The notes beneath the pieces were generated by a model. That model ran no database searches, was not told where the DNA came from, and was given only the letters and a program-made list of their open reading frames with translations. This document shows, piece after piece, positions 1 to 39,078 of a stretch of 39,078 bases of DNA. Source of the stretch: Rubrobacter sp. (GTDB lineage Bacteria; Actinomycetota; Rubrobacteria; Rubrobacterales; Rubrobacteraceae); NCBI GenBank assembly GCA_013695475.1, contig JACDAJ010000003.1, positions 1 to 39,078 on the forward strand. The letters run 5' to 3'. The position numbers and the translations under genes were made by a program. The first letter of the stretch is position 1, and every line of letters starts with the position of its first letter.

Positions 1-1
1 G

Positions 2-496
2 AAGACGGTTTTCCGGGCGGAACTCATTCCGGCGGAGGCGGGGCCGATGGGGGTCGAAAGGGTGGAGTTTGTGATTCAGCCGAACCCCGGCGAGCCGGAG
101 TTGCCTGTGAGGCGGTATGCGTCGGGTGGGGAACTCTCCCGGATCATGCTCGCGCTCCGGCTTTCGCAGGAAAGGATCGAGGCTGGGGCGACGTATATTT
201 TCGACGAGGTGGACGCGGGCATCGGGGGCGAGACGGCGACGGCGGTGGGGGCGAAGCTGAGGCGTCTCGGGGAGACGAATCAAGTTTTGACGATCACGCA
301 CCTCCCGCAAATCGCGTCGGAGGCACGGTCGCACGTCGTGGTGGCGAAGGAAGAGGAAACGGGGCGGACGATCACGCGCATCGAGACCGTCGAGGGCGAT
401 GATCGGAAGCGAGAACTCGCCCGGATGCTCTCGGGGCGTGTGGACGACGCCTCGCTCGCCCACGCCTCGGAGCTTCTCGTTGGGAGCGGAGGATGA
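2..496 (+). CDS. recN: DNA repair protein RecN, C-terminal part (5' end outside window)
   Basis: Open frame runs in from the window edge; SGGELSRIMLALRL signature, FDEVDAGIGGETA Walker B and QVLTITHLPQIAS are typical of the RecN ATPase C-terminus. Confidence 0.93.
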   Translation, partial: KTVFRAELIPAEAGPMGVERVEFVIQPNPGEPELPVRRYASGGELSRIMLALRLSQERIEAGATYIFDEVDAGIGGETATAVGAKLRRLGETNQVLTITHLPQIASEARSHVVVAKEEETGRTITRIETVEGDDRKRELARMLSGRVDDASLAHASELLVGSGG

Positions 497-1665
497 AAGA
501 GAACGGGTTTGTCAAGGGCGGCGGGCCGGGCGGGGATTTACGGCTTTCGGGGCGGGCGGTCGTCGGGAAGAAGACGAAGAACATCGTGCCTCGCCTCGAC
601 GGCGGGTGCATCCCCATCGTGGATCACGAGAACCTCGACCGGGTTACGGCGGAGTCGCTCGTGGAGTCGGGGGTGGCGGCCGTTGTGAACGCGGCGGGTT
701 CGGCGACGGGGATGTATCCGAACCTCGGGCCGTTCATTTTGGCTCGGGCGGGGGTTTATATCCTCGACGGGGTCGGGAGGAAGGTTTTCGAGGAGGTTTC
801 GGACGGGGATGAGATCGAGCTTCGGGGGGACGGGCTTTTCAAGAATGGCGCGCTCGTCGCTGTCGGGGAGCATCTCGACGAGGAGACGGCGGAGAGGCGG
901 CTCCGGGAGAGCCGGGAGGTCGTGGGGTACGCTTTGGAGAGCTTCGCGCAGAACACGGTGGAGTACATGCGGATCGAGAAGGGGCTTCTCTATTCGACGC
1001 TCGACGTGCCGGAGGAGCTTGCCAAAGAGATCCGCGGTCGGCAGGTTTTGGTGGTTGTGCGGGGGTACGATTACCGCCAGGATCTCGCGGCGCTCGGGCC
1101 GTACCTCCGCGGCGTGAGGCCGTTCGTGATCGCGGTGGACGGCGGCGCGGACGCCATCATGGAGGCGGGGTGGAGGACGGATCTCCTTTTCGGCGACATG
1201 GATTCGGTGTCCACCCACGGCCTCCTCTCGTCGAAGCACGTCCTCGTCCACGCATATCCGAATGGGGAGGCGCCGGGCATGGAGCGGGTTCGGAAGGCGG
1301 GGATAAAGGGGGCGAAGGCTCTTCCGGCCCCGGGGCTTTCGGAGGACATAGCGATCCTCGTCGCCGAGCAGTGCGGCGCGGAACTTATCGTCGCCGTCGG
1401 GACGCACGTCGGGCTTGTGGAGTTCCTCGACAAAGGGCGGAAGGGGGCGTCGTCCACGTTCCTCACCCGGCTCAAAGTGGGGGCGAAACTGGTGGATGCG
1501 AAGGGTGTGTCGAAGCTGTATCCGGGGCATGTTTCGCCGATGATGCTCGTCGCGCTCGTGGCGGCGGGGCTTATCGCGGTGTCGGCGGTCGTGTATTCTT
1601 CCGAGCAGATAGCGGACATTTTCAACCTGCTCGCGATCCGACTGCGACTTTTGCTCGGCATATAA
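493..1665 (+). CDS. steA: SteA-like putative cytokinetic ring protein (thiamin-pyrophosphokinase-like fold, C-terminal TM)
   Basis: 390 aa; IAVDGGADAIMEAG...LLFGDMDSVS motif; hydrophobic C-terminus; 4-bp overlap with recN; recN-steA-mctB order as in Actinobacteria. Confidence 0.85.
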   Translation: MKENGFVKGGGPGGDLRLSGRAVVGKKTKNIVPRLDGGCIPIVDHENLDRVTAESLVESGVAAVVNAAGSATGMYPNLGPFILARAGVYILDGVGRKVFEEVSDGDEIELRGDGLFKNGALVAVGEHLDEETAERRLRESREVVGYALESFAQNTVEYMRIEKGLLYSTLDVPEELAKEIRGRQVLVVVRGYDYRQDLAALGPYLRGVRPFVIAVDGGADAIMEAGWRTDLLFGDMDSVSTHGLLSSKHVLVHAYPNGEAPGMERVRKAGIKGAKALPAPGLSEDIAILVAEQCGAELIVAVGTHVGLVEFLDKGRKGASSTFLTRLKVGAKLVDAKGVSKLYPGHVSPMMLVALVAAGLIAVSAVVYSSEQIADIFNLLAIRLRLLLGI

Positions 1666-2233
1666 AGTACGAAGGGGGCCGCCGAAATTTCCGGAACATT
1701 CCGACATGCTCGCTGGCGCCGAAAACCACCGGGAGCGGGGAGGCGCCCGCTTCGCCCGCTTCGGGAGGCATCCGCTGACGCCCGCTTCGTAAGCCGGGGT
1801 GTTCCCGGTTTTCTTTCATCGAATAACTTCGCCCTTCCGTCCGGCGGCTTCGGGATTGGGCGCCGAAGCCCCGCTTCCTCCTCGACTCTCGCTGTCCGAA
1901 GCGAGTCGAACGCGGCCTCCCGGCTTTCGGCTTTCGGGGCGTCTCGCGGACTTTCCGGGATGGGCGGGGACGCGGCGGCGGACTCTCGGCCCCCGCCCGA
2001 AACGGGCGGAGCGCGGCTCGAACGCGGAGCGACGCCGTCTCCCGGCTTCCGAAATCTGCGCGCGCGGGTCGCTTCGCTCCGGGGAGTGGGGAAATACGAA
2101 GCGGCGAGGCGTTCGCCGCCGGAGTCTCGTCTCGAATCCGTCGTGGGGCAGCCGCGCGTGGGGGCGAGGGTTTCGAGGGCGAGGGTGTCGAGATTCGCGT
2201 TTGCTTTTCCCGACTCCCGGATTGCGGGGCGGG

Positions 2234-3049
2234 GTGCCTGACCTCCGGTACCATCTCATTTCGCTGATTTCGGTGTTCCTCGCTCTGGCTATCGGCATCC
2301 TCCTCGGGGTGGCGGTGGCGGACGAGGGGGTTGTGAGCGAGAGGCTCGAGGCGGAGATCACGGGCATTCAGGATCGCCTCGACGGTCAGCGGGTCGAGAT
2401 CGAGGCCCGCGACCGGGAGATCGCATCGCTTCAGGAAAGGGCCGCCGCCGACGAGAGCGTCGAGGGGGCGATGTCGGAGACCATGATCTCCGACCGCATC
2501 ATCGGATACGAGGTCGCGCTCGTCGCCGGCTCCTTCGCCGACCCGGAGACGGTCGAAGGAGTCGAGTCCGCGCTCGCGACGGCGGGGGCGGAGGTCGTCT
2601 TCGCCGAGACGCTCGAAGCTCCGTCGTCGGCTTCCGAGGTGACGAGCGGGATCGAGGCGACCACCCCGATCGAAGGCGACTATACGGATGTCGCCCTCTC
2701 CGCCGTCGAAGCGTCGGACGACTCGATTCCGCCGCAGGCGGTCGTCTTCGTCGGGGGCGGGGAGCTTCCCCCCGAGGCGCCTTCCGGCGCGCTCGACGCG
2801 CTCAACGAGGCGCAGGCGGAGATGCTCGAGGTCTGGGAGAACGCCGGGCTTCGCATAGTCGCCGCCGAATCGTCGGACGCGGGGCGCTCGGAGGTCGAGC
2901 TTTTCCAGAGCGCGGGCGTGGCCTCGGTTGACAACGCCGACACGGGGGCCGGGAGGGCGGCGATCATCCAGCTTCTCGCCTCCGACGAGGATGGCTCGTA
3001 TGGAATCAAAGACACCGCATCCGAGCTGTTCCCGCCCGCGCCGGAATGA
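2234..3049 (+). CDS. MctB/SteB family (copper transporter family, DUF3186-like) protein
   Basis: GTG start gives VPDLRYHLISLISVFLALAIGILLGVAV, an N-terminal TM helix followed by coiled coil, directly after steA; the upstream ORF extension to 1799 looks non-coding. Confidence 0.82.
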   Translation: MPDLRYHLISLISVFLALAIGILLGVAVADEGVVSERLEAEITGIQDRLDGQRVEIEARDREIASLQERAAADESVEGAMSETMISDRIIGYEVALVAGSFADPETVEGVESALATAGAEVVFAETLEAPSSASEVTSGIEATTPIEGDYTDVALSAVEASDDSIPPQAVVFVGGGELPPEAPSGALDALNEAQAEMLEVWENAGLRIVAAESSDAGRSEVELFQSAGVASVDNADTGAGRAAIIQLLASDEDGSYGIKDTASELFPPAPE

Positions 3050-3148
3050 CAGCGGGGTTCATGAAGGCCCGGCCACACCTCCGGTCGAGCTTCACCCGAC
3101 ATCGCCGCCGCCCGCCCGGGAAGTGTTTCCCGAAACCCGAAGCCAGAT
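3047..3148 (-). repeat. Interspersed ~100-bp repeat, copy 1 (inverted relative to the others)
   Basis: Reverse complement reads atctggcttcgggtttcgggaaacacttcccggg...gccttcatgaaccccgctgtca. Confidence 0.65.
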
Positions 3149-3294
3149 CCGCGAAAGCTCCCACTTTCCGCAATCCGTGTGAGAGGAAGCCCGCGCCCCC
3201 GCGCCGCGCGAGATTTCGTGTTTGGCTTCCGCGCTGGAAGCTCCCGGACGGCGACCCGCGCGGCGGATGGGCGCAAAACAGCCGCGCCGCATTG

Positions 3295-3300
3295 TAAACT
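3295..3300 (+). promoter_or_regulatory. Putative -10 element TAAACT 7 nt upstream of the GT2 GTG (leaderless configuration)
   Basis: TAAACT-tcccccc-GTG(3308). Confidence 0.5.
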
Positions 3301-3307
3301 TCCCCCC

Positions 3308-3994
3308 GTGCCTCTCTCCGCGACAGCCATAATCCCCGCCCGGAACGAAGAGGCGGCGCTCCGAAAGACCATCGAAGCGGTGAAGACGACACCGGGCGTA
3401 TCGCACGTCGTCGTCGTGGACAACGGAAGCTCGGACAACACCGCGAAAGTCGCCGAAGCAATGGGAGCCGAAGTCATCCACTCGTCCGGCGAACACGGCA
3501 AAGGCGGCGCCCTCCTCGCCGGAATAATCCACGCCCGAGACTTCTCCCCGGACGCTTTCCTCCTCGCGGACGGGGACCTCGGAGAGTCGGCGGCGGAGCT
3601 CGAAGCCCTTTTGTCCGCCCTCGACGGAGAAACCCCGGTCGCCATCGCGGCCTTCCCGAAGAGCGTCGCGTCGGGTGGCGGCTTCGGACTCGTGAAAAAC
3701 TTCGCCCGGCGTTCGATCCACCGCCGCACCGGATTCTCGCCCGTCGAGCCTCTCTCCGGGCAGCGGGCCCTCCTCGCCTCCGCCCTCGAAAATATTCCCG
3801 GCTTCGCCCCCGGCTTCGGCGCGGAGGTCGGGATGACCCTCGATCTCCTCGAATCGGGAATCATCCCGGTCGAGATCCCAGTGAGCCTCTCGCACCGCCC
3901 GACCGGGAAATCCCTCCCCGGCTTCGCCCACCGCGCCCGGCAAGGAATGGATGTCATTCGAGCGGTCCGGGGTGAGCGCCTGAAATGGAAATGA
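3308..3994 (+). CDS. Family 2 glycosyltransferase
   Basis: GTG start; AIIPARNEEAAL...VVVVDNGSSDNTA...LLADGDLGE pattern of GT-A glycosyltransferases. Confidence 0.85.
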   Translation: MPLSATAIIPARNEEAALRKTIEAVKTTPGVSHVVVVDNGSSDNTAKVAEAMGAEVIHSSGEHGKGGALLAGIIHARDFSPDAFLLADGDLGESAAELEALLSALDGETPVAIAAFPKSVASGGGFGLVKNFARRSIHRRTGFSPVEPLSGQRALLASALENIPGFAPGFGAEVGMTLDLLESGIIPVEIPVSLSHRPTGKSLPGFAHRARQGMDVIRAVRGERLKWK

Positions 3995-4093
3995 CTCCGA
4001 ACCCGTACCCGGCCCGACCGACATTCGCCTCGTCCCGCGCGGCGAGCCGCTCCGAAGCCGGAGACATCGAGCGGCGCCACCGAGCCGGGACGA

Positions 4094-4143
4094 TCCCCGC
4101 GAAGGAACGCGCCGTCCTCGCGAGGCGCATTTCTTCGCGGGGA
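4094..4143. repeat. Inverted repeat in the GT2/MraY-like spacer
   Basis: tccccgcgaag (4094-4104)/cttcgcgggga (4133-4143), 11-bp perfect arms, plus an inner gcgcc/ggcgc. Confidence 0.7.
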
Positions 4144-4193
4144 CGTTTCAATGGCGCGTATACGGGATCCCGGCGCGGAACACGGGAAGTACT

Positions 4194-4247
4194 CGGCGTT
4201 TCGGTGTCCGGCGCCGAGCCGACCGTCGGTTCGACACCGAAACGCCG
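4194..4247. repeat. Inverted repeat in the GT2/MraY-like spacer
   Basis: cggcgtttcggtgtc (4194-4208)/gacaccgaaacgccg (4233-4247), 15-bp perfect arms. Confidence 0.75.
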
Positions 4248-4286
4248 CGATTCGCCGCGACCGCCTCGACTCCCGGACGGCGCGAC

Positions 4287-5087
4287 ATGATAGCCGCGAC
4301 CCTCCTCCTCCTCGGCTTCGCAACCACCATCCTCGCCTTCGAGGCGGCGAAAGGATTTTTGCCGAAGCGCCCGAACTTCGCCGGAAAACAGATTCCGACC
4401 GCCGCCGGAGTATGTTTCTCGCCCGTGATACTCGCCACGATATTGCTCGGGGCCGGCTCGCTCATCGGGGTTTGGTGGGACGGCACCTTGCTCGCCGGAT
4501 ACGTGCTTCTCGCGGTTCTCGTCGGTTTTTACGACGACGTCCGGGGCGGCGGCGAGGCGCGGGGTTTCAAGGGGCATCTCGGCTCCCTCGTCGGCGGCCG
4601 CATGACGACGGGGATGGTGAAGATAGTCGCGCTGGTTTTGGGCGCGCTCTTCGTCGGGAGGTATTTCTATGGATACACCTTCGAGGGTCTTTACGCGGCC
4701 TTCATCCTCGCCGGATGCGCGAACCTCGGAAATTTGTTCGATGTCCGTCCGGGGCGGACCATGAAGTTCGTCGGGCCTCCGGCGGCGGCGATGCTTTTTC
4801 TCGCGCCGGGATGGGCGATGCTCGCGATGGTCGGGGTTTTCGGTGGTGTCCTCTCGCTGTTTTATTTCGACCTCAAAGCGCGTATGATGCTCGGCGATGC
4901 GGGGGCGGCCGGAGTCGGGGCTTTGCTCGGCTGCCTCGTCGCGGCGACCGGGCCGGGCCTCGCCTGGTGGGCCGCGGGGGCTTTCGTCCTCGTCCTCACC
5001 CTCGTCGCCGAGTTCTCTTCGATATCCAGATTTATAGAGGAGGTTTCTGTTTTGCGTTGGTTGGATAATTTGGGGCGCGGCGAATGA
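4287..5087 (+). CDS. MraY/WecA-like glycosyl-phosphoryl transferase (polyprenyl-phosphate sugar-1-phosphate transferase family)
   Basis: Multi-[29 protein letters not shown] and [10 protein letters not shown] motifs in order. Confidence 0.75.
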
Positions 5088-6760
5088 GCGCCATGAACGG
5101 CGAGACGAAATACATCTTCGTGACCGGGGGCGTCGTCTCCTCCATCGGCAAAGGCACGTCCGCCGCCGCGCTCGCCATGCTCCTGAAAAGCCGCGGTTTC
5201 AAAGTCGTCCTCCAGAAATTCGACCCGTACATAAACGTGGACCCCGGAACCATGAACCCGTACCAGCACGGCGAAGTCTTCGTCACCGACGACGGCGCCG
5301 AGACGGACCTCGACCTCGGCCATTATGAACGCTTCCTCGACGAGAACCTCGGCAAGCTCTCGAATGTGACGACCGGGAGCGTGTACTGGGAAGTCATCCA
5401 GCGCGAGAGGCGCGGCGACTACCTCGGCGCCACCGTCCAGGTCATCCCCCATATAACGAACGAGATAAAAAATAGAATCGGCCGCCTCGGCAAGGACAAG
5501 GACATCGTCATCACCGAAATAGGCGGCACCGTCGGCGACATCGAAAGCCTCCCGTTTTTGGAGGCCATCCGCCAGTTTCGGAACGACGTCGGACGGAAGA
5601 ATGTTTTGTATATGCACGTCTCGTATGTGCCGTACATTGATGCCGCCGGGGAACTCAAAACGAAGCCGACGCAGCATTCGACGCAGCGGCTGCGTGAGAT
5701 CGGCATTTCGGCGGATGTCCTCCTCTGCCGCGCCGACCGCCCGATAGCCGAGGACATCCGGAAGAAGATCGCGCTTTTCGGCGACGCCGACCTCGACTCT
5801 GTGATACCCGCGGAGGACGTCGAGACGCTTTACGACATCCCGCTCCACCTCCACGACGCGGGCCTCGACGAACTCGTCCTCGACAAGCTGAACCTCGCCG
5901 CCCCGCCCGCCGACCTCGAAAAATGGCGCAACCTCGTCGGCCGCCTGAAATCCGCCGAGGAGACGGTGAAGGTCGCGGTCGTCGGCAAATATATAAAACT
6001 CCGCGACGCATACCTCTCGGTCGTGGAGGCTTTGGAACACGCGGGCGGCGCCCACGACGTGAGGGTGGAGCTCGACTGGGTTGACTCCGAGCAGCTCGAC
6101 ACCCCGGAGAACGTCGCCGGGCGCCTCTCCTCCGCCGACGGGATGGTCGTCTTCGGGGGCTTCGGGGAGCGCGGCGTCGAGGGGATGGTCGGGGCGGCGC
6201 GGTACGCCCGAGAGAGCGGGAAGCCGTACCTCGGGCTGTGCCTCGGGATGCAGATCGCCGTCGTCGAGTACGCCCGGAACGTCGCCGGGCTGGAGATGGC
6301 GAACTCCACCGAGTTCGACGAGGAGGCTCCGCACCCGGTCGTCGGCATCATGCCCGACCAGGTCGGCGTGGACCTCGGAGGCACGATGCGCCTCGGAAGC
6401 TGGCCGTGCAAACTCGCGCCCGGAACCCTCGCCGCCGAAGTCTACGGGACCGACCTCGTCCACGAGCGCCACCGCCACCGCTACGAGGTGAACAACGACT
6501 ACCGCGAAGTCCTCGAGGACGCCGGGCTTGTCTTCTCCGGCACCTCCCCCGACGGGAAGCTCGTCGAGATCTCCGAACTGAAGGGCCACCCGTTCTTCAT
6601 CGGCAGCCAGTTCCACCCCGAATTCAAAAGCCGCCCCCTCCGCCCGCACCCACTCTTCGACGGCTTCGTCGGAGCCTGCGTCGAAGAAGGAAGCGAGGGG
6701 CGCCGGAGCGGGGAAGCCCGCGCCGTCGCCGAACCCGCGACCGAACGGCCCTCGAGCTGA
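5084..6760 (+). CDS. pyrG: CTP synthase
   Basis: [31 protein letters not shown]-terminus and GATase domain [16 protein letters not shown]; overlaps upstream ORF by 4 bp. Confidence 0.97.
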
Positions 6761-6842
6761 CCCCCGCCAAAACAAAAAACACGCCAAACGCGGCGGAAAG
6801 AAGCGGCCTCACCGTGGCTCGCGGAGGCATCGAGCCTTCACA

Positions 6843-6947
6843 ATCTGGGTTTCAGGCGTCGGGAGATACTTTCCCGGACAGGCCGGTGTTTTCGGATGGA
6901 GCCTCGCTGGCGAGGCGGCTCGATCTTCTTCATGAACTCCGCTGTCA
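6843..6947 (+). repeat. Interspersed ~100-bp repeat, copy 2
   Basis: atctgggtttcaggcgtcgggagatact...cttcatgaactccgctgtca aligns with copies at 3047-3148 (reverse) and ~6953-7051. Confidence 0.7.
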
Positions 6948-6952
6948 GGCGC

Positions 6953-7051
6953 CAGGTTCCGGGCGTCAGGAAATGCCGTCTCAAACAGGCCGAGGCTCTC
7001 GGACGGGGCCTCGCTGGCAAGGTGGCGCAACCTTCATGAACTCCGCCGTCA
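6953..7051 (+). repeat. Interspersed ~100-bp repeat, copy 3 (tandem with copy 2)
   Basis: gttccgggcgtcaggaaatgccg...cggacggggcctcgctggcaaggtggcgcaaccttcatgaactccgccgtca. Confidence 0.7.
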
Positions 7052-7526
7052 GTCGAACCACCCACAGACACGCCCGCCTGAAAACCACCGCCTCCTCCGA
7101 CCCGCCGAACCACCCCCGGCCCGCCCCATCGCCGAAAACGCCGTCCCATCCTCTCCCTCCGCCCGCCCCCGAAAAAGACACGACCACTCCCCCGTACTCG
7201 TCGCCATGACCTCCGCAAACACGGCAAAGAGAAAAGGCTCACGCCAAAGCGCCGCGCGGCCCACCGTCGTCCTCATCCCCGGCGTTCCGGCGGCGACCAT
7301 CCTCACCCACGCCGCCGGAAAGGCCCGGATAACCGCCTCACTCGCCGGAAAAGAACCTCTCGAAACAAGAAACCACATAATACGTGAAATGGGCGCCGCC
7401 GCCCACCCCCGCGAGCCAAACCCCGGCGAGGAAAAAGCCCCGGCGGAAAAATCGGGGGACCCGTCGGCCAAACCTAACCACATAATACCCCGAACGACGC
7501 TCGACCTTCTCGGCGGGGGGGCTAGG

Positions 7527-7895
7527 GTGCATATCTCCCAGCGGGAGGGCGATGCGGGGAACCTTATTATCGAGGGCGAGGTCATGGCCTTCGACCGCGG
7601 GTGCATGGGGCGTGCGGTGGAGGCGGTTATGCGCCGCGTGTCCGAGGCGGCCGCGCTCTCCGACGCGATCCTCGAGATGAAGGTCGAGCGGGGGGCGGAG
7701 CCGATGGTGGCGTGCGAGGAGGCGGTGCGGGATCTCACACGCGAACTCTCGGGGGCGGGGTTTCCGGTTCGCGCGGAGGTTTTGTGGAGACCCGCCCCGG
7801 GGGGCGACGTGTGGCTCGGGGTCGGTGGGGGTGAAGACGGGGAGAAGTTTTTGAGAGCGTTCATCGAGGAAAGCACGGCTTGGAGGGCGCTTTGA
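7527..7895 (+). CDS. Small hypothetical protein (start uncertain; open frame extends up to 7206)
   Basis: VHISQREGDAGNLIIEGEVMAFDRGCMGRAVEAVMRRVSEAAAL... looks like coherent protein downstream of a GTG at 7527; the part upstream is low-complexity. Confidence 0.5.
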   Translation: MHISQREGDAGNLIIEGEVMAFDRGCMGRAVEAVMRRVSEAAALSDAILEMKVERGAEPMVACEEAVRDLTRELSGAGFPVRAEVLWRPAPGGDVWLGVGGGEDGEKFLRAFIEESTAWRAL

Positions 7896-7900
7896 CGGCG

Positions 7901-7926
7901 GGGCGCCGGGGCGGTTTCCGGCGCCC
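7901..7926 (+). terminator. Stem-loop just downstream of the 7527-7895 ORF
   Basis: gggcgccgg (7901-7909)/ccggcgccc (7918-7926), perfect 9-bp stem, 8-nt loop, 5 nt after the stop codon; no T-tract. Confidence 0.4.
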
Positions 7927-8115
7927 GGACTGTGGTGGATCCCCGCGCGACGAAGCCCGAGAAAAGTGGGAAGACGACTTCCCCCCCATAAAGAATCTCC
8001 GCGCCGATTTCGGAGGGCGGCTTCTCTCCGGGGGCGATGGCATCGCGAGGCGAGAATCCGTGGGCGCGTTCGCCCCGATTCGTCGAGGCGACGAAGTCTC
8101 TCGTCCGGAGCCGTC

Positions 8116-9156
8116 ATGAGCGCCATTCGACGCGCCGAGGTTCTTTCGGTGGACGGCGAGGGCGGGCGGGCATCGCTCCGCATCCTCGACGGGCCGCTCG
8201 CCGGAGAAGCGTGTCCCGGCGTTTTTTATCCGGAGTTCGGCGGGGCGCCGGAGGCCGGGGACGCCGTCCTCGCGAACACCGTCGGCGTCGAGATGCGCCT
8301 CGGGACGGGCGGCGCGGCCTTCATCCTGCCCGGAGCGGGCGGAGGCGCGCCGGAGAACCGGAACCACTTCGTGAAGCTCCCGTACACCCCGCTCCAGTTC
8401 CCCGCGACTCCCGGGGAAATTGCCGAAAGCCTCGTTGGGGTCCCGGTCGCCGTCCTCCCGCTCCACTCGCACCTCGCGGTCGCGTGCGCGGCGGCCGGGA
8501 AGCTCAGGCCGGGTTGCCGGGTCGCCTTCGTGTGGAACGGCGGCGGCGCGCTCCCGGTCGCGTTCTCGCGCTCGGTGGCGGAATTGAAGGAGAAGGGTCT
8601 TCTCCACCTCGTCGTCTCGTCTGGGAATTGCATCGGCGGCGACGTCGAGGCTGTGAACGAATACTCGGGGCTTCTCTCGGCGGCGGGCGCGGGCCTCATC
8701 CTGGCGGGCATCGGGCCGGGCGTCGTGGGAACCGGGTCTCCATACGGACACGGCGGCATGTCGGCGTCGTCGTCGCTAAACGCGGCCGCCTCCCTCGGAG
8801 CGGAGCCGATCCTCGCCCCGCGCATCTCCTTCGCCGACGGGCGCGAAAGGCATCGCGGAATATCCCACCACACCCGCTCGATACTCGAAGCCGCCCTCGC
8901 CCGATGCCGCGTCGCCTTCCCGGAGGGCGCGTCCGGAAGTATTCCGCTCGAAGGGCTCCCCGAACGCCACGAATATATCCCCGTCGGCTTCGGGGCGGCT
9001 GGATTGGAGGAGGCGTCCGGGTTAACCTTCGAGAGTATGGGACGAACGTACACCGACGACGAACACTTCTTCGACTCCGCCGCCGCCGCCGTGTGGCTCG
9101 CCCTCGGAGGCGAAGCCGGGGACGAATCCGAAGGCTCCACCGGAGGTTCCGGGTGA
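8116..9156 (+). CDS. DUF3866 family protein
   Basis: ANTVGVEMRLGTGG, NHFVKLPYTPLQF, GIGPGVVGTGSPYGHGGM, typical of this actinobacterial family found near ald. Confidence 0.75.
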   Translation: MSAIRRAEVLSVDGEGGRASLRILDGPLAGEACPGVFYPEFGGAPEAGDAVLANTVGVEMRLGTGGAAFILPGAGGGAPENRNHFVKLPYTPLQFPATPGEIAESLVGVPVAVLPLHSHLAVACAAAGKLRPGCRVAFVWNGGGALPVAFSRSVAELKEKGLLHLVVSSGNCIGGDVEAVNEYSGLLSAAGAGLILAGIGPGVVGTGSPYGHGGMSASSSLNAAASLGAEPILAPRISFADGRERHRGISHHTRSILEAALARCRVAFPEGASGSIPLEGLPERHEYIPVGFGAAGLEEASGLTFESMGRTYTDDEHFFDSAAAAVWLALGGEAGDESEGSTGGSG

Positions 9157-10289
9157 GGGTCGGGGTCGTCAGGGAGCTTTCGCCGGACGAGGGCCGGGTC
9201 TCGCTCACCCCGCACGCCGTCAACGAACTCACCCGCGCCGGACACCGGGTCACGGTCGAGGCCGGGGCGGGCGGGGAGTCGAGCCTCTCCGACGAGGCGT
9301 ACCGCGAGGCCGGGGCCGTCGTCGTGGCGGAGGCGGCGGACGTTTACGAGAACTCCGAGCTTATGGTCAAGGTTTACGGCCCGACGCCGGAGGAGTGCGT
9401 GTATCTCAAGGAAAGCTCCATACTCCTCTCGTTCCTCTCGCTGCCCATAAACACGGCGATGATGAAGGCCCTCATCGGGTCGCGGTGCGTCGCTTTCGCG
9501 GCGGAGTCGGTGCGGGACGGGCATGGGCGGCTCCCGGTGCTCACGCCGATGAGTGAGATCGCCGGCCGGCTCGTGCCGCAGATCGGGGCCCATTATCTCC
9601 AAAGGCAGTCCGGCGGCCGGGGCATCCTCCTCGGCGGGGCGGTCGGGGTGAGGCCGGGGCGGGTCGTGATCCTCGGTGGCGGCATCGTCGGCGCGGCGGC
9701 GGCGAGGGTGGCGAGCGGCCTCGGGGCGGAGGTCGTCGTCATTGACCGCGACCTCGACCGCCTCCGCGCCCTCGAGGGCGGCCGCCTCCGGAACGTGACG
9801 ACCCTCGCCTCGAGCCGGCTCGCGATCCAGGAAGCCGCGATAACGGCGGATCTCCTCATCGGGGCGGTTCTCGTCGTGAGTTCGCGCACCCCGGCTCTCG
9901 TCGCGGAGGAGACCGTCGGGGGGATGAAGGAGGGGAGCGTCATCGTGGACGTGGACGTGGACGAGGGCGGGTGCGTCGAGACCTCGCGCCCGACGACGCT
10001 CTCCGAGCCGGTTTTCAAGAAGCACGGAGTCACCCATTATTGCGTGAAGAATGTTCCGGCGTCGGTGCCGGTCACGGCGACCCGCGCCCTCTCGAACGCG
10101 CTTCTTCCGTACGTGAGGAAGCTCGCCGGGCTCGGGCTTCGGGACTCGTTGAATTCCGACGCCGGGCTGGCGCGGGGGGTCGCCGTCGCCGAGGGTCGCG
10201 TCGTTGACGCCGTCCTCGCCCGAGAGAGTGGGATGGAGCATAATTCGATATCCTCGGTGCTTCCGCTCAACGCGGAGGCGGGGCTGTGA
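9153..10289 (+). CDS. ald: Alanine dehydrogenase
   Basis: GTG start overlapping upstream stop; VVRELSPDEGRVSLTPHAV, LTPMSEIAGRLVPQIGAHYLQ, VVILGGGIVGAAAARVASGLGAEV, HYCVKNVPASVPVTATRALSNALLPYV. Confidence 0.95.
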   Translation: MRVGVVRELSPDEGRVSLTPHAVNELTRAGHRVTVEAGAGGESSLSDEAYREAGAVVVAEAADVYENSELMVKVYGPTPEECVYLKESSILLSFLSLPINTAMMKALIGSRCVAFAAESVRDGHGRLPVLTPMSEIAGRLVPQIGAHYLQRQSGGRGILLGGAVGVRPGRVVILGGGIVGAAAARVASGLGAEVVVIDRDLDRLRALEGGRLRNVTTLASSRLAIQEAAITADLLIGAVLVVSSRTPALVAEETVGGMKEGSVIVDVDVDEGGCVETSRPTTLSEPVFKKHGVTHYCVKNVPASVPVTATRALSNALLPYVRKLAGLGLRDSLNSDAGLARGVAVAEGRVVDAVLARESGMEHNSISSVLPLNAEAGL

Positions 10290-11014
10290 TCTCCGGCGAC
10301 TCCCCCGGACGCTCGCTCTCCGGGTTCACCGTCGAACTCGACGTGTACTCCGGGCCATACGAGTGGCTCCTCGCGCTCATCCTCAAAGACGAAGTCGAGA
10401 TCTTCGAAGTCCCACTCCGCGACCTCGTGAATTTGTACCTCGAAGCCCGCGACCCCGCCTCCTCGAATGCCCTCGAACGCGACACGGATTTCGCAAGCTC
10501 CGCCTCGTCGCTCATCCTCCTAAAAAGCCGCACCCTCTCGCCGCTCTTCGAACCGGAACCCGACGACGACAACGAGGGGGCGGCGTCCCCCGAGGAGCTC
10601 GCCGAGAGGCTCTCCGAGTATTTGAAAGTCCGTCGCGGCGCGGAGCATCTCCGGGGAAGGTTCGGGCGGAACGCGGGGCATTATCCGTCGGGACACGAGT
10701 TGAAACCGCGTCCGGGGAAGCTCCGGGTGGACGAAAAGAGGATCACGCTCGCGGCGAAGCGGGTGTTTTCGCGGATGGAGGAGCCGCCCGTCGAGCACCT
10801 CGGGAAGATCACCGTCACCGTCCAGGAACTCGCCGCCCTCATCCGAGCCTCCCTCGCGCGCGGCCCCGTCTCGTACGAGGAGCTCACTCGCGGCATGGAT
10901 CGCCTCCACTCCGCCGTCACATTCGCCGCCGCCCTCTCGCTCGCCCACGAAGGCCGGATAAACCTCATCCAATCCGAACCGCTCGGCCCGCTCACGATGG
11001 AGGCTTCGAATTGA
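10286..11014 (+). CDS. scpA: Segregation and condensation protein A
   Basis: FTVELDVYSGPYEWLLALILKDEVEIFEVPLRDLVNLYL; followed by scpB. Confidence 0.92.
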   Translation: MISGDSPGRSLSGFTVELDVYSGPYEWLLALILKDEVEIFEVPLRDLVNLYLEARDPASSNALERDTDFASSASSLILLKSRTLSPLFEPEPDDDNEGAASPEELAERLSEYLKVRRGAEHLRGRFGRNAGHYPSGHELKPRPGKLRVDEKRITLAAKRVFSRMEEPPVEHLGKITVTVQELAALIRASLARGPVSYEELTRGMDRLHSAVTFAAALSLAHEGRINLIQSEPLGPLTMEASN

Positions 11015-11396
11015 AAGGCCGGGAGTGGAGAATGCGCGGTCGCCGCCCGCTTCCGGTCGGTGAGTTTCGAGGGAAGGCGGCGTCGCGTGCGGCGGGTTTC
11101 GGGCGCGCGAGGTTCGGGTCGGGCGAGGGGGTTTCGTCGCTTTCGGTCGCTTCGGTCGCTTCGGTCGGGGGGTTGTTTCGGCGGTGCGCGGAGGTCTCGT
11201 CCGCTTCTCCGAGGCGGGGGAGGCATTTTTTTCGACCTCGCCTCCGGAGCGCGGTTTCTTCGTTGTTCGGGGATGATTCGTCGCGGCCTTTCGCGGGAAA
11301 CACGGGCGAAAGATTCCGGGTGTTTCTTCGGCGAAGAAACGTGGCACGCCACGCCTCCGCCGGGCGGGCACGGACATCGCCATTCGCGGAGGCTCG

Positions 11397-12335
11397 ATGA
11401 ACGCCGCCGCCCATTCCGCGGCGCGGGAGGTCGAGGCGATTCTCCTTGTGAGCGGGCGCCCGGTGCCGTCCCGCGCTCTCGCCGCCGCGACGGAGAGGAC
11501 GAGGGAGGAGGTCGAGGAAGCGGTGTCCATCCTCGAAGAGCGGTATTCGCCGGAGAACTCCGGCGTCGTGCTTCGGCGGGTGGGGGGCGGCTTCCAGTTC
11601 GCGACGAACCCCGAGACCTCCGGGGCTGTGGAGCGTTTCCGGAGGGAGGCGAGGCCGTCGCCGCTCTCGGCGGCGGCGCATGAGGTTCTCGCGTGCGTGC
11701 TTTATCTCGGGCCGATGACGCGGGGCGCGGTGTCGAAGGTTCGCGGCGTGAACTCCGACGCGGTGGCGCGGAGCCTCATCGAGCGCGGCCTCCTCGCCGA
11801 GTCGGGCTTCGACTCCGAAGCTCCCGGAAGCCCCGCCCTCCTCGACCTCACCGAAGAGTTCCACATCGCGTCCGGCTCCTCGACCCGGGCCGACTTCCCG
11901 CCCCTCGACTCCCTCGTCAACGAATCCGAACTCGACCGCGTCCGGGAACGCATCGTCGCCCCGACGGGCGAATCCGCGCCGGAGGACGCCGCTCCGGGAG
12001 AGATAGCGACGGGGGACGTCGCGCCGGATAAACCGGGCGAGGCTTCGCCGGAGAAGGCCGCGTCGAGGAGGGTCGCCTCCGATGAGACCCCGTCGGGCGG
12101 CCATCCGCCGGAAACCTCCGCCTCGGACGAAAACATGGCGGGCGGGGCCGCGCCGCGAGAAGCCGTGCCGCGAGAAGCTGCGCCGGGGGACTCCGCGCCG
12201 GAAGCCCGGGATCCCGGCGGGTATTCGCCGGACAGCGGCTCGGAGACGACCGCGTCGTTCGAACCCGATTCCGATGCCCCCGCGCCGGGCGGTGAATCGC
12301 CGGAAGAAACCGCGCCGGGGAGACCCGAACTTTGA
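11397..12335 (+). CDS. scpB: Segregation and condensation protein B with long disordered C-terminal tail
   Basis: VEAILLVSGRPVPSRALA...LRRVGGGFQFATNPE...AHEVLACVLYLGPMTRGAVSKVRGVNSDAVARSLIERGLL; the last ~120 residues are A/P/E/S-rich. Confidence 0.9.
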   Translation: MNAAAHSAAREVEAILLVSGRPVPSRALAAATERTREEVEEAVSILEERYSPENSGVVLRRVGGGFQFATNPETSGAVERFRREARPSPLSAAAHEVLACVLYLGPMTRGAVSKVRGVNSDAVARSLIERGLLAESGFDSEAPGSPALLDLTEEFHIASGSSTRADFPPLDSLVNESELDRVRERIVAPTGESAPEDAAPGEIATGDVAPDKPGEASPEKAASRRVASDETPSGGHPPETSASDENMAGGAAPREAVPREAAPGDSAPEARDPGGYSPDSGSETTASFEPDSDAPAPGGESPEETAPGRPEL

Positions 12336-13030
12336 GGCTTCAGGCTTTCCTTTCTCGGGCGGGTGCCGCGCCTTCGAGGCGGAAGGCGGAGTCCCTCATC
12401 TCCGGCGGGCGGGTCGTGGTGAACGGTTCGGTCGCGGAACTCGGGTCGAAGGTCGAGGACGGCGATGATGTCCGCCTCGACGGGGAGAGGGTCTCGCTCC
12501 CCCTTTCACGCTCGTACTTCGCCCTCAATAAACCGTCTGGTTTCCTCACCTCGATGGGCGACGACCGAGGCCGCCCGACCGTCTCCGACATCATGCCGGG
12601 GGGCGTTCCCGGCCTCGTCCCGGCGGGCCGCCTCGACTTCGAGACTACGGGGCTTCTCATCCTCACGAACGATGGCGATCTCGCAAACCGCATCACACAC
12701 CCGTCCTCCGAGGTCGAGAAGGAATACGAACTCGTCGTGAAGACCCCGCCCACGGACGAACCCATGAAAAACCTCGCCGCCGGCCCGACTCTCGACGACG
12801 GGCCGATGCTCCCGCCGAAGGTCGTGGAAGTGAGCCGGCGTGGATCCCAAACCACCCTCCGCCTCACGATCCATGAAGGCCGCAACCGCATAATACGGAG
12901 AGCGTGCGAGTCGGTCGGCCTCGATATCGTATCCCTCAAACGGGTTCGAGTCGGCCCGGTGGAGCTCGGCGCGCTCCCCCCCGGAAAATACCGGCCATTG
13001 TCGAAAAAAGAAATGGAGGCGTTTTCATGA
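12332..13030 (+). CDS. rluB: Pseudouridine synthase (RluB/RsuA family)
   Basis: S4 domain MRLQAFLSRAGAAPSRRKAESLI; PAGRLDFETTGLLILTNDGDLANRITHPSSEVEKEY. Confidence 0.92.
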   Translation: MRLQAFLSRAGAAPSRRKAESLISGGRVVVNGSVAELGSKVEDGDDVRLDGERVSLPLSRSYFALNKPSGFLTSMGDDRGRPTVSDIMPGGVPGLVPAGRLDFETTGLLILTNDGDLANRITHPSSEVEKEYELVVKTPPTDEPMKNLAAGPTLDDGPMLPPKVVEVSRRGSQTTLRLTIHEGRNRIIRRACESVGLDIVSLKRVRVGPVELGALPPGKYRPLSKKEMEAFS

Positions 13031-13369
13031 GATCCCACGCCACGAACCCGGAAGCCGAAGACCGCCGCGTTCCTCGCGCCTCCTCCCGCGCCGCCCGCGC
13101 CGTTCGTGGACACGCGCCGCCGGGCTGTCTCCTCCACCGTGAGAGTCGTGCCGATGCGGGGAAGGGCGCCGCACGGAAACCTCCTCGCGCGCGAAGCGTC
13201 GTCGACCCCCGCTTCGGTGTCCGCCGGAGATCTCGCCTCCCCCGAAACTCCCTCGGATTCACGCCACGGCGTCCGCCTAAAAACCTCTCCTCGCCGAATG
13301 TCTCCGCATCCGGGAATCGCCTCACACGGAACCCGGATGGAGGATGTCGCGCGAGCGGCGAGGTCCCCC

Positions 13370-13397
13370 GCGGAGACGCATCCCGCCGCGTCTCCGC
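13370..13397. repeat. Inverted repeat upstream of aroA
   Basis: gcggagacgc/gcgtctccgc, 10-bp perfect arms, 8-nt loop; followed by ccctccc-gtc-gggaggg. Confidence 0.65.
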
Positions 13398-13514
13398 AAA
13401 GGGGAGGCCGCCCGTGTTCCCTCCCGTCGGGAGGGATGCCATCGGCGCGTTTTCATCGCGGCGCGGCGCGCGGACACGGTGCCTCCCGGCCGGGATTTCC
13501 TCGGGGGTTCCGGA

Positions 13515-14891
13515 ATGAGGGACGGCATTCGGGGCGCGCCGGGTGTGGATTTCTCCGCCGAGGACGTGCGAGGCCGATTTCCCGACGACGAGGTCGAGAT
13601 TCGCCCCCTCGAACGTCCGCCGGAAGCCGAAATACCGGTTCCCGGCTCGAAATCCGTGACGAACCGCGCCCTCATAATCGCCGCCCTCGCCGACGGTGAG
13701 TCCATCCTCGAAAACCCGCTCCTCTCCGACGACTCCTTCCACCTCATGAAATCCCTCCATGACCTCGGCTTCGAAGTGCGCGTGGAGGGGGAGAGAGTTC
13801 GGATCTCCGGTCGTAGAGGCATAATACCCCGGAGAAGCGTCGAGGTTTTCGTGGGGAACGCGGGGACGGCGGCGCGGTTTCTGCCGCCGATGCTCGCGCT
13901 CGGGGAGGGGCCGTATTTCGTGGACGGGGTTCCGAGGATGCGAGAGAGGCCGGTCGGCGACCTCGTTGACGCGATGCGGAGCCTCGGAGCCTCGGTCGGG
14001 TATGCGGGGGAGGGGGGGAGGTTCCCGCTCGTCGTCGAGGGGGGTGGAATTCGGGGCGGGAAGGCTCGCGTCGAGGGCGGGAAAAGCAGCCAGTTTCTCA
14101 GCGGGGTCATGATGTCCTCGCCGTACGCGGACACCGCCGTCGAACTCGAAGTCTCGGGCGGCCTCGTGTCGAGGCCGTACATCGGAATAACGATGGATGT
14201 CATGCGCTCCTTCGGGGTCGAGGTCGAAGAGCGGGGCGGGCGGTTCGCCATCGAGCCGTCGAAGTACCGGGCGAGGGAGTACGCCGTCGAGCCGGACGCC
14301 TCGGGGGCTTCGTATTTCCTCGCGGCGGCGGCGTTGTCTGGCGGGAGGGTGCGGGTTCCGGGACTCGGGCGGGGGTCGAAGCAAGGAGACCTCCGGTTCG
14401 CGGAGATACTCCGTTCGATGGGGTGCGAGGTGGAAATCTCCGAGGAATATGTGGAGGTTCGGGGGGCGGGGAGGCTCTCCGGGGTTCGGGCGGACATGAA
14501 CGAGATATCGGACACCTTCATCACGCTCGCGGCGATCGCGCCGTTCGCGGAGGGCGAGACGGTCATAACGAACATCGAGCATACGCGCCATCAAGAAACC
14601 GACCGGATTTCGGCGGTGGCGACGGAGCTTTCGCGGCTCGGCGTGGAGGTCGAGGAGAGGCGCGACGGACTCACGGTATATCCGGGCGTAATATCGCCCG
14701 CGCTCGTCGAGACGTATGACGACCACCGGATCGCGATGGCCTTCTCGCTCGTGGGACTCATGGCTCCCGGCGTCCGGATATCGAATCCGGCGTGCGTCTC
14801 GAAGACGATGCCGGACTATTTCGACCGCCTCGAACTCCTCCGCCGCCCGTCGGACGCGGCGATGCTTTCGTCGCGTCCGACGCGGGCATAA
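13515..14891 (+). CDS. aroA: 3-phosphoshikimate 1-carboxyvinyltransferase (EPSP synthase)
   Basis: IPVPGSKSVTNRALIIAALADGES, VGNAGTAARFL, ETYDDHRIAMAFSLVGL. Confidence 0.95.
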   Translation: MRDGIRGAPGVDFSAEDVRGRFPDDEVEIRPLERPPEAEIPVPGSKSVTNRALIIAALADGESILENPLLSDDSFHLMKSLHDLGFEVRVEGERVRISGRRGIIPRRSVEVFVGNAGTAARFLPPMLALGEGPYFVDGVPRMRERPVGDLVDAMRSLGASVGYAGEGGRFPLVVEGGGIRGGKARVEGGKSSQFLSGVMMSSPYADTAVELEVSGGLVSRPYIGITMDVMRSFGVEVEERGGRFAIEPSKYRAREYAVEPDASGASYFLAAAALSGGRVRVPGLGRGSKQGDLRFAEILRSMGCEVEISEEYVEVRGAGRLSGVRADMNEISDTFITLAAIAPFAEGETVITNIEHTRHQETDRISAVATELSRLGVEVEERRDGLTVYPGVISPALVETYDDHRIAMAFSLVGLMAPGVRISNPACVSKTMPDYFDRLELLRRPSDAAMLSSRPTRA

Positions 14892-14906
14892 CGTCCGGTC
14901 GGCGAC

Positions 14907-14912
14907 TATACT
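14907..14912 (+). promoter_or_regulatory. Putative -10 element TATACT 7 nt upstream of the cmk GTG (leaderless configuration)
   Basis: TATACT-tcccccc-GTG(14920); identical spacer to the GT2 gene. Confidence 0.55.
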
Positions 14913-14919
14913 TCCCCCC

Positions 14920-15651
14920 GTGCCGATCGAGAATTCACAGGGAGACGCGGCGGAGGGGATGCCCGGAAAGGTGTCCGGCGGCGTGATCGCAGCCATTGAC
15001 GGCCCCGCCGGGAGCGGCAAAAGCTCGGTCGCCCGCATGGCGGCGGAGCGTCTCGGAGTCGTCAACCTGAACACCGGAGCGACATACCGAGCCGTCGCGC
15101 TTTTCTCGATCCGGGAAGGCGTCCCCCCTTCCGACGAGGCCGCGCTCTCGGGGATCGCCCGCCGGGTCGCGCTCGACGGCGAGACGGTGAGCGTGGACGG
15201 GGCGGGGATTTCGGAGTCCGACCTCCGCGCCCCGGAGGTTTCGGCGGCGGCCTCGAAAATCTCGTCGCATCCGAGGGTTCGGGAGATCCTTGTCGGAGTT
15301 CAAAGGGAGGCGGCGGGGAAGGCGCGGGCCGGGGGCGGGGCGGTCGTGGAGGGGCGGGACATCGGGACGGTGGTTCTTCCGGGCGCGGACGTGAAGATAT
15401 TCCTCTCGGCGTCGGCGGGGGAGAGGGCGAGGAGGCGGGCTTCGCAGACGGGGCGCGAGGATGAGATCGAGCGCATCACCGCCGCAATAAAACAACGCGA
15501 CAAACAAGACACCGAACGCGAAGCCTCGCCGCTCAAACCCGCCGCCGACGCCGTCGTCATGGACACGACTTCGATGTCGCTCGACGAGGTCGTCTCCTCC
15601 GTCCTCGGTATCGTCGCCTCCGCCGGGGCGAAGGCCCGGAGCGGGGCGTAG
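14920..15651 (+). CDS. cmk: Cytidylate kinase
   Basis: GVIAAIDGPAGSGKSSVARMAAERLG..NLNTGATYRAVAL; VVEGRDIGTVVLPGADVKIFLSAS. Confidence 0.95.
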   Translation: MPIENSQGDAAEGMPGKVSGGVIAAIDGPAGSGKSSVARMAAERLGVVNLNTGATYRAVALFSIREGVPPSDEAALSGIARRVALDGETVSVDGAGISESDLRAPEVSAAASKISSHPRVREILVGVQREAAGKARAGGGAVVEGRDIGTVVLPGADVKIFLSASAGERARRRASQTGREDEIERITAAIKQRDKQDTEREASPLKPAADAVVMDTTSMSLDEVVSSVLGIVASAGAKARSGA

Positions 15652-15652
15652 T

Positions 15653-16321
15653 TTGGCGAGCATGGAGGGGCCGCGCGGGATGACCCGGAGGTACATCCTC
15701 TTTCGGAGGTTCATGCTTTTCATGGGCGGGGTCATCTTCGGGTTCACGGTTCATGGGGCGGAGAGGGTTCCGAGGGATGGGGCGCTCATCGTGGCCTCGA
15801 ACCACCACCGATTTTTCGACCCGGTTTTCGTGTGCATGGCGGTTCCGAGGCGCGTCCAATGGATGGCGAAGAAGGAGCTTTTCGTGCCGCCCCTCCGGTG
15901 CTTCCTCCATTTCCTCGGATCCATCCCCGTTGACCGCGACGGCGGCGGGCGATCCGCGCTCCGAGCCGCCATCTCGTACCTGAAAGAGGGGTGGGCGCTC
16001 GGCATCTTCCCCGAGGGAACCCGCCAGAAAGACCGAGAGTCCGGCGAGGCGAAGAGCGGAGCCATAATGCTCGCCGTCCGGGGAGACGCCCGTATAGTCC
16101 CCGTCTTCATCGGAAAAGTACCGTCGCTTCGGGAGCGTCTCCGGGGCGGGAAACTCCACGCATACGTCGGGGAGCCGATAACGATAGATAATACAAGAAG
16201 AGGGAAGGCGGCATACCGGGCTTCGGCGGACGAGGTTCTCGAAGAGATATACGCGCTCCCGAGAAACGCCCGAAACGTTCGGGAGGCTCGGGACATTCCG
16301 GAAGGGGCGGGGAGATCATGA
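15653..16321 (+). CDS. plsC: 1-acyl-sn-glycerol-3-phosphate acyltransferase (PlsC family); start TTG or slightly downstream
   Basis: NHHRFFDP (NHx4D-type) and FPEGTR motifs. Confidence 0.9.
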   Translation: MASMEGPRGMTRRYILFRRFMLFMGGVIFGFTVHGAERVPRDGALIVASNHHRFFDPVFVCMAVPRRVQWMAKKELFVPPLRCFLHFLGSIPVDRDGGGRSALRAAISYLKEGWALGIFPEGTRQKDRESGEAKSGAIMLAVRGDARIVPVFIGKVPSLRERLRGGKLHAYVGEPITIDNTRRGKAAYRASADEVLEEIYALPRNARNVREARDIPEGAGRS

Positions 16322-17637
16322 GGAGTTTGCCGGTGGTGGCGGTGGTGGGGGCGCCGAACGTGGGGAAGAGTTCGTTCGTGAACCGGGTTGTGGGTCGGAG
16401 GTCGGCGGTGGTGGCGGACGAGCCGGGGACGACTCGCGACCGCTCGTACAACGAGGCGGAGTGGGTGGGGAGGGAGTTCGTCCTCGTTGACACGGGCGGG
16501 ATGGAGCCGACGGCGAGGGTCGGGCTTCAGTCCCTCGTCACGCTTCAGGCGAGGGTCGCGGTCGAGGAGGCGGACGTCATCCTCCACATGGCCGACGCCC
16601 GGACGGGGCCGACGGAGGCGGACTCGGCCATCGCCCGCGAGCTTCGGAAGGCTCCGGGCAAAGTGCTTCTCGCGGTGAACAAAATGGACAATCCGGCGGA
16701 CGACTCGGAGCGGTACGGATTCTATTCGCTCGGGGAGGGCGAGCCGCATCCGGTCTCGGCCTCGCATGGCATCGGGATGGGCGACCTCCTCGACGAGGTC
16801 GTCGCCCTCCTTCCGGAGGAGCCGGACGCGGAAGAAGAATCGAACCTTCCTCGAATTGCGATCATCGGCCGCCCGAACGTCGGGAAAAGCACGCTTCTCA
16901 ACCGCCTCATCGGCTCGGAGAGGGCGGTCGTCTCGGAGGTGTCGGGGACGACGACGGACGCGGTGGAGAACGAACTCGAGGTGGATGTCGGGGGCGATGA
17001 AGTCGAGAACTTCGAGAGGTTCATACTCCTCGACACGGCGGGGGTGAACCGGAGCGCGAAGCGTGCCTCGGGGGTTCCTTATTATTCGTCGCTCCGGACG
17101 GCGGAGGCGATACGGAGGTCGGACGTCTCGCTTCTCATGGTGGACGCGGTGGAGGGGCTTTCGGGCGGCGATCTCCAGCTCGCGAGGCAGATCGAGGACG
17201 CGGGCCGCTCGTGCGGGGTCGTCATAAACAAGAGCGACCTCGTCGGGCCCGACGAGGTGCGGGAGATCGAGGGTAAGATTTTCCGGCGGATGACGGACCT
17301 CAAACCGGAGTTCGTCTCGATTTCCGCCCTTTCGGGGAGCGGTGTGGATCTCGTCATGCCGTTCGCGGCGAGGGTCCACCGGGCGTACGGGACGCGGGTT
17401 TCGACGCACGAGGTGGCGGAGTTCGTGAACCGGATCGTCGAGAAGTCGGCCCCGGCGAAAGGGGTGAAGATCCGGTACGCCACCCAGACCGGGACTCGCC
17501 CGCCGAGGTTCACCATCTTCGCGAACCGCCCGGAAGACCTCCGCGAAAACTATCTCCGGTACATCGAGAACGAGATACGGAAACGGTACGGCATGTGGGG
17601 CGTGAGCCTCCGGATACGAGTCAAAAGCTCCCGGTGA
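16318..17637 (+). CDS. der: Ribosome biogenesis GTPase Der (EngA)
   Basis: Two GTPase domains: VVGAPNVGKSSFVNR and IIGRPNVGKSTLLNRLIG; C-terminal KH-like domain. Confidence 0.96.
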   Translation: MRSLPVVAVVGAPNVGKSSFVNRVVGRRSAVVADEPGTTRDRSYNEAEWVGREFVLVDTGGMEPTARVGLQSLVTLQARVAVEEADVILHMADARTGPTEADSAIARELRKAPGKVLLAVNKMDNPADDSERYGFYSLGEGEPHPVSASHGIGMGDLLDEVVALLPEEPDAEEESNLPRIAIIGRPNVGKSTLLNRLIGSERAVVSEVSGTTTDAVENELEVDVGGDEVENFERFILLDTAGVNRSAKRASGVPYYSSLRTAEAIRRSDVSLLMVDAVEGLSGGDLQLARQIEDAGRSCGVVINKSDLVGPDEVREIEGKIFRRMTDLKPEFVSISALSGSGVDLVMPFAARVHRAYGTRVSTHEVAEFVNRIVEKSAPAKGVKIRYATQTGTRPPRFTIFANRPEDLRENYLRYIENEIRKRYGMWGVSLRIRVKSSR

Positions 17638-17759
17638 ACGGGTCTCCGGTGAACCGGGGCATTATCGGGAACATATCGGGGAGAGACGGAAATGAAATCG
17701 GCGGGTCGGGGCGAAGGAACTTCATTTCGTATGTTCCGGCGTGAAAAGGAGGAGTTTTC

Positions 17760-20273
17760 ATGAAGGCGATAATAATGGCGGGCGGGCAGGGTACGCGGCT
17801 CCGGCCACTCACGAGCGAGCAGCCGAAGCCCATGATCCGGATAGCGAACCTCCCGTGCATGGAGCATATAGTGAATCTTTTGAAAAGCCACGACTTCACC
17901 GACATTGTGGTGACGCTTCAATTCATGCCCGAGGACATCCGGGACTATTTCGGCGACGGCTCCCAGTGGGGCGTGAACATGAAATACTCCGTCGAGGACG
18001 CCCCCGCCGGAACCGCCGGCTCCGTGAAGATGGCCGAGTCCGAACTCGACCTCGCGGACGGCGAGCCGTTCCTCGTCATAAGCGGCGACGCCCTCACCGA
18101 CGCCGACCTCACCCGCCTCGCCGAGTTCCACGGGGAGAAAGGCTCCGACGCGACGATGGTCCTGAAAAGCGTCGAGAACCCTTTGGATTTCGGCATCGTC
18201 ATCACGGAGGAGGACGGCCGGATCTCCCGCTTCCTCGAGAAGCCGGCGTGGGGGCAGGTTTTCTCGGACACGGTGAACACCGGCATATACCTCCTCGACG
18301 GCTCGGTGATGGATAAAATACCCGACCCGGAGTCCGAGGGCGAGTACGATTTCTCGGAGGATCTCTTCCCGGCGATGCTCGACGACGGACGCCCGATGTT
18401 CGGGTACGTCACCGAGGAATACTGGGAGGACATCGGCACCTTGGAGCAATACTCCGCCGCGCAGAGGGATGTCCTCGACGGCTCTGTGAAGGGCGTGAGG
18501 CCGCCGGGAACGCGCCTCCGGGAGAATATATACGTCGGGAGCCGGGCGCAGCTCGACGAGGGGGAACTCGAGGGGCCGGTCGTCATCGGGGAGAACGTCC
18601 GGATTGACGAGGGGGCGAAGGTGAGTCCGTATTCGGTGATCGGCTCGAACGTCGTCGTCTCCGCCGGGGCGAGGGTCGAGCGATCCGTCGTCGCCGACGG
18701 GTCGTACATCGGCGAGGGCGCGGAGCTTGTGGACACCCTCGTCGGCCGCTCGTCATACGTCCAGGCGAGGGCGAGGCTTCTCGAGAGAAGCTCCCTCGGC
18801 GACGACGTCATCGTGGGCGAGGGCGCGACGGTCTCGCCGGAGGTGAAGGTTTATCCTCACAAGACCATCGAGGACGGGGCGAATGTCACGCAAAGCCTCA
18901 TATACGAGACGATGGGGCTTCGGACGGTTTTCAAGGGGGGGAAGGTCGCGGGGAAGTTCAATGTGGATCTCACCCCCGAGGTCCTCATCCGGCTCGCCTC
19001 CTCGTTCGGGACGACGCTCGACCCCGGCGCGATCGTGACCCTCGGCCGCGACTCTTCGCCCGCCGCCCAAGTCGCTAAAAGGGCGATGACGGCGGCTCTC
19101 CTCGGGACGGGGGTGAACGTCCGCGACCTCCGGGCGGCGCATGCCGGGGTCGTCCGCCACGACGTTTTGGCGGGGAAGTCGTCGGCGGGGGCGCATCTCC
19201 GCCGGGGCGACGACCCCGACGACATCGAGGTTCTCTTCTTCTCCTCCGACGCGACCCCGATGACGGAGTCCGACGAGCGGAGCGTGGAGAAGGTTTTTGT
19301 GAGGGAGGAGTACCGGCGGGCGCATGGCGGGGACGACATCGGGGAGCTTATTTATCCGGCGCGGGCGGTCGAGCAGTATGTGGAGAGGCTCGAGAGGGCG
19401 TCGGACGTGTCGAAGACGTCGGGTTCGACGATCGTGGTGGATTTCTCGGGGGGTGTGGCGAACCTCGTCGCGAGCCGGGCTTTTTCGAGGCTCGGGATAA
19501 ACGCGGTCGTCGTCTCGGGTTTCGCGAACGCGAACGTGGTTGGATCCGCCCCCGGGATGGGCTTCGAGGAGTCGGTCGAGCGCGTCGGGGGGATCGTCCC
19601 GACCGTGGACGCGGCGTTCGGGTGCGTCGTCGGCCCCACGGGGGAGGACATTCAGTTCGTTGACGACCGGGGCGGATACATCCCGCCGGATATCATGCTC
19701 GCGTGCCTCATCGAGCGTATGGAGCCGAGCAAAGTCGTCCTCCCGGTGAGCCTGAGCTCGGAGTACGGGCGGCTCGTCGAGGCGGGCGGGGGCGTTTTGT
19801 CGGAGAGCCGGACGGGGCTTGGGAATATCTCCATACAGGCCGCCTCCTCCTCGGCGGACATCGGGGCGACGGGCGACGGATGCTATGTCTTCCCGGATTT
19901 CCTCCCCGCCCCCGACTGCTTCATGGTCATATCATGCGTCCTCAAACTGTTCGGGGCGGGTTCTTCGGGCGCCCCCCTCTCTGAGGCGAGGCGGCGTTTC
20001 GGTGACTCGTTCGGGGGTGTCTCGCGCGAGGTACTCGATTGTCCGTGGGGGGCGAAGGGGCGTGTGATGCGCGGCCTCGCGGAGAGGTTCGGCGGCGACC
20101 CCGACGCCATCCTCACAGACGGAGTGAAGCTCTCGGTGGACGGAGGGTGGGTTCTCATGCTCCCCGACCCCGACAACCCGCTCTTCCACGTGTACGCCGA
20201 GACCGACTCCGACCCGGAGGGAGTCAAGTCCGAGTATTCAGATCTCGTCAAATCCCTCATAGAATCCGAATGA
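17760..20273 (+). CDS. Fused sugar-phosphate nucleotidyltransferase (mannose-1-phosphate guanylyltransferase-like) / phosphohexomutase-like protein
   Basis: MKAIIMAGGQGTRLRPLTSEQPKPM, hexapeptide repeats, then a phosphohexomutase-like region from about YETMGLRTVFKGGKVAGKFNVDL onwards. Confidence 0.88.
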   Translation: MKAIIMAGGQGTRLRPLTSEQPKPMIRIANLPCMEHIVNLLKSHDFTDIVVTLQFMPEDIRDYFGDGSQWGVNMKYSVEDAPAGTAGSVKMAESELDLADGEPFLVISGDALTDADLTRLAEFHGEKGSDATMVLKSVENPLDFGIVITEEDGRISRFLEKPAWGQVFSDTVNTGIYLLDGSVMDKIPDPESEGEYDFSEDLFPAMLDDGRPMFGYVTEEYWEDIGTLEQYSAAQRDVLDGSVKGVRPPGTRLRENIYVGSRAQLDEGELEGPVVIGENVRIDEGAKVSPYSVIGSNVVVSAGARVERSVVADGSYIGEGAELVDTLVGRSSYVQARARLLERSSLGDDVIVGEGATVSPEVKVYPHKTIEDGANVTQSLIYETMGLRTVFKGGKVAGKFNVDLTPEVLIRLASSFGTTLDPGAIVTLGRDSSPAAQVAKRAMTAALLGTGVNVRDLRAAHAGVVRHDVLAGKSSAGAHLRRGDDPDDIEVLFFSSDATPMTESDERSVEKVFVREEYRRAHGGDDIGELIYPARAVEQYVERLERASDVSKTSGSTIVVDFSGGVANLVASRAFSRLGINAVVVSGFANANVVGSAPGMGFEESVERVGGIVPTVDAAFGCVVGPTGEDIQFVDDRGGYIPPDIMLACLIERMEPSKVVLPVSLSSEYGRLVEAGGGVLSESRTGLGNISIQAASSSADIGATGDGCYVFPDFLPAPDCFMVISCVLKLFGAGSSGAPLSEARRRFGDSFGGVSREVLDCPWGAKGRVMRGLAERFGGDPDAILTDGVKLSVDGGWVLMLPDPDNPLFHVYAETDSDPEGVKSEYSDLVKSLIESE

Positions 20274-20316
20274 GGGCGCGCCTGGCGGAATCGTGGCGGA
20301 ATCGGAGACAATCGGA

Positions 20317-20352
20317 AACCGCCCTTTTGCGGGTGTTCAGCGGTTGTTTTTG
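20317..20352 (+). terminator. Probable intrinsic terminator after the nucleotidyltransferase gene
   Basis: aaccgc (20317-20322) ... gcggtt (20340-20345) with internal ccc/ggg pairing, followed by gttttt. Confidence 0.5.
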
Positions 20353-20405
20353 CTTGAGTGGGAGATATGTCGGTCAAAAGACTGTACGTAAGGTAGAGGG
20401 GAAGT

Positions 20406-20411
20406 TATACT
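20406..20411 (+). promoter_or_regulatory. Putative -10 element TATACT 7 nt upstream of the rsiG-like ATG (leaderless configuration)
   Basis: TATACT-tccggtt-ATG(20419). Confidence 0.5.
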
Positions 20412-20418
20412 TCCGGTT

Positions 20419-20745
20419 ATGGGTGAAGAACGAAAAGGAGCGGGCGGTGGGGCGGGTGGTTTTGACTGGGCCGCCGGCTCCGAGGACTTGACGGCGTTGA
20501 GCGTCGAGGAGTTGAAGGGCCATTTGGAGGCGTTCGCTGAGGAGGAGCGGGAGGTCAGCTACCGGAGGAGGGTTTTGCAGGGGCGCATCGATCTCATAAG
20601 GGCCGAGATAGCGGGGCGCGGCGGCGACCTCTTCGCCTCCCCCGAGGATCTCGCCCGGGCCCTCCTCGGGGAGTCCGGCGGCGAAGGCTCCGGCGGCGGG
20701 CTTGGCTCTTCGCCCCGATCCCCCGAGGGGCGTGGCGGCCCGTGA
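20419..20745 (+). CDS. rsiG: RsiG-like anti-sigma factor (single c-di-GMP signature motif)
   Basis: Helical 108-aa protein containing E-REV-S-YR-R-RVL-Q-GRI-D, an exact match to the published RsiG pattern E(X)3S(X)2R(X)3Q(X)3D. Confidence 0.78.
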   Translation: MGEERKGAGGGAGGFDWAAGSEDLTALSVEELKGHLEAFAEEEREVSYRRRVLQGRIDLIRAEIAGRGGDLFASPEDLARALLGESGGEGSGGGLGSSPRSPEGRGGP

Positions 20746-21197
20746 GCCTTTGCCCGGAGTGCGGCTCGGAGGTTGCCGTCGGGATGAAGTTCTGCTCGGA
20801 GTGCGGCACACGCCTCGACCCCGGCGGGACGACGGTCTCGTACTCGCCGAGCTTCGCGGAGGACGACGACGAGGCGACCTCCTCCTCGGTTCCGGCCAAG
20901 GGCGCGGCCCTCATAGAGCTCGACCAGGTCGAGGGGACCGCCGGGAGGCGCATGCACGACGTCGGGGTCGAGGCCGTGACCATCGGCCGCGTCCCCCAGT
21001 GCGACATCTTCCTCGACGACGTCACAGTCTCGAGGAAGCACGCCGAGGTTCTCCGGGGCGACCACGGATTCAGGATACGCGACGTCGGGAGCCTCAACGG
21101 CACGTACGTCAACCGCGTCCGCGTGGACTCCGTGGACCTCCGGAACGGCGACGAGATACAGGTCGGCAAATACCGATTCAAGTTCGTGTTCACATAA
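20742..21197 (+). CDS. Zinc-ribbon plus FHA domain protein (GarA/OdhI-like)
   Basis: CPECGSEVAVGMKFCSECG zinc ribbon; FHA core TIGRVPQCDIFLDDVTVSRKHAEV...DVGSLNGTYVNRVRV. Confidence 0.9.
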   Translation: MSLCPECGSEVAVGMKFCSECGTRLDPGGTTVSYSPSFAEDDDEATSSSVPAKGAALIELDQVEGTAGRRMHDVGVEAVTIGRVPQCDIFLDDVTVSRKHAEVLRGDHGFRIRDVGSLNGTYVNRVRVDSVDLRNGDEIQVGKYRFKFVFT

Positions 21198-21299
21198 TAC
21201 GGGAGACTTCCAGGCGAGGCGGCCTCCCTCGGCCCGGGGGGGGGCCAGTGGGGCATCAACATCCGGGCATTCAGATGGAGAGGAATGGAGTGATCTAGT

Positions 21300-21995
21300 T
21301 TGGAGAACGGCGGAGGCGGCAAGGACAGTTTCACGATCGGCGAGGTGGTTGAGAGGCTCAAGCCGGAGTTCCCGAGCCTCTCGGTGAGCAAGATCCGGTA
21401 CCTCGAGCGCCGGCGGCTCATAAACCTGAACCGGACGCGCGGCGGATACCGCCTCTTCTCCGGGCAGGACGTCGAGCTTCTCAGGTACATCCTCACGCTC
21501 CAGGACAAGGAGTACCTCCCGCTCAAGGTGATAAAGAAGCGCATCGAGGGCGGCGCCCCGGTCATGGCGATGTCGAAGGACTCGGCGGGCGACCTTTCGT
21601 CGGTCCTCGAGGACCGGGTGTACTCGAAGGACGAGCTGGCCGACGCGCTCGAGGCGGACACGCGCTTCGTCGAGGAGCTCCTCACGGTTCAGGTCATAGG
21701 GAGGACGGGCGAGCTCACGCAGCGCGACCTCGAGATCGCCCGCATGGCGTACGAGATGGCGAAGCACTCGATACAGCCGCGCCACCTCCGGGGCATGATG
21801 GCCGCCGTGGACCGGGAGGCCGCCATGTTCAAGCAGATACTCAACCCCGAGCTCCGCAGCGGCGACGAGCAGCGCGTGGCCGAGGCGATGGCGAAGGCCC
21901 GCCACCTCGCCTCCGTGGACTCCCGCCTCAAAGAGCTCATGATGGCGAACGTGATCGAAGCCTTCGCCCCGTCGCCGTCGGACGGCCGCCCGTGA
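21300..21995 (+). CDS. MerR-family regulator, FtsR-like
   Basis: FTIGEVVERLKPEFPSLSVSKIRYLERRRLINLNRTRGGYRLFS MerR HTH; located after the FHA gene as in other Actinobacteria. Confidence 0.87.
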   Translation: MENGGGGKDSFTIGEVVERLKPEFPSLSVSKIRYLERRRLINLNRTRGGYRLFSGQDVELLRYILTLQDKEYLPLKVIKKRIEGGAPVMAMSKDSAGDLSSVLEDRVYSKDELADALEADTRFVEELLTVQVIGRTGELTQRDLEIARMAYEMAKHSIQPRHLRGMMAAVDREAAMFKQILNPELRSGDEQRVAEAMAKARHLASVDSRLKELMMANVIEAFAPSPSDGRP

Positions 21996-22576
21996 GCGGA
22001 TCCGACAGCGCAGGCCACCCCGACGCCCCCGACGCCCCCTCCGAGCGGGTCCGGGCGCTCATCCGGTCGGTTCCGGGGTTCCCGAGGGCGGGCGTGTCGT
22101 ACAAGGACATAACGCCCCTGATCGAGGACGGGGGGGGGATGCGCCTCGCCGTCGACGCGCTCGCGCAGGCGATAGACGCGGCCGGCATCGAGTACGACCG
22201 CATCGTGTCCGCGGAGGCCCGGGGCTTCGTGTTCGGGACGGCGCTGGCGTACCGCGCCCGGAGGGGGATCGTGCTCGCGAGGAAGCCCGGCAAGCTGCCC
22301 CGCGAGACGATATCCGCCTCGTACGACCTCGAGTACGGCTCCGACTCCCTCGAGGTCCACGCCGACTCGATCCCGCCCGGCGCCCGCGTCCTCGTCGCCG
22401 ACGACCTCCTAGCCACCGGTGGCACCGCCCGCGCCATGTGCCGTATCGTCGAGAACGCGGGCGGTGCCGTCGCCGGGGCCGCCTTCATCATCGAGCTCGG
22501 ATACCTCCGGGGCCGAACCCTCCTCGACCCATACAAAACCGTCTCCCTCGTGAACTATGAAGACCCCTCCGAATAA
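21992..22576 (+). CDS. apt: Adenine phosphoribosyltransferase
   Basis: IRSVPGFPRAGVSYKDITPLIEDG; VLVADDLLATGGTARAM PRPP-binding motif. Confidence 0.93.
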   Translation: MSGSDSAGHPDAPDAPSERVRALIRSVPGFPRAGVSYKDITPLIEDGGGMRLAVDALAQAIDAAGIEYDRIVSAEARGFVFGTALAYRARRGIVLARKPGKLPRETISASYDLEYGSDSLEVHADSIPPGARVLVADDLLATGGTARAMCRIVENAGGAVAGAAFIIELGYLRGRTLLDPYKTVSLVNYEDPSE

Positions 22577-23654
22577 CCCGGACAAAAGGGCGGCGGAGCC
22601 CGTCCCGGGCATAGGGGCAATGGAACCGGAAAGCCCCCCCGAGTCCCTCCCCGAAATCGTCGAAAACCTTGAAAACGTCCCCGTCGAGCACGCGGGATCC
22701 TTCCCTCATACGGGCGTTCCGACCGAGACCCCCCGTCCTTCACCCCCCGTCGAGGATCTCCTCGCCGTCTTTCTGAGGACGCTCTCCAGCCCCGAGACGA
22801 TTAAAACCTATAATACGGAGATACGTATGTTCGCCTCGTACATCGAGGGGGAGCTCGGGGTGCCGCTCGGGGGGATCGGGGCGGAGAACCTCTCACTTTA
22901 CCGTGAGCGCCTCATAAAGGAGTACGCGCCCGCGACGGCGGCGAAGAAGCTGACGGCGGTGAGGAGGTTCCTCGTCTTCACGCACATGGGCGGGGTGACG
23001 CGGCTCGGCCCCGACGCGCTGCGGTACTTCGCGAAAAGTCCGAGGGTCTCGGAGGACTCCTCGTACAACGTCCTGACCGAGGAGGAGCTTTCGAGGATGC
23101 TCGGGCAAGCCCGGGTGGAAAGCTACCGGGACTATGTGATCCTGGCCGTCATGGCCTCGTGCGGCGTGCGGGAGGCCGAACTCGTCAGCCTCCGGATAGG
23201 CGATTTCCGGGAGGTCGGGGGAGGCGAGGACGGGGAGCCTCCCATACAAGTCAGGGTTGAGGGGAAGGGGGGGAGGATCCGCAACGTCGCCGCCTCCCCC
23301 GACCTCTGGCGAGTCGTCCAGCGATACGTCCTCCTCACCGGACGCAGCCTGAACTCGCGCTCTGACTCCCGCCGACCCCTCTTCGAGTCGAGGGAGGGCG
23401 ACGCGAGGCCACTCACGACCCGCTCCATAAGGAACATAGTCAAGAAATACGTCCGGAGGGCCGGAATAACGAAAGCCATATCCCCGCACTCCATACGCCA
23501 CACCGTGGGGACGAACATGGCCGTCAACGAAGCACCGCTCCTAGTCATACAGCAGTTCCTCGGCCACTCGGATCCGAAGACCACCCTCCGGTACATAAGA
23601 AGAGCCGAAGAACTCGCCAACAAGGCATACCAATATAATACGCTCCCGATCTAG
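22557..23654 (+). CDS. Tyrosine recombinase (XerC/D-like) with extended N-terminus
   Basis: SAM-like N-domain; catalytic set ...SCGVREAELVSL, SPHSIRHTVGTNMA, QQFLGHSDPKTTLRYIR. Confidence 0.88.
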   Translation: MKTPPNNPDKRAAEPVPGIGAMEPESPPESLPEIVENLENVPVEHAGSFPHTGVPTETPRPSPPVEDLLAVFLRTLSSPETIKTYNTEIRMFASYIEGELGVPLGGIGAENLSLYRERLIKEYAPATAAKKLTAVRRFLVFTHMGGVTRLGPDALRYFAKSPRVSEDSSYNVLTEEELSRMLGQARVESYRDYVILAVMASCGVREAELVSLRIGDFREVGGGEDGEPPIQVRVEGKGGRIRNVAASPDLWRVVQRYVLLTGRSLNSRSDSRRPLFESREGDARPLTTRSIRNIVKKYVRRAGITKAISPHSIRHTVGTNMAVNEAPLLVIQQFLGHSDPKTTLRYIRRAEELANKAYQYNTLPI

Positions 23655-23794
23655 CCCAAGCGGAACCCGCTCTCAGTGTCTTTCCCCACCCGAGGCTGCC
23701 CGTCCATGCCCGGGATTTCGTAATCTTCAAAGAGCCATAGTCACGCTCACGCAGGCCAGACGACTCAGGAACCCGCCGCCGGAAAGCCATGGCA

Positions 23795-23839
23795 AGCCGA
23801 GAGACCAGCGCCGACTTGAAAGGCGCTGGTCTCTCGGCT
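23795..23839. terminator. Strong 18-bp perfect hairpin between convergent genes (probable bidirectional terminator)
   Basis: agccgagagaccagcgcc (23795-23812) / ggcgctggtctctcggct (23822-23839), 9-nt loop. Confidence 0.6.
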
Positions 23840-23856
23840 CGTTCATCTCAGTTATG

Positions 23857-24291
23857 CTATTCCGATAGGCACACCCCGTCGTCCTCGACGGGGAACTCCT
23901 CCGGGCAGCCGCCTCCCGGCATCACCGGCACGGAGCCGGAGTCAGGCTCCCCGGCCTCGAGGAGCGACCCAGAATCGTCCGGTTTCGTGGGATACTGATC
24001 GTCCGTCGGAGAGACGACAGTCGTGGTCTCCCTCACGGTGGACTCGCCGGAGCCGGAACCAGTCGAGTACTGGTCGGACGAAGGGGTGCCACCATTCAAG
24101 TCGTCGCCGTCGTCATCATTCAAGTCGTCGCCGTCCTGGGCCATCGCCACACTCGCCGAGTCCATACCGGAGTAGACCCCGAACCCCAGATCCTCCCACG
24201 CGGCACGTGCGAGGAGAGCGCATGACAGAACCGCGGCCACAACAGCAATCCTTGCAGCCCAGCTAGAACCCAATCCAGACAATCCAGACAA
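23857..24291 (-). CDS. Small secreted or membrane-anchored acidic protein
   Basis: N-terminal hydrophobic segment WAARIAVVAAVLSCALLARAAW, then D/S/G-rich region and C-terminal GGGCPEEFPVEDDGVCLSE. Confidence 0.65.
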   Translation of the reverse strand: MSGLSGLGSSWAARIAVVAAVLSCALLARAAWEDLGFGVYSGMDSASVAMAQDGDDLNDDDGDDLNGGTPSSDQYSTGSGSGESTVRETTTVVSPTDDQYPTKPDDSGSLLEAGEPDSGSVPVMPGGGCPEEFPVEDDGVCLSE

Positions 24292-24357
24292 AATTCCCGC
24301 CCTCCCGGCATTAGAACCTCAAGAACCTTTTCTTCCTGCCAAACCTTCCTTGGGATC

Positions 24358-24363
24358 ATTATA
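24358..24363 (-). promoter_or_regulatory. Putative -10 element TATAAT upstream of the secreted-protein gene
   Basis: Reverse strand reads gttggttTATAATgatccc about 65 nt before the TTG start. Confidence 0.4.
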
Positions 24364-24423
24364 AACCAACGCGGCCGCCGCAGCCACAAGCTCCCCGGCG
24401 CCTCCGGTTTCCGGGAACGGCAA

Positions 24424-25197
24424 TTATCGGAAACCCGCGGGCAGGAGGTACCGGAGGAAGACCTCCGGGGCTGTTTGGGATCCCGAGCTGGCCTTTTCCA
24501 TGTGGATGGAGAGGAGTTCCGCCTCGGGGAAGCTCGAGAGCTCCTCTCCGGAGAGGATGCCGATTGATTCCCCGCCGATCAGCTTCGGGGAGACGGTGAG
24601 GAAGATCTCCGACACGAGACTCCCGGAGACGAGGCTGTGGTTGAGAACCGAGCCTCCCTCCAAGAGTATCGAGCCTATTCCATACTCCTCCTTGAGCCTC
24701 TCCAAGCCATCGCGCAAGCCGGTCGCCCCGCAGGAACCCTCGCCGCAGGCGACAATGATTCCGTATCCTTCCAGGATATCCCGCCTTCTTCGCGGCGAGT
24801 CCTCGCTCGTGAGTATTATGGTTCTTTCCTTCTCGGCGTGTAGGAGGTTCCGGATCGGGAGGTCGAGGGTTCTCGAGGCGAGGATGGCGAAGGGCTCGGG
24901 GGTTCTCAGGCCTTCGGAGGTGAGGGACACCCTCTCAGCCCGGAGGGTTCCGGCGCCGACCATGACGGCGTCGGCCTTCGAGCGGAGTGTCCTCATGGCC
25001 TCCCTGTCCACAGGGCTTCCGATAGACCCGGACTTCCCTCCGGCGGAGACCTTCCCGTCCAGCGAGGACACCATGTTCATCGCCACGAACGGGAGCGACG
25101 GGTCTCCGGGGTGGGATCCGGGGAAAAGGACGTCGGCGTGGATCCCGGCCACCTCGCGGGCGGGCGGGGGGTGGATCCTCGTGAATGTCGTGGTCAT
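24424..25197 (-). CDS. RibD C-terminal/dihydrofolate reductase-like pyrimidine reductase
   Basis: PFVAMNMVSSLDGKVS, DAVMVGAGTLRAE, GIGSILLEGGSVLNHSLV; ATG at 25197. Confidence 0.85.
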   Translation of the reverse strand: MTTTFTRIHPPPAREVAGIHADVLFPGSHPGDPSLPFVAMNMVSSLDGKVSAGGKSGSIGSPVDREAMRTLRSKADAVMVGAGTLRAERVSLTSEGLRTPEPFAILASRTLDLPIRNLLHAEKERTIILTSEDSPRRRRDILEGYGIIVACGEGSCGATGLRDGLERLKEEYGIGSILLEGGSVLNHSLVSGSLVSEIFLTVSPKLIGGESIGILSGEELSSFPEAELLSIHMEKASSGSQTAPEVFLRYLLPAGFR

Positions 25198-25235
25198 GAA
25201 TTCCAAGATTCCGTGGCAAGGCCCTCGGCGGCCCC

Positions 25236-26537
25236 TCAGCGAGCCACTTTGTATCGGGCGTATGAATGGACGGAGGCGGCGGGGAGGCTCACGTCCATGA
25301 GGACGCCGTCCTCCCTGTCCTCGGAGGCGTGTATCTCCGCCATCCCGTACAGCCTCGCCGCGTCCTCGTAGCTCGCGTGAGGGATGAGAACCTCCATCCT
25401 CTCCCTCGCAGCGGAAATCTCCCCGTGTATCGCGTCGAGGAGCAGGGCACACCCATAGTCTCGCTCGTCGAGCGCGCTCATCAAGACGGGCCCGCCATAC
25501 CTCGATGAAAGCCTCCCCGCCTCCGCGTCGGATATGAGGTCCACCTTGTTGAAGGCGAGTATTATGGGTTTCCCGGTCTCGGAGGCGGCTCCGTCCGAGA
25601 TCGGCTCGTTGAGGGTGTCCTTGACGGTTTCGACCTCCTCGTCGAAGGTCGGGCTGGAGGCGTCGGCACAGAGGACGAGGACATCGGCGTCGGAGGCGGC
25701 CTCGAGGGTGGACGCGAAGGACTCGACTAGCTGGGTGGGGAGCTTCCTTATGAAGCCGACCGTGTCCGTGAGCGTGAAGTCCGGGGTGAAGCCCGAGGAG
25801 GCGCCGCTGGGGGAGCCGCCCTCGACGCGCCTCGTGGTCGTCTCGAGGGTTTCGAAGAGGCGGTCCTCTGTGGAGCGCCCGGCTCCGGCGAGGCGGTTCA
25901 GGATGGTGGTCTTCCCGGCATTCGTGTACCCGACGAGCGCGACCTTGGGGACGGCGGACTCCCGGAGCCTCGCCCGGCGGACGCCCCGGGCGGAGCGCTC
26001 GTCTGAGAGCCTGGAGCGGAGCTTCTCCATGCGGGCGCGGATCTCGCGCCTGTCGTACTCGAGCTGCTGCTCACCCGGCCCCCTCACAGCCGCCCCGCCC
26101 CCGCTCCCGAGGCCGCCCCCGAGCCTCTCGAGGTGCCTCCACATCCCCCTCACGCGGGGGAGGAGGTACTCCATCTCCGCCAGCTCGACCTGGAGCTTGC
26201 TCGGCGCGTCCCTCGCGTGGGCCTCGAAGATCCGGATTATAAGCTCCGTCCGGTCAACGACCGCCACACCCGCGTCCCGCTCAAGGACCCTCGCCTCGGA
26301 GGCGGTCAACTCGTCGTCCGCGACCACGAAGCCCGCCCCGAGCGACTCGACCATCCCCCGGAGCTCCTCCCGCTTGCCGCCCCCGAGATACCCAGAAGGG
26401 TCGCGCCTCCCCTGCTCCATGCAGCCACGGACCTCGAGCCCGAGAGTTTCAGACAGGCGGCGCAGCTCGCCCATGTGCCTCGACTCCCCCGCCCCGCAGA
26501 GGACGACCTTCCCGACAACCCGGCTCAAAGATTCCAT
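25236..26537 (-). CDS. hflX: GTPase HflX
   Basis: GPGEQQLEYDRREIRARMEKL; KVALVGYTNAGKTTILNRL; LTDTVGFIRKLPTQLVESFASTLEA. Confidence 0.95.
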   Translation of the reverse strand: MESLSRVVGKVVLCGAGESRHMGELRRLSETLGLEVRGCMEQGRRDPSGYLGGGKREELRGMVESLGAGFVVADDELTASEARVLERDAGVAVVDRTELIIRIFEAHARDAPSKLQVELAEMEYLLPRVRGMWRHLERLGGGLGSGGGAAVRGPGEQQLEYDRREIRARMEKLRSRLSDERSARGVRRARLRESAVPKVALVGYTNAGKTTILNRLAGAGRSTEDRLFETLETTTRRVEGGSPSGASSGFTPDFTLTDTVGFIRKLPTQLVESFASTLEAASDADVLVLCADASSPTFDEEVETVKDTLNEPISDGAASETGKPIILAFNKVDLISDAEAGRLSSRYGGPVLMSALDERDYGCALLLDAIHGEISAARERMEVLIPHASYEDAARLYGMAEIHASEDREDGVLMDVSLPAASVHSYARYKVAR

Positions 26538-27391
26538 CAGCCGATTATACCATGCATAGTATTTATAGCATTTATGCCCTTCCCGGCCTCGGAGGGGTCG
26601 AGGACGGAGACGCGGGCGCGGCCCCGGAGGGTTCCGGCGAGCTTGTCGAACCACCGGATCTGGCGCTTCGCGAGCCTCCGCGTCCTTATGTTCATCCTCT
26701 CCTCGGCCTCTCCCCGGGACGTCGCGCCCCGGACGACGGAGAGGAGCTCCCGGACGCCGATGGAGTCGAGGACGGATTTGTTGACGGCCTCGACTCCATC
26801 GGCCATCCCCGAGAGAGCCTCCGCCTCTTCCATGCCGAAAGAGGAGATGCGCCGGGAGCGGCTCCGGATGCGGTCCTCGAGGAAGGCGATGTCCGGCCTC
26901 ATATAAACCATCTCGGTCTCGTGGACGAGATCGCCGCCCCATATGGAGCCTCGGTCGTCGCCGCCGACTGAAAGCTCGAGTTCCTTCGCCCGGGACGCCC
27001 TCCTCGGATTCGGCGCGCCCTCCGAGAGGGCGCGGGCCACCTCCCTCGCCCTCACAGGCACGCTCGGGGCGAGCGGGATGTCGAGGAGGATCGCATTCAG
27101 GTACATCCCCGTCCCCGCGTCGAGGACGAAAGGGATTTCCAGATTCCGGGAGCCTTCCTCGATGTCACGGCGAAGCTCGCGATGCACGGCGTCGCGGTGG
27201 TCGGCCACCGACCATCCGCCGGTGACGGAGACGATGCCGGAGAGCCTCGCGGGCCGACCCCTCGCCTGGTTCGTTATGACGGGGACCTCCCGATAAACCT
27301 GCATGGAGTCAACGAGGATCGCATGCGTCGAAAGCGCCTCGGAGAACTCGTCGGCGATCGCGCTCTTCCCGCCCGCCGTCGGCCCGCACAC
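26537..27391 (-). CDS. miaA: tRNA dimethylallyltransferase; start codon uncertain (GTG 27391 or further upstream)
   Basis: GPTAGGKSAIADEFS, VDSMQVYREVPVITNQ, KRQIRWFDKL; 1-nt overlap of stop with hflX start. Confidence 0.88.
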   Translation of the reverse strand: MCGPTAGGKSAIADEFSEALSTHAILVDSMQVYREVPVITNQARGRPARLSGIVSVTGGWSVADHRDAVHRELRRDIEEGSRNLEIPFVLDAGTGMYLNAILLDIPLAPSVPVRAREVARALSEGAPNPRRASRAKELELSVGGDDRGSIWGGDLVHETEMVYMRPDIAFLEDRIRSRSRRISSFGMEEAEALSGMADGVEAVNKSVLDSIGVRELLSVVRGATSRGEAEERMNIRTRRLAKRQIRWFDKLAGTLRGRARVSVLDPSEAGKGINAINTMHGIIG

Positions 27392-27534
27392 GGCGATGCA
27401 CCGCCTCCCCGGCGATGGCGGCGAGGATGGGGGGCGAGTCGAGGACCGGATATGAATCCGGGCGGCGCCCGGAGGAGCCTCCAGGCTGGCCTCCGGTCCG
27501 CGGGCGCCGGATCCACTGTGGCCAGGCTGGTTGA

Positions 27535-28911
27535 TTATCGCCGCCTCCCCCCCGGAGGCTCGCCGCCGGGGTCGGCGTAGAGCGCGTGGGGGCCGGCGGA
27601 GGTGATGCGCGCCCGGACATAATCTCCCGGCTCCGCGCCGCACGAGATTTCATGCGCGAGGCGCACGGAGTGGCCGCCCCACGTCTCGCCTATCGCGCCG
27701 CCGGAGTCAGAGAGGCCGCGCCGGATGTATATGTCCTCGCTCGAGCCGACCCTCCGCTGGTTCGCCTCGAAGCCGTTCCTCTCGACGGCCCGGAGGATCT
27801 GGAGGAACCGACGCTGGACCACGTCGTCCGGGACGCGCCCCCCCATCCCCGCCGCCTCCGTGCCGCCCCTCGGTGAGAATTTGAAGATGTACGCCGAGTC
27901 GAACGCGCAATCCTCGACAAGCTCGAGGGTCCGCTCGTGGTCGTCGTCCGTCTCTCCGGGGTGGCCGACTATGATGTCCGTGCTGAGCGTGCCGCCCGGG
28001 ACGGCCTCCCGGAAAACCTCGATCTTCCTCCGGTACCGCTCCGCCTTGTACCCCCGGTGCATGGCCTTCAGCATCCGGTCGGAGCCGGACTGGACCGGCA
28101 GGTGGAGCCTCCCCACTACCGTGTCCCGCCCGCCCATCGCCCACAGCGTCCGGTCCTCCATGTTCGAAGGGTGGCTCGTCGTGAACCACACCCTCGGAGC
28201 GGCCTTGGACACCCTTTCGAGGAGGTCGCAGAATTTCATCCCGCCGTGCCTCCATGCGTCCACGGTCTGCCCAAGGAGCGTTATATACTTCGTCCCGCCC
28301 GCGACGAGCCTCTCGACCTCGGCCACGATGCTCTCCATCGGGCGGCACGCCATCCGACCCCGGATCGTCGGAACGATGCAGTAGCTGCACTGGTAGTTGC
28401 ATCCCGTCATTATCGTAACAAACGCCGAGTCGCCCTCCTCCATGCCCGGGAGATCCGGCGTATACGTCTCCTCCATGCCCGGCAACCCCACGAACTCCGC
28501 CAATTCATACGTATTATGCGTTCCCAGGACGAGATCGACACCGAACGTCTTTTCGAGGCTCGTCGCCTCCTCCGCCGCTCCGACGCAGCCCGTGAGCGCG
28601 ACCTTCTTGACGCGGCCCTCTTTCTTGAGGCGGCTTAACTCGCCGAGGTGGCCCTTCACCCGGTCCACGGCGTTCTCGCGGACGTAGCATGTGTTGAGAA
28701 CCACGAGGTCGGCCTCCTCGTAGGTTTGGACCTCGGCGTATCCGGCGTCCGTGACCATGCGCCGCATCCGATCCGAGTCGTGGACGTTCATCTGGCACCC
28801 GAACGTCCGTATGCACGCCGTCTTCCCCGCGCCCGGCGAAGCCGGGGGTTTGGCGGGCTTCCTCGTCAGGGCGACGGGGGCTTTGGAATTTGCGGGATCA
28901 CTCATATTCAT
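27535..28911 (-). CDS. miaB: tRNA-2-methylthio-N6-dimethylallyladenosine synthase
   Basis: IRTFGCQMNVHDSDRM; radical SAM CNYQCSYCIVPTIRG; adjacent to miaA. Confidence 0.95.
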   Translation of the reverse strand: MNMSDPANSKAPVALTRKPAKPPASPGAGKTACIRTFGCQMNVHDSDRMRRMVTDAGYAEVQTYEEADLVVLNTCYVRENAVDRVKGHLGELSRLKKEGRVKKVALTGCVGAAEEATSLEKTFGVDLVLGTHNTYELAEFVGLPGMEETYTPDLPGMEEGDSAFVTIMTGCNYQCSYCIVPTIRGRMACRPMESIVAEVERLVAGGTKYITLLGQTVDAWRHGGMKFCDLLERVSKAAPRVWFTTSHPSNMEDRTLWAMGGRDTVVGRLHLPVQSGSDRMLKAMHRGYKAERYRRKIEVFREAVPGGTLSTDIIVGHPGETDDDHERTLELVEDCAFDSAYIFKFSPRGGTEAAGMGGRVPDDVVQRRFLQILRAVERNGFEANQRRVGSSEDIYIRRGLSDSGGAIGETWGGHSVRLAHEISCGAEPGDYVRARITSAGPHALYADPGGEPPGGRRR

Positions 28912-29854
28912 CCTCCGGCTCGTGTACGCGGGCTGTGATGCGGACCTCTCCGGGCCGCGTCTCGAACTTTATATCAAAGACCTCCATATAGCTCGCCCCC
29001 GCCTCCCGCCGGAGTACCCTCGCCAACTCTTCCCTCGCATCCCCCCCGATGTGAAGGGAAGGCCCGCCCGGAACCCCCGAACCTCCGGCCGCCCCGCCCG
29101 CCGGAAGAGTCCGAGGTCGGGGCGGAGCGGCTCCGACCCTCCCCGATTCCTCAACCTCTCCCCGGACCACTCTCCCCACCGTCTTCGATGAAAGCTCCAA
29201 ACCGAGGCTCTCCGCGAAAGCCGACGCGCCGCCCCTTTCCCTCTTTCGTATTATGTGGTTATTCAGCAAAGAGGCGAGGATCCGGGCGGGGGCCGCGTAG
29301 AAGACGTCGACATCGGGGTTTCGGCGGGCGAAGGCGGCTGTGGTGGCGAGGAGGTTCGACTTCGAGCTTCGGGTTTCGGACTGGAGGGACCTCTCGGGGA
29401 CGGAGCGGGTGTCGAAGACGGCCCGGACGGAGGTCGGGGAGGCCGGGCGGGCGAGCCTCGCCTCGACAGCGGCCCTCTTTATGTGGTGGAGGGCGAGGCC
29501 CGCCCCGCGCGGCGGCGGCTCCGCGCTCTTCGCGCTCTTCGCGTTGTTCGAGTCCGGCCTCGGGTCGAGGTGGCGCGTCGTGACGCCCGGCTCGAAGATG
29601 AGGTCGGCGTACGCCTCGGGGACGCCGCGCCCGTCGTCAATGACCGCGAGGGAGCGGTATCTGCGGGAGCGGAGCGCGGATGCGACGAATATTCTCGAGG
29701 CTCCGGCGTCGCGGGCGTTCCGGAGAAGCTCGAGGAGCGCGTCCTCGACCGTGGATATGGAGGAGGGGGCGCGGCGGGGGGCCTCGGCGCCCGAGAGGCG
29801 GGCGAATCCGGATCCGAGGTCGCGGTACGGGCCGTCGGTCACGAGAAACACCAT
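28898..29854 (-). CDS. HATPase_c (GHKL) ATP-binding protein
   Basis: VEDALLELLRNARDAGASRIFVAS (N-box), AVIDDGRGVPEAYADLIFEPGVT (G1), GAGLALHHIKR (G2); ATG at 29854. Confidence 0.75.
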   Translation of the reverse strand: MVFLVTDGPYRDLGSGFARLSGAEAPRRAPSSISTVEDALLELLRNARDAGASRIFVASALRSRRYRSLAVIDDGRGVPEAYADLIFEPGVTTRHLDPRPDSNNAKSAKSAEPPPRGAGLALHHIKRAAVEARLARPASPTSVRAVFDTRSVPERSLQSETRSSKSNLLATTAAFARRNPDVDVFYAAPARILASLLNNHIIRKRERGGASAFAESLGLELSSKTVGRVVRGEVEESGRVGAAPPRPRTLPAGGAAGGSGVPGGPSLHIGGDAREELARVLRREAGASYMEVFDIKFETRPGEVRITARVHEPEDEYE

Positions 29855-30186
29855 CCGAGGAAACTGTATACGCCAATGGAGAGCGCCGCCGCGGAGACGA
29901 CGGAATAGAGGGGCATCGGGCAGATCCACTCGCCGCGGGCGGCCTCCGAGATGGGATTGTCCCGCCAATCCTTGAGGAGAACACCGGAGGAGGCCATGAT
30001 CACGCCGAGGATAGTGCCATCCCACGCGCTCGCAAGCAGCCACACCGCGAACAAGCCGACCGTCGCCCACAGTATCCTCGACAAAGCGAACAACCACACG
30101 AAGCGCGCCCCTATTTCTTCGCCGCGGCTCCGACGGGCGGGGCTCCGGACGGGCTTTGCAGGGCGGCGGTCGGAGCCGAGCGGCAT
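29839..30186 (-). CDS. Small membrane protein
   Basis: Hydrophobic segments FALSRILWATVGLFAVWLLASAW and LYSVVSAAALSIGVYSFLGW; 16-bp overlap with the HATPase gene. Confidence 0.5.
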   Translation of the reverse strand: MPLGSDRRPAKPVRSPARRSRGEEIGARFVWLFALSRILWATVGLFAVWLLASAWDGTILGVIMASSGVLLKDWRDNPISEAARGEWICPMPLYSVVSAAALSIGVYSFLGWCFS

Positions 30187-30229
30187 GCCTTTTCACGGCG
30201 CGCGCCGAAAAGCCCCCGGCTCCCGGCGG

Positions 30230-31777
30230 TCATTTCGCCACCTCGCTCACGCGGCTTTCGCGGATGACGGTCACTTTGATCTGTCCGGGGTATTCGAGGT
30301 CGGCCTCGATCTGCTTCGAGATGTCGAAGGCGAGCTTGGCGGCGATGCGGTCGTCCACCTCCGACGGCTGGACCATGACCCGCACCTCGCGCCCCGCCTG
30401 TATCGCGTACGCCTTGTCCACGCCCCGATGCCCCGTCGCGATGTCCTCCAGGTTGCGGAGCCGCTCGAGGTAAATGTCCGTCGTCTCGCGCCTCGCGCCC
30501 GGCCTCGCGGCGGAGACGGCGTCGGCGGTAGCCACGATGATGTCCTCGACGGTCTCCATCTCGACCTCGTGGTGGTGCGCGGATATGGCCCGCACGACGT
30601 CGTCGGGCTCGCCGCTCTTTTTGGCGAAGCGACCGCCGATGAGGGCGTGGGTGCCTTCCACCTCGTGGTCTATGGCCTTCCCGACGTCGTGGAGGAGGGC
30701 GCCGCGGCGGGAGAGCTTCACGTTCGCGCCGAGCTCCTGCGCCATCATGCCCGCGATGTTCGCCACCTCGACGGAGTGGGCGAGGACGTTCTGCCCGTAC
30801 GACGTGCGGTATTTCAGCGCGCCGAGGAGGCGGTGGAGGTCGCCGTGCATGTTGCCGGATATCTTCGCGTCGAAGAGCGCCTGGCGGCCGGCGGCCTTCA
30901 TCTCCTTCTCGACCTCCTTGCGGGCTTTGGCGACGATCTGCTCGATGCGCCCCGGATGTATCCTCCCGTCCTGGACGAGCCTCTCCATGGAAACCCTCGC
31001 GACCTCGCGGCGCACCGGGTCGAAGCACGAGATTACGACCGTCTCGGGCGTGTCGTCAATGATCACGTCCACCCCCGTCGCCGCCTCGAAGGCTCGGATG
31101 TTCCGCCCCTCGCGGCCGATGATGCGTCCTTTAAGGTCGTCCGAAGGGAGATCCACAGCCTTAACCGTGGACTCCGAGGTTAGGTCGGAGGCGACGCGCT
31201 CCATGGTTGTCATCAGGATCCTGCGCGACTCCACGTCGGCGGTCTCCTCGGCCTCCAGCGTCTTGTCGCGGACCATCCGCCCGAGACGGTCGTCGAGCTC
31301 GACCTCGAGGCCGCCGAGGAGGCGTGCCTCCGCGTCGGCGCGGGTGAGGCCGGATATCTCCTCGAGGGCCTTTGTTTGCTCCGACTCGCGCGACTTGAGG
31401 CCGTCCTCCCTCTCGGAGAGCCTGTCCTCGGACTCCGAGAGTCGGCGGCGGCGCTCGTCGAGCTCGCCCTCGCGGCGGTCGAGGGCCGTGTCCCGATTGT
31501 CGAGGCGCTCCTCGACGCGCGATATCTCCGCCCGCCGCGACCTCGCCTCGGCCTCCGCCTCGTCCTTGACTTTCATCGCCGCCTCCTTCGAGGCGAGGTC
31601 GGACTCCCGGCGGACGGCCTCGGCCTGGCGGTTCGCGTCGGCGAGGATCGAGTCCGCGTCGGAGCGCGACTCGGCGAGGCTGCTCGCGGTTCGGGATCTG
31701 CAGATTAAATATCCGGCCGCCGCGCCGACGCCGAGTCCGGCGGCCAGCGCGACAACGGCCAAAAGCAATGCGCTCAC
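30230..31777 (-). CDS. rny: Ribonuclease Y
   Basis: N-terminal TM, coiled coil, KH domain GRIIGREGRNIRAFEAATGVDVIIDDTPE, HD domain LLHDVGKAIDHEVEGTHALIG; GTG at 31777 after ggagg. Confidence 0.95.
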   Translation of the reverse strand: MSALLLAVVALAAGLGVGAAAGYLICRSRTASSLAESRSDADSILADANRQAEAVRRESDLASKEAAMKVKDEAEAEARSRRAEISRVEERLDNRDTALDRREGELDERRRRLSESEDRLSEREDGLKSRESEQTKALEEISGLTRADAEARLLGGLEVELDDRLGRMVRDKTLEAEETADVESRRILMTTMERVASDLTSESTVKAVDLPSDDLKGRIIGREGRNIRAFEAATGVDVIIDDTPETVVISCFDPVRREVARVSMERLVQDGRIHPGRIEQIVAKARKEVEKEMKAAGRQALFDAKISGNMHGDLHRLLGALKYRTSYGQNVLAHSVEVANIAGMMAQELGANVKLSRRGALLHDVGKAIDHEVEGTHALIGGRFAKKSGEPDDVVRAISAHHHEVEMETVEDIIVATADAVSAARPGARRETTDIYLERLRNLEDIATGHRGVDKAYAIQAGREVRVMVQPSEVDDRIAAKLAFDISKQIEADLEYPGQIKVTVIRESRVSEVAK

Positions 31778-31909
31778 AAGTTTTCCTCCAGCGTTCCCGC
31801 CGCGGGCCGCTGCCAGCCGGCGGACGGGTCGAAATATGTCATCGGCCGACCGCTCGTGCGCGCTTGCCCGCCTCACGGCGTCCGCCCTTCGGCAGTCGCC
31901 TTTCGGCGT

Positions 31910-32512
31910 TTATCGGTACTCCCGCGCTATCTCCGCGCAGACTTCCATGGAGTATCCCCGGCGCGTCAAGAAGCCGTAGACCCGGCGCGACTCCGCGTCG
32001 GACCTCTCCCCGGTATTATAACGCCGCGACGCCGCCCCGCGAGCGTCCTCGTTCTCCGACCTCCCGCCGAACTCCTCCTCGACCGCGGACTCCGCCTCCT
32101 CCTCTCCCACCCCGGCCCGGCGAAGCTCCGCCGAAACCCGCCGAGGCCCGTATTTGCGGGACTTTTCCCTCGCCACGGCCCGGGCGAACTCCCCGTCGTC
32201 GAGATACTCGAGTTCGAAGAGACGGGCCACCACGCCCTCGACGGCCTCCTCGACATGCCCGAACCTCCGGAGCCTGTCGCGCACCTCCTTCTCCGAGCGG
32301 GGCCGATAGCCGAGGAGGTTGAGCGCGCGGCTCATCGCGAGCGCCCTCTCCCCCTCGACGCGGACGCGCTCGAGTTCGCCCTCCGAGAACTCCGCCCCCT
32401 CGAAGACGCCCAGCTCGGACGCGGCGTTCTTGTCGAGCTCCGCCCAGAATTCGCCGTCCACCCACACGCGGGACTTCCCGCGCCCCCCACGTACCCCCGT
32501 TATCTCCGGCAT
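31910..32512 (-). CDS. recX: Regulatory protein RecX
   Basis: LLGYRPRSEKEVRDRLRRFGH...FARAVAREKSRKYGPRRVSAELRRAGV, downstream of recA. Confidence 0.9.
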   Translation of the reverse strand: MPEITGVRGGRGKSRVWVDGEFWAELDKNAASELGVFEGAEFSEGELERVRVEGERALAMSRALNLLGYRPRSEKEVRDRLRRFGHVEEAVEGVVARLFELEYLDDGEFARAVAREKSRKYGPRRVSAELRRAGVGEEEAESAVEEEFGGRSENEDARGAASRRYNTGERSDAESRRVYGFLTRRGYSMEVCAEIAREYR

Positions 32513-32569
32513 GCGGCCCGGAACCTCCCAATCGGAGAATGCGGCGAATGGCGGGCGGAGACTCGGCGG

Positions 32570-33676
32570 CTATGCGACAGGCTCGGCCTCGGCCCTTCCG
32601 GACGACGGCGCGTCCGGGGCGGAGGAGTCCGGGGCGGAGGATCCGGAATCGGGGGATTCCTCGCCGCCCCCCTCGTCCTTCCCCTCGCCGAAGCCGAGCT
32701 TCTCGTGGATGTCGGCCACGACCCTCTCGCGGACGGCGTCGTTCTCTTTGAGGAACTTCTTCGCGTTCTCGCGGCCTTGACCGATCCTCTCGTCACCGTA
32801 AGCGAACCACGCGCCGCTCTTCTTCACGACGTCGTTCTCGATGCCGAGGTCGAGGAGGCTCCCCTCACGCGATATCCCCTCCCCGTACATGATGTCGAAG
32901 AACACGATCTTGAACGGGGGGGCGACCTTGTTCTTCCGGATCGTCACCTTCGTCTGGTTGCCGACCGTGTTGTCGCCGACTTTCAAAGCCCCGATCCTCC
33001 GTATGTCGAGCCTCACGCTCGAATAGAATTTCAAGGCACGCCCGCCCGGAGTCGTCTCCGGCGAGCCGAACGATACCCCGATCTTCTCCCGGAGCTGGTT
33101 TATGAAGACCGCCGTCGTGCCGGACCGAGAGAGCGAGCCGGACAACTTCCTCAAAGCCTGGCTCATGAGTCGAGCCTGGAGCCCGACGTGGGAGTCGCCC
33201 ATCTCACCCTCGATCTCAGCCCGAGGGACGAGCGCGGCGACGGAGTCTATGACGATGACGTCCATAGCTCCGCTCCGGACGAGTGTGTCGGCGATCTCGA
33301 GCGCCTGCTCGCCGTTGTCGGGCTGGGAGAAATAGAGGTTCTCGAGGTCCACGCCGATGGCCTCGGCGTAGGCCGGGTCGAGGGCGTGCTCGGCGTCGAT
33401 GAAGGCGGCGAGGCCGCCGCTTTTCTGGGCCTCGGCTATGACGTGGAGGGCGAGGGTGGTCTTGCCGCTCGACTCGGGGCCGTAGATCTCGACTATGCGG
33501 CCGCGGGGGACGCCGCCGACTCCGAGGGCGATGTCGAGGGCGAGGGCTCCGGTCGGGATCACGGGTATGCTCTGGCGGGCCCGGTCGCCCATCCGCATGA
33601 TGGAGCCCTTCCCGAACTTCTTCTCGATCTGGGAGAATGCGTCGTCTATGGCCTTCGTCCGGTTCTTGTCGTCCAT
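32570..33676 (-). CDS. recA: Recombinase RecA
   Basis: [46 protein letters not shown], ggaggaaagccaATG start context. Confidence 0.98.
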
Positions 33677-33741
33677 TGGCTTTCCTCCAGAGGATGCGAC
33701 CCCCTCCGTGCGGGGCCGGCGTAAGGTTTCAGTCGGCTGGC

Positions 33742-33769
33742 CCGCGGGCGGCTTGCGAACCGCCCGCGG
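33742..33769 (-). promoter_or_regulatory. Stable stem-loop in the recA 5' leader
   Basis: ccgcgggcgg (33742-33751) / ccgcccgcgg (33760-33769), perfect 10-bp stem plus inner pairs, tetraloop. Confidence 0.55.
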
Positions 33770-33782
33770 ACTTCACGGACTC

Positions 33783-33811
33783 ATTATAACGGCGGGCCGG
33801 ACGGCTCCCAA
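33783..33811 (-). promoter_or_regulatory. Putative sigma70-type promoter for recA
   Basis: Reverse strand TTGGGA-17 bp-TATAAT. Confidence 0.55.
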
Positions 33812-33888
33812 GACCATTGTTCCGAGGCTCCGGGCGGCGCGAGCGCGGCGCGGGGATGGCGAGGGGGCGAAGTTCGGGCGGGGCGGTT

Positions 33889-34836
33889 CTAGCTCGCGTC
33901 TTTGAGGGTGAAGCTGCGGTCCACGACCTCGCCGACCTCGCCGACCTCGCCGACGTCCTGCCCGTTGACCTCGACGCGCAAGGCCCCGGCGTTCCCGGTG
34001 GAGAGGAACACGTCCTCCTCCGCCTCGAAAGTCTGGGAGAAGCCGGCCGGGGCTATCTGCTCGTAGGCGACCGCGCCGTCGGAGCTTATGCTGATCCACG
34101 AGTCCGTCCCCTCGACGCTCACCGTGACTTCGAGGTCGTCGGGGGCCGCCCCCCCGTCCCCGGACGCGAGTTCCCCGCCCCCGTCTCCTCCGGCCTGCCC
34201 GCCGCTTTGCCCTTCGCCTTCCCCGACGGCGGAGCCTCCACCTTCGGACTCGTCGGCGGCTCCGTCCTCCGGGCCTCCGCCTCCGGCGGAGCCTCCCTCG
34301 GGCGGGGCTTGCTCGGCGGAGGGGGGCGGAGCGCCGGGGGAGGATGCGGTCTGAGTGTCGCGCCCGACGAAATAGAGCGCGCCTATGACCATGGCGAGGG
34401 CGAGGACGGCGGCGATGAGGGTGAAGAGGGTCGCGGGCGACACCTTCCTCCCCTGCGCCTGCGAGAGTCCGCCGGGGCCGAGGACGGGACGGTCGAAGCC
34501 GCTTTTCTTGATCTCCCCGACCCCCGGCTGGCGCTTGTCGCGCCTCCTCCCGCGGCGGTTTTTGAGATCCCGCGCGAGCTCCTCGCCGTCGAGGCCGAGG
34601 AAGTTGGCGTAGGTTTTCAGGAAACCCTGCACGTACACGGTGTCGGGGAGCGAGCTGAAGTCCTCCCGCTCGAGCCCGGTGAGGTAGCGTTTGCGGATCT
34701 TCGTCGCGTTCTCCACGTCTTGGAGGCTGAGGCCGCGCTCGGCGCGGGCCCGCTCGAGGACGTCGCCGATCTTGGCTCCGTCCACGCTGCCGTGGCCGGG
34801 GTCTCCGCTTCCGTTCGTGTGGTTCTCCTCGCCCAT
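33889..34836 (-). CDS. RodZ-like protein (N-terminal HTH, TM, DUF4115-like C-terminus)
   Basis: IGDVLERARAERGLSLQDVENATKIRKRYLTGLEREDFSSLP..YVQGFLKTYANFLGLD; single TM; C-terminal VEGTDSWISISSDG. Confidence 0.87.
   Translation of the reverse strand: MGEENHTNGSGDPGHGSVDGAKIGDVLERARAERGLSLQDVENATKIRKRYLTGLEREDFSSLPDTVYVQGFLKTYANFLGLDGEELARDLKNRRGRRRDKRQPGVGEIKKSGFDRPVLGPGGLSQAQGRKVSPATLFTLIAAVLALAMVIGALYFVGRDTQTASSPGAPPPSAEQAPPEGGSAGGGGPEDGAADESEGGGSAVGEGEGQSGGQAGGDGGGELASGDGGAAPDDLEVTVSVEGTDSWISISSDGAVAYEQIAPAGFSQTFEAEEDVFLSTGNAGALRVEVNGQDVGEVGEVGEVVDRSFTLKDAS
33924..33954 (-). repeat. 9-bp tandem repeat inside the rodZ-like gene
   Basis: cgacctcgc x about 3.4, coding GEVGEVGEV. Confidence 0.85.
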
Positions 34837-34881
34837 CTCGCCCTAAAGCGTATCACCAACCATCCCGGCCTTCATCCTGTT

Positions 34882-37242
34882 TCAATCCTGTCCGGGCGAT
34901 TCGGCGGACTCACCCGCATCCCCCCCGCCCCACTCGAAGATCGAGGCGAGGTCCATGTCCGTCGCCACCACCGAACGGCTCTTCGACCCCTCGTACGGCC
35001 CGACTATGCCCTTCCTCTCCAGCGCGTCAATGATCCTCCCCGCCCGCGAGTACCCGACCCGGAACCGCCTCTGCACCGCGCTCACGCTCGCCTGCTGAGT
35101 CGAGACCACGAAGCTCGCCGCCTCCGGGAGAAGTTCGTCCTCCGGCTCCCCGTCGTCCTCCTTCGCGTTCTTCGGCTCGACGACCTCCTCGATGAACTCG
35201 GGGGCCACCTTGCCCCTGCTCGCCTCCACCGTCGCGTCAACGACCCTCTCGACCTCGTCCTCGGCGATGAACGCTCCTTGAACCCTCGACGGGCGCGACG
35301 CCGAGACCGGCTTGAAAAGCATGTCGCCCATCCCGAGGAGGGCCTCCGCCCCCGGAGTGTCGAGGATGACGCGGGAGTCAACCTGGCTGGAGACCGCGAA
35401 CGCGATGCGGCTCGGGACGTTCGCCTTGATCATGCCCGTTATCACGTCCACGCTCGGCCTCTGCGTCGCAACCACGAGGTGTATCCCGACGGCGCGGGCT
35501 TTCTGCGCGATCCGGATAACCGCGTCCTCGACCTTCGACGCCGCCGTCATCATAAGGTCGGCGAGCTCGTCTATGACGATGACGACGTACGGCATCGGGG
35601 CGTCCGCCTTCGCGTTGTACCCGTCGAGCGACCGGACGCCCTGCGCCTCGAGGACCTCATACCTCCGCTCCATCTCCGAGACAGCCCACGCGAGCGCGTT
35701 CGCCGCCTTCTTCACATCCGTGACGACGGGCGTTATGAGGTGCGGTATCCGGGCGAACGGAGCCATCTCCACCCGCTTCGGGTCTATGAGAACCATCTTG
35801 ACCTGGCGCGGGTCGGTGGTGAGGAGGAGCGAGGTGAGGAGGGCGTTCAGCATCACGCTCTTCCCGCTCCCCGTCGTGCCAGCCACGAGGAGATGCGGCA
35901 TCTCCGCGAGGTTCAGGAAAACCGCCCGGCCCGAAATGTCCTTCCCGAGCCCGACCGGGAGCGCCCAATCCTCGGCCTCCGGATAGTCCTCGAAGATGTC
36001 GCCGAGGGTGACCTTCGCCGGGCGGGTGTTCGGGACTTCCACGCCGACCGCGCTTTTTCCGGGGATCGGGGCGAGGATGCGGACCTCGGTCGCGGCGAGG
36101 GCGTACGCGATGTCCTGCTGGAGATTGCTGATCCTCGAGACCTTCACCCCGCTCCCGAGCCGAAGCTCGTAGCGGGTCACCCTCGGCCCGACGACCGCCC
36201 GGACAACCGTCGCCTCGACCCCGAGGTCGGCGAGAGCCTGCGTGAGGCGCTTGCTCGTCTCGCCCGCGTCGTGCTCGGGGGATCCGCTCCCCATGCTGAG
36301 AAGCGAGAACGGAGGCGGCGTGTATTCCCCCGAAACAACGGCCTCCCGCCTCTCGGGAAGCCCCCCGCCCTCGCGCTTCTTCGGCAGGACGACCTCGAAC
36401 TCGGCGGGCTCCGCGGCTTCGGCGACCTCCGCCTCCGATCCGTCCCCCGAGGGGGCCGCGGCTCCGCCACCGACTCCGTCGCCGGACAATCCGCCCGCGA
36501 GTTCGGCGTATATGCCCTCGACGTTTTGGGGATCGGTCGCCGCAGGATCCCTCCGCGACTTTCGAGAACCCCGGGATCTCCGGGAACCATTTTCTTTCTC
36601 CGCCTCGGCGCGGGCCTTTTTCCGCGCCTCGCGCCTCTCGCCGAGAGCATCCCCGGCGTAGCCGAAGCCGCCCTTCAAAGACTCGAACGCGGCGGCGAAG
36701 GTGACTCCGGTGAGGAGCGAAAGACCGACGAGGAGGAGGAGCGATATGGCGATGACCGCCCCGATCACGCCCGCGACGAAATACACCGCCCCGTATATCC
36801 CACTCCCCACGACCCCGCCCGCCTGCGGATAAAGTTCACTCGCGAAAAGACTCTCGTTCGGAAGCCTCGCCGCGAACGCCGTCGCGGCCCCGAGGAAAAC
36901 GAAGGCCGCCCCGAGAACCCGCCACGCCGGGAGCCTCCGAATGAGGAGGAGAAACCCCGCGAGAGCGGCGAGCGGCGCGAGCGCGAGCCCCGTAGCCCCG
37001 AACAGGCGCGTCAGCGCGAACCGCCCCGCGTCCCCGAGGAAAGCCCCGGCCCCCGTCAAAAACGCCGCCGTCAGGAAAAGCCCGGCGGCGAGAAGGAGTA
37101 TCCCGAAGAACTCCCGCGGCACGCCGTCCGTGAAAACATTTCGGAGGGAGGCGAAAAAACCTCCGCCCCCCTTCCCTGTGCGCTTCTTCGCGCCCGAAGC
37201 ACCTTTCCGGCTCTTCGTCGGCGCTCGTTTCTTCGTAGCCAT
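34882..37242 (-). CDS. ftsK: DNA translocase FtsK/SpoIIIE
   Basis: Four TM segments; PHLLVAGTTGSGKSVMLNALLTSLLL; VVIVIDELADLMM; C-terminal gamma winged helix FRVGYSRAGRIIDALERKGIVGPYEGSKSR. Confidence 0.97.
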   Translation of the reverse strand: MATKKRAPTKSRKGASGAKKRTGKGGGGFFASLRNVFTDGVPREFFGILLLAAGLFLTAAFLTGAGAFLGDAGRFALTRLFGATGLALAPLAALAGFLLLIRRLPAWRVLGAAFVFLGAATAFAARLPNESLFASELYPQAGGVVGSGIYGAVYFVAGVIGAVIAISLLLLVGLSLLTGVTFAAAFESLKGGFGYAGDALGERREARKKARAEAEKENGSRRSRGSRKSRRDPAATDPQNVEGIYAELAGGLSGDGVGGGAAAPSGDGSEAEVAEAAEPAEFEVVLPKKREGGGLPERREAVVSGEYTPPPFSLLSMGSGSPEHDAGETSKRLTQALADLGVEATVVRAVVGPRVTRYELRLGSGVKVSRISNLQQDIAYALAATEVRILAPIPGKSAVGVEVPNTRPAKVTLGDIFEDYPEAEDWALPVGLGKDISGRAVFLNLAEMPHLLVAGTTGSGKSVMLNALLTSLLLTTDPRQVKMVLIDPKRVEMAPFARIPHLITPVVTDVKKAANALAWAVSEMERRYEVLEAQGVRSLDGYNAKADAPMPYVVIVIDELADLMMTAASKVEDAVIRIAQKARAVGIHLVVATQRPSVDVITGMIKANVPSRIAFAVSSQVDSRVILDTPGAEALLGMGDMLFKPVSASRPSRVQGAFIAEDEVERVVDATVEASRGKVAPEFIEEVVEPKNAKEDDGEPEDELLPEAASFVVSTQQASVSAVQRRFRVGYSRAGRIIDALERKGIVGPYEGSKSRSVVATDMDLASIFEWGGGDAGESAESPGQD

Positions 37243-37248
37243 GCGGCT

Positions 37249-37254
37249 AGTTTA
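37249..37254 (-). promoter_or_regulatory. Putative -10 element TAAACT 6 nt upstream of the ftsK ATG (leaderless configuration)
   Basis: Reverse strand TAAACT-agccgc-ATG(37242). Confidence 0.4.
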
Positions 37255-37308
37255 TCGCATGAGCCTCTCGTTCAGATTCAACCACAATATATGGCGTTCA
37301 ACTTCAGC

Positions 37309-38970
37309 TTAAACCTCGACTATTAGCGGGAGTATGATCGGGCGCTTCCGGGTTTTCTGCGAGAGGAACGACGAGAGGTCGCGCCGGATCTCGTTTTTGA
37401 GCTGCCCCCAGTCGGTGACGTTCCGCTTCGCCGTCCTTTGGAGGGTCTTCGTGACGAGTTCCACGGAGCCGTCCATGAGGCCGTTCGCGGTCTGCGGGTC
37501 CATGAAGCCGCGCGAGATGACGTCCGGGGCGCCGAGGAGCGCGCCGGTCTGCGCGTCTATTCGGGCGATGACGACGAACATGCCGTCTTCGGAGAGTTGC
37601 TGACGCTCGCGCATGATCGAGTCGGAATTGTCGGCGAGGCCGCCGCCGTCCACGAGGAACATCCCGGCGGTGACGTTGTCGAGGCGTTCGGCGGAATCGC
37701 CCTTGAATTGCATGACGGCACCGTTCTCCAAAATAAAGATGTTGTCCGAGGAGATGCCCATGCTCATCGCCGTCTCGGCGTGGTGCTTGAGCATCCGGAA
37801 CTCACCGTGGACGGGGACGAGATATTGCGGTTTCAGCAGCGAGAGGACGAGTTTCTGCTCTTCTTGCGCGGCGTGGCCCGAGACGTGGACGGGGACGAGC
37901 GGACTGTACATGACGTCCGCGCCCTTCTTCATCAGGTTGTCAATCGTCCGAAAGACGCCGCGCTCGTTGCCGGGGATCGGGTGCGCGGCGATGACGACGG
38001 TATCGTCCTCCCCCACTTCGATGGAGCGGTGCGTCCCGGCGGCGATGCGCGACAGGGCGGCGAGCGGCTCCCCTTGTGATCCGGTCGTCATGACCACGAG
38101 GTCTTTGTCTGGGACTTTGTTCACGTCGCGGTCTTCGACGATCATGGACGCCGGGAGGTCGAGGTAGCCGAGTTCGCGGGCGATGCCGACGTTCCGGATC
38201 ATGGATCGCCCGGAGAGTCCGACGAGGCGATTGTGCCTTTTGGCGGCCTCGACGACTTGCTGGACGCGGTGGAGGTGCGAGGCGAACGAGGCGACGATGA
38301 TCCGCCCCTTCGCGTGGTCGAAGACCTTGTTCAAAGTCTCCCCGACCGTCCGCTCCGACGGTATATACCCCGGCCTCTCGCTGTTCGTCGAGTCGCCGAA
38401 GTACGCGAGGACACCCTCGTTGCCGAGTTCCGCGAGCCGTCCGAGATCCATCGGCGGCCCCTCGATGGGCGTGAAGTCCACTTTATAGTCGCCGGAGAAC
38501 ACGATCAGTCCGGCATTTGTGCGGAGAGCGATGGCCGCCGCGCCGGGAATGGAGTGGTTCACGTGGATGAACTCGACATTGAAGCCGCCCCGGTCGAAGC
38601 GGTCGCCGTCCTTCACCTCGCGGAGGTCGGCGTTCTTTATGCCGAACTCCTGCAATTTGCTGCGAACGATTCCGAGCGTGATCCGAGTCCCGTAAACCGG
38701 CACGTTGAATTCCCGGAGTACATACGGAATCGCCCCGACGTGATCCTCGTGGCCGTGCGTGAGGACGATCCCCCGAAGCTCCGCCGAATGCTCCCGGAGG
38801 AAAGTGAAGTCCGGGAGGACGATGTCAATGCCGGGCATCTCCTCGTCGGCGAAAGCCATTCCGCAGTCAACGAGGATCATGCCGCTCCCCTGGCGGACGG
38901 CTGTCATATTCTTGCCGATCTCCCCGAGACCACCGAGGGGTATGACCTGCAAAGTATTTTGGTCTAACAA
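37309..38970 (-). CDS. rnj: Ribonuclease J
   Basis: IPLGGLGEIGKNMT, LTHGHEDHVGAIPYVLREF, SGRSMIRNVGIARELGYL; TTG start preceded by aaaggaggt. Confidence 0.95.
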   Translation of the reverse strand: MLDQNTLQVIPLGGLGEIGKNMTAVRQGSGMILVDCGMAFADEEMPGIDIVLPDFTFLREHSAELRGIVLTHGHEDHVGAIPYVLREFNVPVYGTRITLGIVRSKLQEFGIKNADLREVKDGDRFDRGGFNVEFIHVNHSIPGAAAIALRTNAGLIVFSGDYKVDFTPIEGPPMDLGRLAELGNEGVLAYFGDSTNSERPGYIPSERTVGETLNKVFDHAKGRIIVASFASHLHRVQQVVEAAKRHNRLVGLSGRSMIRNVGIARELGYLDLPASMIVEDRDVNKVPDKDLVVMTTGSQGEPLAALSRIAAGTHRSIEVGEDDTVVIAAHPIPGNERGVFRTIDNLMKKGADVMYSPLVPVHVSGHAAQEEQKLVLSLLKPQYLVPVHGEFRMLKHHAETAMSMGISSDNIFILENGAVMQFKGDSAERLDNVTAGMFLVDGGGLADNSDSIMRERQQLSEDGMFVVIARIDAQTGALLGAPDVISRGFMDPQTANGLMDGSVELVTKTLQRTAKRNVTDWGQLKNEIRRDLSSFLSQKTRKRPIILPLIVEV

Positions 38971-38995
38971 AGTATGTGGATACCTCCTTTTGAAG

Positions 38996-39078
38996 CTGGC
39001 CGCCAGTCGGCGTTTCAGCTTGCCGCTTTTCGTTTTTGCTGAAATGCTGACGAGCGAAGCGTGCTGACTGGCGGCTAG
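38996..39078 (-). promoter_or_regulatory. Inverted-repeat structure in the rnj 5' leader (runs to the window end)
   Basis: gccgccagtc (38999-39008)/gactggcggc (39066-39075), extendable outward with a wobble; inner tttcagc (39013-39019)/gctgaaa (39038-39044); ends just before the rnj SD. Confidence 0.55.

What the first reader, a model, noticed from the sequence alone, without database searches (positions are those of the whole stretch)
20419..20745. One-motif RsiG homologue at the head of a GarA/FtsR-type operon
The 108-aa product contains E-REV-S-YR-R-RVL-Q-GRI-D (DNA 20545-20592), an exact match to E(X)3S(X)2R(X)3Q(X)3D, the c-di-GMP signature of the Streptomyces anti-sigma RsiG. Streptomyces RsiG carries two copies. 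A single-copy, homodimer-forming version has been described from Rubrobacter, so this looks like the ancestral type. What stands out is the context: its stop overlaps the start of a zinc-ribbon/FHA gene and it heads an apparent rsiG-FHA-ftsR-apt-recombinase unit. That could link c-di-GMP signalling with Ser/Thr kinase and cell-division control. No WhiG-type sigma gene lies in this window.
Basis: partly seen in the sequence, partly recalled or inferred. Interest (0 to 1): 0.72.

Follow-up and report, generated by a model that had tools for sequence, protein, structure and literature searches.

The report
Single-motif c-di-GMP anti-sigma factor RsiG
This small gene of a soil Rubrobacter makes the already described short form of RsiG, a protein thought to hold the WhiG transcription switch shut when the signal molecule c-di-GMP is plentiful; what appears new is that every short RsiG with readable flanks sits just ahead of two regulator genes (garA and ftsR), while the long forms in Streptomyces-like bacteria, with one exception, do not.

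Summary
The 108-aa ORF at 20419-20745 is a single-motif RsiG: Pfam RsiG 70.3 bits against a cut-off of 27, and best PDB match the R. radiotolerans RsiG structures (E 9e-25), with an intact E-x3-S-x2-R-x3-Q-x3-D motif. Its expected partner WhiG lies elsewhere in the genome, with every listed c-di-GMP-contact residue, alongside nine GGDEF domains. So this is a new member of a described family, not a new kind.

The context is not unusual for this gene; it is the rule. In all 157 readable single-motif loci (about 146 distinct) garA lies downstream on the same strand, nearly always followed by ftsR. In 40 of 41 twin-motif loci it does not. The papers I could search do not report this.

The proposed link to kinase and cell-division control is not shown. 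RsiG tracks WhiG (92/97 RsiG genomes have it, 2/20 RsiG-less ones do), and where both are lost garA-ftsR can stay behind.

Two side findings deserve follow-up: an independent second duplication to twin-motif RsiG at the ancestral locus (G137), and a Rubrobacteraceae subclade that lost the c-di-GMP motif together with contact residues of WhiG.

The parts
20419..20745 (+). rsiG: single-motif anti-sigma factor, 108 aa
   Evidence: Pfam PF22802 70.3 bits; PDB 7LQ4 E 9.1e-25; AF2 model: one long helix 29-66 plus short C-terminal helix 75-82
20545..20592 (+). c-di-GMP motif E43-x3-S47-x2-R50-x3-Q54-x3-D58
   Evidence: translation; E, S, R and D invariant in the 31-sequence alignment of single-motif relatives
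20742..20745 (+). 4-bp overlap GTGA: rsiG stop and garA start
   Evidence: sequence; the same rsiG-stop to GarA-cysteine spacing (6 nt) in most Rubrobacteraceae loci
20742..21197 (+). garA/odhI-like gene: N-terminal zinc ribbon plus FHA domain
   Evidence: Pfam Zn_Ribbon_1 and FHA; best PDB matches GarA/Rv1827 E 2e-23 and OdhI; NCBIfam OdhI best but below its equivalog cut-off
21300..21995 (+). ftsR: MerR-family regulator
   Evidence: NCBIfam NF050798 FtsR 174.6 bits over cut-off 150; PDB Rv1828
21992..22576 (+). apt: adenine phosphoribosyltransferase, overlaps ftsR stop
   Evidence: NCBIfam TIGR01090 188.7 bits over cut-off 185.85
22557..23654 (+). XerC/XerD-type tyrosine recombinase
   Evidence: Pfam Phage_integrase; XerA/C/D models best, all below equivalog cut-offs
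17760..20273 (+). manC-like gene: NTP transferase + hexapeptide + phosphomannomutase-like domains; conserved upstream neighbour
   Evidence: Pfam; adjacent to rsiG in most Rubrobacteraceae and in several other families

Best explanation
The gene encodes a homodimer-forming, single-motif RsiG. Two copies pair as an antiparallel coiled coil and bind two c-di-GMP molecules, one motif per subunit (shown for the R. radiotolerans ortholog, inferred here). The loaded dimer clamps the sigma2 and sigma4 domains of the WhiG encoded on another contig and keeps WhiG-dependent genes off while c-di-GMP is high; when c-di-GMP falls WhiG is released (inferred). The gene overlaps garA by 4 bp (shown) and is probably co-translated with garA and co-transcribed with garA and ftsR (inferred). 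The linkage is ancestral and maintained, most simply as shared housekeeping-type expression; direct action of RsiG on GarA or FtsR is not needed.
For: Family membership and intact motif. Own WhiG matches 7LQ4 chain A at E 2e-71 and keeps the c-di-GMP contacts K53, G57, R58, T237, R239, K243 (residue list from PMC8325347). Nine GGDEF domains. AF2 model: one long helix plus a short C-terminal helix, as in RsiGRr. RsiG and WhiG co-occur: 92/97 RsiG genomes have WhiG, 2/20 RsiG-less genomes do. In RsiG-less, WhiG-less genomes G008, G040, G054 garA-ftsR follows manC directly. rsiG-garA-ftsR order and tight spacing conserved across many families. No terminator-like site from 20200 to 22100.
Against: No binding or expression data for this protein. 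The own WhiG gene lacks about 25 aa of the sigma3-sigma4 linker that most other Rubrobacteraceae WhiGs keep, so the pair could differ from R. radiotolerans or the assembly could be faulty. No WhiG-type promoter was found upstream of the pilMNO-like genes, and a genome-wide consensus scan was not above its control, so the type IV pilus regulon is not confirmed here. The strict neighbour conservation could still mean a functional tie to GarA/FtsR. The co-occurrence test ignores phylogeny.
Confidence: 0.88

Rival explanations
1. RsiG works jointly with GarA and FtsR: the operon is a node in which c-di-GMP (RsiG), Ser/Thr phosphorylation (GarA) and division control (FtsR) meet, by direct contact or shared dosage.
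For: Neighbour order kept in all 157 readable single-motif loci over many families; 4-bp overlap conserved in most Rubrobacteraceae; the TT-x-x-Y/F segment after the zinc ribbon resembles the GarA phospho-threonine motif (GarA motif from memory); the FtsR ligand is unknown (PMC6683498).
Against: garA-ftsR stays when rsiG is lost (G008, G040, G054) and rsiG leaves the locus in nearly all twin-motif lineages; RsiG loss goes with WhiG loss. garA-ftsR is a conserved pair in actinobacteria without mention of rsiG (PMC6683498).
Confidence: 0.12
2. The ORF is a coiled-coil protein that carries the motif by chance and has another function.
For: Small, charged, helix-rich protein with low-complexity ends.
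Against: Curated family match far over cut-off, PDB hit E 9e-25, same locus in the R. radiotolerans-like genome G005, motif invariant in relatives.
Confidence: 0.01
3. It still binds WhiG but no longer as a c-di-GMP switch, as suspected for the g13 subclade.
For: Such loss appears to have happened in relatives.
Against: Motif and the WhiG contact residues are all intact in this genome.
Confidence: 0.03

Closest known systems
Single-motif RsiG of Rubrobacter radiotolerans (PDB 7LQ2, 7LQ3, 7LQ4; PMC8325347)
   Same: Single E-x3-S-x2-R-x3-Q-x3-D motif, N- and C-terminal extensions, cognate WhiG; same manC-rsiG-garA-ftsR-apt-xer locus in genome G005, whose RsiG helix and WhiG match the 7LQ4 chains as aligned.
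   Different: 72% identical over the 58-aa core, less outside it; the own WhiG lacks a linker segment.
Twin-motif RsiG of Streptomyces venezuelae (PDB 6PFJ, 6PFV)
   Same: Same motif and WhiG target; homologous helix (E 3e-9).
   Different: Two motifs in one chain, monomeric; not next to garA-ftsR in any of the seven named Streptomyces loci.
garA/odhI-ftsR cluster of actinobacteria (PMC6683498)
   Same: GarA-like FHA gene followed by FtsR.
   Different: There the upstream region was reported to vary; in twin-motif genomes surveyed here it is mostly a gcvH-like gene, whereas in single-motif genomes it is rsiG.

Membership tests
RsiG (PF22802) | Score over the curated family cut-off | tested here: met
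   70.3 bits, cut-off 27
RsiG (PF22802) | Intact c-di-GMP motif E-x3-S-x2-R-x3-[QH]-x3-D | tested here: met
   residues 43-58
single-motif RsiG | Exactly one motif helix per chain | tested here: met
   one Pfam stretch; one long helix in the AF2 model
single-motif RsiG | Cognate WhiG in the genome, with c-di-GMP contact residues | tested here: met
   G000:C256, residues conserved
single-motif RsiG | Homodimer that binds two c-di-GMP and WhiG | not testable with these tools
   only single-chain prediction available
single-motif RsiG | WhiG-type promoters at type IV pilus and GGDEF genes (R. radiotolerans) | tested here: inconclusive
   consensus scan not above control; none upstream of pilMNO-like genes
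GarA/OdhI | FHA domain closest to GarA/OdhI, threonine phospho-motif upstream | tested here: inconclusive
   best PDB hits GarA/OdhI but below the NCBIfam OdhI equivalog cut-off; TT-x-x-Y segment present
FtsR | Over the NCBIfam FtsR equivalog cut-off | tested here: met
   174.6 against 150

The most novel reading that the evidence does not exclude
The rsiG-garA-ftsR unit is an ancestral regulatory module of deep-branching Actinomycetota in which c-di-GMP signalling is physically or dosage-coupled to the GarA phospho-switch and FtsR, and the module broke up when RsiG became a single-chain twin-motif protein.
Probability: 0.12. Interest if true: 0.75.

Novelty: new member of a known kind. Interest (0 to 1): 0.42.

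Why it matters
The protein itself adds one more member to a described family. The survey it prompted is more useful: short RsiGs share one locus across Rubrobacteria, Thermoleophilia and also Coriobacteriia- and Anaerosomatales-labelled genomes, beyond the two classes named in the 2021 paper. That adds independent support for the short form being ancestral, points to the locus from which the gene moved, and supplies natural test cases: a second independent duplication and a subclade that seems to have dropped c-di-GMP from the RsiG-WhiG interface.

Tried and rejected
A second own-genome match (C185, E 0.007) was rejected: it has an internal stop, and the Pfam model finds only one RsiG in this genome. 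The WhiG consensus promoter scan gave 169 hits against 213 for the reversed control, so it was not used as evidence. No WhiG-like promoter within two mismatches upstream of rsiG in 31 of 32 Rubrobacteraceae loci, so autoregulation by WhiG is not supported. Fold search was not run because a single long helix matches too much to be informative. The small conserved ORF between rsiG and garA in some families had no Pfam match over cut-off.

Full report
What is there. The ORF at 20419-20745 translates to 108 aa with the motif at the stated place. Pfam assigns RsiG at 70.3 bits. phmmer against PDB returns R. radiotolerans RsiG (7LQ4, E 9.1e-25) and S. venezuelae RsiG (6PFJ, E 3.1e-9). A model from 31 relatives has one confident helix, residues 29-66, and a short helix 75-82, mean pLDDT 71.8, which fits the single-motif protein, whose antiparallel pair forms only on dimerisation (PMC8325347).

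Partner genes. The genome (3.31 Mb, 318 contigs, 92% complete) holds one FliA/WhiG-family sigma over the curated cut-off, at C256. It matches WhiG of 7LQ4 (E 2e-71) and keeps the residues that touch c-di-GMP. Nine GGDEF domains are present, and pilMNO-like genes on C264. I did not find WhiG-type promoters there.

Neighbours. The next gene is GarA/OdhI-like with an added zinc ribbon, then FtsR, apt and a Xer-type recombinase. The rsiG stop overlaps the garA start by 4 bp, and the corresponding spacing is the same in most Rubrobacteraceae loci.

Synteny survey. RsiG was found in 51 of 61 relatives and 245 of 397 genomes of the phylum. I fetched 119 flanking stretches and 80 named loci and searched them with profiles made from the window genes. 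All 157 single-motif loci with enough downstream sequence (the window among them) have garA within 2 kb on the same strand, nearly always followed by ftsR (complete or, at contig ends, cut off); two more single-motif loci end at a contig edge. Some genomes were fetched twice; 148 single-motif helices are distinct. Of 41 twin-motif loci, 40 have no garA downstream and one does. Named single-motif genomes include Rubrobacter, Solirubrobacter, Conexibacter, an Anaerosomatales MAG (L228) and a Coriobacteriia MAG (L291). In twin-motif genomes garA-ftsR is mostly preceded by a gcvH-like gene, recognised here only by its lipoyl-type motif.

What the linkage means. RsiG presence follows WhiG: 70 of 74 single-motif-locus and 22 of 23 twin-motif genomes have WhiG over the cut-off, against 2 of 20 RsiG-less genomes at least 90% complete (Fisher p about 9e-15, not corrected for phylogeny). 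In G008, G040 and G054 both rsiG and WhiG are undetected while manC-garA-ftsR remains. I therefore take WhiG as the functional partner and treat coupling to GarA/FtsR as unproven.

Side findings. In G137 a 174-aa frame carries two intact motifs at the ancestral locus; its two helices are sisters (support 0.755) inside a single-motif group (0.999), so this looks like a second, independent duplication. The tree rests on about 60 columns. Six genomes of genus g13 keep rsiG at the locus but have lost motif residues; in the four with a recovered WhiG, K53 is R and K243 is C or G, which suggests c-di-GMP has left the interface. These genomes are related, so this may be one event.

Literature. The searches I ran in the held library found no paper that joins RsiG with garA or ftsR; the FtsR paper says the region upstream of odhI/garA varies. 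Most subscription papers are not held, so absence is not proof.

Noticed in passing
L147 (G137), 4980-5501, - strand: Twin-motif RsiG still upstream of garA-ftsR in a family of single-motif RsiGs; the two helices group together, pointing to an independent intragenic duplication.
   Followed up: partly
L091, L097, L103, L105, L107, L109 (genus g13): RsiG kept at the locus but c-di-GMP motif degenerate (S to A/G, R to H/L, Q mostly to R or L); WhiG contact residues K53 and K243 changed in the four genomes where WhiG was found.
   Followed up: partly
L119:13160-13935 (own WhiG, G000:C256): In-frame gap of about 78 nt in the sigma3-sigma4 linker compared with the same-genus genome G001; real deletion or assembly fault not resolved.
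   Followed up: partly
e.g. L171, L157, L185, L228, L291 between rsiG and garA: Small ORF of roughly 80-110 aa, recognisably similar across several families, with no Pfam match over cut-off.
   Followed up: partly
G065 and G088 (family f22): WhiG over the cut-off without a detected RsiG.
   Followed up: no
G094, G137, G316: Several RsiG-family matches per genome, with two WhiG-family matches each at the search threshold.
   Followed up: no
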